DNA from: an uncultured Alphaproteobacteria bacterium
Lineage (GTDB): Bacteria; Pseudomonadota; Alphaproteobacteria; HIMB59; GCA-002718135
Direction: 5' to 3'
DNA length: 58,619 nucleotides
Assembly: GCA_902597015.1 (NCBI GenBank)
Contig: CACJWQ010000008.1
Span: forward strand, 1-58,619
Shown here one piece after another: positions 1 through 58,619 of this stretch; the stretch's first letter is position 1, and every line of letters begins with the position of its first letter. The translations under genes and the position numbers were made by a program. The notes below the pieces were generated by a model. The model was not told where the DNA came from. It ran no database searches and worked only from the letters and a program-made list of their open reading frames with translations.

Positions 1-747
1 GCAGAAAATTTTTTATATATGACTTTTTCTGTTCCTTCAGAAGATTATAAAGTTAGTCCTAAAATTGTCAGAGCAATGGATAGATTTTTTATTTTACATG
101 CTGATCATGAACAAAATGCATCTACTTCAACTGTAAGATTAGCGGGTTCTTCTGGAGCAAACCCATTCGCTTGCATAGCAGCTGGTATTGCATCTTTATG
201 GGGGCCTGCACATGGTGGAGCCAATGAAGCAGTTATTAAAATGTTAGAAGAAATAGGTGATGTGTCAAATATTCAAAAATATATAGATAAAGCTAAAGAT
301 AAGAATGATCCTTTTAGATTAATGGGTTTTGGACATCGTGTTTATAAAAATTATGATCCAAGAGCCAAAGTAATGAAAGAAAGTGCTCATGAGGTTTTAG
401 AAGAACTAAATATGCAAAATGATCCATTACTTAAAATAGCAATAGAATTAGAAAAAATAGCTCTAAAAGATGAATATTTTATTAGTAAAAAATTATTTCC
501 TAATGTAGATTTCTATTCAGGTATTATTCTAAAAGCATTAGGTTTTCCAACAAGTATGTTTACAGTGTTATTTGCAATTGGAAGAACGGTTGGTTGGATA
601 TCACAATGGAAAGAGATGATAGAAGATCCAATTAATAAAATTGGTAGGCCTCGTCAGTTATATACTGGCTATCAAGCAAGACCTTATCAAATTGAAGCCT
701 CTAGGGAAAAAAAATCAATTTTTAATTGGCTTTGGAAGAAGGATTGA
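1..747 (+). CDS. gltA: citrate synthase, 3' part (5' end outside window)
   Basis: Condenses oxaloacetate and acetyl-CoA to citrate, the entry step of the TCA cycle in the cytoplasm. The frame is open from base 1 and has the typical type II citrate synthase blocks in order: [23 protein letters not shown] with the first active-site His, GFGHRVYK with the second His, PNVDFYSG with the catalytic Asp, and [10 protein letters not shown] near the end. The ATG at position 19 is internal to the family alignment, so the true start lies upstream of the window. The last 26 bases overlap the end of the convergent lpxB gene. Confidence 0.97.
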
Positions 748-1849
748 TTAATTTATTTATACGATTGACACTTACATCGTAAGGGCTAAATTCTTTTACA
801 ATCTCCTTTATATAAATATTGACTAACCTAATTTGTTTCTCTTGATTTTTTCTACTATTTAATAGATTTAAAAAACAATCTAATAATCTTCTCTCGTTTA
901 AGTTAGAGTTTGTGACTTCTGGAATAATCATTTGATTACTTATAATATTAATTATGTTTGCATATTTGACTCTTATAAATGGCTTAAAGAGAAATTCTGT
1001 AAAGTAATTAAGTTTATAGATTACTAATTGAGGTATATTTCTTTTCGCAATTTCTATTGAAGCAGTTCCAGAGCAAGTTACACTTAAATACACATCATCA
1101 TAATAATCATCAAATTTATTAACTTCAGTAGAAATAAAGGTTTCGGTTTTCCATTCTTTTGTACTGTCTTTAATTAAAGAAAAGAGATGTGGCAATGTTG
1201 GAATAAATATTTTAAAATTTAAATTGTTCTTATTTATATATTCTTCAATATGTTTGAAATACTTTATTAGTTTCAATACTTCATTCTGCCTACTACCAGG
1301 CAAAAAAGCAATGTAGTTATAATTGTTCTTTTTTTTTCGTTTTTTTATATGAAATATTGGGTGACCAATAAAAGTTTTATTAAAATTTTGAAAATTAAAA
1401 TATTTTTTTTCAAAATTAAATAGAAGAAAAATTTCGTCAAAAATATTTGCAAATTTTCTTGCTCTATAAGATCTCCATGCCCATACAGTTGGAGCTACTA
1501 TATGTATTATTTTTTTTTTATAATTTGATTTTCTTAATTTATTTACTAAATTGAAATTAAAATCAGGTGAATCTATAGTTAAAATTAAATCATAATCATT
1601 TCTGATAATATAATTTTTTATATTTCTTATCATTTTTAAATATTTTGCAATTGATAAAATGATTTCAAAAAAACCTATTGATTTAAACTCTGACAAATCA
1701 TATATTTTGTTTGTAACATATTTTTCTGATTGTCTTCCACAAACACCGTCAACTTGAAATTTATCAATATCTATTCTTGATAAAATATTTGAACAAATAT
1801 TTTCACCAGATTGCTCTGTACAACAGACAAAAATTTTAATTTTTTTCAA
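722..1849 (-). CDS. lpxB: lipid-A-disaccharide synthase
   Basis: Glycosyltransferase family 19 enzyme that joins UDP-diacylglucosamine and lipid X to make the lipid A disaccharide at the inner face of the cytoplasmic membrane. The 375-residue length is normal. Visible family blocks are an N-terminal TEQSGEN (in place of the usual GEASGD), [23 protein letters not shown] and [10 protein letters not shown]. It is the last gene of the lpxD-fabZ-lpxA-lpxI-lpxB run and overlaps lpxI by 4 bases, so translation is probably coupled. Its 3' end overlaps gltA by 26 bases on the opposite strand. Confidence 0.95.
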
Positions 1850-2658
1850 TTTAAATCCACAGATGAGATAAACAAGTTATTATTATCAGCATAATCAATA
1901 ATTTTTATCTTATCTAAAATTAAACATTTATTTTTTTGTAAAAAAACTCCTTCAAAATTATATTTTTTTAAATTTTTAATTGTACTTAATCCAATTAGAG
2001 GAATATCAATAAGATTACTTTGATTTTGTTTAGAAAATTTGATCAATATTCCATTATCTTCTTTTCTTTTATATTCTGAACACCTTCGCAATAGTTCATC
2101 AGTTCCTTCTATTGCTTCTAGTCCCAAAACTAATTGATTTTGTACTATCATTGCCTGACCCACATCTAATTTTTTAAAAATTTTGTATATTGATTTTGCT
2201 TTAATTAAATTTTTAGTAGCTTTTTTTGAAGGTTTAGTTTTAGTTAAATTTGTTTCAATCGAAAACAATTCTTTACAGTATTTTGTCCAATTAAAAAAAA
2301 TATATCCTTTAGACTCGAAATATTTTTTTAAACTAATTAGAAGACTATTGTCTCCCTTTTTTTCCAATAAAAGACTTTTGGCAAGGGTAAAAGTTGGTAT
2401 ATCAAATCCTAAATCTTTGATACCTGGTCTTTTAATACTTCCAGCAAATATTATATGGCTAATTTTATTAAATTCTAAAACTTTTAAAATTTTTTTAATT
2501 GATAAAATATTAATATCTATAATTTTATGATTAGAATAAAATTTATTGTTTTTATTATTTAAAGATAAAAAAGTAACATCATAGTTTTTGTTCAAAAGTG
2601 ACTTGCCTATATAAAGTGGCAAATTACCATCTCCAGAAATAATACCAATTTTAATCAT
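1846..2658 (-). CDS. lpxI: UDP-2,3-diacylglucosamine pyrophosphatase LpxI
   Basis: Hydrolyses UDP-2,3-diacylglucosamine to lipid X, the step performed by LpxH in gammaproteobacteria. The 270-residue protein has the DUF1009/LpxI pattern: N-terminal GIISGDGNLPLYI, a central AGSIKRPG, a DVGQAMIVQNQLVLGLEAIEGTD-type block and a C-terminal LDKIKIIDYADNNNLF segment. It sits between lpxA and lpxB, the usual alphaproteobacterial position, and overlaps lpxA by 8 bases and lpxB by 4. Confidence 0.93.
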   Translation of the reverse strand: MIKIGIISGDGNLPLYIGKSLLNKNYDVTFLSLNNKNNKFYSNHKIIDINILSIKKILKVLEFNKISHIIFAGSIKRPGIKDLGFDIPTFTLAKSLLLEKKGDNSLLISLKKYFESKGYIFFNWTKYCKELFSIETNLTKTKPSKKATKNLIKAKSIYKIFKKLDVGQAMIVQNQLVLGLEAIEGTDELLRRCSEYKRKEDNGILIKFSKQNQSNLIDIPLIGLSTIKNLKKYNFEGVFLQKNKCLILDKIKIIDYADNNNLFISSVDLN

Positions 2659-3436
2659 TTACAAAAGCAGTAATACCTCTTTTTGAAGATAAATTTAAAA
2701 ATTCAATTATTTCATTTATTTCTTGAATATTAGCAGAGTGTAAATTATTTTTTTGAATATTATTTTCAATAGCATCATTCTTATCAAATATTATGTTTAC
2801 CATCCTTTTAATTTCATTAATCAAATTAGATGTTAAGCCTTTTCTTTTTAATCCTATTATATTTAAACTCTTTAAATTTTCTCTTATACCTGTGTAGAGA
2901 CCATAAGGTATTATATCTTTTTCAACACCACTCATACCTCCAATCATTGCATATTTTCCAATTCTTACAAATTGGTGTACAGCTGAGTTACCACCTAAAA
3001 TTGCGTTACTATCAATCTCAACGTGCCCTGCTAATGTTGCATTATTTGCTAAAATAACATTTGATTTAATTATACAATCGTGTGCTATATGAGATCCGAC
3101 CATAAATAAGCAGTTATCGCTTATTATTGTATTTAATCCCCCGCCAGATGTGCCCGGGTTTACTGTAACATTTTCTCTAAATTTATTTTTACTTCCAATT
3201 TTTAAAAATGATTTTTCCTTATTAAACTTTAAATCTTGAGGATCCGAACCAATAGAACAAAATGGGTAGAATGTATTATTATCTTCTACCACTGTATTAC
3301 CTGTAATTGATACATTAGAAATTAAATTATTATTTTTTCCAATTTTTACCCCATCACCTATTATGCAAAAGGGACCTATATGTGTTGTTTTATGTATTTC
3401 AGCATTTTTGGAAATTACAGATGAAGGGTGTATCAT
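2651..3436 (-). CDS. lpxA: UDP-N-acetylglucosamine acyltransferase
   Basis: First committed enzyme of lipid A synthesis, moving a hydroxyacyl chain from acyl carrier protein to UDP-GlcNAc. The 261-residue protein is a left-handed beta-helix with repeated hexapeptides from the N-terminus (HPSSVISKNAEI). The catalytic His lies in GSHIAHDC, followed by the conserved HQFVRIGKYAMIGG block and an alpha-helical C-terminus. About 60 bases separate it from fabZ, the largest gap within the lpx run; I see no clear promoter there. Confidence 0.95.
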   Translation of the reverse strand: MIHPSSVISKNAEIHKTTHIGPFCIIGDGVKIGKNNNLISNVSITGNTVVEDNNTFYPFCSIGSDPQDLKFNKEKSFLKIGSKNKFRENVTVNPGTSGGGLNTIISDNCLFMVGSHIAHDCIIKSNVILANNATLAGHVEIDSNAILGGNSAVHQFVRIGKYAMIGGMSGVEKDIIPYGLYTGIRENLKSLNIIGLKRKGLTSNLINEIKRMVNIIFDKNDAIENNIQKNNLHSANIQEINEIIEFLNLSSKRGITAFVND

Positions 3437-3495
3437 TTTGCTATTCTTTTAAATTAACAAAGTGAAACTTCATATAAATATTATATTTCTGATTA

Positions 3496-3930
3496 TTACT
3501 TATATGTAATCATTGCTGAAAACTCAGCCTCACTTACTTTATTACTATTCTTGTAACAACTTCCTTGAAATTTATAAACATCTCTTACGCTATTTAAAAA
3601 TTTTACTTCAAATGTTACCTCATCATTTGGTAAAATAGGTTTTCTAAACTTTGCTTTATTTACACTCATAAATAACACCGATTTTTCTTTAAATTCTCTC
3701 AACTTATATGATACAACAATACCAGCAGTCTGAGCCATTGCTTCAACTATTATCACTCCAGGAACAATTGGATTATCTGGGAAATGGCCTCTGAAAAAAT
3801 ACTCGTTATTTTTAAATCGTTTCTGAGATTTTCCATGCTCTCCTGGAGTTAAAATTTCACATGTGTCAACAAAAAGAAAAGGATCTCTGTGAGGTATCAA
3901 TTTTTTAATTTCATCAAGATTTAAATTCAT
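3496..3930 (-). CDS. fabZ: 3-hydroxyacyl-ACP dehydratase FabZ
   Basis: Dehydrates beta-hydroxyacyl-ACP in type II fatty acid synthesis and competes with LpxA and LpxD for hydroxyacyl-ACP. The 144-residue hot-dog fold protein carries IPHRDPFLFVD near the start, the catalytic His in GHFPDNPIVPG and the catalytic Glu in IVEAMAQ. Its position between lpxD and lpxA is conserved across proteobacteria. Its start overlaps the lpxD stop by 4 bases. Confidence 0.96.
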   Translation of the reverse strand: MNLNLDEIKKLIPHRDPFLFVDTCEILTPGEHGKSQKRFKNNEYFFRGHFPDNPIVPGVIIVEAMAQTAGIVVSYKLREFKEKSVLFMSVNKAKFRKPILPNDEVTFEVKFLNSVRDVYKFQGSCYKNSNKVSEAEFSAMITYK

Positions 3931-4913
3931 TTTTTTAAACTATTTTTAATTATCTCTTTTTTCCATAAACTTATATCTTTTGCAGGAAATCCTGCGACTA
4001 TTTTATTACTTGGAATGTTTTTTGTAACACCACTTTTACCTGCAATTGTAACATTATTACCTATTAATAGATGTCCTGAAATTCCTGATTGTCCACCTAT
4101 TTTTACGTTATCACCTATTTTAGTACTTCCTGCTATCCCAACTTGTGCTGCTATAACTGCAAAGTTACCAATATTAACATTATGAGCAATTTGGACTAAA
4201 TTATCAATATTAGAGTATTCACCTACTATAGTTGAATCAAATACCGCTCTATCTATAGTAGTATTGGATCCAATTGATGAATGTTTACCAATTATAACAT
4301 TTCCACTATGAGTTATTTTTTGTTTTGTCTTCATTTCAAAACCAAAACCTGTTTCACCAATCCTAGCTCCAGATTTTATAACACAGCCTTCTTCAATAAT
4401 AGAATTTACGACAGATACATTGTTAGAGATTACAACATTTTTACCGATAACTACATTTGGTCCAATACTACAATTTGATCCTATATATACGTTTGCACCA
4501 ATTTCTACATTCTCATAAACAGTGGTAAATGAATTTATCTGAATATTTTTAGAAAACTTACTAGAAGAGTTTATAATTGAGTTTTTTGAAATAATTCCAT
4601 TTGATTGAATTAATTCATTATTAAATAAACTACTTATTAAAGCTAAAGCAAAATATGGATCTTCTACTATTATAGGAAGGCAATTTTGTGGCAAATAAAT
4701 AGCATACTCCTTTTGAATAAAACATGCTTTAGCTCCTGTTTTTTTTAAATCGTTAAGATATTTTTTATTTGAAAAAAAAGTAATATCGTTTTCTGTTGAA
4801 TTAGCCAGTGTTTTAATTTTATTAAAAATTTCATTACTAGAAATTTTAGATATAACCTCTAAAGAGTTTTTTTCTAATATATTTTTGATATCTATAAATT
4901 TAATATTTTTCAA
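3927..4913 (-). CDS. lpxD: UDP-3-O-acylglucosamine N-acyltransferase
   Basis: Adds the second hydroxyacyl chain to UDP-3-O-acylglucosamine in lipid A synthesis. The N-terminal uridine-binding domain (NDITFFSNKKYLNDL) is followed by many hexapeptide repeats, and the catalytic His lies in QIAHNVNIG. The C-terminal helix is short. The protein has 328 residues, normal for the family. The start overlaps the end of skp/ompH by 14 bases. Confidence 0.95.
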   Translation of the reverse strand: MKNIKFIDIKNILEKNSLEVISKISSNEIFNKIKTLANSTENDITFFSNKKYLNDLKKTGAKACFIQKEYAIYLPQNCLPIIVEDPYFALALISSLFNNELIQSNGIISKNSIINSSSKFSKNIQINSFTTVYENVEIGANVYIGSNCSIGPNVVIGKNVVISNNVSVVNSIIEEGCVIKSGARIGETGFGFEMKTKQKITHSGNVIIGKHSSIGSNTTIDRAVFDSTIVGEYSNIDNLVQIAHNVNIGNFAVIAAQVGIAGSTKIGDNVKIGGQSGISGHLLIGNNVTIAGKSGVTKNIPSNKIVAGFPAKDISLWKKEIIKNSLKK

Positions 4914-5433
4914 AATCTTTATATTCCAATTTAAAATTAATCTTTGCTAACTCATTACTTATATTATTTGTTATATCTATAGAATTAGCAGCAATCAAAT
5001 AACTTTTTGAATCTAGTATTAATGTCGTGTTATTTTTAATTGCATATTCCTCTAACAAAAGAATAATTTCACTCAATATAATCTCTCTAATAATTATAAT
5101 TTGATTTTGATAGTGAATATTAAACTCTTCAACAAGAATTTTAAAATCACTTAAGGCTTGATTATAATCGTTTATTCTAATATTAATCTCATCATCGTTA
5201 AGTATTAACTTTGAATTTTCAATTTCTTTAAGTTTATTGTCTAATTTTGTTTCTGTTAATTCAAATTTTTTTAAATATTTCTGTTGACTAATTTCAATTT
5301 CTTCTAAAATGGTAATATATTGATCATTATTATCAATTAATGACTGTAAGTTTAAAACAGCTATTGATTGTGCAAAAGATAATTTGCATAAGAAAAATAT
5401 AATAAAAATTGTTATTAAATAAATTAATTTCAA
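4900..5433 (-). CDS. skp: OmpH/Skp-family periplasmic chaperone
   Basis: Predicted periplasmic holdase for outer-membrane proteins in transit to BamA. The assignment rests on an N-terminal signal peptide (hydrophobic residues about 5-20, cleavage after SFAQ), the following IAVLNLQSLIDN block typical of OmpH, a long charged helical coiled-coil-like middle, a C-terminal LILDSKSYLIAANSIDIT strand region, and its place between bamA and lpxD. Sequence conservation in the family is weak. It overlaps bamA by 4 bases. Confidence 0.85.
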   Translation of the reverse strand: MKLIYLITIFIIFFLCKLSFAQSIAVLNLQSLIDNNDQYITILEEIEISQQKYLKKFELTETKLDNKLKEIENSKLILNDDEINIRINDYNQALSDFKILVEEFNIHYQNQIIIIREIILSEIILLLEEYAIKNNTTLILDSKSYLIAANSIDITNNISNELAKINFKLEYKDFEKY

Positions 5434-7691
5434 TCTATATTTCCTATAGAAAATAAAAACATTCTATTAATATCATATTCCTCTTCCATTATTGGGAAAC
5501 CCCAAGAAAAACCAATTGGTCCTATAGGTGAATAATATTTAATTCCAAATCCAACAGAAGATCTTATATTATTATCACTTTGTGATGGTTTAGTTTTATT
5601 TTCCCAAATTAACCCATAATCATTAAATAAATTTAAATAAACTGGAAAATCAGAACTTTTAGTTAACTCATATGAATAATCTAATTTAGTAACAATTACA
5701 TTGTTTCCTCCTACATATGAAGTTATCGAATTTCGAGGACCTGCACCAAAATTATCAAATCCCCTTAACCATCTACCTCCAAGAGAAAATTTATCATCAG
5801 TTAGTATATCATTGTTATTTAATGAAAAAATATTACCTAGCCTAGTTTGGAAAGAATAAATACTTCTATTAAAACTATAATATTGTTTCATAGTAAGAAT
5901 ATTTCTTATAAATCCATTATTTGAACTTGTTGGCGTTTCTAATGTATTATTAAAGTTAATATAAGTTCCATTTCTTGAAATAAACCCTGGATTTATAGTG
6001 GAAAATCTTAAATTATTTTTAAATAAAAAACTAACATTTCCACCAGATGAATTTTTTATTGAATCTGAAGCAGTCGAGGTATTAGTTATTTGATAGTCTT
6101 TTATCACATATTCAAAATCAATATTATGATTAACATTTTTATTTATTTTATATCCAATTCCTATTCCTGAGGTAAATGTATCTAGTTTATAAGAGCTAGA
6201 AGTAGAAAAATCCTCTTGCTTATAGTTTAAATTATAGCTGATATCTGCATCATTTTCATAAGATAACCTATCAGTTGTGGCTAATTTAAATTGGTTTTTA
6301 TCTTCCGATGTATTTAAGAGTAAATCTAATGAGCGACCAGTACCATAAAAATTAGACTCCCTAAGGCCAGTAACTATAGCAAATCCATCTAAAGTTCCAA
6401 CTGAAACTCCTGCATTAAATGTTCCTGTTTGTTTTTCTATAATTTCAATAATTAAATTTACATTACTATTATCTATTCTTTCTTCTTTTACTATAACAGA
6501 CTCAAATAAGTTTAAAGATGAGAGTTTTTGTTGAATATTTTTGATTTGAGAATCATAAATTGCATCACCTTCAACTATTTCTAATTCTCTTCTAATAACA
6601 TAATCAAATGTTCTTGAGTTACCTATTATATTAATCTGTTTGGTATATCTTGGTGAAACAGATAAGATTTGAAAAATTATCTCAACTTCATTATTTTCAA
6701 CCCTATCTAAAACTTTAATTTCAAAAAATTCATTTCCACTATTAATAATTATGGAGGAAATTGTACTTCTCAATTCATTAATTGCTTCTCCAGAAAAATA
6801 ATTAATGTTTTGTAACAATTTATCAATTTCATAATTTATTAAATCTAAAGTATTGCTATCTAGTAAATTATTATCATCAAGTATTTTTATGGAGGATAAT
6901 AAATAAATATTACCTTCATTAATGTTAAAATAAATATTTACCTTATTTGATTTTAAATATTCAATTTGAGTTTCAATATTAATATCAACGAAACCATTAT
7001 TCCTATAATAATTTATTATTAAATATTCATCTTTTTTAATTTTAGATGGTTTATAATTATTATTTGCAAAAATATTTTTAAAAGTTTTAGTTTTTGATGA
7101 GATTATTTCTAGTATTTCTTGATCTAGTACAGATTCATTTCCATTTACAAAAATTTTATTGATTTTGGTAATACTGCCCTCATCTATTTGAAAATACAAA
7201 TCTACAGTATTATTATCATTATTAAATATTTCTGAATATTGTATATCGATATTGTTATAACCAAAACTTATATAAGCTTTTTTAATTTCATTTACATATA
7301 GATCTATAGAACTATCATTGAAGATTTCTAAGTTTATAGCTGAAGCGATTAATTCTAATTCATCATCATTTAATCTTTCATTATTAATAAAAGACAATTT
7401 ATTAATTGTTGGAAATTCTTTTACTTTAATTAAGTATTTATTATTATCAAACTCAACACTTACTTCTGAAAATAGTTCAGAATCATTTAACGTATTTAAA
7501 ATTTCATTACTATATTCCTCATTTAGATTTTTAGGTATCTCACCCAATAAAGAAATGATCACATCATAGTCAGTGTAATTATTTCCTTTTATCTCAAATA
7601 TACTTTCGTTAGAATAAATAGATTTCGAGATAAAAATAAATATAAAAAAGTTAAAAATTAAAGTTATGTAATTTACTTTCAATCTCTTCAT
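5430..7691 (-). CDS. bamA: outer membrane protein assembly factor BamA
   Basis: Central beta-barrel of the outer-membrane protein insertion machine. A signal peptide (about residues 1-27) is followed by tandem POTRA domains, then the barrel beginning near the conserved GTFNAGVSVGT segment. LGGRWLRGFDNFGAGPR matches the L6-loop VRGF region, and the C-terminal strand begins around PIGPIGFSWGFP. The length of 753 residues is typical. The start lies 41 bases inside the upstream dxr gene. No ATG lies nearby downstream, although a TTG three codons in is conceivable. No rseP lies between the two genes. Confidence 0.93.
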   Translation of the reverse strand: MKRLKVNYITLIFNFFIFIFISKSIYSNESIFEIKGNNYTDYDVIISLLGEIPKNLNEEYSNEILNTLNDSELFSEVSVEFDNNKYLIKVKEFPTINKLSFINNERLNDDELELIASAINLEIFNDSSIDLYVNEIKKAYISFGYNNIDIQYSEIFNNDNNTVDLYFQIDEGSITKINKIFVNGNESVLDQEILEIISSKTKTFKNIFANNNYKPSKIKKDEYLIINYYRNNGFVDINIETQIEYLKSNKVNIYFNINEGNIYLLSSIKILDDNNLLDSNTLDLINYEIDKLLQNINYFSGEAINELRSTISSIIINSGNEFFEIKVLDRVENNEVEIIFQILSVSPRYTKQINIIGNSRTFDYVIRRELEIVEGDAIYDSQIKNIQQKLSSLNLFESVIVKEERIDNSNVNLIIEIIEKQTGTFNAGVSVGTLDGFAIVTGLRESNFYGTGRSLDLLLNTSEDKNQFKLATTDRLSYENDADISYNLNYKQEDFSTSSSYKLDTFTSGIGIGYKINKNVNHNIDFEYVIKDYQITNTSTASDSIKNSSGGNVSFLFKNNLRFSTINPGFISRNGTYINFNNTLETPTSSNNGFIRNILTMKQYYSFNRSIYSFQTRLGNIFSLNNNDILTDDKFSLGGRWLRGFDNFGAGPRNSITSYVGGNNVIVTKLDYSYELTKSSDFPVYLNLFNDYGLIWENKTKPSQSDNNIRSSVGFGIKYYSPIGPIGFSWGFPIMEEEYDINRMFLFSIGNID

Positions 7692-8790
7692 GATAATCTA
7701 TGATATCTTTAATAGTGTTTAGTGAAGAATACAAATTTAAAGATGTGACTTTTCTAATAATTCTGTAAATATCTGTATATTTTATTACATTGTTTTTATA
7801 TAAATTAACTGCATATTCATTTCCAATATTAAATTTAATTAAATTTTGTGGATTAGTTTTATCAATATTCTTAAAAAAATTGTAAATAGGAAAAATATTT
7901 TTTTTAACTTTATGAAAATCAAGTTGTGAATAATCATTAATAAATAGGTTTTGATCAATATTTATAAATTTTGATTTTGAATTTAATAAAAAATTTAAAA
8001 TAGGTATCTTCATATCATTTTTAAATGAATTAAGCTGAGTAATAAAGTTTTTGTATTCTATTAAAGAGTGGACAATAGCTTGTGGGTGGATAAGAATATC
8101 AATTTTGTTAAATGGTATCTCAAAAAGATAATGAGCTTCAATAAGTTCTAAGCACTTATTTACTAATGTAGCTGAATCAATACTATTTTTATAACCCATT
8201 TTCCACTTTGGATGTTTGATTGCTTGAGAAAATTTAATATTTTTTAAAGAATTAAAATCTCTCTTGTAAAAAGGTCCACCAGATGCAGTAATAATAATCT
8301 TGTTAATATTTTTATTTTTTTTGTTATTCAAACTTTCAAAAAGTGAGAAATGTTCAGAGTCTAATGGAAATATATTTGTTTTTTTAAAATAATTATTTTT
8401 TTTAAATATATGCCCTGCCGAGACTATTGCTTCTTTACTTGCAATTCCAAGATTTTCAGTATTCTTGATAATACTTTCCAGATAATAAAGAGATTTGTAA
8501 CCTGATACTGCCAAAATACTATATTCTGATTTGCTACTTAATAAATAACTTTGTAATTCTTCAAAATTTAAAAATTTTGTATTTCCAACATTTAAATTTA
8601 ATTTTTTATATTTATTAATATCTGCAAAAAAAACATATTTTGGTTTATATTTAATAATTTGTTTATTTAATAATTTAAAGTTTGATTTGGCACATAGTAA
8701 ATTAATTTTAAAATTTGGAAAATTTTTTTCAATTACTTCTAATGATTTTGTACCAATTATTCCAGTACTTCCAAAAATGTTTATTTTCAT
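7651..8790 (-). CDS. dxr: 1-deoxy-D-xylulose 5-phosphate reductoisomerase
   Basis: Second step of the non-mevalonate isoprenoid pathway, making MEP from DXP with NADPH. The N-terminal dinucleotide-binding motif is GSTGIIGTKSLEV. Substrate and metal site blocks follow: SKEAIVSAG, PLDSEHFSLFESL, TASGGPF and HPKWKMGYKNSIDSAT. The C-terminal helical domain is present and total length is 379 residues. It overlaps cdsA by 4 bases and bamA by 41 bases, so it is embedded in the envelope operon. Confidence 0.96.
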   Translation of the reverse strand: MKINIFGSTGIIGTKSLEVIEKNFPNFKINLLCAKSNFKLLNKQIIKYKPKYVFFADINKYKKLNLNVGNTKFLNFEELQSYLLSSKSEYSILAVSGYKSLYYLESIIKNTENLGIASKEAIVSAGHIFKKNNYFKKTNIFPLDSEHFSLFESLNNKKNKNINKIIITASGGPFYKRDFNSLKNIKFSQAIKHPKWKMGYKNSIDSATLVNKCLELIEAHYLFEIPFNKIDILIHPQAIVHSLIEYKNFITQLNSFKNDMKIPILNFLLNSKSKFINIDQNLFINDYSQLDFHKVKKNIFPIYNFFKNIDKTNPQNLIKFNIGNEYAVNLYKNNVIKYTDIYRIIRKVTSLNLYSSLNTIKDIIDYHEEIESKLHNFNF

Positions 8791-9410
8791 AGTAATAAAT
8801 TAATAGATATAGAATAAAAAATAATTGAAAATAAGAAACTATCAAATCTATCAAAAACACCACCATGGCCTGGGATAAATTCACTTGAATTTTTTAAATT
8901 ATTTTTTCTTTTAAAATAAGATTCAATTAGATCGCCAATAAATGAAGTAATAATTATCAAGATTATAAATAAAAATGAATATAAATTTAATTCAGAACCT
9001 ATGTAATATAAATAAAGATGACTAAAAATTAGCGAAAAAAATAAACCACCTAAAAAACCTTCAACTGTTTTATTTGGACTAATTTTAATTAATTGTTTTT
9101 TACCAAATGTTTTACCAATCAAATAAGATAATATGTCAAAAGATATTATTACAAAAATAAATACATTAAAGCTGAACATAATTTGTTCATTAAAATTAAT
9201 TAATAAAAAAAAGATAAATGAAATAAAAATATAAATCAAAGGAATCAATTTAAATTTCTTAAAAAAAAATATTATTTCTAAAGTTAAAAAAAAATAAATT
9301 AATATTATTAGGAAAAAAACGAAATTAAAATTTATATAAGATACAATTAGATAAATTAAAACAAATAATATTGAAAATACAGATCTTAATAAAAAATTTT
9401 TATAAGCCAT
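8787..9410 (-). CDS. cdsA: phosphatidate cytidylyltransferase
   Basis: Integral membrane enzyme making CDP-diacylglycerol for phospholipid synthesis. The C-terminal CDP-alcohol signature region is clear: SPNKTVEGFLGGL, then GDLIESYFKR and IPGHGGVFDRFDS. Several hydrophobic segments precede it. At 207 residues it is shorter than the roughly 270-285 of better studied homologues, losing N-terminal membrane segments. It overlaps uppS by 11 bases and dxr by 4. Confidence 0.93.
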   Translation of the reverse strand: MAYKNFLLRSVFSILFVLIYLIVSYINFNFVFFLIILIYFFLTLEIIFFFKKFKLIPLIYIFISFIFFLLINFNEQIMFSFNVFIFVIISFDILSYLIGKTFGKKQLIKISPNKTVEGFLGGLFFSLIFSHLYLYYIGSELNLYSFLFIILIIITSFIGDLIESYFKRKNNLKNSSEFIPGHGGVFDRFDSFLFSIIFYSISINLLL

Positions 9411-10083
9411 ATTTTCTTTTTATTTTAAAAAAACATTGAATAATTTTATTAAATTCTTCTTCAGTAAATTCTGGCCATAATGTTTTAGTAAAAAAAAGTT
9501 CTGTATAAGTAAGGTTATACATTATAAAATTACTTAATCTTTGATAACCTCCTGTTCTTATTAAAATATCAGGATCTGGAATTGATCCTAAGTAGAATAA
9601 TTTTTTTAAATCATTTTCATTATCAAAATCAATACTTAAATTATTTTTTTTTATTTTTTTAAAAATATTTTTTATTTCATTTTTAAATCCATAATTAAAA
9701 CCAATATTTAAATTAAGAGATTTATTTTCTGATGATATTTTCTCAATTTTGTTAAAAATATCTATAATTTTATTTGGTAAATTTTCTCTTTCACCAAATA
9801 TTTTTACTTTTACATCTTTTTCTTTTACTACTTTATCAAACATTTTAGAAAAATTTTCATAAATTATTTGATATAATATATTTAGAGAAGTTCTGTTAAA
9901 ATTTTCTGTAGATAAAGTATATATTGTTAAATTAGATAATTTTATTGATAAGGAATAATTTACTAAATTTAATATATTTTCAAATCCTTTAGTGTACCCA
10001 TGAATATTAGATAAATTGTTTTTTTGTGCCCATCTTTTATTGCCATCAAGAATTAAAGCTATATGGTCTAAGTTATTATACAA
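9400..10083 (-). CDS. uppS: polyprenyl (undecaprenyl) diphosphate synthase
   Basis: cis-Prenyltransferase that builds the C55 carrier lipid for peptidoglycan and LPS. The N-terminal catalytic motif reads LILDGNKRWAQ, with Lys where most homologues have Gly. Further blocks are LTIYTLSTENF and the C-terminal DILIRTGGYQRLSNF and YTELFFTKTLWPEF. Length is 227 residues. The next gene upstream, frr, ends 2 bases before it. Confidence 0.95.
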   Translation of the reverse strand: MYNNLDHIALILDGNKRWAQKNNLSNIHGYTKGFENILNLVNYSLSIKLSNLTIYTLSTENFNRTSLNILYQIIYENFSKMFDKVVKEKDVKVKIFGERENLPNKIIDIFNKIEKISSENKSLNLNIGFNYGFKNEIKNIFKKIKKNNLSIDFDNENDLKKLFYLGSIPDPDILIRTGGYQRLSNFIMYNLTYTELFFTKTLWPEFTEEEFNKIIQCFFKIKRKYGL

Positions 10084-10085
10084 AC

Positions 10086-10628
10086 TTATACTTTCAAAAT
10101 ATCAATTTTTTTAGTTTCTAATATTTTGTCTATTTCGTTAATATGATTGTCTGTTGTTTTTTGTATTTCATTAATTTGTCTTTTCAACTCATCCTCTGAA
10201 AGATTAGAAGTTTTTTTTTCATTTTTTGAATTTTCTATAAAATCTCTTCTAATATTTCTTATAGTTACTTTCGCATTTTCAGCGAATTCAGATGCGATCT
10301 TTATAATTTCTTTTCTTCTTTCTTCACTTAATTTAGGTATTGGAAGCCTAATAAGCTGACCATCTGTTTGTGGATTTATACCAAGATTTGACTCAGTAAT
10401 AGCATTTTCTATTAATTTAATTAATGAGATATCCCATATTTGGATGGTTATTGTATTTGCATCTTGTATAGATATGTTACCTAATTGATTTAAGGGTGTT
10501 TTAGCTCCATAAGCTTCAACAAATATATTGTCTAACATTGATGGATTTGCTCTTGAGGTTCTTAAAGTATTCAATTCTTTTTCAAAATGAGAAACAGATA
10601 AATTCATTTTGTTTTCAATATCATTCAT
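10086..10628 (-). CDS. frr: ribosome recycling factor
   Basis: Dissociates post-termination ribosomes together with EF-G. The 180-residue all-helical/beta protein has the family markers LRTSRANPSMLDNI, YGAKTPLNQLGNIS, and a C-terminal IRRDFIENSK and TDNHINEIDKIL. It sits between pyrH and uppS, as in most proteobacteria. Confidence 0.96.
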   Translation of the reverse strand: MNDIENKMNLSVSHFEKELNTLRTSRANPSMLDNIFVEAYGAKTPLNQLGNISIQDANTITIQIWDISLIKLIENAITESNLGINPQTDGQLIRLPIPKLSEERRKEIIKIASEFAENAKVTIRNIRRDFIENSKNEKKTSNLSEDELKRQINEIQKTTDNHINEIDKILETKKIDILKV

Positions 10629-10631
10629 ATA

Positions 10632-11333
10632 CTAACTTATCTTACTATATGATCCTTTACGTTTCAAAACATTAATTAGAGAATTTTTATTAAAAATATT
10701 TGTTATAAAAATAGGTATTTTTGTATCCTTAGCTAAACTAATAGCGGTAAGGTCCATTACATTTAGGTTTTTTTTTATTACTTCACTATAAGATATATTT
10801 TTAATTAATTTTGCATTTTTATATTTTATTGGATCTTTATTGTATATTCCATTTACTTTTGTTGCTTTGATTATTAATTGACAATCTAATTCTGACGCTC
10901 TTAATGTTGCTGCTGTATCTGTTGAAAAAAAGGGGTTGCCTGTTCCTGCAGCAAAGATAACTATTCTATTTTTTTCCAAATGTCTTAATGCTCTTCTCCT
11001 AATATAAGGTTCGGCAATCTGAGACATATTTATTGCAGATTGTACTCGCGTAGGAACTTTAATTTTTTCAAGACTACTCTGTAATGATAAAGCATTCATA
11101 ACAGTTGCCAACATACCCATGTAATCAGATGTAGATCTATCTATGCCTTCTGAAGCCCCCTTAATGCCTCTAAAAATATTACCACCACCAATAATTAAGC
11201 ATATTTGGTATTTTTTTTTATAAATATTCTTAATTTCATTAGATATTTTATTAATTGTAGCAACATCAATACCAAAATTAGAACTTCCCATTAATGACTC
11301 TCCAGAAATTTTTAATAATATTCTTTGAGTCAT
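10632..11333 (-). CDS. pyrH: UMP kinase
   Basis: Phosphorylates UMP to UDP for RNA, UDP-sugar and lipid A precursor supply. The amino acid kinase fold is shown by LKISGESLMG, IGGGNIFRG and AAGTGNPFFSTDTAA. Length is 233 residues. It is packed between tsf (1 base upstream) and frr (3 bases downstream). Confidence 0.97.
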   Translation of the reverse strand: MTQRILLKISGESLMGSSNFGIDVATINKISNEIKNIYKKKYQICLIIGGGNIFRGIKGASEGIDRSTSDYMGMLATVMNALSLQSSLEKIKVPTRVQSAINMSQIAEPYIRRRALRHLEKNRIVIFAAGTGNPFFSTDTAATLRASELDCQLIIKATKVNGIYNKDPIKYKNAKLIKNISYSEVIKKNLNVMDLTAISLAKDTKIPIFITNIFNKNSLINVLKRKGSYSKIS

Positions 11334-11334
11334 T

Positions 11335-12186
11335 TTATAAACTAATTAAATAAAAGGAATTTACTTTAAAATTATTTTTTGAATACTCTTCAATTATTTG
11401 TCTAATGGTTTTATCTTGATCCAAAATATAGGATTGATTAAAAAATGTAACTTCACTAAAAAATTTATTCATTTTTCCATCTAGTATTTTATCAATAATA
11501 TTTTCAGGTTTTCCTGAGCTTAGAATAAGCTCCCTTTGAATTTTTTTTTCGTTTTCTATTAAATTTTTATCTAAATCTTGGATATCTAAAGATTCTGGCT
11601 TCATAGCAGCAATATGCATGCATAAATTTTTAGATAATATTTTTATTTCATTATCTTTCTCACTACATGAATATTCTAGCAACGAAATTATTTTGCCAAT
11701 ATTATTTCTATAACTATTATGAATATAATGTGAATAATTAGTATTTAAATTCTCTTTTATAATTAAATCATTTAAGATTAAGTTCTCACCAATTTTTGCA
11801 ATCATAGAATTGAAGTAATCATTAACTGTTCCATTTTCATATCTTAAATCAAGTAATTGTTGTTTAGTGATATTCTTATTATTATCTAAAACTAATTTAC
11901 CTAAAGCATCTAAAAAATCCAAAAATGTATTACTTTTTGCAGCAAAATCAGTTTCACTATTTACTTTTATTAAAACAGTTAGATCATTATTAGAATATAT
12001 ACCTACAGCTCCTTCGTTAGCAGTTCTATCACTTTTTTTTGAAGCTTTAGCTAAACCTTTTTTTCTTAACGCTTCAATAGATTTTTCAATATCATTATCA
12101 TTTTCTTCTAATGCTTTCTTACAATCTAAAAAACCTGCTCCTGTTTTTTCTCTAAGTTTTTTAATTAATTCAGTAACGCCTGTCAT
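11335..12186 (-). CDS. tsf: elongation factor Ts
   Basis: Nucleotide exchange factor for EF-Tu. The N-terminal UBA-like region has LREKTGAGFLDCKKALEEN, followed by KSDRTANEGAVG and the core VNSETDFAAKS signature. Length is 283 residues. It follows rpsB with a 4-base start/stop overlap, the universal rpsB-tsf pairing, so it is probably expressed under the rpsB leader. Confidence 0.97.
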   Translation of the reverse strand: MTGVTELIKKLREKTGAGFLDCKKALEENDNDIEKSIEALRKKGLAKASKKSDRTANEGAVGIYSNNDLTVLIKVNSETDFAAKSNTFLDFLDALGKLVLDNNKNITKQQLLDLRYENGTVNDYFNSMIAKIGENLILNDLIIKENLNTNYSHYIHNSYRNNIGKIISLLEYSCSEKDNEIKILSKNLCMHIAAMKPESLDIQDLDKNLIENEKKIQRELILSSGKPENIIDKILDGKMNKFFSEVTFFNQSYILDQDKTIRQIIEEYSKNNFKVNSFYLISL

Positions 12187-12941
12187 TTATTCGCATCCTT
12201 CTCTGATTTATTTTCTTTTTTGTCATCCATTTCTTTTATAGATTGATCTTGGAAATTAATCGCATCTTGAATAGTTTCTAAAAAATAGTTTTTGTAGAGA
12301 TTAATGGATCGAAGTGCATCATCGTTGCCTGGAATCAGATAATCTATATTTTCTGGATCTGCATTTGAATCAACAATAGCTACTATTGGAATATTAAGCT
12401 TATTTGCTTCTCTTACTGCAATTTTATCCTTAATTACATCAAATATAACTAGAAGGTCAGGTTTACCACCAAGATTTCTTATACCCCCAATATTAAGTTC
12501 AAGTTTTTGTTTTTCTCTTGAAATATCAAGAAGTTCTTTTTTTGATAAATTCTTTGATAACTCGTTATCTTTTAAAAATAATTCAATCTCATCAAGTCTA
12601 TTTATAGAGTTTGATATAGTTTTCCAATTAGTTAGTGTACCGCCCAACCATCTTTTATTTACGTAAAAATTATTATTTAAATTTGCAAGCTCTATTACAA
12701 TATCACTGCACTGTTTTTTTGTACCTACAAAAAGAATCTTACCTGATTTAGATACAGTTTCATGAACCTTAGCCAGAGCAGAATTTAATAATTCTAGAGT
12801 AATTCTTAAATCAAATATATGGATATTATTTCTTACACCATATATATACTGTTGCATCTTAGGATTCCATCTTCTAACATTGTGCCCAAAGTGAACTCCA
12901 GACTCAAGAAGATCTTCAATTTTAACTTCTGGTAAATTCAT
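12183..12941 (-). CDS. rpsB: 30S ribosomal protein S2
   Basis: Small-subunit ribosomal protein. Family blocks are ESGVHFGHNVRRWNPKM near the start, LFVGTKKQC, NKRWLGGTLTNWKT and a central LNIPIVAIVDSNADP. The open frame extends 8 codons further upstream to a GTG at 12965. The ATG at 12941 (protein beginning MNLPEVKIEDLL) is preferred because it matches the family start and is preceded by a GGGAG ribosome binding site. The C-terminus is Lys/Glu rich. A structured leader lies directly upstream. Confidence 0.96.
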   Translation of the reverse strand: MNLPEVKIEDLLESGVHFGHNVRRWNPKMQQYIYGVRNNIHIFDLRITLELLNSALAKVHETVSKSGKILFVGTKKQCSDIVIELANLNNNFYVNKRWLGGTLTNWKTISNSINRLDEIELFLKDNELSKNLSKKELLDISREKQKLELNIGGIRNLGGKPDLLVIFDVIKDKIAVREANKLNIPIVAIVDSNADPENIDYLIPGNDDALRSINLYKNYFLETIQDAINFQDQSIKEMDDKKENKSEKDANK

Positions 12942-13030
12942 ATTTTCTCCCGGTTTAACCTCCACAGAAATAAAAACACCGGTTTTTTCTGTGTGCTAGA
13001 TTTAATTCGATTTATCTAATATTATAATTG
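12942..13030 (-). promoter_or_regulatory. candidate structured rpsB-tsf mRNA leader
   Basis: On the minus strand an 8-base-pair stem (12986-12993 with 12963-12970) closes a 15-base loop containing CCGGU. A second ACCGG lies at 12950-12954, joined to the GGGAG ribosome binding site, so loop and binding site could form a 5-base-pair pseudoknot that hides the start. A possible -10 TATAAT lies at 13021-13026, with a weak -35 overlapping the dnaE stop at 15-base spacing. Feedback control by S2 is an inference from known r-protein leaders. Confidence 0.55.
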
Positions 13031-13039
13031 ATTATTATT

Positions 13040-16000
13040 TCAAGCAATTTCTAATGAGTAATCTAAAATATTTGATTTTTTTAATTCATCAAGTTTTTTA
13101 TAAGATTTGATAGAATATTTGTTGAAATCAAAATTTATTAATTTTTGATCAAATGTTACAAAAAGTTCCACATGGTTATTATCTTGTTTTTTTTCAAAAA
13201 TATGATTTTTTAGTTCATCTATATTCTTAAAATTAGAATAAATGTTAATTTTATATTTATTTTGTTTAAATTTGCTCTCAAGAGAATTTATATCCCTAAT
13301 AATATATCGCATATCAGTATTATTTTTAACTATATCTACAGTAAAGATTAGTAAATTACCTTCTTTTAATAATGGTCGATATTTGTATAAATTTTCACTA
13401 AATATTGTTAGTTCAAACTGAAAATTTGTCTCAGAAACTGTAATAAAAGCATATTTTTTTCCATCTTTATTCGATCTTTCTTTAATATCTAATATTGCGC
13501 CACAAACTTTGACACTTTTTAAATCACTTTCAGATTGATCTTTGAAAAGACTAATATTTTCCAATTGAAAAAACTTATTAGGATAATCATTGAGAGGGTG
13601 ATCAGAAAAGTAAAATCCAATAACATCTAATTCATTTGATAAAATTTCAGAATTTTTCCATTTATTATAATCTTGATTAAATAAATTTTTATCATCAAAT
13701 GAAATTTCATTTTCTTCAAAAAGCATATCTTGATTAATATTTTTTTCACCACCATATAAGTCAATAAATTTCGGTACATTTTGAAAAAGTTTTGATCTAT
13801 TCATTTCTATGCTATCAAATGCACCAGATTGAACAAGTTTTTCAAGTTGTCTTTTGTTTACTACATCTTTTGGAGCTCTATTCATAAAATCAATAATATT
13901 TTTAAATTTACCATTTTTATTTCTTTCTTGAACCATGCTTGAAATAGATTTAATCCCAACACCCTTAATTGCACCAAGACCAAATCTAATTGATTTTAAG
14001 TTTTTATTTGTTTCAATTGAAAATAAAGAATCTGAATAATTAATATCAGGTTTTAGAAATTTAATATTTAATCTTTCTATTTCTTGTTTAAGTAAAATTA
14101 TTTTTTCTGTTCTATCAATTGAGTAATTTAATGTAGCTGTGAGGAATTCGTGTGGAAAATTAGCTTTTAGATAAGCTGTTTGATAAGATATCAAAGCATA
14201 TGCAGCGGCATGACTCTTATTAAAACCATAACCAGCAAATTTATCAACTAAATCAAAAATTTTTGACGCTTCTTTTTTTTCAATATTATTTTCAATTGCA
14301 CCTTCAATAAATCTTGATTTTTGCATATCCATTTCTTTTTGAATTTTTTTTCCCATAGCTCTTCTTAATAAATCTGCTTCACCCAAAGAATAATTTGATA
14401 AAACCTGTGCTATTTGCATTACTTGTTCTTGATAAACAATAATACCGTACGTTTCTTTTAAGACATTTTCTAACATAGTATGAAGATATTTAATTTCTTC
14501 TCGTCCATGTTTTCTATTACAAAAAGACGGAATATTATCCATTGGACCCGGTCTGAATAAAGCAACTACAGCAATTATTTCTTCAAATCTATCAGGTTGT
14601 AATTGACGAAGGACACTTCCCATACCATTACTTTCTAATTGAAATATCCCAACTGTGTCTCCCTTGCTTAACTGCTCATAGGTTTTTTTGTCATTTAAGG
14701 GTATATTATTAATCATAAAATTTTTATTTTCTTTTAAAATTAATTTAACGCAATCATCAATAATTGATAATGTTGTTAAACCAAGAAAATCAAATTTTAT
14801 TAAACCAGCATCTTCTACATATTTCATAGAAAATTGTGTTGCATTTGTGTTAGTATTTTGATCTTTGTACAAAGGAACTACTTTAGATAACTTTTCATGA
14901 CCAATTACAACTCCAGCTGCATGTGTGGAAGCATGTCTATGAGTTCCTTCAATCTTAAGGCTAATGTCAATAATATTTGAAATTCTTTCATCCCTAGAAA
15001 TCCTTTCTTGCAAACTTCTTTCGGATTTAATTGACTCACTCAAAGTAAGTGGGTTTGATGGATTAAATGGTATTAGTTTAGCAAAAGAATCTACTTCTCC
15101 ATATGGAACTTCTAATACTCTACCAATATCCCTTACAGCTGCTCTTGAAGCCAGCGTTCCAAATGTAATTATATGTGCAACACATTCACTTCCATATTTA
15201 TTATTTACATACTCTATTACTTCATCTCTTCTAGTTTGACAAAAATCTATGTCAAAATCTGGCATTGATACTCTTTCTGGATTTAGAAAACGTTCAAATA
15301 GTAAATCATACTCCAAAGGATCTAAATCAGTAATTCCTAAACACCAAGCTACAAGACTTCCTGCACCAGATCCTCTACCAGGGCCAACAGGGATATGTTG
15401 CGCTTTAGCCCAATTAACAAAATCAGCTACAATTAAAAAATATCCTGCAAATCCCATTCTGATAATGATTTCGTTTTCATATTTCAAACGGTCAATATAA
15501 ATTTCTTTATCCGATATATTCTTTTCTTTTAATTTTATATTAAGTCCTTTTTCTGATGAACTTAATAAAAAATCTTCAGCTGATAAATTTAGATCATTCT
15601 TAAATTCGGGCAGTTGCGGTTTTGTTGACTCTGGAAAATAATTACATGATAGAGAAATATTTAAATTATTTTGTATTATCTCTGGAATATCTTCAAAATT
15701 TGAATACATTTCTTCACTTGACTTAAAATAAATATTTTCATTTGAAGTATTTCTTTGAGAATTATTTATAGTAGATTTTTGCGCAATACATAGAAGTGCA
15801 TCATGAGCTGAATAATCATCTTTATTAGCATACTTTATATTATTCGAGCCTATAAGAGGTATTTCAAATTCTTTTGACAAATTAATAAATTCTTTTTCAA
15901 AAATATCTATATTTTGATCATTAATTCTCTGAATTTCAAAAAGAAAATTTTGCTTAAATATTCTTTTAAAATTACCAATTAATTTAATAATATCTTTTCT

Positions 16001-16432
16001 TCTGTTTTCTTTGTTTAATAAAAGTAAAGGATTAAATTCACCACCAATATAGCAAAACAAACCATCAGAGAATTTCTCTAATTGCGTTAAGTGTATACCG
16101 ATATTATTTCCTGAATTTAGATGAGAAAGAGAGCTCAATTCTAAAAGATTCTTATATCCAATTTCATTTTTAACTAAAAATGTAATTTGGGCAATTTGAT
16201 TATTTATAATGATATCTAATAAATTTATTGAAGTTCCTATTATAGGTTGAATATTATTTTTTACACATTCTTTAGAAAATTCAAATACTCCAAACATATT
16301 ATTATTATCTGTAATTGCTATTGCAGGCATCTCATTTCTTTTTGCAAGATCTACTAAATTGCTAATTTTTAGTGTACTTTCAGATAATGAATATGAAGAT
16401 AAAGATCGTAAATGAATAAAAGGATTATTCAT
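13040..16432 (-). CDS. dnaE: DNA polymerase III alpha subunit
   Basis: Replicative polymerase catalytic subunit. An N-terminal PHP domain (FIHLRSLSSYSLSE) is followed by the C-family polymerase core with GPGRGSGAGSLVAWCLGITD and the catalytic PDFDIDFCQTRRDEV block. HRHASTHAAGVVI, FRPGPMDNIP and YGFNKSHAAAYALISYQTAYLK follow, then a helix-hairpin-helix region and a C-terminal OB fold. The length of 1130 residues is normal. The PHP HxH metal ligands appear replaced, suggesting no nuclease activity in this domain. It overlaps lolD by 8 bases. Confidence 0.97.
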   Translation of the reverse strand: MNNPFIHLRSLSSYSLSESTLKISNLVDLAKRNEMPAIAITDNNNMFGVFEFSKECVKNNIQPIIGTSINLLDIIINNQIAQITFLVKNEIGYKNLLELSSLSHLNSGNNIGIHLTQLEKFSDGLFCYIGGEFNPLLLLNKENRRKDIIKLIGNFKRIFKQNFLFEIQRINDQNIDIFEKEFINLSKEFEIPLIGSNNIKYANKDDYSAHDALLCIAQKSTINNSQRNTSNENIYFKSSEEMYSNFEDIPEIIQNNLNISLSCNYFPESTKPQLPEFKNDLNLSAEDFLLSSSEKGLNIKLKEKNISDKEIYIDRLKYENEIIIRMGFAGYFLIVADFVNWAKAQHIPVGPGRGSGAGSLVAWCLGITDLDPLEYDLLFERFLNPERVSMPDFDIDFCQTRRDEVIEYVNNKYGSECVAHIITFGTLASRAAVRDIGRVLEVPYGEVDSFAKLIPFNPSNPLTLSESIKSERSLQERISRDERISNIIDISLKIEGTHRHASTHAAGVVIGHEKLSKVVPLYKDQNTNTNATQFSMKYVEDAGLIKFDFLGLTTLSIIDDCVKLILKENKNFMINNIPLNDKKTYEQLSKGDTVGIFQLESNGMGSVLRQLQPDRFEEIIAVVALFRPGPMDNIPSFCNRKHGREEIKYLHTMLENVLKETYGIIVYQEQVMQIAQVLSNYSLGEADLLRRAMGKKIQKEMDMQKSRFIEGAIENNIEKKEASKIFDLVDKFAGYGFNKSHAAAYALISYQTAYLKANFPHEFLTATLNYSIDRTEKIILLKQEIERLNIKFLKPDINYSDSLFSIETNKNLKSIRFGLGAIKGVGIKSISSMVQERNKNGKFKNIIDFMNRAPKDVVNKRQLEKLVQSGAFDSIEMNRSKLFQNVPKFIDLYGGEKNINQDMLFEENEISFDDKNLFNQDYNKWKNSEILSNELDVIGFYFSDHPLNDYPNKFFQLENISLFKDQSESDLKSVKVCGAILDIKERSNKDGKKYAFITVSETNFQFELTIFSENLYKYRPLLKEGNLLIFTVDIVKNNTDMRYIIRDINSLESKFKQNKYKINIYSNFKNIDELKNHIFEKKQDNNHVELFVTFDQKLINFDFNKYSIKSYKKLDELKKSNILDYSLEIA

Positions 16433-17114
16433 TTGTTAAATGTATTTTCTTATTTCTAAAATAATAAATTTCATCAGCTAATAATGAATAAGTTTTGTTA
16501 TGAGTTACATATACTAAAGTTTTATTATTTTGTTCGATATAATTTATAAAAAATTTAAAAATATTGTTAGCAGTATCTTCATCTAGATTACCAGTCATCT
16601 CATCAGCTAAAATTAAATCGGGATTATTTACTAAAGATCTAGCAATAGCGACTCTTTGCTGCTCTCCCCCTGATAATTTTAAAGGTTTAAAATTAATTCT
16701 TTCATCTAAACCAAATTCAAGAAGTAGCTGTTTAGAAATTTCATGACTTTTCCGTTCATTTTTATTTATTAATAAAGGAAGCATAACATTTTCGATCACA
16801 GTTAGTTCAGGTATCAAATGAAAAAATTGATGAATAAAACCAATTGATAATCCTCTAATTTTATTTGTTTCATCTTTGGAGCATGAAGAAATATCTTTAT
16901 TCTTAAAGTAAAAGTTTCCATCATATTCTGAGTCAAGTAAACCAATAATATTCAGAAAAGTTGTTTTACCTGAACCTGATGGACCAACAATTGAAACTTT
17001 AGTATTTTGCTTTAATTTAAAATTTAAATTTTTAATAATCTCAATTTTTAAATTATTTTCATCAGAATAATGTTTACCTAAATTGGATATCTCTAATAAA
17101 TGTTTATTATTCAC
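16425..17114 (-). CDS. lolD: lipoprotein-releasing ABC transporter ATPase
   Basis: ATPase that powers extraction of lipoproteins from the inner membrane for transfer to LolA. Walker A is GPSGSGKTT, the Q-loop region is IGFIHQFFHLIPELT, the signature is LSGGEQQRVAIARSL and Walker B is LILADEMTGNLD; the switch His is in VTHN. It overlaps lolC by 8 bases and dnaE by 8, which ties it to the permease next door. Confidence 0.94.
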   Translation of the reverse strand: MNNKHLLEISNLGKHYSDENNLKIEIIKNLNFKLKQNTKVSIVGPSGSGKTTFLNIIGLLDSEYDGNFYFKNKDISSCSKDETNKIRGLSIGFIHQFFHLIPELTVIENVMLPLLINKNERKSHEISKQLLLEFGLDERINFKPLKLSGGEQQRVAIARSLVNNPDLILADEMTGNLDEDTANNIFKFFINYIEQNNKTLVYVTHNKTYSLLADEIYYFRNKKIHLTNE

Positions 17115-18357
17115 TTTTTAAACTTTTAATAGGGTCTATTCTAGCTGAACTTAAAGCTGGAAAAATAGTTGAGATAATGGATATAATTATTGCTACACAA
17201 AGTACATAAACAACCTCATTTGCACTAATTTTTGAAGGTAATGACGATAAATAATACACTTCTTCAGAAAAAAGTTTTGTTCCAAGAAAATATTCTAAAA
17301 ATTTTTGAATTGATTTAATATTTATTGAGAAAAGTATACCAATTATTAATCCTATTAAAGATCCAATCAAACCAATTGAGATTCCAATAGTAAAAAATAT
17401 TTTTATAATACTTTTATTACTCATTCCAATAGTTTTTAAAATTCCAATATCTTTGTTTTTTTCTTTTACAAAAATAATTAATCCTGAAATAATATTTAAT
17501 GATGCAACTAAGATAATTAAAGAAAGAATAATAAACATAACATTCTTTTCGACTTTTAGAGCATTAATTAATGTTTGGTTTTGATCTTTCCAAGATATTG
17601 AATAAAAATTTAATAACAGATTAGATATTTCTAATTCTACTTTATTTTTAAATAATTCTATTTCATTTGGGGATAGTGTAAAGAATTCAATTTTATTATA
17701 TATATCTTCATCATATAGAAGTAACTTTCTCACAAGACTTGAAGATAAAAAAATTAAATTGGAATCATATTCATATAAGCCTAGATCAAATATACCTACT
17801 ACTTTCAATGTTTTAAACCTTGGAATATTTCCTAATATTGTTTTATCTGTCTTGGGAATTGCAATTTTAACTTTATCTCCAACACTTAAGTTCATTTCGT
17901 TCGCTAAGGAGTCCCCAATTAATATTTCACTTTTTAGATTTTTTATTAATGATCCATATTTAATAGAATTAAACAAATAATGATCTTGATCATATTCATC
18001 ATAGCCTTTGATCATAACACCTTTTGAATCATTAGATTTTATAATTAAGCCATTTGTTTCAATAGATTTGTGATGTTGGTAAAAAAAAGAACTACCAATA
18101 TTTAATATGATTTCATTAGCTTGCTTATTTGTTATCTCATTATCAAAGCTATAAATATTAAGGTGTGAATTGAGTCCAATTATTCTGTTAGTTAGATCAA
18201 TTCTAAAACCATTCATCACAGACATTACTATAATAATTGATGCTACTCCTAAACTAATGCCTATAATTGAAAACCAAGCAAAAATTGATACATAGCCATC
18301 AGATTTCTTAGAGAATAAAAACCTAAAAATCAGTAATCGTTCTGATTTAGAAATCAT
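17107..18357 (-). CDS. lolC: lipoprotein-releasing ABC transporter permease (LolC/LolF type)
   Basis: Membrane subunit of the Lol exporter. One transmembrane helix near residues 20-48, a large periplasmic domain, and three C-terminal helices around residues 270-300, 320-345 and 385-408 give the MacB/FtsX topology. GILKTIGMSNKSI is the conserved coupling region. Only one permease gene is present rather than separate lolC and lolE, as is usual in alphaproteobacteria where one LolF-type protein probably forms a homodimer. It follows proS directly. Confidence 0.9.
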   Translation of the reverse strand: MISKSERLLIFRFLFSKKSDGYVSIFAWFSIIGISLGVASIIIVMSVMNGFRIDLTNRIIGLNSHLNIYSFDNEITNKQANEIILNIGSSFFYQHHKSIETNGLIIKSNDSKGVMIKGYDEYDQDHYLFNSIKYGSLIKNLKSEILIGDSLANEMNLSVGDKVKIAIPKTDKTILGNIPRFKTLKVVGIFDLGLYEYDSNLIFLSSSLVRKLLLYDEDIYNKIEFFTLSPNEIELFKNKVELEISNLLLNFYSISWKDQNQTLINALKVEKNVMFIILSLIILVASLNIISGLIIFVKEKNKDIGILKTIGMSNKSIIKIFFTIGISIGLIGSLIGLIIGILFSINIKSIQKFLEYFLGTKLFSEEVYYLSSLPSKISANEVVYVLCVAIIISIISTIFPALSSARIDPIKSLKSE

Positions 18358-19653
18358 TTATTTTTTTAACTTATTGTTAATAAAATCAATTACACTATTA
18401 GATGAAATTTTTTCACTATTATTATTTTGGCGATTTTTTATTTCCACTAAATTATCTTTTAAATCTCTTTTTCCAATAATAATTTGATAAGGTATGCCAA
18501 TTAACTCATTATCCGATAATTTTTTTCCTATACTACAAATTCTATCATCTAAGATAACTTCAATATTATTTTTCATAAAATATTTGTAATATTCTAATGA
18601 TTTTGTGGCACAACTTTGATCTTCTGGCATTAAATTAACAATAGAAAGTTTAAATGGAGCAACCTCTAAAGGCCACCTAATTCCTTTTTCATCATGATAA
18701 GCTTCTATAATTGCACCCACAAGTCTTGAAACTCCAATGCCATATGATCCCATATGCACTGGAACATTTTTCCCACTTTTATCTTGAACAAATGCATTTA
18801 ATTTCTCAGAATATTTTGTTCCAAAATAAAATATATGACCCACTTCAATGCCCTTAGAAATTTTTAAATCTTCATTTGAAATTGGGCAATTTTTTTCATC
18901 ATGTTGATCATCAACTGCAGCATAAAATGACTGCAACTCATATGGGTCTATAGTTTCAGGATTTAAAGTTTCTAATTTTTTATCATAATAAAGTGTACTT
19001 TCACCAGTCTTAGCTAGTATTTGAAATTCATGACTTAAGTTACCGCCTATTGGTCCTGTTTCTGCTCTTAAAGAAATTGGTGTTAAACCCATTCTAATAA
19101 AAGTTTTTATGTATGCTTTAAACATATTATCATAAGATTTTTTTGCTTCGTTTTCATTAAGATCAAATGAATAATTATCCTTCATTAAGAATTCTCTTCC
19201 TCGCATTACTCCAAACCTAGGTCTAACTTCATCTCGGAATTTCCATTGAATATGATAAAGATTTTTTGGAAGATCTTTGTAAGAATTTATATGTGATTGA
19301 AAAATATCTGTAATTAATTCTTCGTTTGTTGGACCATAAAGCATTTCCCTTCCACCTCTATCTGTAATTCTTAACATTTCTTTTCCATAATCATCGTATC
19401 TTCCTGATTTAATCCATAAATCAGAAGATTGGATCGTAGGCATAAGCAGTTCTACTGCTCCTGCATTATTTTGTTCTTCTCTAACAATCTGTTCAATTTT
19501 TTTTAATACAATTAAACCTAGTGGTAACCACGAATAAATACCAGCACTAGATTGTTTAATCATGCCGGCTCTGATCATTAATTTATGTGAAATTATTTCA
19601 GCATCTGATGGTGCATCTTTAATAGTAGGAAGAAAAAAATTAGAATATTTCAT
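18358..19653 (-). CDS. proS: prolyl-tRNA synthetase (short form)
   Basis: Class II synthetase charging tRNA-Pro. Motif 2 is visible around QIQWKFRDEVRPRFGVMRGREFLMKD (residues about 135-160) and motif 3 around GSYGIGVSRLVGA; the anticodon-binding domain is C-terminal. At 431 residues it lacks the roughly 180-residue editing insertion between motifs 2 and 3 found in the long bacterial form, which is typical for alphaproteobacteria. It overlaps the DUF1467 gene by 4 bases. Confidence 0.96.
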   Translation of the reverse strand: MKYSNFFLPTIKDAPSDAEIISHKLMIRAGMIKQSSAGIYSWLPLGLIVLKKIEQIVREEQNNAGAVELLMPTIQSSDLWIKSGRYDDYGKEMLRITDRGGREMLYGPTNEELITDIFQSHINSYKDLPKNLYHIQWKFRDEVRPRFGVMRGREFLMKDNYSFDLNENEAKKSYDNMFKAYIKTFIRMGLTPISLRAETGPIGGNLSHEFQILAKTGESTLYYDKKLETLNPETIDPYELQSFYAAVDDQHDEKNCPISNEDLKISKGIEVGHIFYFGTKYSEKLNAFVQDKSGKNVPVHMGSYGIGVSRLVGAIIEAYHDEKGIRWPLEVAPFKLSIVNLMPEDQSCATKSLEYYKYFMKNNIEVILDDRICSIGKKLSDNELIGIPYQIIIGKRDLKDNLVEIKNRQNNNSEKISSNSVIDFINNKLKK

Positions 19654-19883
19654 TTATTAAATATATTTGATAAATCAAATCCAAATAAAATCAAAAAAAA
19701 TAAAATTAAAGCTGATATTAATGAAGTTACTATAAATTTTATTAATAGATATGGCTTAATTGGAGCACTTTTTGCATGTCCAGATTCTACTTTTTGGGGT
19801 ACTTTTATCTTAATCGGTAGGAGTATGAAAAATAAAATCCACCAAACAAGGATAAAAATTAGAACGTGAGTAAATAATGCCAT
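19650..19883 (-). CDS. DUF1467 family small membrane protein
   Basis: A 77-residue protein with two hydrophobic helices (about residues 5-25 and 50-70) separated by a short polar loop containing GHAKSAPIKPYL. The family is found next to proS and RNase J in alphaproteobacteria, and its function is not known. Its start and stop bases are shared with the flanking genes (1 base with the RNase J gene, 4 with proS), so it is translated within the same message. Confidence 0.85.
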   Translation of the reverse strand: MALFTHVLIFILVWWILFFILLPIKIKVPQKVESGHAKSAPIKPYLLIKFIVTSLISALILFFLILFGFDLSNIFNK

Positions 19884-21556
19884 TAAGATCGTATTAAATG
19901 AACTTCAATTTCTGGTTTTTTTTGAATTGAATTTTTTATAATCTTTCTGAAACTACTTTTAACTAAGTCAGATACTATAAGATCTGATGATTTTTGATCT
20001 TTGTTAAGTTTTGTATAGTGTTCTATAAAAAGTATTTTAAAATCATTTTTAATATTTTCTTCATCTATACCCGGCAATCCTTTTAAAGTAAGTAAAATAT
20101 TTTTATTAATTGAATAGTCATCGTCATTGATAATTAAAGAAATTAAAACTAATCCCTCAAAAGAATATTTTCTTCTTTCTTTAATAAATGCAGATTCAGA
20201 GTCGTAAAGATTTTTACCCTCAACAATTAACTTTCCAGTTTCAAATTTTTCTACAATTTTAGGTTCACCTGGTGCAATTTTGAGACATTTTCCATTTTCT
20301 AAAATTTTAGTGAATGGTACTTGAGATGAGTAAGATAATTGTTTATGAGCCTCTAGATGCATGGGTTCACCATGAACGGGAATAGATAAGTAAGGTTTTG
20401 TCCAATTATACATTTGTTTTATTTCATCTGCATAACCATGGCCAGAAACATGTACTAAATCATCGTCAGCAGTTACTATCTCAACTCTTTGTCTAATAAG
20501 TAAGTTCTTTAAGTTATTTATTGATTTTTCATTACCAGGAATATCTCTAGAGCTAAAAATGACTACGTCTTCAGGCTCTAAATGTAGATGTTGATGAGAA
20601 TTATAAGCTATTCTGAAAAGGGCAGATCTTTTTTCACCCTGACTACCAGTACAAATTATGACTAAATTTTCTCTTGGTATATAAGAAGCTTCATCTTCAC
20701 TGATAAAAATTTCATCATCTGCAACATAACCACACTTTCTTGCTACTTCGATATTTTTTTTCATACTCCTTCCAACAAGAGCGACCTTTCTTTTATTTTT
20801 TTTTGCTGCTTGAATAATATTTTTCATTCTTGCAATATTTGAAGAAAAACAGGTAACAACAATTCTATTAGAAAATCTTGAAAATATACTTGTCAATTCA
20901 TCCCTAACATCATTTTCAGATTCTGATTTACCAGGAACATTTGCGTTAGTAGAATCACCTATTAAGGCAAGCAATCCATCATTTCCTAATTTTTCAAATT
21001 TTTCTTTTGAAAATGAGTCTCCTAAAGTAGGTGAATGATCTATTTTCCAATCAGCAGTATGAAGTAATGATCCATATGTTGTTTTAATTACTATTGCAGT
21101 TGGTTCAGGAATTGAGTGTGTAGTTGGAATAAAACTTATATCAAAATTATTGAGTATTAATTTCTTATCTAGATTTATCTCTTCTAAAGTAAACCCATCT
21201 ACTTTATTGAATTCTTTTAACCTATTTTCGATAAGAAATTTTGCAAATTTACTTGCATATACAGGGCATTTAATTTTATTTGCTAAGAACGCAACAGCTC
21301 CTGCATGATCTTCATGACCATGGCTGATAATAATAGCCTCGAGATTATCTTCTAAACTTTCAATATGATCTATTTTTGGTACCAATAAATCTACACCAGG
21401 AAACTTTTCATCTGCAAATGAAAGACCTAAATCTATCATTATCCATTTTCCATCACATCCATAAAGATAACAATTTGCACCTATTTCTCCAATACCCCCA
21501 AGAGATAAAAAGTGTAGTCCTTCATTAAAATCATTTAGTTGTAAATTATTACTCAT
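19883..21556 (-). CDS. rnj: ribonuclease J
   Basis: Metallo-beta-lactamase/beta-CASP nuclease with endo- and 5'-to-3' exonuclease activity in RNA processing and decay. The metal-binding HGHEDHAGA motif lies near residue 80, with HTADWKIDHSP and GDSTNAN further on, and the beta-CASP segments ICTGSQGEKRSALFRIA and HVSGHGYADEI. The length of 557 residues is full. It overlaps coaX by 8 bases. Confidence 0.94.
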   Translation of the reverse strand: MSNNLQLNDFNEGLHFLSLGGIGEIGANCYLYGCDGKWIMIDLGLSFADEKFPGVDLLVPKIDHIESLEDNLEAIIISHGHEDHAGAVAFLANKIKCPVYASKFAKFLIENRLKEFNKVDGFTLEEINLDKKLILNNFDISFIPTTHSIPEPTAIVIKTTYGSLLHTADWKIDHSPTLGDSFSKEKFEKLGNDGLLALIGDSTNANVPGKSESENDVRDELTSIFSRFSNRIVVTCFSSNIARMKNIIQAAKKNKRKVALVGRSMKKNIEVARKCGYVADDEIFISEDEASYIPRENLVIICTGSQGEKRSALFRIAYNSHQHLHLEPEDVVIFSSRDIPGNEKSINNLKNLLIRQRVEIVTADDDLVHVSGHGYADEIKQMYNWTKPYLSIPVHGEPMHLEAHKQLSYSSQVPFTKILENGKCLKIAPGEPKIVEKFETGKLIVEGKNLYDSESAFIKERRKYSFEGLVLISLIINDDDYSINKNILLTLKGLPGIDEENIKNDFKILFIEHYTKLNKDQKSSDLIVSDLVKSSFRKIIKNSIQKKPEIEVHLIRS

Positions 21557-22310
21557 AAAAATATTTGATACCGATCTCTTTTATTCCTTCTAATGTTAAA
21601 TGTTCCATATATATAGGTTTATAAATAATTTTATCCCTAAATATTTTACCTAGACCACCCGTAATATAGACTTTGGGCTTAAAATTATTCTCCTTAATAA
21701 TTTGCTTTAATATGCCATTAACTGCATGCAAATAACCAAAATAGAAACCTGATTGAATAGAAGAGGATGTATTATTATTAACAATTTTATTTGATTTTGA
21801 TATTTTTGAAGTTTTTATTAGCTCAGCATTTTTTAAAAGTGTCTCCATTGAAAGATTTATACCTGGAAAAATTAATCCACCTAAATATTGATTATTTTTA
21901 ATGACATCAAAAGTAGTAGCTGTACCAAAGTCGACAATTATACTGTCTTTGATTTTATTACTATATACATATGCATAGTTTGCTATTCTATCACTTCCAA
22001 TTTGATTTAAATTATAATTAATACTATTTCTAAATGGTATTTTTTTTGGATTAATTACATAAAATTTGAATTTATTTTTTTGAAAAATATTTTTAAAAAT
22101 TAAATTTAAAGAAGGTACAACAGAGGACAAGATACAAAGTCTATCTTTAAGATTATTAATCAACTTTTTATTAGATTTAAAAAATTTATTTATTTCTTTT
22201 TGTATAATATAATTTTTTTTTTCTGTTTTTAATCTAATAATTTTATTTAATTTATTTTTTTTATAAAAACCTATAACTATATTAGTATTACCTACATCTA
22301 TGACAATCAT
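21549..22310 (-). CDS. coaX: type III pantothenate kinase
   Basis: Catalyses the first step of coenzyme A synthesis. The ASKHA phosphate-binding motifs DVGNTNIVIGF (N-terminus) and VDFGTATTFDV (about residue 130) are clear, as are GSDRIANYAYVY and GGLIFPGINLS, and YITGGLG near the C-terminus. Length is 253 residues. It sits between birA (1-base overlap) and RNase J. Confidence 0.93.
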   Translation of the reverse strand: MIVIDVGNTNIVIGFYKKNKLNKIIRLKTEKKNYIIQKEINKFFKSNKKLINNLKDRLCILSSVVPSLNLIFKNIFQKNKFKFYVINPKKIPFRNSINYNLNQIGSDRIANYAYVYSNKIKDSIIVDFGTATTFDVIKNNQYLGGLIFPGINLSMETLLKNAELIKTSKISKSNKIVNNNTSSSIQSGFYFGYLHAVNGILKQIIKENNFKPKVYITGGLGKIFRDKIIYKPIYMEHLTLEGIKEIGIKYFYE

Positions 22311-23044
22311 TAAATTATTCTAGCATTATATATATTTTCATAATTAATATTATTTTTTAAAGTGATTGAACCATCTGGGTTAAGATTATGAAATATTCCT
22401 TGTTTTACATTTTGTTCATCTATTTTTAAATTAATATTGCCTCCTAAATATAATAATCTACTTTTATATTCATTCATAATTTTTTCGTGATTATTTAGCA
22501 GTTGTTTAAAATTGTTAAAATACTCTTCCATAATTTCATATACAAAATAAAAATTATTAATTTCTTTATTGTATTTATTAATATTAGTTGTTGGATAATT
22601 TTCAATTTTTGGAGAAGATACTATATTAACTCCAAAACCAGTATTTATATATTTATCACTATCAATACTAAATATTTCAGAAATTATTCCAGAAATTTTT
22701 TCTTTATTAATTAAAATGTCATTTGGCCATTTAATTTGAGTTTTAACATTACAAATATTTTCAAGCACAGAACAGATCATATTAGTAATAAAAGCATTAT
22801 TTAAAAAATGATTTTCTATTGGCAATATATTTTTAGATAAAATAGAAATATAGACATTATTTTTTGGACTTTCCCAAGTTGTTCCTCGTCTTCCAAATCC
22901 TTTTTTTTGTTCATTTGCCATCAAACATATATTTCTATTATCAATAAGTTTTTTAACCTCTGACATTGTAGAATCTACAGTTTCAATAAAATGAAAATCA
23001 AAATTGTTTTTATCTAATAGATTTTTAATTTTATCTAATGACAT
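22310..23044 (-). CDS. birA: biotin--[acetyl-CoA-carboxylase] ligase
   Basis: Attaches biotin to the biotin carboxyl carrier protein. The catalytic domain markers are VDSTMSEVKKL, the adenylate-binding GFGRRGTTWESPKNNVYIS and QIKWPNDILINKEKISGI, with a small C-terminal SH3-like domain. The 244-residue protein has no N-terminal helix-turn-helix, so it is a ligase only and not a repressor. It lies 3 bases downstream of nuoN, the common alphaproteobacterial arrangement. Confidence 0.93.
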   Translation of the reverse strand: MSLDKIKNLLDKNNFDFHFIETVDSTMSEVKKLIDNRNICLMANEQKKGFGRRGTTWESPKNNVYISILSKNILPIENHFLNNAFITNMICSVLENICNVKTQIKWPNDILINKEKISGIISEIFSIDSDKYINTGFGVNIVSSPKIENYPTTNINKYNKEINNFYFVYEIMEEYFNNFKQLLNNHEKIMNEYKSRLLYLGGNINLKIDEQNVKQGIFHNLNPDGSITLKNNINYENIYNARII

Positions 23045-23047
23045 TAA

Positions 23048-24484
23048 TCAAATGGTCAAACTTGCTGATATATTAATCAATAAAGATGGATAAAATATAA
23101 AACAAATAATTAAAAACAAACTTAAGAATAGAATAATTTTTGATTGAAATGAAATTTTAAAATTAATTATTCCTTCACTTTTACTTTCATCAAAATACAT
23201 TATCTTAATAATTCTTAAATAATAAAAAGCAGATATAACACTGGCTAGGACACCAAGAACTGAAAGTACATATAATTCTTGTTCAATTGCAGCAATGAAA
23301 ACATAAAACTTTCCAAAAAATCCTATAAATGGAGGGATGCCAGCCATAGATAGCATTATTATTGAAATAGAAAGACTTACGATTGGATTACTTCTACTTA
23401 ACCCTTTTAAATCACTTATATTAATTAAATATTCATTTTTAACTTTTAATGAAAGTAAAATAGCAAAAATAGCAACATTCATTATCATGTATGAAAACAT
23501 ATAAATTGATGCTGCTTTAATTCCATCATCATTTGCGGCAACTAAAGCGATTAAAATATAACCTATATGTCCGATAGAACTATAAGCTAATAATCTTTTA
23601 ATATTTGACTGTGCTATAGCCGCTATGGCTCCAAGAAACATTGAGGCTATTGATAAAAATAAGATTATTTGACTCCATTCTAAGTAAAAATTTTCAAATG
23701 GAACTAAGCAAAAACGATAAATTAAAGCTACTGCAGCAATCTTAGGGACAATAGCAAAAAAACCTGTAATTGAGTTTGGGGCTCCTTCATAAACATCGGG
23801 AGTCCACATATGGAAAGGTACGGCTGAAACCTTAAAAGCCAAGCCTACCATCACAAATACAAGCCCAAATATTAGACCTAAATTTAAATTATCGTATTTT
23901 GATAAATAGAAACTTATATCATCAAAATTCATTGAACCAGTAAATCCATAAATTAAGGAGAAACCATACAAAAGTATACCCGAAGATAATGCTCCTAAAA
24001 TAAAGTATTTTACTCCTGACTCAGCTGATGAAATTGAATCTCTTTTTATTGCTGCAGCAACATAGAGAGATAAACTTTGTAGTTCTATTGCTAGATACAT
24101 AGACATAAGATTATTTGAAGCAATCATTAACATCATCCCAAGTGTTGAAAATAAAAATAAAACAGGAATTTCAAAATTTTTAAGCTTTATGCCTAAGAAA
24201 TAATCTTTAGAAATGATGATACTAGCTATAGATCCTAATAGAGCTAAAATTTTAAAAAAATTTATAAAAGAAGAGTGGCTAAATAAACTTTTATAATTTG
24301 CAAAATTTGATTCACTATCATTGTAAACAAGCAAAATGGTTAATAATAAAACGAAAACTGCTAGATTGGAAGTTTGCCTAAATGCATTCTTTTTTAAAAA
24401 AAGACCAAAAAGTAAGCAAACAAAAGAGGAGCATGCTAAAAAAATTTCGGGTATAAAAAAAATATTGTAAATATTATTTAGCAT
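23048..24484 (-). CDS. nuoN: NADH-quinone oxidoreductase subunit N
   Basis: Antiporter-like proton-pumping membrane subunit of complex I. About 14 hydrophobic helices, with the conserved SAESGVKYFILGALSSG, KVSAVPFHMWTPDVYEGAP and NIKRLLAYSSIGHIGY blocks that hold the key Lys residues. Length is 478 residues. It is the last gene of the nuo operon and overlaps nuoM by 11 bases. Confidence 0.96.
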   Translation of the reverse strand: MLNNIYNIFFIPEIFLACSSFVCLLFGLFLKKNAFRQTSNLAVFVLLLTILLVYNDSESNFANYKSLFSHSSFINFFKILALLGSIASIIISKDYFLGIKLKNFEIPVLFLFSTLGMMLMIASNNLMSMYLAIELQSLSLYVAAAIKRDSISSAESGVKYFILGALSSGILLYGFSLIYGFTGSMNFDDISFYLSKYDNLNLGLIFGLVFVMVGLAFKVSAVPFHMWTPDVYEGAPNSITGFFAIVPKIAAVALIYRFCLVPFENFYLEWSQIILFLSIASMFLGAIAAIAQSNIKRLLAYSSIGHIGYILIALVAANDDGIKAASIYMFSYMIMNVAIFAILLSLKVKNEYLINISDLKGLSRSNPIVSLSISIIMLSMAGIPPFIGFFGKFYVFIAAIEQELYVLSVLGVLASVISAFYYLRIIKIMYFDESKSEGIINFKISFQSKIILFLSLFLIICFIFYPSLLINISASLTI

Positions 24485-25958
24485 TGGCTATTTCATAATT
24501 TGTTATAATTAGCTCAAGTGATAATCTCATAGGATCTAAAAATAGATTTGGAAATATACCTAGTAATATTACTGAAATTGCTAGAGGAATTAATATGATT
24601 TTCTCTCTTGTGTTTATATCTAAAATATCTGCAAGTTTATTATTAGTTATGGTGCCAAAAATAATTCTTTTATAAAGGTACAGCATGTAAACAGCGGATA
24701 ATATTATTCCAAAAGCCGCGCCAATAACAACGTAACTTGAAACTTTAAATGCGCCAACAATAACTAAAAATTCTCCAATAAAACCACTTGTCCCAGGTAA
24801 TCCAACTGATCCCAGCATAAAAATCATGAACACTGTTGCATAAAGTGGCATTCTTTGAACTAATCCTCCGTAAAATTCAATTTCTCTAGTATGCATTCGA
24901 TCATAAATAACACCAACACATAAAAATAAAGCTGCTGAGACTAGTCCATGACTAATCATTTGCATCATTGCTCCTTCTAAACCTTGTTGATTAACTAAAA
25001 AAATTCCAATTGTTACAATTCCCATATGAGCAACGGATGAATATGCAATTAGTTTTTTTATATCAGTTTGTGCTAGTGCCACTAACGAAGTGTATACTAT
25101 GGCAACTATACTTAATGTCATAATTAAAGGAATAAAAAACTCTGTTGCTTCTGGAAGCATACCTAAAGAGAAACGGATAAAACCATATCCACCCATTTTT
25201 AAAAGTACTCCAGCTAAAATAACAGATCCAGCCGTTGGAGCTTCAACATGGGCATCTGGCAACCATGTATGAAAAGGCCACATAGGAATTTTAACTGCAA
25301 AAGAAGCAAAGAAGGCAAGCCAAAGAAACAACTGAGTATTATAGGAAAAATAATTACCTTGTAAGAACTCAATACTCATTGAACTTGTATTTCTATACAT
25401 CACAATAATAGCAATCAACATGAGTACTGAACCCAAAAGAGTGTAGAGAAAGAATTTAAAAGAAGCATAGATTCTTCTATTGCCTCCCCATATACCTATG
25501 ATTAGATACATTGGTATTAATACTGCTTCAAAAAAAATATAAAATAAAAGTATGTCTATAGAAGCAAACATTCCAATCATTACAGTCTCTAAAAATAAAA
25601 AAGAAAGCATGTATTCCTTGACTCTTTTTTTAATATTATTCCAACTAGCTAAAATACAAAGTGGGGTCAAAAATGTACTTAATAAAATCATAAAAAGTGA
25701 AATACCGTCAACTCCAACATGGTAAAAGAAATTAAAATCATCAAACCATCTAAATTTTTCTTCATATTGATAAGACGGATTGGAATAATCAAATTGTAGC
25801 CAGAGTATTAAACTTAAAATAAATGTTCCTAACGTTGTTAGCAAAGCAGCCCATTTAATATTAATTGATGTTAATTCATCTTCTTTAATAAAAAGAATAA
25901 TTAAAGCACCAATTAAAGGTAAAAAAATTATTACTGATACTAACGGCCAGTCAATCAT
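24474..25958 (-). CDS. nuoM: NADH-quinone oxidoreductase subunit M
   Basis: Antiporter-like subunit of the complex I membrane arm. Conserved features are FYHVGVDGISLFM, FFEAVLIPMYLIIGIWG with the conserved Glu, KIPMWPFHTWLPDAHVEAPT and DIKKLIAYSSVAHMG. Length is 494 residues. nuoL ends immediately upstream with no intergenic bases. Confidence 0.97.
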   Translation of the reverse strand: MIDWPLVSVIIFLPLIGALIILFIKEDELTSINIKWAALLTTLGTFILSLILWLQFDYSNPSYQYEEKFRWFDDFNFFYHVGVDGISLFMILLSTFLTPLCILASWNNIKKRVKEYMLSFLFLETVMIGMFASIDILLFYIFFEAVLIPMYLIIGIWGGNRRIYASFKFFLYTLLGSVLMLIAIIVMYRNTSSMSIEFLQGNYFSYNTQLFLWLAFFASFAVKIPMWPFHTWLPDAHVEAPTAGSVILAGVLLKMGGYGFIRFSLGMLPEATEFFIPLIMTLSIVAIVYTSLVALAQTDIKKLIAYSSVAHMGIVTIGIFLVNQQGLEGAMMQMISHGLVSAALFLCVGVIYDRMHTREIEFYGGLVQRMPLYATVFMIFMLGSVGLPGTSGFIGEFLVIVGAFKVSSYVVIGAAFGIILSAVYMLYLYKRIIFGTITNNKLADILDINTREKIILIPLAISVILLGIFPNLFLDPMRLSLELIITNYEIANAK

Positions 25959-27866
25959 TTAGTAATATAAAAACCATGTTAAAATTATTACTAAGCCGCC
26001 AAGCATAGCAAAAGCATAATGAAACAAATACCCTGATTGAAATAAACTTACATAAGATGAAGATTTTGAAATAATCCAGGAGACTCCGTTTGGTCCTAAA
26101 CCATCAATAGTTTTTTCATCCCCTCTTTTCCAGAAAAAGTTTGCTAATTTGAAAAAAGTTAAAACAAATACTTTATGATATAGCTCATCCACATACCATT
26201 TATTTTTAGAAAGAGAATATAAAGGATCTAAATTATAGGAAAGATTTTTTGCTCTGTTTAAATTATTTGAATATATCAACACACAGATAAGAATTCCAAC
26301 TGCAACAGCAGACTTTGATATTAATGATTGTGTAAGAGGAAGATATTTATGAGAACTTTCTGTTAATAATATAGCATTATCCCAAAATTCTTTTTTATAA
26401 TATCCAATAAAATAATCAGCAAAGAATATTCCAGAAAAAATAGAACCAATTGCAAGAATAAATAATGGAGCTGTCATTACTAAAGGTGATTCATGGGCGT
26501 GATCATATGTTTTATTATTTGATCTATTTTCACCATGAAATGTTAGGAATAATAATCTCCATGAATAAAAAGCAGTAAGTAAAGCAGTTAAAATACCTAC
26601 TAAATATGCAAAATATGCTATTCCATTTGAAGCATAGAAAGCATTTTCTAAAATACTTTCTTTTGAATAGTAACCAGATAGATATGGGAAACCAATAATT
26701 GCAAGAGACCCAATCCACATCATTGAGGCAGTAAAAGGTATTTTTTTGAAAAGCCCCCCCATTTTTCTCATATCCTGTTCATGATGCATTGCGTGAATTA
26801 CAGAACCTGCAGAAAGAAATAGAAGAGCTTTAAAAAATGCATGAGTTGTTAAGTGAAATATTGATGCATTATAAGCTCCTACACCTGCTGCAAAAAACAT
26901 ATATCCTAATTGACTACATGTTGAATATGCAATGACTCGTTTAATATCATTTTGCGTTAAGGCTATAGAGGCAGCAAAAATTGCTGTGGCTGCACCAATA
27001 AAAGTAATGAATAAATTAGTAAATGTCGCAAACTCATAAAGAGGACTCATTCTTGCAACTAAAAATACACCAGCAGTTACCATTGTTGCAGCATGTATTA
27101 GTGCAGATACAGGAGTAGGTCCCTCCATGGCATCTGGCAACCATGTGTGTAAACCTAATTGAGCAGATTTACCCATTGCGCCTATGAATAAAAGAAGGCA
27201 TAAAAAATCTAAAGTTGGAAAACTGAATGAAAGGAATTGCATTTGATGCTCACTAAATCGATCCACTTGTGAAAATATACTGTCGAAACTTATCGTGCCA
27301 AAAATATAAAAAATTCCAGCAATTCCAATTGCGTATCCAAAATCTCCCACTCTGTTTACAACAAATGCTTTTATAGCAGCTTTATTTGCTGAATCTTTAT
27401 GGTGCCAAAAACCAATTAATAAATATGAGGCTAGCCCAACACCTTCCCAACCAAAGAACATTTGCAGCAAGTTATTACTTGATACAAGAACAAGCATAAA
27501 AAAAGTAAATAGGCTTAGATAACCCATAAATCTTATTTTTGATGGATCTTCTTCCATATAGCCTATTGAATATAAATGAACACAAGCAGAAACAGTTGTA
27601 ACCACAATGAACATCACAGCAGTTAAAGTGTCTAATCTAATTGACCAATCAACAATAAAGTTTCCAGAAGTGATCCAGTTAAGAATAAAAATTATTTCAG
27701 TTTCCTTATTATTAATAAACTGAATAAATATTATCCAAGAAAATAAAGTACAAAGAAAAAGGATTGAAGTTGTTGATATTTGATAAACCTTATAGTTAAA
27801 CTGTTTACCGAGTAAAAAACAAAAAAGAAAACCAAGTAGAGGTAAAAATATTATTGAGGTTGCCAT
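25959..27866 (-). CDS. nuoL: NADH-quinone oxidoreductase subunit L
   Basis: Distal antiporter-like subunit with the long lateral helix that braces the membrane arm. Blocks include IRLDTLTAVMFIVVTTVS, FFGWEGVGLASYLLIGFW, LGLHTWLPDAMEGPTPVSAL and DIKRVIAYSTCSQLGYMF. The 635-residue length includes the C-terminal amphipathic helix and a last membrane anchor. nuoK ends 3 bases upstream. Confidence 0.97.
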   Translation of the reverse strand: MATSIIFLPLLGFLFCFLLGKQFNYKVYQISTTSILFLCTLFSWIIFIQFINNKETEIIFILNWITSGNFIVDWSIRLDTLTAVMFIVVTTVSACVHLYSIGYMEEDPSKIRFMGYLSLFTFFMLVLVSSNNLLQMFFGWEGVGLASYLLIGFWHHKDSANKAAIKAFVVNRVGDFGYAIGIAGIFYIFGTISFDSIFSQVDRFSEHQMQFLSFSFPTLDFLCLLLFIGAMGKSAQLGLHTWLPDAMEGPTPVSALIHAATMVTAGVFLVARMSPLYEFATFTNLFITFIGAATAIFAASIALTQNDIKRVIAYSTCSQLGYMFFAAGVGAYNASIFHLTTHAFFKALLFLSAGSVIHAMHHEQDMRKMGGLFKKIPFTASMMWIGSLAIIGFPYLSGYYSKESILENAFYASNGIAYFAYLVGILTALLTAFYSWRLLFLTFHGENRSNNKTYDHAHESPLVMTAPLFILAIGSIFSGIFFADYFIGYYKKEFWDNAILLTESSHKYLPLTQSLISKSAVAVGILICVLIYSNNLNRAKNLSYNLDPLYSLSKNKWYVDELYHKVFVLTFFKLANFFWKRGDEKTIDGLGPNGVSWIISKSSSYVSLFQSGYLFHYAFAMLGGLVIILTWFLYY

Positions 27867-27869
27867 CTA

Positions 27870-28175
27870 CTATCCCTTAAGCTGATTAATTTTATTTACT
27901 TCTATTGATCCTAAATTTCTAAAAAATACTACAAGTATGGCGAGTCCAATTGCTGCTTCAGCAGCTGCAACAGTAAGTGTAAGCATTGCGAAGATTTGCC
28001 CTGAGATATCATTAATATACGCTGAGAAAGCAATAAAATTAATATTTACCGACAACAAGATGAGTTCTATAGACATTAAAATTATAATTAAATTTTTCTT
28101 ATTTAAAAATATTCCTAAAACACCTAAGGTAAAAATAATTGCGCCTAGAAAAAGATAGTGTTCAAGAGTAATCAT
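27870..28175 (-). CDS. nuoK: NADH-quinone oxidoreductase subunit K
   Basis: Small three-helix membrane subunit of complex I. The 101-residue protein has the conserved membrane Glu residues in [14 protein letters not shown] and [15 protein letters not shown], which belong to the proton channel chain. It lies between nuoJ and nuoL with 3-base gaps. Confidence 0.97.
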
Positions 28176-28178
28176 TAA

Positions 28179-28790
28179 TTAAATTCCTTCGCCTATTTTT
28201 ACTTTTTTCTTTTCTATAGCTGTTGATGCATCAACTGTATTTTGAGAATCTATATTTTGCCTTTTAACACCACCTTTATCTCTTAATGTAAGTGTAATAG
28301 AGCCAATCATTGCGACTAATAAAATAATCCCACATATTTGAAATAAATAAAAATATTCAGTGTAGAGTATTTGCCCAATCATTTTTGTATTTTCCACTTC
28401 ACTAACTATAGGTTGTAATGGTGTTTGGTTGTTGTAAATATTAGACGATCTATCTGTTAAAAAAAGTATTCCAAGTTCAATTACTAGAACTATCCCTAAT
28501 AATGCTCCAAAAGGTAAATATTGCAAAAAACCTTCTCTCAACTTTACAAAATTTATATCAAGCATCATTACAACAAATAAAAAAAGGACGGCAACAGCTC
28601 CAACATATACAACGACAAGGATCATTGCCAAAAATTCAGCACCTAATAAAACAAAGAGTCCTGATGCGTTAACAAAACTTAAAATTAAGAACAAAACTGA
28701 ATGAACTGGATTTTTTGCGCTTATAACCATTAGAGCAGAAAGAACTGCAACAGATGAAAAAAGATAAAATGTTAATGAATAAAGAACCAT
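28179..28790 (-). CDS. nuoJ: NADH-quinone oxidoreductase subunit J
   Basis: Five-helix membrane subunit of complex I. The pattern SAKNPVHSVLFLILSF followed by GAEFLAMILVVVYVGAVAVLFLF is diagnostic. Length is 203 residues with a soluble charged C-terminal tail after the last helix. nuoI ends 2 bases upstream. Confidence 0.96.
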   Translation of the reverse strand: MVLYSLTFYLFSSVAVLSALMVISAKNPVHSVLFLILSFVNASGLFVLLGAEFLAMILVVVYVGAVAVLFLFVVMMLDINFVKLREGFLQYLPFGALLGIVLVIELGILFLTDRSSNIYNNQTPLQPIVSEVENTKMIGQILYTEYFYLFQICGIILLVAMIGSITLTLRDKGGVKRQNIDSQNTVDASTAIEKKKVKIGEGI

Positions 28791-28792
28791 TC

Positions 28793-29272
28793 TTATCTAT
28801 ATTTACTATCGAGATGAATATTTTGAGCAATTTCTTGCTCCCATCTATCTCCATTTTCTAAAAGTTTATCTTTATTATAAATTAATTCTTCTCTCGTTTC
28901 AGTGGCAAATTCAAAATTTGGTCCTTCGACTATTGCATCAACTGGGCAAGATTCTTGGCATAAACCACAGTAAATACATTTAGTCATATCTATATCATAT
29001 CTTGTTGTTCTTCTGCTTCCATCCTCTCTTGGCTCTGCTTCAATTGTAATTGCCTGAGCAGGACAAACTGCTTCACAAAGCTTACATGCGATACATCTCT
29101 CTTCCCCACTTGGATATCTTCTCAAAGCATGCTCGCCTCTAAAACGTGGGCTTAATGGACCTTTTTCATGAGGATAATTTATTGTAACTTTAGATTTAAA
29201 TATGTATTTGAAAGTTAAAAAAAGTCCTTGAAATAATTCAAATAAAGTAAAAGATTTAATAAGTTTATACAT
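28793..29272 (-). CDS. nuoI: NADH-quinone oxidoreductase subunit I
   Basis: Peripheral-arm subunit carrying clusters N6a and N6b. Two 4Fe-4S motifs are present: [16 protein letters not shown] and [16 protein letters not shown]. The frame is open back to 29293, but the ATG at 29272 (MYKLIKSF) is preferred because it gives the family's start, 1 base past the nuoH stop codon. The protein is then 159 residues. [15 protein letters not shown] is another conserved block. Confidence 0.96.
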
Positions 29273-29273
29273 A

Positions 29274-30275
29274 CTAATTTGGCAGCATATCAAAATATAC
29301 TAAAAAACCAGAAGTTGCCACAACCCAAAACAAAGAAAATGGTAGAAAAACTTTCCATCCAAGTCTCATTAACTGATCATATCTATATCTTGGGAAAGTT
29401 CCTCTAACCCAAATAAATAAAAATAATATAAATATTACTTTGACAGTAAACCAGATTACTCCAGGAACAACATTTAATGGGTATACATCAAATGGAGGAA
29501 GCCATCCGCCTAAAAAAAGAATAACAGTCATAGAAGACATTAAGATCATACTCGCGTATTCACCTAAAAAAAATAATACAAATGAAGCAGATGAATATTC
29601 AGTAAAAAATCCTGCAACAAGTGTTGATTCATCTTCAGGAAGATCAAAAGGTAATCTATTTGTTTCAGCTAACGCAGAAATAAAAAAAATAATGAACATA
29701 GGCAATAATGGAATTGCAAACCATACAGTCTGCTGAGCTAAAACTATCTTTGATAAATTTAAAGAACCTACACATAATAATACTGTAATTATTACAAATC
29801 CAATTGATACTTCATATGAAACCATTTGAGCAGCTGATCTTAATGCTCCTAGAAAAGGATATTGAGAGTTACTGGCCCAACCAGCCATTATTATTCCGTA
29901 TACTCCTAGAGATGATACTGCAAACAGATACATAATACCTACGTTAATATCAGAGACTACCCATCCTGGAGCAAAAGGTATTACTGCCCAACCTGCTAAG
30001 CTAAGTACCATTGTTATTATGGGTGCTAAAATAAAAACAATTTTATTAGATCCACTTGGTATGATATTTTCTTTAGTAATAAGTTTTAATGCATCAGCAA
30101 AGCTTTGTAATATACCAAAAGGCCCTACTATATTTGGACCTCTTCTTAATTGGATTAGGGCTAAAACTTTTCTTTCAGCATAGACTAAAAAAGCTACAGA
30201 TATTAAAACTGGCACAACAACAGCAAGTATTTGGGCAACGATTATTAAACCTGTAATTAATAAATCATAATTCAT
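29274..30275 (-). CDS. nuoH: NADH-quinone oxidoreductase subunit H
   Basis: Membrane subunit that forms much of the quinone-binding chamber. Conserved loops are [50 protein letters not shown] and [13 protein letters not shown]. Length is 333 residues with eight hydrophobic helices. It lies 7 bases after nuoG. Confidence 0.97.
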
Positions 30276-30282
30276 GTAATTA

Positions 30283-32322
30283 TTATGCTGCCTTATTTAA
30301 AATATCTTTAGTACATTTTGCCATTGTTTCAGAAGATCTAGAAATAGAGTCGGTCATATAAAAATTTTCAATGTTATATTTAATTTTAATATTCTCAATT
30401 TTATTATTTTTAGCAAAAGTTATTTCGCCAATAGAATTAACTTCATTTAAGAGAGCAAATTGACCATAGATGCTTGTAAGCTCATTTCGAAGCTCCCCAA
30501 GATTATTAAAATTTAAATTTTTTTCAAATAAGTCGCTTAAAACTCTAAAAATTTTCCACTCCTCTTTTGCTTCACCTATTGGATTATGACACTTAGTTGT
30601 TTGAATAACTCTACCTTCTATATTCATATAAGTAGAACTTTTCTCAGTATATGCAGGGGTTGGTAAAATTATTTCAGCTATAGATGCTGAAACATCTCCA
30701 TGATGACCAAGATAAACAACAAAAGCATTTTCAAATGTTGAAAAATTTATCTCATCTAACCCCATTAAGAAAACTACAGGCTTTGTTTTATCAATATGTT
30801 TTTTTAATTGTTTATTGTAATCATTATCAAATTTTTTATTATAAAATTTCAAATCTAATGCTCCTACTCTAGAAATATCTTGGTTAAGAATATTTAATGG
30901 ATTTATATTTTTATTTTTTTGAATTTTTTTTGCAATTAATCCTGCAGTTTCTAATATTTTTTTTCCATGATCGTTATTTATTGCTGAAGTACCTAAAATT
31001 ATAAGTGGGTTTTTTGCAGATTTTAAAACTTTATTAAAAACAGATTTATTATTAGATAATTTATTAAGGTAATCTAAAGAATCAGAGAGATGATGATAAT
31101 CGTAAGTAAGATCTAATTTAGGACCTATAAGACCAATTTTGCAATTATTTTCAATATATGCCTTTCTAATTCTAGCGTTTAGTACCGCCGCTTCCCATCT
31201 AGGATTAGATCCAATTAAAAGAATAGCATCAGCATTTTCAATTTCTTGAATTGTTGAATTAAATTTATAACTTGAAGATGAATTGTCGATAATTTGTGTA
31301 TTATCAAATCTGCAATCATAGTTTCTTGATTTTAGTGAATTGCTAAATTTTTGTGCAGAATATAAAGTTTCAATATCGGTAAACTTACCCGATAAGAATA
31401 CAGTATTTTCTTTACCTCTTTTTGTAATTTCTTTTTTTATTAATTCAAATGCATCATCCCATGAAGATTTTTGGAGTTTTTTATTTGATTTAGAATATAC
31501 ACTATCCAATCTTTGACTTGAGAGTCCATCAACTGCAAATCTAGATTTATCACTTATCCATTCTTCATTGATTTCTTCATTTATTCTAGGAAGAGCTCTT
31601 AAAACTTTTTTTCCTCTTGTATCAATTCTTATACTTGAACCTATACCATCAAAAACATCAAATGTTTCTGTCTTAGTTAGTTCCCATGGTCTAGATTTAA
31701 ATGCATATGGTTTACTTGTTAAAGCACCTACAGGACATAAATCAATTACATTTCCAGATAATTCTGACTCAATAGTTTTTTCTAAGTAAGTCGTGATCTC
31801 AGCATTTTCACCTCTGCCAAGCAACCCTATATCATCAACACCCGCAACTTCTGTAGAAAACCTTACGCATCTTGTACAATGTATACATCTTGTCATAATT
31901 GTTTTGACAAGTGGTCCCATATTTTTATTTTGAACTGCTCTTTTGTTTTCTTCATATCTAGTTTTATCAAAACCATAATACATCGCTTGATCTTGAAGAT
32001 CACATTCCCCCCCTTGATCACAAATAGGGCAATCCAATGGATGATTAATAAGAAGAAATTCCATTACACCTTTTCGAGCTTTTTTAACTGTTTCTGTGTT
32101 TGTTTTTATAACCATTCCATCTGCAGCTGGCATGGCACATGATGCAATAGGTTTTGGAGCTTTTTCCATTTCTACTAAACACATTCTACAGTTTCCCGCT
32201 ATTGAGAGTTTTTCATGATAACAAAATCTTGGAATTTCGGTTCCTGCTTGTTCACAAGCTTGCATTACAGTCATACCGTTTTCAAATTCGTATTCTTTAT
32301 TATCAATTGTTATCTTTGGCAC
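30283..32322 (-). CDS. nuoG: NADH-quinone oxidoreductase subunit G
   Basis: Large iron-sulfur subunit of the peripheral arm. The N-terminal 2Fe-2S domain has [19 protein letters not shown], the next region has the His-plus-three-Cys cluster ([18 protein letters not shown]), and [10 protein letters not shown] with [17 protein letters not shown] supplies further 4Fe-4S ligands. The C-terminal molybdopterin-oxidoreductase-like domain is present but without cofactor motifs, as usual. Length is 679 residues. Its start abuts the nuoF stop. Confidence 0.96.
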
Positions 32323-33596
32323 TAAGCTACTCTTCTGTTTCTTTCTTGAATTCTTTTTTCAATTTCAGGTCTAAAGTGTCTAAACAAACCTTGAATAGGC
32401 CAAGCGGCAGCATCGCCTAAGGCGCAAATAGTATGACCTTCAATTTGCTTAGTCACATCTAAAATTTTATCAATATCTTGATGTTCAACATTTCCATGAA
32501 TCATTTTTTCCATCATTCTGTACATCCATCCAGTACCTTCTCTGCAAGGTGTGCATTGACCACAACTTTCATGCTTATAAAAATGTGATAATCTGGCTAT
32601 TGCCTCAACAATATCTGTTGATTTATTCATTACAATAACAGCCGCAGTGCCTAATCCACTTTGCACTTCTTTTAGACTATCAAAATCCATTTTAACAGTA
32701 TCGCAAATTGACTTAGGTAATAAAGGCACACTTGCGCCTCCAGGAATAACAGCTAATAAATTTTTCCAACCACCAATTACCCCACCTGCATGTTTTTCAA
32801 TGAGATCTTTCAATGGTATGCCCATTTCTTCTTCTACATTACATGGGTTATTTACGTGTCCAGAGATACTAAAAATTTTTGTACCTGTATTATTTGCACT
32901 ACCTAAATTAGCAAACCATTTAGAACCACGTCTTAAAATAGTTGGCGAGACAGCGATTGTTTCAACATTTGTAACTGTTGTAGGACATCCATATAAACCT
33001 GCACCAGCAGGAAATGGGGGTTTTAATCGGGGTTGACCTTTTTTACCCTCTAAACTTTCAAGCAAAGCTGTTTCTTCACCACAAATATATGCTCCTGCTC
33101 CTCTGTGAAGATAAATATCAAAATCCCAACCTGTACCACATGCATTTTTACCAATTAAATTATTTGAATAAGCTTCATCTATTGCTTTTTGTAAATTAGA
33201 AGATTCAGAATAATATTCACCCCTTATATAAATATAACAAGTATGTGCATGCATTGCAAAGGCAGCAACTAAACAACCTTCTAAAAGAAGATGTGGGTCG
33301 TTTCTCATAATCTCTCGATCTTTACATGTGCCTGGCTCTGACTCATCTGCATTAACAACTAGGTAATGATCTTTTCCAGAGTCTTTTGGCATGAATGACC
33401 ACTTAAGTCCCGCAGGGAAACCTGCTCCTCCCCTTCCTCTTAATTGACTATTTTTAATTTCTTCAACAATTTTATCACTACCCATTTTAATAAGTTCTTT
33501 AGTATTTGACCAAATACCTCTTTTTTTGGCACCTTCTAATTTCCAGTCTTCAAAACCGTATAAATTTTTAAAAATTTTATCTTTTTCCTTAAGCAT
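32322..33596 (-). CDS. nuoF: NADH-quinone oxidoreductase subunit F
   Basis: Binds NADH, FMN and cluster N3. The FMN/NADH region has [16 protein letters not shown] and [14 protein letters not shown], and the 4Fe-4S ligands are in [14 protein letters not shown] with a fourth Cys in [14 protein letters not shown]. The frame is open back to 33632, but the ATG at 33596 ([14 protein letters not shown]) fits the family and overlaps the nuoE stop by only 8 bases, so I prefer it. The protein is then 424 residues. Confidence 0.96.
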
Positions 33597-34188
33597 CAAA
33601 TTTTCTTTCAGGTTGTGATGATTTTCTACCAATTTGTGAACCTACTTTTATTGATTTATTATCTTTTAAATCTTTAAGTATTTTTTTAAAACTCTCTTCA
33701 TCTAAATCTTCATAATAATCATCATTGATCTGGACCATAGGAGCATTGCAACATGCACCTAAACACTCAACTTCAACAACTGTAAATATTTCATCATCAC
33801 TTGTCTCGCCAATATTAGTTTCGCAAACCTCTTGTGCAACTTTAGACAGTTTATCACTCCCTCTTAACCAACAAGGTGTCGTTCTACAAATTTGGACAAA
33901 ATTTTTTCCAATAGGTTCTAAATTAAACATCGAATAAAAAGTGGCAACTTCTAACACTCTTATATAAGACATACTTAGAGTTTCAGCTACTTTTTCCATT
34001 GAGTTTTTACTTAGCCATCCATTATTTTGTCTTTGAGCTAAATCAAGTAAAGGAATAACTGCACTTTGAATACGGTTTGATGGGTATTTTTTTATTATTT
34101 CAGAAATTTTTTTAAAATTTTCTGATGACCATTCAAAATTATCATTAATTTTTTTATATACTTTATTATTTGTACCAGGATGGTGCAT
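33589..34188 (-). CDS. nuoE: NADH-quinone oxidoreductase subunit E
   Basis: Thioredoxin-like 2Fe-2S subunit (cluster N1a). The four ligands are in [12 protein letters not shown] and [15 protein letters not shown]. The N-terminal helical region ([21 protein letters not shown]) is typical. Length is 199 residues. Its start shares 1 base with the nuoD stop. Confidence 0.96.
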
Positions 34189-35366
34189 TATCTATCTATC
34201 TCTCCAAAAACAATATCTAAGCTACCTAGTATAGCTGCTATGTCAGCCATTAAGTGGCCTTTAGATAAATGATTCAATGTTTGAAGGTGTGCAAAACCTG
34301 GTGCTCTTATTTTACATCTATATGGTTTACTAGATCCATCAGAAACAAGGTAAACGCCAAATTCACCCTTTGGAGCTTCTACTGCACTATAAACTTGACC
34401 AGCAGGAACACGGTAACCTTCAGTGAAAAGTTTAAAATGATGAATTAGAGCTTCCATTGATTTTTTCATTTGATTTCTTTTAGGAGGTGTAATTTTATTA
34501 TCCTCAATTGATATTGGACCTGGTTTGATTTTATTTAAACATTGGTTAATAATACTAATGCTTTGTCTCATCTCCTCAATGCGAACCAAATATCGATCAA
34601 AACAATCACCTTTTTTTCCAACAGGAACTTCAAAATCAACTTGATCATAGGCGTCATAAGGTTGAGATCTTCTTAAATCCCATGCTATGCCTGCACTTCT
34701 TAATACAGGACCCGAACACCCCCATGCAATTGCTTCTGACTTTGAAATTATTCCTATATCAACTGATCTTTGTCTTAAAATTCTGTTATTAGTCAGCAAA
34801 CTTTCAAGATCATCAATAAATTTTGGAAGAGTTTTAAAATGCTCAAATAATTTTTCTTCCATTCCTTCTGGCATATCTTGATGGACGCCTCCAGGTCTAA
34901 AATAAGCTGCATGAAATCTTGCACCAGATACAGCTTCATGAAACTCCAAAAGCTTTTCCCTTTCTTCAAAACACCATAAAAATGGTGTCACTGCACCAAT
35001 GTCAGCAGCATAGGCAGGTATATTTAATAAATGATTTAGTATTCTAGTAATTTCAGCAAAAATAACACGAATATATTTAGCTCTTTCAGGAACAACAATA
35101 CTTAGAAGATTTTCAGTTGCTAATGCAAAAGCATGTTCTTGACACATTGGTGAAACATAATCAAGTCTATCAAAATAAGGAACTGCCTGAAGATAAGTTT
35201 TGTATTCAATTAATTTTTCTGTTCCTCTATGTAACAATCCAATGTGTGGTTCTGCTCTTTGAACTACTTCACCTTCTAGTTCAACTACTAGACGTAAAAC
35301 ACCATGCGCAGCAGGATGTTGGGGACCGAAGTTAATTGTAGTTGTATTAAGCTCAACTTCTTTCAT
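34188..35366 (-). CDS. nuoD: NADH-quinone oxidoreductase subunit D
   Basis: 49-kDa-type subunit contributing the quinone site at the membrane interface. Diagnostic blocks are [48 protein letters not shown] and the C-terminal [19 protein letters not shown]. Length is 392 residues. nuoC ends directly upstream, so C and D are separate proteins here and not fused. Confidence 0.97.
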
Positions 35367-35948
35367 TTAATTTTCACCAGTAGATTTATCATCACCAAAA
35401 AGTTTATTTTCCATTCCTTCCCAAGGAGATTCACTATCGAAATTTCTAAATTCTTGAGTTAGCTTGACAGGCTCATATATAACTTTTTTTTCAAGGTCAT
35501 CATAGCGAACTTCTGTGTGTCCTGTTAAAGGAAAATCTTTACGCAATGGATAACCTTCAAAATTATAATCTGTCATTATTCTTCTTAAATCAGGATGGTT
35601 AATGAATTCTATTCCAAATAAATCATAACATTCTCTTTCATACCAATCCGCAGATTTGTGAATATTGGTTATTGTTTCTATGCTTTCATTTTCTTTAATA
35701 AAAGTTTTAAGAATAATTTTTTTATTTTTTGTTAAACTTTGCAAAATATAAATTAAATCAAATCTAAATTCTCTTGAAGGATAATCAACAGCTGTAATAT
35801 CTAATAATTGATTAAAACTAAGCTCAGTGTTATCTTTTAATTCGTTAATAATTTTAATTATATTATTTTTTTCAAATTCTATTTCTAGCAAATTATTATT
35901 CTCTACAACATTATTTATACCGTCTATTTTAGAAAGAATTTTAATCAT
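35367..35948 (-). CDS. nuoC: NADH-quinone oxidoreductase subunit C
   Basis: 30-kDa-type subunit of the complex I connecting module. The family signature ADWYERECYDLFGIEFINHPDLRRI is split here as ADWYERECYDLFG and HPDLRRIMTDY, followed by GYPLRKDFPLTGHTEVRYD. Length is 193 residues. The N-terminal half is poorly conserved. Confidence 0.96.
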   Translation of the reverse strand: MIKILSKIDGINNVVENNNLLEIEFEKNNIIKIINELKDNTELSFNQLLDITAVDYPSREFRFDLIYILQSLTKNKKIILKTFIKENESIETITNIHKSADWYERECYDLFGIEFINHPDLRRIMTDYNFEGYPLRKDFPLTGHTEVRYDDLEKKVIYEPVKLTQEFRNFDSESPWEGMENKLFGDDKSTGEN

Positions 35949-35954
35949 ATAAAA

Positions 35955-36467
35955 TTATCTTTTAAATTTATTTTCTCTTCTAATTTTTTTTTGTAATTGC
36001 AATATGCCATATACTAAAGCTTCTGCTGTTGGTGGGCATCCTGGTACGTAAACATCAACAGGGACAATTCGATCACATCCTCTAACTACTGAATAAGAAT
36101 AATGATAATATCCCCCTCCATTTGCACAAGAACCCATTGATATAACCCATCGAGGTTCTGGCATTTGATCATAAACTTTTCTTAAAGCCGGTGCCATTTT
36201 ATTTGTTAGTGTACCAGCAACAATCATTACATCAGATTGTCTAGGGCTACCTCTTGGTATGACTCCATAACGATCTAGATCATATCTTGCCATGTAAGAA
36301 TGTATCATTTCTACTCCACAACATGCTAATCCAAATGTCATCGGCCATAAGGAACCAGTTCTAGCCCAGGTAAGAATTTTATCATAGCTAGCGACTAAGA
36401 AACCTTTTGAAGATAATTCTGTGTTTAGAGTATCATCAACAATTTTTTTAGATTCATCTACTCCCAT
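35955..36467 (-). CDS. nuoB: NADH-quinone oxidoreductase subunit B
   Basis: Carries cluster N2, the last electron donor to quinone. Ligand Cys residues lie in [23 protein letters not shown] and [12 protein letters not shown]. The frame is open to 36488, but the ATG at 36467 is strongly preferred because AAGGAG lies 5 bases upstream and the protein then begins MGVDESKK. The start lies inside the last codons of nuoA (10-base overlap), so the two are probably translationally coupled. Confidence 0.97.
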
Positions 36468-36823
36468 TCTAAAGCTCCTTTTTTCCATTCATAAATAAAA
36501 CCAATAGTTAAAACAGTCAGGAAAATCATCATTGACCAAAAACCAAACAATCCAATTTTACTAAGTGTTATTGCCCATGGAAACAAGAAAGCAACTTCCA
36601 AATCAAAGATGATAAATAAGATCGCTACTAAATAAAATCTTACATCAAATCGTCCACGAGCATCGTCAAAAGCCTCAAATCCACACTCATAAGCAGATAA
36701 TTTTTCTTGATCTGGCTGAGAGTCTCCAACTACAAAAGATAATAAAGTCATTCCAACAGCCAATGCCAAAGCTATGAAAATAAAAATTAATATGGGTAAA
36801 TATTCAAATAGAAATTCAGACAC
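36458..36823 (-). CDS. nuoA: NADH-quinone oxidoreductase subunit A
   Basis: Three-helix membrane subunit and first gene of the nuo operon. Conserved features are [39 protein letters not shown], with the Cys-containing loop between helices 1 and 2 (read here as YECGFEAFD and [12 protein letters not shown]). Length is 121 residues. The 99 bases upstream, up to tRNA-Asp, probably hold the operon promoter, but I cannot pick clear -10 and -35 elements. Confidence 0.96.
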
Positions 36824-36922
36824 TATAATCTCACAAATAAATTAGTAATGTATTTAACGATTTATTCAACAATAACAACGTGTCTAGTTGCGACTTTAGT
36901 ACACAAAAAACACTGAAATAAG

Positions 36923-36999
36923 TGGCGCGAGAGACGGGATTCGAACCCGCGGCCTCTGCCGTGACAGGGCAGCGTTCTAACCAGCTGAACTACTCCCGC
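36923..36999 (-). tRNA. tRNA-Asp (GUC)
   Basis: The minus strand folds into a complete cloverleaf: acceptor GCGGGAG pairs with CUCUCGC, discriminator G, encoded CCA, D arm with AGCUGGUU, anticodon loop CUGUCAC reading GUC, and T arm with GGUUCGAAUCC. It is 77 bases long including CCA. Confidence 0.97.
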
Positions 37000-37002
37000 G
37001 CA

Positions 37003-37078
37003 TGGTGGGTGTTGAGAGACTTGAACTCCCGACCCTCTCGGTGTAAACGAGATGCTCTACCAACTGAGCTAAACACCC
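37003..37078 (-). tRNA. tRNA-Val (UAC)
   Basis: Minus-strand cloverleaf with acceptor GGGUGUU/AACACCC, discriminator A, encoded CCA, anticodon stem UCUCG/CGAGA and loop UUUACAC reading UAC. It is 76 bases long. It lies 3 bases upstream of tRNA-Asp, so the two are probably cut from one transcript. Confidence 0.97.
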
Positions 37079-37087
37079 AAATAAAAG

Positions 37088-37113
37088 CGGCTGTTAAATT
37101 TATTTAACAGCCG
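37088..37113 (-). terminator. strong stem-loop after HU, possible terminator
   Basis: A perfect 11-base-pair inverted repeat (CGGCTGTTAAA and TTTAACAGCCG around a 4-base loop) lies between the HU gene and tRNA-Val. On the minus strand it is followed by CTTTTATTT, a weak U-rich tail. It could end the HU transcript or act as a processing or stability element before the tRNAs. Confidence 0.5.
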
Positions 37114-37132
37114 GTGCAAGAAAAAAAGATAA

Positions 37133-37408
37133 TTAATTGTTTACTGAGTCTTTTAGAGCTTTTCCAACAGTAAATTTAGGTCTTTTAGATGCAGGTATTT
37201 GAATTGATTCACCTGTTCTAGGATTTCTACCAGTAGTTGCTTTTCTGTGGCTAACACTAAAATTACCAAAACCTACAATACTAACTTTTTCATCTCTTTT
37301 TAAAGAATTAGTTATTGCATCTAGAAAACTCTCAATTGCTCTAGTTGCGTCAGATTTAGATAATCCTGCGGAAGATGCTACAGATGCGATAAGATCATTT
37401 TTATTCAC
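37133..37408 (-). CDS. hup: HU-family DNA-binding protein
   Basis: Histone-like protein that bends DNA and compacts the nucleoid. The 91-residue protein has the HU signature GFGNFSVSHRKATTGRNPRTGE with the DNA-contacting beta arm, and the helical dimerisation half MNKNDLIASVASSAGLSK. The start is GTG at 37408, supported by AAGGAG 8 bases upstream. Its position after lon is conserved in alphaproteobacteria. Confidence 0.96.
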   Translation of the reverse strand: MNKNDLIASVASSAGLSKSDATRAIESFLDAITNSLKRDEKVSIVGFGNFSVSHRKATTGRNPRTGESIQIPASKRPKFTVGKALKDSVNN

Positions 37409-37544
37409 TTTTAATCTCCTTTATTAATTTTTGTTGATAATTGTCTGTTTTTTCAACAAGTCAACATTATTATGAAAATTTTCCCAGAAATAAAGGGATT
37501 TATCAATTAATTGGCTTAATTGAAGGTTTTTTTTTAAATAAATA

Positions 37545-39911
37545 TTAATGTGTACTAGTTGTATTTTGATTATTTTTTAATTGAGATTCGCTTAAGTTTA
37601 ATGGAATTATTGATTTTGTTAAAGTGTGCTCTAAAATTGAAAAAGCATCTGAAACAGGGATGATTTTAATTCCTTTAATGACCTCTTTATCAAATTCGGA
37701 AACTTCTCTAAAGTTTTCCTGAGGTATCAGTACTTTTTTTATACCAGCTCTACTAGCTGCATATATCTTTTCTTTTAAACCTCCAATTGGAAGAACTCGG
37801 CCTCTAAGCGTAATTTCTCCAGTCATTGCAACATCTCTTTTAATTTTATTATTTGTCAATGATGATACTAATGAATTAAAAATAGCTATACCAGCACTTG
37901 GTCCATCTTTAGGAGTAGCTCCTTCTGGAACATGTATGTGAATATCATAACTTTCAAAATCTCTTGGATTTATGCCTAAGTTAACTGATTTTGATTTAAC
38001 ATAAGAGGCTGCTGCTTGAATTGATTCTTTCATAACTTCACCTAATTTACCTGTAATTGTTAATTTACCCTTTCCTATTGATAAAATAACTTCTACAGAT
38101 AATATTTCTCCTCCAACTTCTGTCCATGCCAAACCGTTAGTCACGCCAACTAGATTCTTTTTCTCAATTTCACTGGATCTATATTTTTGAATACCTAAAA
38201 AGTCTTGCAATGATTTATAATTTAAATTAACCTTTTTTAATCTTGTTGTTTCTAATTTTTTTACAGCCTTTCTACAAACTTTAGAAATTTCTTTTTCAAG
38301 ATTTCTTACCCCAGCCTCTTTAGTATAATTTCTAATTATTGAATTTAAAACTTTATAATTAAATGAAATCTCTGCTTTTTTTATTCCATGATTTTTTATT
38401 TGTTTCGGAACTAAATATCTTTTAGCAATTTGATTTTTTTCTTTTTCTGTGTAGCCAGGTATTCTTATAACTTCCATTCTATCAAGAAGAGCTGGGGGGA
38501 TATTAAGTGTATTAGCTGTACATACAAACATTACATCAGAGAGATCATAGTCAAGCTCTAAGTAATGGTCATTGAATTTACTATTTTGTTCAGGATCAAG
38601 AACTTCTAAAAGTGCAGAAGATGGATCACCCCTCCAGTCAGAACCAAGTTTATCAATTTCATCTAATAAAATTAGAGGGTTTGAGGATTTAGATTTTTTC
38701 ATAGCTTGGATAAACCGGCCGGGCATTGATCCAATATATGTTTTTCTATGTCCTCTGATCTCAGCTTCATCTCTTACACCACCAAGAGACATTCTAACAA
38801 AACTTCTTCCAGTAGAATTTGCAATAGATTTACCAAGAGATGTTTTTCCAACACCAGGTGGGCCAACCAAACATAAGATAGGACCTTTCAGTTTATTAAT
38901 TCTTTTTTGGACTGCTAGGTATTCAAGAATTCTTTCTTTAACTTTATCCAAACCATAATGATCGTTCTCTAAAATTGTTGATGCTTTATTAATATTTTGA
39001 GAAATTTGATCAGGGTTATTCCAAGGTATGGACGTTACCCAATCTAAATAATTTCTAATTACAGTAGCCTCAGCCGACATAGGGCTCATATTTTTTAATT
39101 TTTTAATTTCTGCAGTACATTTTTCTTTAGCTTCTTTGGATAAATTATATTTATTTAATTTTTTCTCAAGCTCAGCAATTTCATCCAAATCTTCGTTTTC
39201 ACCTAACTCTTTTTGAATTGCTTTCATTTGTTCATTTAAATAATATTCTTTCTGAGTTTTCTCCATTTGTCTTTTAACACGACCCTTTATTTTCTTCTCA
39301 ACTTGAAAAGAGTCAATCTCTGATACTAAATAACCATAAATTTTGTTAAGCCTTTCTTCTGTATTTATAATTTCTAATATTTCTTGTTTTTGAGATAAAG
39401 AAATTGAAATATTTGATACGATTATATCAACAATTTTATCAGCATCATTTATGTTCTTAACATTATTAATCACGTCCTGAGAAACTTTTTTATTTATTTT
39501 TTGAAACTCGATAAACTGCTCAATAATTAGTTTTCGCAATGCTTTTATATTTGAATTTTTTTTTGTTTTTTGATTAATTACTATTATCGATGCAGTAATA
39601 AAATCTTTATTGAAATTTATTTTATTTACTTTTGCTCTCTCAATACCCTCAACTAAAACCTTAAGAGTGCCGTCGGGTAGTTTTAATAGTTGAATGATTT
39701 TTGCGACAGTACCAAAAGAGTAAAGATTTTCTTTATCAGGGTTATCTACTTTTGAATTTTTTTGAGAGAGTAAAAAGATTTTTTTATCTCCTGTCATTAC
39801 ATAATTAAGAGCTTTAACTGATTGTTCTCTTCCTACAAAAAGTGGTGCTATCATGTTTGGAAAAACTACTATGTCTCTTAGTGGAAGGACAGGAATTAAA
39901 TTTTTTACCAT
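37545..39911 (-). CDS. lon: ATP-dependent protease La (Lon)
   Basis: Cytoplasmic AAA+ serine protease that removes misfolded and regulatory proteins. The N-terminal substrate domain (VLPLRDIVVFPNMIAPLFVGRE) is followed by the ATPase with Walker A GPPGVGKTS and Walker B ILLDEIDKLG, and the protease domain with the catalytic Ser in PKDGPSAGIA and Lys in GGLKEKIYAA. Length is 788 residues. It follows clpX with a 30-base gap. Confidence 0.97.
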   Translation of the reverse strand: MVKNLIPVLPLRDIVVFPNMIAPLFVGREQSVKALNYVMTGDKKIFLLSQKNSKVDNPDKENLYSFGTVAKIIQLLKLPDGTLKVLVEGIERAKVNKINFNKDFITASIIVINQKTKKNSNIKALRKLIIEQFIEFQKINKKVSQDVINNVKNINDADKIVDIIVSNISISLSQKQEILEIINTEERLNKIYGYLVSEIDSFQVEKKIKGRVKRQMEKTQKEYYLNEQMKAIQKELGENEDLDEIAELEKKLNKYNLSKEAKEKCTAEIKKLKNMSPMSAEATVIRNYLDWVTSIPWNNPDQISQNINKASTILENDHYGLDKVKERILEYLAVQKRINKLKGPILCLVGPPGVGKTSLGKSIANSTGRSFVRMSLGGVRDEAEIRGHRKTYIGSMPGRFIQAMKKSKSSNPLILLDEIDKLGSDWRGDPSSALLEVLDPEQNSKFNDHYLELDYDLSDVMFVCTANTLNIPPALLDRMEVIRIPGYTEKEKNQIAKRYLVPKQIKNHGIKKAEISFNYKVLNSIIRNYTKEAGVRNLEKEISKVCRKAVKKLETTRLKKVNLNYKSLQDFLGIQKYRSSEIEKKNLVGVTNGLAWTEVGGEILSVEVILSIGKGKLTITGKLGEVMKESIQAAASYVKSKSVNLGINPRDFESYDIHIHVPEGATPKDGPSAGIAIFNSLVSSLTNNKIKRDVAMTGEITLRGRVLPIGGLKEKIYAASRAGIKKVLIPQENFREVSEFDKEVIKGIKIIPVSDAFSILEHTLTKSIIPLNLSESQLKNNQNTTSTH

Positions 39912-39941
39912 ATTGTATAAATGTCTATTTATTGATTAAAT

Positions 39942-41207
39942 TCAAGAGTTATTAGACATTAATTTTTGATTATTCTCTTTATTTGAATAAATTAAAATCG
40001 GATCAGATTTTTTTGCAATTACATCCTTATTTATTACTACTTTATATAAATCTTTTTGATCTGGAACTTTATACATAAGATCCATTAATGAATCTTCAAT
40101 TATAGATCTCAAACCTCTAGCTCCAGTATTTTGTGAAACAGCTAACTTTGCAATTTCTTTTAAAGCATCTTCTTTAATTTCTAATTTCACACCATCCATT
40201 TTCATTAAAGATTCAAATTGCTTTACAATAGCATTTTTGGGCTGAGTCATTATTTTAATTAGCATATCTTCGTCCAATTCATTGAGAGTGGTTATTACTG
40301 GCAATCTTCCAATAAATTCTGGTATCATTCCAAATTTTAATAAATCTTGGTTCTCTAGTTTTTGGAGTGATGCACCTATACTTTTTTTAGGTTCTAACTC
40401 TAATTTAGAATTAAAACCTATAGCAGTTCCTTTTAAACGATAATTTATGATTTCCTGTAAACCTGAAAATGCCCCTCCGCATATGAAGAGTATGTTTGAG
40501 GTATCAACTTGTAAAAATTCTTGCTGAGGATGTTTTCTACCACCTTGTGGTGGAACACTAGCTATTGTGCCTTCCATTATTTTTAGTAAGGCTTGTTGAA
40601 CACCTTCTCCAGAAACATCTCTTGTAATAGAAGGATTATCACTTTTCCTCCCAATTTTATCAATTTCGTCAATATAAACTATTCCTTTTTGTGCACGTTC
40701 AACATTATAATCAGATGCTTGCAACAATTTTAGGATGATATTTTCTACATCCTCCCCAACATATCCTGCTTCAGTTAAACTAGTTGCATCAGCAACTGTA
40801 AAAGGTACATCTAATATTTTTGCTAAAGTTTGAGCTAGTAATGTTTTACCTGTACCCGTAGGACCAACTAAAAGAATATTTGATTTCGAAATTTCAATAT
40901 TATCATTTTCCAGATTAGACGATAATCTTTTGTAATGATTATAGACAGCCACAGATAATATTTTTTTTGAATCTTTTTGACCTATTACATAATCATTTAA
41001 AAATTTATTAATCTCTGATGGTTTGGGTATATCTTTTTTAATTTTAAATTTATTATTCTTATTATCTTCTTTTATAATATCCATGCATAACTCTACACAT
41101 TCATCACAAACAAAAACAGTTGGGCCAGCTATTAATTTTTTAACTTCTTTTTGATTTTTGCCACAAAAAGAGCAAAATAATGAATCCTTATCATTTTTTT
41201 TATTCAT
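39942..41207 (-). CDS. clpX: ClpX, ATPase subunit of ClpXP
   Basis: Unfoldase that feeds substrates to ClpP. An N-terminal zinc-binding domain has CSFCGK and CDECVELC. The AAA+ domain has Walker A GPTGTGKT, Walker [11 protein letters not shown] and the sensor regions; the pore loop GYVGEDVE and the ClpP-docking [10 protein letters not shown] region are visible. Length is 421 residues. It overlaps clpP by 1 base. Confidence 0.97.
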
Positions 41208-41818
41208 TATTTCCTATCCTTTACTACTTTGTCTATAAGGCCAAATTTAATAGCCTCATCAGCTGAAAAATATTTATCTCTTTCCATTATGCTTGTAATT
41301 TCTGATAATTTCTTTCCTGTGTGTTTTGAGTAAATTTCATTTAATTTCAATTTTGTTTTTTTAATTTCATTAGTTTGAATTTCTATATCTGTAACCTGCC
41401 CTTGCATACCACCGCTAGGTTGATGTATCATAATTCTTGAGTTTGGAAGAGAAAATCTCATTCCTTTTTCACCAGCAGTTAAAAGAAGTGAGCCTGCTGA
41501 TGCTGCTTGCCCGATACAAATAGTCATAATTTTAGAAGAAACATACTGCATAGTATCGTAAATTGCTAATCCTGACCAAACGATACCTCCAGGAGAATTA
41601 ATATAAAAGGAAATTTCTTTTTTTGGATTTTCAGACTCTAGAAATAATATTTGTGCGCATATTAGACTTGCAATGTTATCATCTATTGGACCAGTAAGAA
41701 AAATTATTCTTTCTTTTAACAGTCTCGAATAGATGTCATAAGATCTCTCTCCTCTTGAGGATTGCTCAACAACCATTGGAATAAGGTTGTTTGTAATGTT
41801 ATCTATCGGATCTATCAT
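41207..41818 (-). CDS. clpP: ATP-dependent Clp protease proteolytic subunit
   Basis: Barrel-forming serine peptidase partner of ClpX. Catalytic Ser lies in [13 protein letters not shown], His in [11 protein letters not shown], and the Asp region is in [16 protein letters not shown]. Length is 203 residues. It overlaps tig by 4 bases and clpX by 1, so the tig-clpP-clpX genes form a tight unit. Confidence 0.97.
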
Positions 41819-43167
41819 TTCTTATTATTCTTAATATCAAATGTTTTAACTTCAAGTTCTTTATATTCATCTTCATTTAGTTTTATAACATTTGTCTTAG
41901 ATTTGGAAATAATTGAATTGACTACTTTTTCCTCGATAAGAGGCGCTCGAATTGTATCCAGTGATGAAGGATTTTTTTCAAAATATTCCATTATCTGCTT
42001 TTCTTGACCAGGATATTGCCTAGTATATTCTAATATCCCTTTGTTAATTTCTTCTTCAGATACAACAACTTTTTCTTCTGAGGCGATATGTTGCATTAAT
42101 AAACCAAGCTTTACTCTTCTTTCTGAAATTTTTTTATATCTTTTTTTAAGTTCATCATCTTTTAATAGCTTGTCATCCTCATCTAACGTATCTTCTTTTT
42201 TAGCTTGTTCTAAACGATTCCATATTTGATTAAAATCATCTTCTAATACTCCGTCAGGTAATTCAAATTTGTAATTATTATCTAAGAGATCCATTAATTC
42301 TTTTTTCTCTATTTGTTTAATACCATTCTCATATTGAGTTTTGATATTGCTAACTAAGAAATTTTTGAGGTCTTTTTCTGTTTTAAAACCATTTTTATCC
42401 AAAAAATCTTTTGTAAGTTCAAATTTAATTTTTTCTTCAATTGATATTATTTCAAAACGAAAAGTCGTCTTTTTAAATTTGTCATCTTTAAGAATTTTAG
42501 ATAAATTGATTTTTAATTCTATTTTATCTCCAGCCTTTACCTTCCTTTCAATTAATTCTTTATTTAATCCTGGAAGTATTCCATCATCAAAACCTAAGTC
42601 AATGGGAAAATTTTTTTGAGATTTTAAATATTCTGGAAGGTCCTCTAAAGATGATTCAAAATTCACAATTACCCTATCTGTATTTTTAACCTGTCGAGAA
42701 CTTTCAATTTTTTTAAAATTTTTTTGTGAGTCAATAAAACTCTTAAATTGATTTTCTTCAGCTTTTTTATCTAATTCAATTTCATACTTATTAATTTTAA
42801 GATCTTTAAAATCTTTAAGTTTAATTTCAGGTTTTAAATCAAATTTTAAATTTATAGTTATTGGTTTATTTTTTTCGTAGTTACTAAGCTCAACTTTTGG
42901 AGCTCTAAAAAGAGAAAATTTTTTTTCATCAATTAATTTTTTTGTATTTGTATCTATTACTTTTTGAATTACTTCATTTAAGACATTATCTTCATATTTT
43001 TTTTTGACAATATTCAAAGGAGCTTTACCTTTTCTAAAACCAGGAATATTAACAGTAGGCAGTATTTGATTTATTTTATTATCAACTTCATTGTCAATTT
43101 CCTCATAAGGAATTTCTAATGAGTATTCTTTGTAAAGCTTTGTAGATTTTAATTCTTTTATATTCAT
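41815..43167 (-). CDS. tig: trigger factor
   Basis: Ribosome-bound chaperone and peptidyl-prolyl isomerase. The ribosome-binding loop appears as [18 protein letters not shown] in the N-terminal domain, the FKBP-like domain follows around residues 150-240, and the C-terminal chaperone arms are helical and charged. Length is 450 residues. It is the first gene of the tig-clpP-clpX-lon-hup run, just downstream of tRNA-Leu. Confidence 0.95.
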
Positions 43168-43183
43168 AATTCATCAAACCTAA

Positions 43184-43268
43184 TGGTAGGCCGGAAAGGA
43201 CTTGAACCTTCACACCTCGCGGCACTAGAACCTAAATCTAGCGTGTCTACCAATTCCACCACCGGCCC
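43184..43268 (-). tRNA. tRNA-Leu (UAG)
   Basis: Minus-strand class II tRNA with acceptor GGGCCGG/CCGGCCU (first pair G-U), discriminator A and encoded CCA. The anticodon loop UUUAGGU reads UAG and a long variable arm is present. Length is 85 bases. Confidence 0.96.
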
Positions 43269-43334
43269 TATTATTATTAGCCTTTTATGTACAATAAATT
43301 AAAAAACAATAGAGAAAATTAACTAAAAACAAAT

Positions 43335-43412
43335 TGGGGCGAACGATGGGATTCGAACCCACGGCATCAGGCACCACAAGCCTGCGCTCTAACCAACTGA
43401 GCTACGTTCGCC
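43335..43412 (-). tRNA. tRNA-His (GUG)
   Basis: Minus-strand cloverleaf with anticodon loop UUGUGGU reading GUG. Acceptor GCGAACG/CGUUCGC has the extra G-1 opposite discriminator C73, the known identity pair for tRNA-His, and CCA is encoded. The coordinates include G-1. Confidence 0.97.
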
Positions 43413-43464
43413 ATATAACTTAATTAAAAGTTTAATTTTTATATTAAATCGCTATATCAAAAAT

Positions 43465-44622
43465 ATGGAAGTTTCAAAAAGAATATTTAATTTAGAAACA
43501 GAAACAGCATTCTCTATTCTTGCTAAAGCCAATGATTTAGCAGCCAAAGGTAAAGATATTATCAATTTGGGAATTGGACAACCTGATTTTCCAACACCAA
43601 TGAATATTCAAGAAGCTGCTATTAAAGCAATTAAAGATGGTTATCATGGATATACTCCATCAAATGGTATACCTGAATTACGAGAAGCAATTTCAGAGTT
43701 AATACTTAACAAATACAAAACAATTATTAAACCGGAAAATGTTTTAATAACTCCTGGAGGTAAGCCAGTAATTTTCATTTCAGCATTATTATTAGGAAGT
43801 GAAGACAGAGAAATAATTTTTCCCGATCCTGGTTTTCCAATTTATAGATCAATGATTAAATACAGTGGTGCAAAAGCTATTCCATTGAAACTTTCAGAAA
43901 AAGATAATTTCGAAATTAATACTGAACAATTAAAAGAGTTAATTTCTGATAAAACAAGTTTGATTATAATAAATAATCCCAATAATCCAACAGGGTCATA
44001 TATGAACAAGAAAAAGATTATTGATCTTGTAAATTTTTTAGAACAGTACCCAAACATTTATATTTTAAGTGATGAAATTTATAGTAATATTATTTTTAAT
44101 AACGAGCAAATGCCATCATTATTAGAATACGAAAGTATAAGAGAGAGATTAATAGTTCTTGAGGGATGGAGCAAAACATATTGTATGACAGGTTGGAGAT
44201 TAGGGTGGAGTATATGGCCAGAAGATTTAATTGAACATGCAAACAAAATATGTGTAAATTATAATTCCTGCGCTACCTCAATTTCGCAATATGCAGGATT
44301 AGAGGCAATAAAAGGTTCTCAAAAAGAAATAACTAAAATTGTTAGTGAATTTCAAAAAAGAAAAGAGTACGTTTTTAATGAACTAAATAAATTAGAAAAA
44401 ATTTCTTGTTTTGAACCAGGCGGTGCTTTTTATGCGTTCCCAAATATCTCAAAGACTGGATTAAGCGGAAATAAATTTTCAGAAGTAGCACTGCAAGAAA
44501 AAGGTGTTGCTTTAGTGCCTGGTTCAAGTTTTGGTGATAATGCTAGTGAATTTGTTAGAATAAGTTTTGCTAATTCTCTAGAAAACATTAAAGAAGCAAT
44601 TAAAAGATTATCTACAATATGA
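43465..44622 (+). CDS. pyridoxal phosphate-dependent class I/II aminotransferase
   Basis: Fold-type I aminotransferase of the aspartate aminotransferase family, probably acting on aspartate or an aromatic/other amino acid with 2-oxoglutarate. The N-terminal IINLGIGQPDFPTP, the cofactor-site NNPNNPTGSYM, the PLP Lys region GWSKTYCMTGWRLGW and the C-terminal substrate Arg region FVRISFANS are all present. Length is 385 residues. Its stop overlaps the glnB start by 4 bases, linking it to nitrogen regulation, but exact substrate cannot be told from sequence. Confidence 0.9.
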   Translation: MEVSKRIFNLETETAFSILAKANDLAAKGKDIINLGIGQPDFPTPMNIQEAAIKAIKDGYHGYTPSNGIPELREAISELILNKYKTIIKPENVLITPGGKPVIFISALLLGSEDREIIFPDPGFPIYRSMIKYSGAKAIPLKLSEKDNFEINTEQLKELISDKTSLIIINNPNNPTGSYMNKKKIIDLVNFLEQYPNIYILSDEIYSNIIFNNEQMPSLLEYESIRERLIVLEGWSKTYCMTGWRLGWSIWPEDLIEHANKICVNYNSCATSISQYAGLEAIKGSQKEITKIVSEFQKRKEYVFNELNKLEKISCFEPGGAFYAFPNISKTGLSGNKFSEVALQEKGVALVPGSSFGDNASEFVRISFANSLENIKEAIKRLSTI

Positions 44623-44960
44623 AAAAAATAGAAGCAATCATCAAGCCTTTTAAGCTTTCTCAAGTAAAAGAGGCTCTCCACGAAATTGGAATATCTGGAA
44701 TGACATTAATTGATGTTAAGGGTTTTGGAAGACAACGTGGATCGACTGGAGGCATGGATGCTAATGATGCTTATGATGATGAATTTTTAGCCAAAATGAA
44801 ATTAGAGGTAATTGTTGAAGATAGTCAAATCGATGAAGTTATAGAATCAATAAAATCTAGCGCATATTCTGGAAAAATTGGAGATGGTAAGATTTTTGTA
44901 TCCAATATAGAGCAAGTAATAAGAATAAGGACTGGTGAAAAAGACAGTGATGCTGTCTAA
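44619..44960 (+). CDS. glnB: nitrogen regulatory protein PII
   Basis: Trimeric sensor of 2-oxoglutarate, ATP and ADP. The core is canonical: MKKIEAIIKPFKLSQVKEAL, KGFGRQRG, SGKIGDGKIFV and VIRIRTGE. The T-loop is unusual: residues 42-53 (STGGMDANDAYD) have one more residue than the classical form and lose the usual Glu44, while a Tyr aligns with the uridylylated Tyr51. It is directly upstream of the glutamine aptamers and glnA, so the three probably act together. Length is 113 residues. Confidence 0.93.
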   Translation: MKKIEAIIKPFKLSQVKEALHEIGISGMTLIDVKGFGRQRGSTGGMDANDAYDDEFLAKMKLEVIVEDSQIDEVIESIKSSAYSGKIGDGKIFVSNIEQVIRIRTGEKDSDAV

Positions 44961-45001
44961 TTTTTCTTTACTTTTGTTTAAAAGCAAGTAATTAATCTAT
45001 A

Positions 45002-45052
45002 ATCGTTCAACTCTTTTAGAGTCGGAAGTAGGCATTGTGCCGAAGGAACGCA
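45002..45052 (+). ncRNA. glutamine riboswitch-like aptamer 1 (glnA RNA motif)
   Basis: The sequence matches the glnA RNA core. An outer stem CGUUC (45004-45008) pairs with GAACG (45046-45050), an inner hairpin ACUC/GAGU lies at 45010-45022, the invariant CGGAAGUAGG follows, then a GGCA/UGCC hairpin and GAAGGAACGC. This motif binds L-glutamine in characterised cases. It lies between glnB and glnA with no terminator before it. Confidence 0.9.
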
Positions 45053-45066
45053 TGCAAAAGTTATAA

Positions 45067-45121
45067 ATCGTTCAACCTATTTTTTATAGGTCGGAAGTAA
45101 GCCCAAAGCTGAAGGAACGCG
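45067..45121 (+). ncRNA. glutamine riboswitch-like aptamer 2 (glnA RNA motif)
   Basis: Second copy of the same fold: CGUUC (45069-45073) with GAACG (45115-45119), an inner hairpin ACCUAU/AUAGGU, the core CGGAAGUAAG and GAAGGAACGC. The paired stems differ in sequence from copy 1 but keep pairing, while the unpaired core is nearly identical, the pattern expected of a selected structure. It lies 87 bases upstream of the glnA start. Confidence 0.9.
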
Positions 45122-45207
45122 CATCAAAAGCAGATTTCATAACTAGAGCATGATTTAACCGGGTAACGCTGGATAGCATACCCTTTTGTTGAAGTAAGGA
45201 GATAGAT
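45122..45207 (+). promoter_or_regulatory. candidate expression platform and glnA ribosome binding site
   Basis: Between aptamer 2 and glnA there is a bulged hairpin at 45161-45183 (GGGTA pairs with TACCC, and inside it GCT with AGC). CAAAAG at 45125-45130 can pair with CUUUUG at 45183-45188. The AAGGAG ribosome binding site at 45196-45201 is just outside. No U-run terminator is present, so control is more likely at translation, which is inference. Confidence 0.45.
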
Positions 45208-46638
45208 ATGAAATTAAAAAGCTCGACTCCAAAAGATTTAATGTCTGAAATTAAAGATATGGACATTAAGATGGTTGATATGCGCTTTACTGATATACCA
45301 GGAACAACTCAACATTTTACAATACCAATTAAATTTTTAGACGAAGATATATTTTCTGACGGACTTGGTTTTGATGGATCTTCAGTAAGAGGTTTCCAAG
45401 AAATTCAAGATAGTGATATGATTGTTTTGCCAGATGCAACAACAGCTTATATTGATCCATTTTTTTCAGAAAAAACTTTAGCATTACATTGTAATATTAA
45501 AGATCCTGTAACTTTGGTTGATTATAGTCGTGACCCAAGAAATATTGCTAAAAAAGCTGAAGCATATTTGAAATCATCTGGTATTGGCGATACAGCATTT
45601 TTTGGACCAGAAGCAGAATTTTTTGTTTTTAATAACGTTCAGTTTGACTCAGGATCAAACTTTGCATTTCATGAAGTTGATTCTGTTGAAGGTACTTGGA
45701 ATAGTGGTGCTGATGAAAACCCAAACTTAGGTCATAAACCTAGACATAAAGAAGGTTATTTTCCTTTACCGCCAGTTGATACACTTCAAGATGTAAGAAC
45801 TGAAATGGTAATGACAATGCAAGACATTGGTCTTACAGTTGAAGCACATCACCATGAAGTTGCAACAGGTGGACAATGTGAAATTGATTTAGAATTTTCG
45901 CCTTTACTAAAAATGGCTGATGATATGATGAAATATAAGTACGTTGTTAAAAATGTTGCTAGACAACATGGAATGACAGCTACATTTATGCCTAAACCTT
46001 TATTCGAAGATAATGGTTCAGGTATGCACGTTCATCAAAGTGTTTGGAAAGACGGTGACACATTAATGTATAAAGAGGGTAACTATGCTAACCTAAGTGA
46101 TTTAGCTCTAAATTATATTGGCGGTATACTTAAACATGCACCTGCTCTTTTAGCTTTTTGTGCTCCTACTACTAATTCTTATAAAAGATTGGTCCCAGGC
46201 TTTGAGGCTCCGGTGAACATTGTTTACTCTCAAAGAAATAGAACTGCATCTGTTAGAATTCCTGCTTATTCTCAAAGCCCTAAAGCAAAAAGAATGGAAT
46301 TTAGATGTCCAGATCCAAGTGCAAATCCATACTTAGCATTCTCAGCAATGTTAATGGCAGGATTAGATGGAATTAAAAATAAAATTAATCCTGGTGATCC
46401 AACAGATATAAATCTCTATGCTGCTAGCGATGAAGTTTTGTCTAAAATTCAATCTACGCCTGGATCTTTAGCTGAATCTCTTGAAGCTCTTGAAAAAGAT
46501 CATGCATTTTTATTAGAGGGTGATGTTTTCACCAAAGATGTAATTGAAACTTATATTAGCTATAAAAAAGAGAGTGAGGTTGACCCTATTAATATTAGAC
46601 CTCATCCACACGAGTTTAAACTATACTACGACGTGTAG
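45208..46638 (+). CDS. glnA: glutamine synthetase type I
   Basis: ATP-dependent ammonium assimilation, making glutamine from glutamate. Beta-grasp and catalytic domains are complete: [56 protein letters not shown] with metal-binding His (as [11 protein letters not shown]), and [20 protein letters not shown]. Length is 476 residues. The adenylylation-loop Tyr is kept in INLYAASDE, though the usual DLPPEE after it is lost. ATG is 6 bases after AAGGAG. Control is probably through the two upstream aptamers. Confidence 0.97.
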
Positions 46639-46660
46639 AATTATACTTGTATCTATAAAG

Positions 46661-46686
46661 AAAACCGCCTTAGGGCGGTTTTTTTT
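46661..46686 (+). terminator. Rho-independent terminator after glnA
   Basis: A GC-rich hairpin AACCGCC/GGCGGTT with a TTAG loop is followed by a run of eight T residues. It ends the glnA transcript 22 bases after the stop codon and is the clearest terminator in the window. Confidence 0.93.
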
Positions 46687-46722
46687 ATGTTTTTAGAACA
46701 ACACTTTTGATAAGAAATATTT

Positions 46723-48657
46723 GTGGCTAAAAAATCTACTTATAATGCCAAAGATATTGAAGTACTTGAGGGTCTTGAGCCAGTTCGTAAAAGACCAGGT
46801 ATGTATATTGGAAGTACAAATCAAGATGGTCTTCATCATTTAGTTAACGAAGTACTAGATAATAGTATAGATGAAGTTTTAGCTGGTCACGCGACCGATA
46901 TAAGTTTTCAATATAAAAAAGATGGTTCGATAAAAATAAAAGATAATGGAAGAGGTATTCCTATTGATTTTCATCCAAAATATAAAAATAAAAGAGCACT
47001 TGAAGTAGTTTTAACTACACTTCACGCAGGTGGTAAATTTAACAGTAATGCTTACAAAACTTCTGGTGGATTACACGGGGTTGGGATTTCTGTTGTAAAT
47101 GCATTAAGTTCTTTATTACAAGTTCAGGTATTCAAAGATGGAAAAGTGTATAGACAAGATTACTCAAAAGGAAAGGTTAAGACAAAAATAAAAATTGAAA
47201 AATGTAGCAAAAAATTAAAAGGTACAGAAATTTCTTTTATTCCAGATGAAACTATATTTGAAGAAACACAATTTGTTCCAAAAAAATTATATAATTTTAT
47301 AAATATGAAATCAGTATTAGTTGGAGGTACAACTATCAACTTTGAAATTGATAAAGAATTAATAAAAGATAAAACACCTAACAAAAAAAGTTTTTTTTAT
47401 AAAAAAGGAATTGAAGATTATTTTCAATTAGAATACGCAAATAACTCTAAATTATTTGAAAAAAATTTTATATTAAAATCAAAAATTAAAGATAATGAAA
47501 ATTTTGAAACTTTAATTTCATTTAATACAAATGAAAATTCAAGTTTAATGTCATATTGTAACACTATTGAAACACCAGATGGCGGCTCTCATGAAAATGG
47601 TATTCGTAATGGAATTCTAAAAGCTATAAAACTTTATGGCCAAAAAAATCAATTCTCAAAAATCAGTAATATCAATCACAGTGATATTTTTGATTACTCT
47701 AACGTTATTATTTCAATCTTTATAAATGATCCAAGTTTTGAAGGCCAAACTAAAAAGAGAATAATAATGCCAAATTTACAAAAAGAAATTGAAACAAAAA
47801 CACAACAAGAATTTTTATTATGGTTAAATGCTAATAAGAAAAATTCAAAAATACTTTTAGATAATTTAATAGAAAGAGCTCTTCAAAGAACTGATTTATC
47901 AAAAATTAAAGAGTTAGATAGAAAAAGTATTAAAGAAAGAAATCGTCTTCCAGGTAAACTAGTAGATTGTTCGAGTAAATCAATAAAAGATTCTGAAATC
48001 TTTATTGTTGAAGGCGACAGTGCTGGAGGTTCTGCTAAGCAAGCAAGAAATAGAGAATTTCAAGCAATACTTCCATTAAGAGGCAAAATATTAAATGTTT
48101 ATAATGTTGGGCTATCTAAAATTGCTGATAACAATGAAATACAAAATCTTATTCAATCTTTAGGTTGTGGTATTGGAAAAAACTTTGAAATTTCAAAACT
48201 TCGATATGAGAAAATAATTTTAATGACTGATGCGGACGTAGATGGTTCACATATTGCAACTCTACTTATTACTTTTTTTTATAAATATATGAAAAGTTTA
48301 ATTGATGAAAATAAACTATATCTAGCAATGCCTCCTTTATTTAAAATTTATAACAAAAATAAATCTTTTTACGCATATGATGAAAAAGAGAAAGATAAAT
48401 TAATTGAAAAAGAATTTAAGTCTGACAATTATAACATTACAAGATTTAAAGGTTTGGGTGAAATGCCAGCTGATCAATTGAAAGAGACTACAATGGATCA
48501 AAACAAAAGGAATCTAATATTGATTAACTCTGAAAAAGCTAAGAAAGATATGAAGAATACCGAAAGTTTATTCGAAACCTTAATGGGAAAACAAGCAGAG
48601 TTACGTTTTAAATTTATTCAAAATAATGCTAACTTTATTAAAAATTTAGACGTTTAA
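46723..48657 (+). CDS. parE: DNA topoisomerase IV subunit B
   Basis: ATPase subunit of the chromosome-decatenating topoisomerase. The GHKL ATPase has RKRPGMYIGSTNQDG, VNEVLDNSIDE and TTLHAGGKFNSNAYKTSGGLHGVG; the TOPRIM region has IVEGDSAGGSAKQARNREFQAILPLRGK and MTDADVDGSHI. The 644-residue length and NQDGLHHL reading favour ParE over GyrB, which is longer. The start codon is GTG at 46723. glpK starts 3 bases after its stop. Confidence 0.9.
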   Translation: MAKKSTYNAKDIEVLEGLEPVRKRPGMYIGSTNQDGLHHLVNEVLDNSIDEVLAGHATDISFQYKKDGSIKIKDNGRGIPIDFHPKYKNKRALEVVLTTLHAGGKFNSNAYKTSGGLHGVGISVVNALSSLLQVQVFKDGKVYRQDYSKGKVKTKIKIEKCSKKLKGTEISFIPDETIFEETQFVPKKLYNFINMKSVLVGGTTINFEIDKELIKDKTPNKKSFFYKKGIEDYFQLEYANNSKLFEKNFILKSKIKDNENFETLISFNTNENSSLMSYCNTIETPDGGSHENGIRNGILKAIKLYGQKNQFSKISNINHSDIFDYSNVIISIFINDPSFEGQTKKRIIMPNLQKEIETKTQQEFLLWLNANKKNSKILLDNLIERALQRTDLSKIKELDRKSIKERNRLPGKLVDCSSKSIKDSEIFIVEGDSAGGSAKQARNREFQAILPLRGKILNVYNVGLSKIADNNEIQNLIQSLGCGIGKNFEISKLRYEKIILMTDADVDGSHIATLLITFFYKYMKSLIDENKLYLAMPPLFKIYNKNKSFYAYDEKEKDKLIEKEFKSDNYNITRFKGLGEMPADQLKETTMDQNKRNLILINSEKAKKDMKNTESLFETLMGKQAELRFKFIQNNANFIKNLDV

Positions 48658-48660
48658 TTT

Positions 48661-50142
48661 ATGAAAAAATATTTTTTGGTAATAGATCAAGGAACAACAA
48701 GTTCAAGAATTGTACTGTATAATAAAAAATTTGAAATATTCGATATTATCCAAAAAGAATTTAAACAATATTTTCCCAATGAAGGATGGGTAGAACATAA
48801 TGCAACAGAAATTTGGGATGATGTTAGAAATTTAATTTCAAAAATATTAAGAAAAAATAACTTAAATTCAAAAAATATAATTTCAATTGGAATTACCAAT
48901 CAAAGAGAAACAACAGTTTTGTGGAATAAGAAAACTGGGAAACCAGTTTACAGAGCAATAGTCTGGCAAGATAGAAGAACAGCTAATCTTTGTGAAAATT
49001 TAAAAAGAAAAGGGATTGATAAAAAAATTCAAAAAATAACTGGTCTAGAGCTTGATCCATATTTTTCAGCTACTAAAATTAAATGGATTATTGATAATGT
49101 TAAGGAAGTAAATAAGAATTTAAAAAATAATAATTTACTTTTTGGAACAATAGACACCTGGCTATTATGGAAATTAACCAAGGGAAAATCTCACCTAACA
49201 GATATATCAAATGCCTCAAGAACCATGATTTTTGATTCTCAAAAAGAGCAGTGGTCTGACAAAATTTTAAAAATATTTAATATTCCAAAAAATATCTTAC
49301 CAACTGTAGTTGAAAATGCATATGATTTTGGCTCTACTAAATTATTTGGTGATTCAATACCAATTGGAGGCATGGCTGGAGACCAACAGTCAGCAACAAT
49401 TGGTCAAGCTTGTTTTAAAAAAGGGCAATCAAAAAGTACATATGGCACAGGCTGTTTTCTTCTAATGAATATTGGAGAAAAATTTAAATTATCTAAAAAT
49501 AGATTACTAACAACTGTTGCTTTTAAAATAAATGGTAAAAAAATGTTTTGCTATGAAGGAAGTATTTTTGTAGCAGGCTCTGCCATACAATGGCTTCGGG
49601 ATAATTTAAAATTTATAAAAGATTCTAGTGAAACTGATAAATTGTATAAAAAAGCTAATAAAGATGAAAGTTTATTTTTTGTCCCAGCCTTAACTGGACT
49701 TGGCGCCCCATATTGGAACCCTAATGCAAGAGGAACATTTTTTGGCATCACTAGAAATACGTCTAAAGAAGATATCATCAAAGCAACTTTGGACAGCCTA
49801 TCTTTTCAAACTTATGAATTAATTGAGTGTATGGAAAAAGATTCTAAGACAAAGATTAGTGAAATAAGAGTTGATGGAGGTATGGTTAAAAATAATAGCT
49901 TTCTACAAAGTTTAGCAAATATTTCTCAAATTAAAATTATTAGACCAAGTAATGTTGAGACTACTTCACTTGGCGCAGCATATCTTGCAGCAATTCAATC
50001 TGGATATTTAAAAAATACAAGCCAAATAAGTAAACTTTGGAAAAAAGATAAAACAGTAAAAGCAAATATTAACAAATCCATTTCAACTTCTAGTATTAGT
50101 AAGTGGAAATCAATTATAAATGTAGTCAATAATTTTTATTAA
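48661..50142 (+). CDS. glpK: glycerol kinase
   Basis: Phosphorylates glycerol to glycerol 3-phosphate with ATP. FGGY-family blocks are IDQGTTSSRIVLY at the N-terminus, IGITNQRETTVLWNKKTG, AIVWQDRRTA, GMAGDQQSATIGQACF and the C-terminal DGGMVKNNSFLQ and TTSLGAAYLAA. Length is 493 residues. No glycerol transporter or dehydrogenase gene is next to it. Its 3' end overlaps the convergent amidotransferase gene by 17 bases. Confidence 0.95.
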   Translation: MKKYFLVIDQGTTSSRIVLYNKKFEIFDIIQKEFKQYFPNEGWVEHNATEIWDDVRNLISKILRKNNLNSKNIISIGITNQRETTVLWNKKTGKPVYRAIVWQDRRTANLCENLKRKGIDKKIQKITGLELDPYFSATKIKWIIDNVKEVNKNLKNNNLLFGTIDTWLLWKLTKGKSHLTDISNASRTMIFDSQKEQWSDKILKIFNIPKNILPTVVENAYDFGSTKLFGDSIPIGGMAGDQQSATIGQACFKKGQSKSTYGTGCFLLMNIGEKFKLSKNRLLTTVAFKINGKKMFCYEGSIFVAGSAIQWLRDNLKFIKDSSETDKLYKKANKDESLFFVPALTGLGAPYWNPNARGTFFGITRNTSKEDIIKATLDSLSFQTYELIECMEKDSKTKISEIRVDGGMVKNNSFLQSLANISQIKIIRPSNVETTSLGAAYLAAIQSGYLKNTSQISKLWKKDKTVKANINKSISTSSISKWKSIINVVNNFY

Positions 50143-50947
50143 GATTTAACCAATTTGAAAGTTCTAAAGAATGGATTTCTTCATCAACTACATCATCATA
50201 TATATGTAATTCTTTTTTCTCAAGATTATCAGGGTTTTGTAAAATCATTTTTTCGTTTTCAAATTCTGATAAATTTTCATATACTTTTTGTTCCAACAAA
50301 ATATCTTTTCTCATTTCCATAAGTCCGGCCATCCATTTTGAATTAAATTCTGGATGGTATTGCACTGCCCAAACACTTGATTGATTTACTTCAAAACTTA
50401 TAGATTGGAATTGACTGATCTTATTTGAGGCTAGTACCTTAGTTTCTTTTGGAAGCTTTTCTGCTTCATCATAATGCCAACAGAGTGCATTAAATGATTT
50501 TTTTTTGTTTTTGTACATAGGATGAATTTCACCATCTTGATTTAATGTAATATTCTTAGCTAAAACTGCTTCAAGGCCATTTGGATTTTTTCTTACTTTA
50601 CCTCCTGCAGCAGTTACTAAAACCTGAAGCCCCCAACAACTTCCAAATATTTTATTTTTTCTTTTAAATAATTCTTTAGCTAGCTCTATTTGATTTGTTA
50701 TGGATTTTGTCATGTTATATATATTAAGTAAGCTTCCTGTCCAAGCAACCGCTTCGAAATCGTCAAGACTTATACCTAAAGGAAGATAATTATTATGAAC
50801 AGCAGGATGAATTGTTGTAATATTGATAGATGAACTAGAATATTTTTTTAAAATTTTTTCATATACTTGAAATTGAGTATCCATACCCAATTTTGTATAT
50901 CGATCAGAAGCTTCTTTTTCATTTCCATCGACTAATAATATGTTCAT
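50126..50947 (-). CDS. class I glutamine amidotransferase-like protein
   Basis: A free-standing GATase1-fold protein of 273 residues. The nucleophile elbow is FGSCWGLQVL (Cys104) and the other triad members are His198 and Glu200 in VQYHPEF, so glutaminase activity is plausible. The GMP-synthase-like class includes uncharacterised and gamma-glutamyl-hydrolase-type members, and the acceptor substrate cannot be told. The last 60 residues after the triad are a helical, charged tail. It is divergent from the iolE-like gene across 43 bases. Confidence 0.8.
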   Translation of the reverse strand: MNILLVDGNEKEASDRYTKLGMDTQFQVYEKILKKYSSSSINITTIHPAVHNNYLPLGISLDDFEAVAWTGSLLNIYNMTKSITNQIELAKELFKRKNKIFGSCWGLQVLVTAAGGKVRKNPNGLEAVLAKNITLNQDGEIHPMYKNKKKSFNALCWHYDEAEKLPKETKVLASNKISQFQSISFEVNQSSVWAVQYHPEFNSKWMAGLMEMRKDILLEQKVYENLSEFENEKMILQNPDNLEKKELHIYDDVVDEEIHSLELSNWLNLNKNY

Positions 50948-50990
50948 ATTTATCTTTATTTTTCATCTATCATGAAATATGTAAAACTTC

Positions 50991-51884
50991 ATGAAAATTA
51001 AACTTGGTATCGCGCCTATTGCCTGGAGCAATGATGATATGCCAGAACTAGGAGGTGATACTCCTATTGAAAAATGTTTAGAGGATGCAAGCACATCTGG
51101 ATTTTCAGGTATTGAATTAGGTGGAAAATTTCCGAGAAATCCTGGAATAACAAAATATCTTTTAGAAAAATTTAATTTAAAAATGCCAGGTGGTTGGTAT
51201 GGCGCAATGCTTAGAGAAAGAAGTGTAAAAGAAGAATGGATAGCACTCCAAGATCATTTAAATTTATTAAAGTTAATTAATGCGGATGTTTTTGTTTTTG
51301 CTGATGTATCTGGATCAATCCAAGGCGATCAATCAAAAGCTCTTAGTAAAAGACCGATACTTGAAAAAGATGAATGGGATAGCTATTGCAAAAAAATCAG
51401 TGAATTATCTGATATGCTGATGGATGAAGGAATGCCAATGTCGTATCATGAGCATATGGGAACTATTATACAGTCCGAGGAAGATGTAGATCGATTTATG
51501 GATATGACAAATCAAAATACATTTTTGCTTTACGATACTGGACACTTAATGTTTGCCGAAGCAAATTACGAAAGAGTATTAAAAAATTATATTTCTCGAA
51601 TTAACCATGTTCATTGTAAAGATATTAGAAAAGATGTTTTTTTAAAATCTATTAAAGATGACTTAAGTTTTAGAGAGTCTTTTTTAGATGGTGTTTTCAC
51701 TGTTCCTGGAGATGGATGCATCGATTATGAGCCATTAATTAAAATATTATTTGAAGAAAAGTATCAAAAATGGCTTATAATTGAAGCTGAACAGGATCCT
51801 AAAAAAGCTAACCCACTTGAATATGCTAAAATTGGATATAATTACCTTTCATCAACATTAAAAAAAAATGGTTACACGCTTTAA
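50991..51884 (+). CDS. IolE-like sugar phosphate isomerase/epimerase (myo-inosose-2 dehydratase family)
   Basis: TIM-barrel protein of the AP endonuclease 2 superfamily. The start KLGIAPIAWSNDDMPELGGDTP, then GFSGIELGGKFPR and the metal-site blocks YHEHMGT, LLYDTGHLMFA, INHVHCKDIR and the C-terminal IIEAEQDP match inosose dehydratase, which removes water from scyllo-inosose in myo-inositol breakdown. No other iol gene is visible here, so the substrate is uncertain. Its last 17 bases overlap the cytochrome gene. Confidence 0.82.
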   Translation: MKIKLGIAPIAWSNDDMPELGGDTPIEKCLEDASTSGFSGIELGGKFPRNPGITKYLLEKFNLKMPGGWYGAMLRERSVKEEWIALQDHLNLLKLINADVFVFADVSGSIQGDQSKALSKRPILEKDEWDSYCKKISELSDMLMDEGMPMSYHEHMGTIIQSEEDVDRFMDMTNQNTFLLYDTGHLMFAEANYERVLKNYISRINHVHCKDIRKDVFLKSIKDDLSFRESFLDGVFTVPGDGCIDYEPLIKILFEEKYQKWLIIEAEQDPKKANPLEYAKIGYNYLSSTLKKNGYTL

Positions 51885-52317
51885 AATTATATTCATAGTA
51901 CTATCGTTGATTACGCCTACTATTTTGATGGGTCATAAAGTAACTTTAGAAGATAAATCTCTTGAAGAGATCGTTAATAATAGAATGGCTTTAATGCAAA
52001 AAGTTAAAAGCACATCATCCCAAATATTTAGATTGTTAAAAACTAATGATTATGAAGCAATTCTTGAATTAAACGAAACTTTGTTACACGCAGCATCAGA
52101 TTTTAAAGATCACTATCCTGAAGGAAGTCAGCACAAAGGAGCTAGTGAAGAAATATGGAATGATAGAGAAACTTTTAATGAATTAAACGATAAGTTTGTT
52201 AGTGATATTGAAATGATTTCACTGAGTGCTGAATTAGAAGATAGTGAAATGTTAAATGATGCTTTTAAAGTAATGTCAGCAAATTGTGGGGCATGTCACA
52301 AAAAGTTTAGAAATTAA
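51868..52317 (+). CDS. cytochrome c' / c556 family protein
   Basis: Predicted periplasmic monohaem four-helix cytochrome. A signal peptide (about residues 1-22) is followed by the family's NNRMALM start of helix 1, where Met40 could be the sixth ligand, and a C-terminal CGACH haem site (Cys140, Cys143, His144). Length is 149 residues. Roles in this family include NO binding and electron transfer; the partner is unknown. It overlaps the iolE-like gene by 17 bases and the convergent permease by 4. Confidence 0.85.
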   Translation: MVTRFKIIFIVLSLITPTILMGHKVTLEDKSLEEIVNNRMALMQKVKSTSSQIFRLLKTNDYEAILELNETLLHAASDFKDHYPEGSQHKGASEEIWNDRETFNELNDKFVSDIEMISLSAELEDSEMLNDAFKVMSANCGACHKKFRN

Positions 52318-53024
52318 TTATTTAATCTTAAGTGTGGATTATATTTCCATTCTAAATATTTAACGAATTGTACCATTAAAAAATTTAAAAATAGATAAAG
52401 TATACCTGCAGCAATAAATGCTTCTACTGGTGCAAATGTTTTAGCCATTATCTTTCTAGCGATACCTGTCATTTCCATGTAGGTTGTAAGACTAACTAAA
52501 GAGGTTGCTTTAACCATTAGTATTAATTCATTGCCGTAAGATGGTAAAACTTTTCGTATAGCTATAGGCAGTATAATTTTTCTTAAGAGTAAAAATTTTC
52601 CAAATCCTAGTGATAAACCAGATTCAACCTGACTTTTCTCAATTGATTGAATGCCGCCGCGAAAAATTTCTGCTCCATATGCAACAGTATTAATTGTAAG
52701 TGCTATTACCCCACACCAAAAAGGTTCTTTTAATGCATACCACAAAAAACTTTCTCGAATAAATTTTACAGAACCTAAACCGAAATAAATTAAATATATT
52801 TGAACAAGTAAAGGGGTGCCTCTAATGACAAAAATATAACTAGCAATTGTTCTTGATAATAATGTAATTTTAGAAACTCTTCCTAGAGCAAATAATAATG
52901 CTAAAACAAAACCAAGTGGTAGTGAAATTAATAATAATAAAATTGTATTATCTAAGCCAGATAGGACCAAAAAGAAATTTTTATAAATAAGAGAATTTTG
53001 AATACTATTTAAAAATTCAATCAT
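52314..53024 (-). CDS. polar amino acid ABC transporter permease (HisM/ArtM type)
   Basis: Inner-membrane subunit for amino-acid import. Five or so hydrophobic helices are present, with the EAA loop at EIFRGGIQSIEKSQVESGLSLGFGKF and the RGTPLLVQIYLIYFGL signature of the HisMQ family. Length is 236 residues. It overlaps the second permease by 4 bases, so they probably form a heterodimer. Neither a binding protein nor an ATPase gene is nearby. Confidence 0.9.
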   Translation of the reverse strand: MIEFLNSIQNSLIYKNFFLVLSGLDNTILLLLISLPLGFVLALLFALGRVSKITLLSRTIASYIFVIRGTPLLVQIYLIYFGLGSVKFIRESFLWYALKEPFWCGVIALTINTVAYGAEIFRGGIQSIEKSQVESGLSLGFGKFLLLRKIILPIAIRKVLPSYGNELILMVKATSLVSLTTYMEMTGIARKIMAKTFAPVEAFIAAGILYLFLNFLMVQFVKYLEWKYNPHLRLNN

Positions 53025-53728
53025 GTAGAAAATCCTTTTGAATAATTTACTTCTAGCGTTTTAAAAACCCTGCCAGAGATTGTTGTTAAACATAAATACA
53101 ATATTGCGGCTGTTATTAAAAAAGTTAAAGGTGAATGCTCAACGTTAGAAGATATTCTAGATTGACGCATAATTTCAACAAGACCAGTTACAGAAATGAG
53201 GGAAGTATCTTTAAGAGTTATTTGCCATACATTCCCTATTCCTGGTAAAGCATGTCTTATAACTTGAGGTGAAATAACTTTAAAAAAAATACTAAATTTA
53301 TTCATACCCAGTGCTCTTGCAGCTTCTAATTGACCCTTAGATATAGCTAAATAAGAAGCTCTTAAAACTTCACTCGAATATGTAGCTGATATTACTGCAA
53401 TGGCTATTGTCGCAATTGTAAGTGCGTTTAGTTCTATATATTTATTATATCCAAATACTTTAGCTATACTCATAACAACAGCATTGCCGCCAAAGAAAAT
53501 TAGATAGATAACTAATAATTCAGGAACACCTCTTATTACTGTTGTATAAAAATTTGCAATAAATCTTGTTATTCTGTTTTGTATTATCTTTGCCCAAACT
53601 GTAATAATTGCTAAAACAAGACCTAACCCCATTGATAAAATGCTTACTAGTAAAGTCATGAGTGTTGCTATAAGAAATTCATCGCCCCACCCTGCATCGC
53701 CAAATACAAGTTTATCAAATTTGAACAT
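53021..53728 (-). CDS. polar amino acid ABC transporter permease (HisQ/ArtQ type)
   Basis: Paired permease subunit of the same importer. It has the RGVPELLVIYLIFFGG family signature and the EAA loop SSEVLRASYLAISKGQLEAARALGMNKF. Length is 235 residues with several transmembrane helices. A 59-base gap separates its start from the glycosyltransferase stop upstream, so it may have its own promoter. The substrate cannot be told without the binding protein. Confidence 0.9.
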   Translation of the reverse strand: MFKFDKLVFGDAGWGDEFLIATLMTLLVSILSMGLGLVLAIITVWAKIIQNRITRFIANFYTTVIRGVPELLVIYLIFFGGNAVVMSIAKVFGYNKYIELNALTIATIAIAVISATYSSEVLRASYLAISKGQLEAARALGMNKFSIFFKVISPQVIRHALPGIGNVWQITLKDTSLISVTGLVEIMRQSRISSNVEHSPLTFLITAAILYLCLTTISGRVFKTLEVNYSKGFST

Positions 53729-53787
53729 ATAAAAGTAAACAAGTAATGATGAAAAATATACTTGTCTACCTTCTAATATATGAAATT

Positions 53788-54762
53788 TTAAATCAGAACT
53801 TTTTCTATTTCTTCAATCACTCTAGAGACAGGTATTTTATTGATATTTTTTGAGTTAAAATCACTTGAAGATATAGAAAATAGATTTGGATTTTCAGGAG
53901 TAAATTTTGTAGAATCTTTTGGACCAAAGAGTTTAATTAATGGGCAATATCCAGTTGATAACATATGACTAACTCCACTATCGTTCGATATGGCTAATTG
54001 TAAATATTTGGTGGTAGCCATAATAATTTCTATATTTTGAAATCCAGTAATATGATCCTCTATAAATATTGATTGAGGAAAGATATTTTTTAATTTTTCT
54101 TTTAAATAAAGTTCATCAGGTCCAATAAAAAAAACTATAGTCTTATTATTTACTTGAAGATAGTTACATAACTCGATGTATTTTTCTAAAGACCAAATCT
54201 TATTTTTTTCACCTGCACCAGGTGCAATTCCTACATAGCTTTTATGTTTTAATAAAATATTACTTATTATTCCTTCGAGATTTTCATTTATTGGAATTTT
54301 AAAATTACTTCTATTTTTTTTAAAAACTATTAAATCTAATAAATCTAAAATGTAGTTTAAATAATATTTTCTTTTCTTGTTGCTTTTAATTTTTTTAGAA
54401 GAAAAAAAACCATTAGCTGATCCAGAAATAAAATTTTTATGCTTGATTCGTTTTAATGCTATAGTTCTTATTACTGATTTTTGTGTATCTAAAATATAAT
54501 CAAAAAAATCATTCTCTAAATTATATTTTTTTGATATTTTATTCCAAAAAAATGGACTAAGATCTGCTTGATCAAGAATCTCATCAATATAATTACTTGC
54601 AATAAATTTAAGAATACTTGAATAAACAGTTTTACCCTTATTAGTAAGCCAATATAATTTATAGTCTGGAAGTCTTGTTTTAATTTCGTGAAGAAGTTGT
54701 AATTTAATTATTCCATCTCCAATTTTTTCACCATTTGAAAAAACTAAAATTTTTTTAGTCAT
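53788..54762 (-). CDS. glycosyltransferase family 9 (heptosyltransferase-like)
   Basis: Predicted GT-B glycosyltransferase acting on LPS core or a related surface sugar. The N-terminal LVFSNGEKIGDGIIKLQLL corresponds to the donor-fold start, GIAPGAGEKNKIWSLEKYIEL is the central block and AISNDSGVSHMLSTGYCPLIKLFGP the nucleotide-sugar site. A frame open to a GTG at 54780 exists; the ATG at 54762 (MTKKILVF) is preferred as the family start. The protein is then 324 residues. The exact sugar is unknown. Confidence 0.8.
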   Translation of the reverse strand: MTKKILVFSNGEKIGDGIIKLQLLHEIKTRLPDYKLYWLTNKGKTVYSSILKFIASNYIDEILDQADLSPFFWNKISKKYNLENDFFDYILDTQKSVIRTIALKRIKHKNFISGSANGFFSSKKIKSNKKRKYYLNYILDLLDLIVFKKNRSNFKIPINENLEGIISNILLKHKSYVGIAPGAGEKNKIWSLEKYIELCNYLQVNNKTIVFFIGPDELYLKEKLKNIFPQSIFIEDHITGFQNIEIIMATTKYLQLAISNDSGVSHMLSTGYCPLIKLFGPKDSTKFTPENPNLFSISSSDFNSKNINKIPVSRVIEEIEKVLI

Positions 54763-54780
54763 ATTAGAACACTTTAACAC

Positions 54781-54985
54781 AAATTTTTTAAGAGTCTAAT
54801 TTTGAAGAATTGTAGGATTATATAGCGTAAATAAAACAAAACATTTCGAGGGTAATAAAAGGTAACATTTAAGACCTAATTAACTAACCAAAAATTATCA
54901 AAACTTAGACTTTTCTCAAATAAAAGCTGTGTAGTTTATCTTTGCAAAAGCAAAAAAGTTACCCTCAAAAAAAAGTAAAAAAAAG
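54781..54985. other. intergenic region with a long inverted repeat, function unknown
   Basis: About 205 bases without a gene. GAGGGTAA at 54848-54855 is matched by TTACCCTC at 54959-54966, and GGTAAC at 54861-54866 by GTTACC at 54958-54963, so either strand could fold into a structure of about 119 bases. On the minus strand a smaller TTGC/GCAA hairpin is included. A TATAAT hexamer (minus, 54817-54822) may be the -10 of the glycosyltransferase gene, but without a good -35. Confidence 0.35.
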
Positions 54986-55061
<76 letters not shown>

Positions 55062-55113
55062 ACAAGACATCAGATAAAGTATTTATAATTAAATTCAATT
55101 AAAAATAGAAAAA

Positions 55114-55293
55114 TTAATCAGATTTTATTTGCAGCCCATGTTCATCAGTTAGCCATTTCATCAAATCAAGACTAGCACATTTTTTTGAACAAAAAGGTAT
55201 AAATGGTTCCTTAGAAACCTTTTTACATGTTGGGCATTTAGATTTTTTTTTTAATGAAATAATATTATTTTTTTTGGATTTTTTTACTTCCAT
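55114..55293 (-). CDS. yacG: YacG-family zinc-binding protein (DNA gyrase inhibitor)
   Basis: A 59-residue gene. A Lys-rich N-terminus is followed by four zinc-ligand Cys at residues 20, 23, 35 and 39 (CPTC and PFCSKKC), then SLDLMKWL, the family's invariant pattern. The family binds GyrB and inhibits gyrase in E. coli. Its start overlaps the infA stop by 10 bases, and tRNA-Phe follows, the usual order except that maf is missing between infA and yacG. Confidence 0.93.
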
Positions 55294-55502
55294 CTAAAAG
55301 TAATTCTACCTTTTGTTAAATCATAAGGTGTCATTTCTACTGTCACTTTATCACCAGCTAATACTCTTATTCTATTTTTTCTCATTTTTCCTGATGAGTG
55401 AGCTAGAATTTCATGATCATTTTCTAATTTTACTTTAAACATTGCATTTGGAAGAAGTTCTAATACAACTCCTTGAAATTCAATCGATCCTTCTTTTGGC
55501 AT
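55284..55502 (-). CDS. infA: translation initiation factor IF-1
   Basis: OB-fold protein that binds the ribosomal A site during initiation. The 72-residue length is exact for the family, with [43 protein letters not shown] and [13 protein letters not shown] 24-base gap separates it from hisD upstream. It overlaps yacG by 10 bases. Confidence 0.97.
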
Positions 55503-55526
55503 ATTTTTATAAGCTTATAGTAAAAA

Positions 55527-56807
55527 TTATTTCTTTTGTCTAATTTTAACTGACAATTTATGTCCATCTAGACCTTCAAGTTCTGACATTTTTTCAGTAT
55601 CTTCCGAAAGAGCATTAAAAGATTTTTTATTCATATCAACAACAGAGGTTCTTTTCATAAAATCTAAAACACCTAGACCTGATGAAAATTTTGCCGCTCC
55701 TGATGTCGGCAATACATGGTTAGTTCCTACAATATAATCACCAAAAGCTTCGACAGAGTATTCACCTAAAAATATACCGCCAGCATTATTTATATTCGAT
55801 AATAATTTTTTATTATTAGAAATGTGAATATGTAAATGTTCTGGTGCAACAAAATTTATGATTTCTGAAGCAAGTTCTATATTATCGACCAAAGCAATAA
55901 TTCCATTATTATTTAAACTTTTTTCAATTATTTTCTTTTTTGATAAATCTTTTTTAATTTTTTTAATTGAACTTAAGACTTTAGTTGCAAAATCTTTACT
56001 ATCCGTAATTAAAATTGCTTGTGCATTTTCATCATGTTCTGCTTGAGCTATTAGATCTGAAGCTACCCAATCTGGATTATTATTGTTATTTGCAACAACT
56101 ATTATTTCAGATGGTCCTGCTAGTAAATCTATACCTACTTTTCCATACAATTGTTTTTTTGCCTCTGCTACATAAGCATTACCAGGTCCAAATATTTTAT
56201 TGACTGGGTTAATAGTTTGAGTACCAAATGTTAGTGCACTTATAGCTTGAGCTCCTCCTACAAAATATGTTTCTTTAATACCTAATTCCCTTATTAATTT
56301 TATAAAATATGGATTAATTGATTTAGTTGGCGGTGTAATACAAACAATTCTTTTTACTCCAGCTATGATTGCAGGTACTGCATTCATAATTAACGATGAG
56401 GGATAAAAAGCCCTTCCTCCAGGTACGTACAAGCCAACTGAGTCAATAGGTTTCCATACAGATTTCAATGTTGCACCATTATTAGTATAGATGATATTTT
56501 TAGGTAATTGTTTTTTGTGAAATGATGAGATATTTTTTATAGCTTTTTTAAAACTATTAAATATTTGTGGCTCAACTTTAGATTGTATTTTTATATTAGA
56601 TAAATCTAAACTAAGATCTTGTTTGCTAATTTTAACTTTATCGAATTTTGCTGCATACTTAATTAGAGATTTATCACCATTTTTTTTAACATCATAAATA
56701 ATTTTTTTTACATCTTCTTGAATTGATTTACTTGATAATGAATTTCTTTTTTCAATCTTTGTCTTAAATAGATTATAAAAATTTTTATTAAATTTTATTA
56801 TTTTCAT
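55527..56807 (-). CDS. hisD: histidinol dehydrogenase
   Basis: Last enzyme of histidine synthesis, oxidising histidinol twice with NAD. Conserved blocks are GLYVPGGRAFYPSSLIMNAVPA, FVGGAQAISALTFGTQTI, GPGNAYVAEAKKQLYG, LAGPSEI and the zinc-site AQAEHDENAQAIL, with HVLPTSGAAKFSSGLGV later. Length is 426 residues. It overlaps hisG by 4 bases; no other his gene is in the window. Confidence 0.96.
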   Translation of the reverse strand: MKIIKFNKNFYNLFKTKIEKRNSLSSKSIQEDVKKIIYDVKKNGDKSLIKYAAKFDKVKISKQDLSLDLSNIKIQSKVEPQIFNSFKKAIKNISSFHKKQLPKNIIYTNNGATLKSVWKPIDSVGLYVPGGRAFYPSSLIMNAVPAIIAGVKRIVCITPPTKSINPYFIKLIRELGIKETYFVGGAQAISALTFGTQTINPVNKIFGPGNAYVAEAKKQLYGKVGIDLLAGPSEIIVVANNNNNPDWVASDLIAQAEHDENAQAILITDSKDFATKVLSSIKKIKKDLSKKKIIEKSLNNNGIIALVDNIELASEIINFVAPEHLHIHISNNKKLLSNINNAGGIFLGEYSVEAFGDYIVGTNHVLPTSGAAKFSSGLGVLDFMKRTSVVDMNKKSFNALSEDTEKMSELEGLDGHKLSVKIRQKK

Positions 56808-57451
56808 TTAACAAAAGTACCTATTTCAGAAATAATTTTTGAAACATCATTCATATTTGTCTTATAAGCTGATCTATTGACAATTAATTTAGATTGAATT
56901 TTCATTATTTCTTCAATTTCAGTCAAACCATTTTCTTTTAGTGTTTTTCCTGTAGAAACTAAATCTACAATTCTCCTACACATATTTAAAGAAGGGGCTA
57001 ATTCCATTGAACCACTTAGTTTTATAATTTCTACTTGTATTCCCTTATTATAAAAAAATTTTTTAGTAATATTTGGGTATTTAGTAGCAATTCTAATATT
57101 ACTCCAGGTTTCTGGATCCTCTTTTTTTAATAAGGATTTCAGAGCAGCTACAGAAATTCGACAATGACCAATATTTAAATCAAGTGGAGCATATATTTCT
57201 GAATAATCAAATTCATTAATTACATCTTCACCAGCTATTCCTATTTGTGCAGCTCCAAATGCAACAAATGTACATGCATCAAAGGCTCTTACTTTAATAT
57301 ATTCAATGTTTCTTTTTTTAGATTTGAAGGTTAGCTTTCTTGTATCTTTATCAAATAGTAGAGGATCAGGTGCAAAACTTGTTTTAAGTAACAAGTTTTT
57401 ACATTCTTTTGTTATTCTGCCTCTTGGTACTGCAATAACTATTTTGCTCAT
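56804..57451 (-). CDS. hisG: ATP phosphoribosyltransferase (short form)
   Basis: First enzyme of histidine synthesis, joining ATP and PRPP. The N-terminal AVPRGRITKECKNLL, FGAAQIGIAGEDVI and the PRPP-loop GSMELAPSLNMCRRIVDLVSTGKTLKENGL are visible. At 215 residues it lacks the C-terminal regulatory domain, so it is the short form that needs the HisZ partner for activity and feedback; hisZ is not in this window. Confidence 0.95.
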   Translation of the reverse strand: MSKIVIAVPRGRITKECKNLLLKTSFAPDPLLFDKDTRKLTFKSKKRNIEYIKVRAFDACTFVAFGAAQIGIAGEDVINEFDYSEIYAPLDLNIGHCRISVAALKSLLKKEDPETWSNIRIATKYPNITKKFFYNKGIQVEIIKLSGSMELAPSLNMCRRIVDLVSTGKTLKENGLTEIEEIMKIQSKLIVNRSAYKTNMNDVSKIISEIGTFVK

Positions 57452-57497
57452 AAATTGCAGGCTTTTATATTGTGATCAAAGAAAAAACTAGAAAAAG

Positions 57498-58619
57498 TTA
57501 GTTTTTCTGTCTTTTTATTTTTGCCCCTAAGCTACCTAATGTTTTTTCAATATTTTCATAGCCTCTATCAAGATGATAGACACGATTTAGTGTTGTTTGA
57601 CCATTCGCATTCATAGCAGCTAACACTAAACTTATACTAGCTCGTAAATCACTAGCCATTACCTGCGCTCCTTTAAATGTTTGATTGCCTATTATTGTAG
57701 CGGTATCTTTTTCTACTGTAATATTCGCACCTAATCGATTCAGTTCAGGAACATGCATGAATCTATTTTCAAAAATTGTTTCTTTAATTTTTGACTTCCC
57801 ATCCGAGATACACATAAGAGACATTAACTGAGCTTGTAAATCGGTTGGAAAACCTGGATATGGACTAGTTGAAAGACTAGTAGATTTTAGTTTTGATCCT
57901 TTAGAGACTTTTATCGAATTTTTACTTACTTTTAATCTTGCACCCATTTTTTTTAAAATATCAATTAACGATTTTAAATAAATAGTATTAAAGTTGTTTA
58001 TTTCTAAAGCTGAATTTAACATCAAAGCTGCAATTATATATGTGCCAGCTACAATTCTGTCAGCAATTATCTCATGCTCTGCTTTTTTTAAATTTGTTAC
58101 ACCTTGTACAAGAATAGTTTTTGTTCCATGACCTTCTATTTTTGCACCCATTTTTATAAGACATCTTGACAAATCTTCTATTTCTGGTTCTCTTGCAGCA
58201 TTAGAAATTTTAGTTTCACCTTTTGCCAATACTGATGCCATTAGTATATTTTCAGTCGCTCCTACGCTTGGAAAAGGTAATTTAATTTTATTTCCAATCA
58301 ATTGTGATTTAACACTGCCAACAACAAAGCCATTTTGAATTTCAAAATTAGCACCCAATTTTGATAAACCAGCAAGATGTATATCTATTGGCCTAGTTCC
58401 AATGGCACATCCTCCTGGTAAAGATATTCTAGCCTCACCAAATCGAGAAAGTAATGGACCTAGAATCAATATAGAGGCTCTCATTTTTCGCACAACATCA
58501 TAATCTGCTGATAGATTCTTAATTTTTGATGGATTTATTTTTAATTTATTTTTTTTGTGCTCAATTTTTACACCATAATTTTTCAGTAATTTTATTAAAT
58601 TTAAAACATCAACCACATT
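57498..58619 (-). CDS. murA: UDP-N-acetylglucosamine 1-carboxyvinyltransferase, 3' part (5' end outside window)
   Basis: First committed step of peptidoglycan synthesis, adding enolpyruvate to UDP-GlcNAc. The catalytic Cys loop is PGGCAIGTRPIDIHLAGL, and further blocks are MRASILILGPLLSRFGEARIS, FPSVGATENILMASVLAKG, GFPTDLQAQLMSL, ENRFMHVPEL and SDLRASISLVLAAM. The frame is open to the window edge and the fragment lacks roughly the first 50 residues, so the true start is beyond the window. The GTG at 58616 is internal. Confidence 0.97.
   Translation of the reverse strand, partial: NVVDVLNLIKLLKNYGVKIEHKKNKLKINPSKIKNLSADYDVVRKMRASILILGPLLSRFGEARISLPGGCAIGTRPIDIHLAGLSKLGANFEIQNGFVVGSVKSQLIGNKIKLPFPSVGATENILMASVLAKGETKISNAAREPEIEDLSRCLIKMGAKIEGHGTKTILVQGVTNLKKAEHEIIADRIVAGTYIIAALMLNSALEINNFNTIYLKSLIDILKKMGARLKVSKNSIKVSKGSKLKSTSLSTSPYPGFPTDLQAQLMSLMCISDGKSKIKETIFENRFMHVPELNRLGANITVEKDTATIIGNQTFKGAQVMASDLRASISLVLAAMNANGQTTLNRVYHLDRGYENIEKTLGSLGAKIKRQKN

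Follow-up and report, generated by a model that had tools for sequence, protein, structure and literature searches.

Two type-1 glutamine riboswitch aptamers lie between glnB and glnA in a 58,619-nucleotide stretch of alphaproteobacterial DNA (hereafter the window). Both this riboswitch class and its tandem form are already known; the reading that we favor on balance is that the two aptamers form a tandem riboswitch with one translational platform, switched off by glutamine, and that such switches run an RNA-governed nitrogen regulon.

Using cmscan with Rfam 15, in effect the Infernal search with the glnA model that the initial annotation had suggested, we recovered RF01739 twice on the + strand, at 45002-45054 (64.3 bits, E 5.6e-12) and 45067-45123 (64.3 bits, E 5.7e-12), with both matches covering the full length of the model (1-53) and exceeding its gathering score of 35. 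The two copies of the glnA motif which that annotation had placed in the glnB-glnA gap are thus borne out, with the right end of the feature moving from 45121 to 45123. Aptamer 2 is separated from the glnA start by 84 bases, and the aptamers sit in the predicted glnA 5' leader, which has the following features:

44619..44960, + strand: glnB, nitrogen regulatory protein P-II (ORF; Pfam PF00543, E 2.2e-33)
45002..45054, + strand: glutamine aptamer 1 (RF01739, cmscan), with P1 formed by CGUUC 45004-45008 and GAACG 45046-45050 (pairs from the alignment)
45051..45068, + strand: linker CAUGCAAAAGUUAUAAAU between the two P1 helices, its two ends fall within the Rfam matches; candidate pairing partner of the downstream element
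45067..45123, + strand: glutamine aptamer 2 (RF01739, cmscan), with P1 formed by CGUUC 45069-45073 and GAACG 45115-45119
45134..45152, + strand: downstream element AUUUCAUAACU-AGA-GCAUG, predicted to pair with the linker (P0) or with the glnA start codon
45161..45183, + strand: hairpin GGGUA...UACCC between the element and the ribosome binding site (from the sequence and the leader fold), differing in sequence from one relative to another
45196..45214, + strand: Shine-Dalgarno AAGGAG (45196-45201) and start region (from the sequence)
45208..46638, + strand: glnA, glutamine synthetase, 476 aa (ORF; Pfam PF00120, E 4.2e-139; Gln-synt_N and Gln-synt_C)

The cmscan alignments reveal the core CGGAAGUA and GAAG, along with three helices, in both copies. 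Between the copies three of the five P2 pairs and one of the three P3 pairs are altered on both sides with pairing kept, while the five P1 pairs and the core are the same. Hence, the earlier view of changed but still paired stems as direct evidence of structural selection stands for P2 and P3 but not for P1; likewise, of GAAGGAACGC, which had been taken as unpaired core, GAAG is indeed unpaired but GAACG is the 3' strand of P1. The leader (44990-45215) folds no better than its shuffles (z -0.58; matched or bettered by 51 of 200), so that the evidence for the aptamers comes from the covariance model and conservation rather than from folding energy. A search of 44900-45260 found no sigma-70 promoter. 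At the very end of glnB there is a terminator-like hairpin with a T run (44942-44958), which may separate the transcription of glnB from that of glnA. Two further candidates were rejected: a glnA start at the GCAUGA of one leader (L056, 495-aa frame), since its homologues start at MKFNCSTP further in, and a conserved leader peptide from GCAUGA, since the frames differ between relatives (by eye).

Taxonomic spread and the genes that follow the aptamers

The window belongs to the order HIMB59, which we take to be also known as AEGEAN-169. In scans with strict filters, under which weak matches can be lost, the aptamer was recovered from 106 of 162 genomes of this order, comprising 106 of the 110 of the window's family and none of the 52 of a sister family (36 of these 52 being only reported as without a match and assigned to the sister genus by a 7-genus tally), from 97 of 100 genomes in a separate draw of the window's family, from 6 of 385 genomes in a draw across the class (the window's genome, the relative G006 and four from a family here called f97), and from 1 of 398 in a draw across the phylum, namely the window itself. 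Relatives in the window's family have genomes of 0.9-1.6 Mb, in keeping with the streamlined alphaproteobacterial host that had been surmised. The order HIMB59/AEGEAN-169 is described in the available portion of PMC10734472; the word riboswitch is absent from the main text of this paper and of PMC10308909, which deals with the same bacterial group. For one relative, the overlapping part of contig G003:C17 agrees with PTKX01000024.1 (Alphaproteobacteria bacterium MarineAlpha5_Bin7). Among the matches listed, most of the named long-linker records are AG- and AH- isolates called Alphaproteobacteria, which we take to be single-cell genomes; other labels among them are SAR116 (L038, L088), Pelagibacteraceae (L050, L124) and Chloroflexi (L117). 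Records from Polyangiaceae, Brevibacterium, Lachnospiraceae and Pirellula (L068, L085, L087, L156) proved to be chance pattern matches with no strict aptamer and are left out of the doublet counts.

Several other architectures were encountered. Seven strict aptamers are alone, of which one (L008, genome G094) has a different leader; in the remaining six the sequence breaks off at a contig end or borders on unread bases. Three SAR86-type records carry three glutamine aptamers in a row (L047, 2194-2307; L055, 7396-7509; L104, 3142-3254) with linkers of 6 nt and 23 nt, the longer of which may form a small hairpin of its own. Additionally, 98 stretches of viral contigs match the tandem pattern (L158-L255, e.g. 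L169, L177 and L190), 97 of them with linkers of 6-10 nt. In most of the viral leaders inspected by eye, about a quarter, a possible hairpin lies over the Shine-Dalgarno right after aptamer 2, with changing but matching letters (CAUCU/AGAUG, CACCU/AGGGUG). In many of these viral leaders, though not in all, a linker reading AUUA or AUUG finds a match in the P3 loop of aptamer 2 (UAAU or CAAU; by eye), through which the copies might touch. Neither the alphaproteobacterial linker nor the form with the start next to the aptamer was found in the viral contigs, and given the absence of that linker no phage source is shown.

The window's assembly (1.2 Mb, 66.7% complete) contains six aptamer matches that form three doublets: the glnA doublet, and two more on contig 17 that each precede an ammonium transporter gene (Pfam PF00909, E near 1e-98). 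The relative G006 (96% complete) has eight matches in four doublets, one of which precedes a CP_ATPgrasp_2 gene. The genes behind doublets in the window's family are thus glnA and two ammonium transporters, joined in some genomes by a CP-ATP-grasp/alpha-E/transglutaminase operon, with the gene class of each leader judged from how the next long frame begins or from its motifs rather than by a family search. At one locus (L039) Alpha-E and transglutaminase-like genes come after the CP_ATPgrasp gene, as in an Anbu operon; the Anbu gene itself was not recognised within the part covered, which stops short of the next three same-strand frames (120-131 aa). Among five genomes of the window's genus the ATP-grasp gene is present in the four with eight aptamer matches and absent from G010, which has six; it was found in none of six genomes from other genera of the family, nor in the window's own, incomplete assembly. 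We infer that the doublets make up a small nitrogen regulon run by RNA, in a family apparently without GlnD. According to the available portions of PMC6376114 and PMC5666114, Anbu, from the same type of operon, is raised in nitrogen-limited Pseudomonas putida, and the former describes the role of the CP-ATP-grasp/alpha-E/transglutaminase operon as unproven. The open-access literature searched contained no paper pairing 'glutamine riboswitch' with 'ATP-grasp', or 'Anbu' with 'riboswitch'.

In the family f97, aptamers are found in 23 of 32 genomes (27 matches), and in all 23 aptamer-bearing genomes a single aptamer precedes a CP_ATPgrasp gene. Another aptamer lies about 0.6 kb upstream of an Amt-like match. 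The genome G906 carries three more single aptamers, on three contigs (L294, L295, L296), which are identical to one another, as are their flanks, and whose surroundings showed no match to five nitrogen queries; they may represent a repeated or mobile element, or an assembly duplication.

Glutamine-sensing proteins were surveyed in genomes of three families: eight of the window's family, each at least 90% complete, five of the sister family and three of f97. GlnD_UR_UTase was recovered from none of the eight, from all five of the sister family (which are without aptamers) and from all three of f97, and GlnE from none, four and none respectively. The window's family therefore appears to lack the protein glutamine sensor GlnD. 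The parallel between the presence of aptamers and the missing GlnD is suggestive, as an association rather than as cause and effect. One genome of the window's family (G001) is without aptamers and without GlnD, and the f97 genomes combine aptamers with GlnD in the absence of GlnE. With regard to a loss of NtrC-type regulators, considered as a possible explanation, Sigma54_activat matches above 220 bits were confined to the three f97 genomes; the scores were 67.6-83 bits in seven of the eight genomes of the window's family, 39 in the eighth, and 19-27 in the five of the sister family. By eye, the window's GlnB (44619-44960) keeps a T-loop tyrosine at the apparent uridylylation site, as judged against E. 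coli GlnB, though the tested relatives are without GlnD.

Linker, downstream element and a candidate shared platform

The gap between the P1 helices of the two copies is 18 nt in the window. Across 197 unique doublets (identical ones counted once) it is 7-11, 13, 17-18, 22 or 24-25 nt where as many as 400 were permitted, those loci that were fetched by pattern having been pre-limited to 6-36 nt, and it is 17-18 nt in all 28 unique doublets from the loci of the best Rfam matches in the window's family. A linker of 18 nt is too short for a platform between the copies, which is a statement of anatomy and not of function. A series of two self-contained riboswitches with separate platforms is nevertheless a conceivable arrangement, given that 157 doublets and 4 triplets are tallied in the available portion of PMC9481103 and termed pseudo-cooperative; with just 18 nt between the P1 helices here and gaps of 7-25 nt throughout the 197 doublets, we hold it to be very improbable. 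Rather, both aptamers probably feed one shared expression platform, an arrangement that would allow cooperativity, and the sharpened or cooperative glutamine sensing put forward in the initial annotation would depend on it.

The candidate for this platform involves the linker itself. Among 103 unique doublets selected for linkers of 15-20 nt, the linker CAUGCAAAAGUUAUAAAU recurs in 30 and there are 17 variants in all, with CAUGC-A1-3-AGUUAU as the common form of the long linker. GCATG is present 3' of aptamer 2 in 102 of the 103, the remaining one (L096) being cut by the contig end. These 102 represent 84 distinct leaders, or 82 upon removal of two with no start assigned (L052, L102), and all 82 display a fuller pattern of the downstream element. 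The linker and this element are predicted to pair as a helix, P0, which in the window combines 45051-45055 with 45148-45152 and 45059-45064 with 45139-45144. The calculated linker:element duplex lies between -9.2 and -11.3 kcal/mol in 82 of 82 distinct leaders, and compares favorably with shuffles in the five leaders tested (p 0.001-0.0145). Across 26 distinct P0 combinations the five CAUGC:GCAUG pairs and three of the six pairs of the second helix are always paired, and the rest are paired in 22-24; none of the 26 displays a two-sided base change, the changes being one-sided only. The internal loop of P0 is 3x3 in all 21 glnA leaders, 2x2 in all 36 amt leaders, and 1x2 in 22 and 2x2 in 3 of the 25 ATP-grasp leaders.

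As both strands are nearly invariant, covariation cannot prove P0, and the linker and element might instead be a protein binding site whose complementarity is incidental, with the aptamers acting in some other way. Given that the loop sizes agree on both strands in the glnA and amt leaders and that the pairing survives the one-sided changes, this is the least probable of the explanations we weighed. In 76 of the 82 leaders the P1 helix of aptamer 1 could be lengthened into the linker by the pairs allowed (hand count), but we do not rely on this since many phage leaders with the same upstream bases are unfit for such an extension.

The element has a second potential partner. In the window its segment AUUUCAUA (45134-45141) is complementary to UAUGAAAU at the glnA start (45207-45214) over 8 contiguous pairs. 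Comparable pairing of the element over the start codon extends to 8-9 contiguous pairs in 20 of 21 glnA leaders and to 6 in the remaining one. In the amt leaders the element sequence UUUCCAUA faces AUGGAG of the Shine-Dalgarno (in one leader, the assigned start), and 35 of 36 reach 7 pairs or more; the duplex fails in one amt leader, and the start of one may be misassigned. The ATP-grasp leaders show only 5-6 such pairs in 25 of 25. The cognate duplexes of the glnA and amt leaders (-6.1 and -6.2) are stronger than the class-swapped ones (-4.8 and -4.3), whereas the ATP-grasp elements bind the amt targets better than their own, so that the swap does not weaken the duplex. Leader by leader the start-covering duplex is not significant against shuffles, with p of 0.03-0.495 for glnA and amt and up to 0.865 for ATP-grasp among the 29 leaders listed. 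With few independent events and an AU-rich sequence, the support for start covering is moderate.

The hairpin at 45161-45183, which is followed by UUUUGUU, raises the alternative of transcription attenuation by an aptamer-governed terminator. The GGGUA...UACCC stem with four U after it in the window, and a U run after the hairpin in another glnA leader (L015, by eye), accord with this; however, the terminator scan did not report this hairpin, and in others of the glnA leaders, L010 and L012 among them, the hairpin differs in sequence and lacks a following U run (by eye), making attenuation quite improbable.

Proposed mechanism and direction of switching

We propose that the glnA 5' leader holds a tandem type-1 glutamine riboswitch, both aptamers of which would act on one translational platform. 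The linker and the element after aptamer 2 would form the P0 helix around aptamer 2, and the element, when released from P0, would cover the glnA start codon or, in the amt leaders, the Shine-Dalgarno. High glutamine would most likely favor the covered start and turn the gene off, such that plentiful nitrogen would result in less glutamine synthetase and ammonium uptake. Of the steps in this explanation, the direction of switching is the least secure. By established physiology, high glutamine should lower glutamine synthetase and ammonium transport, and we favor OFF because of the gene content (nitrogen genes, and Anbu under nitrogen limitation) and the position of the Shine-Dalgarno in f97. 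Specifically, two f97 species (L286, L291) have GAAGGAACGCAUAUG, with the gene start six bases after the AAGGA of the aptamer core, and no other Shine-Dalgarno was seen in them by eye. With the Shine-Dalgarno inside the aptamer, the folded, ligand-bound aptamer should hide the ribosome site, which favors glutamine-OFF logic.

The same doublet and platform might conversely operate as an ON switch, wherein bound aptamer 2 would nucleate P0 and the element would be kept off the start. P0 does enclose aptamer 2, and the characterised relatives are ON switches: the available portion of PMC6316151 describes the gifB type-1 and the type-2 class as activated by glutamine, opposite to OFF. Ensemble folding was modelled for 57 leaders, with the ATP-grasp leaders left out, and for 55 of these with the P1 extension. 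When only the five P1 pairs were forced, the accessibility of the start/Shine-Dalgarno rose in 34 of 35 amt leaders (35 of 36 in another run), as an ON switch would have it, while with P1 of aptamer 1 assumed to extend into the linker it rose in only 4 of 35, pointing to OFF. The glnA leaders showed no clear modelled change (start/Shine-Dalgarno unpaired 0.44 free versus 0.45 once both aptamers were imposed, with a rise in 12 of 20). An ON switch would also mean that glutamine raises glutamine synthetase and ammonium uptake, and it sits poorly with the Shine-Dalgarno inside the aptamer in the two f97 species. We accordingly regard ON as unlikely, albeit a serious contender.

Under the favored OFF logic, a broader scenario can be put forward tentatively: in this marine family GlnD and GlnE would have been given up and glutamine would be sensed by RNA, and RNA OFF switches with two aptamers and one platform would run glutamine synthetase, ammonium transport and the Anbu-type amide-ligase operon, with the linker as the switching strand.

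Relationship to known riboswitch systems

As a tandem arrangement, the doublets are reminiscent of the tandem glycine riboswitch, in which two aptamers of one class serve one platform (Table 1 in the available portion of PMC9481103), as proposed here; the ligand and fold are different, and contacts or cooperativity between the present copies would be conjectural. They depart from the pseudo-cooperative tandem riboswitches in that the 18-nt linker offers no platform of its own to each aptamer, again a matter of anatomy and not of function. The SAM-II/SAM-V pair of Candidatus Pelagibacter is likewise tandem, from a marine bacterium, and is said in the available portion of PMC11508383 to act on transcription and translation, but it joins two aptamer classes, unlike the two copies of one class seen here.

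With the type-1 class RF01739 our aptamers share full-length matches of 64.3 bits, and the available portion of PMC2864571 links earlier members to PII, glutamine synthetase and ammonium transporters, some of them in tandem; it also upholds what the initial annotation had stated of a class known from cyanobacteria and marine metagenomes. The 2018 review PMC6316151, in its available portion, restricts glutamine riboswitches to cyanobacteria, leaves the PII, glutamine synthetase and amt cases to uncultured strains, and reports selective L-glutamine binding for the type-1 member of Synechococcus elongatus. The present cases differ in having an alphaproteobacterial family as host, and in a possible linker-element pairing that is not described in the literature covered. 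As far as the literature searched shows, the host family, the regulon with an amide-ligase operon and the association with a missing GlnD are new, and the putative linker-element platform would be so too. The glutamine riboswitches that the available portion of the 2018 review (PMC6316151) had placed before PII, glutamine synthetase and amt genes only in environmental DNA thereby gain genome-level owners, and in the tested genomes the presence of the aptamer goes together with the lack of the glutamine sensor that is standard in proteobacteria. Moreover, the CP-ATP-grasp/alpha-E/transglutaminase operon would be tied to glutamine status in two alphaproteobacterial families, through different leader architectures.
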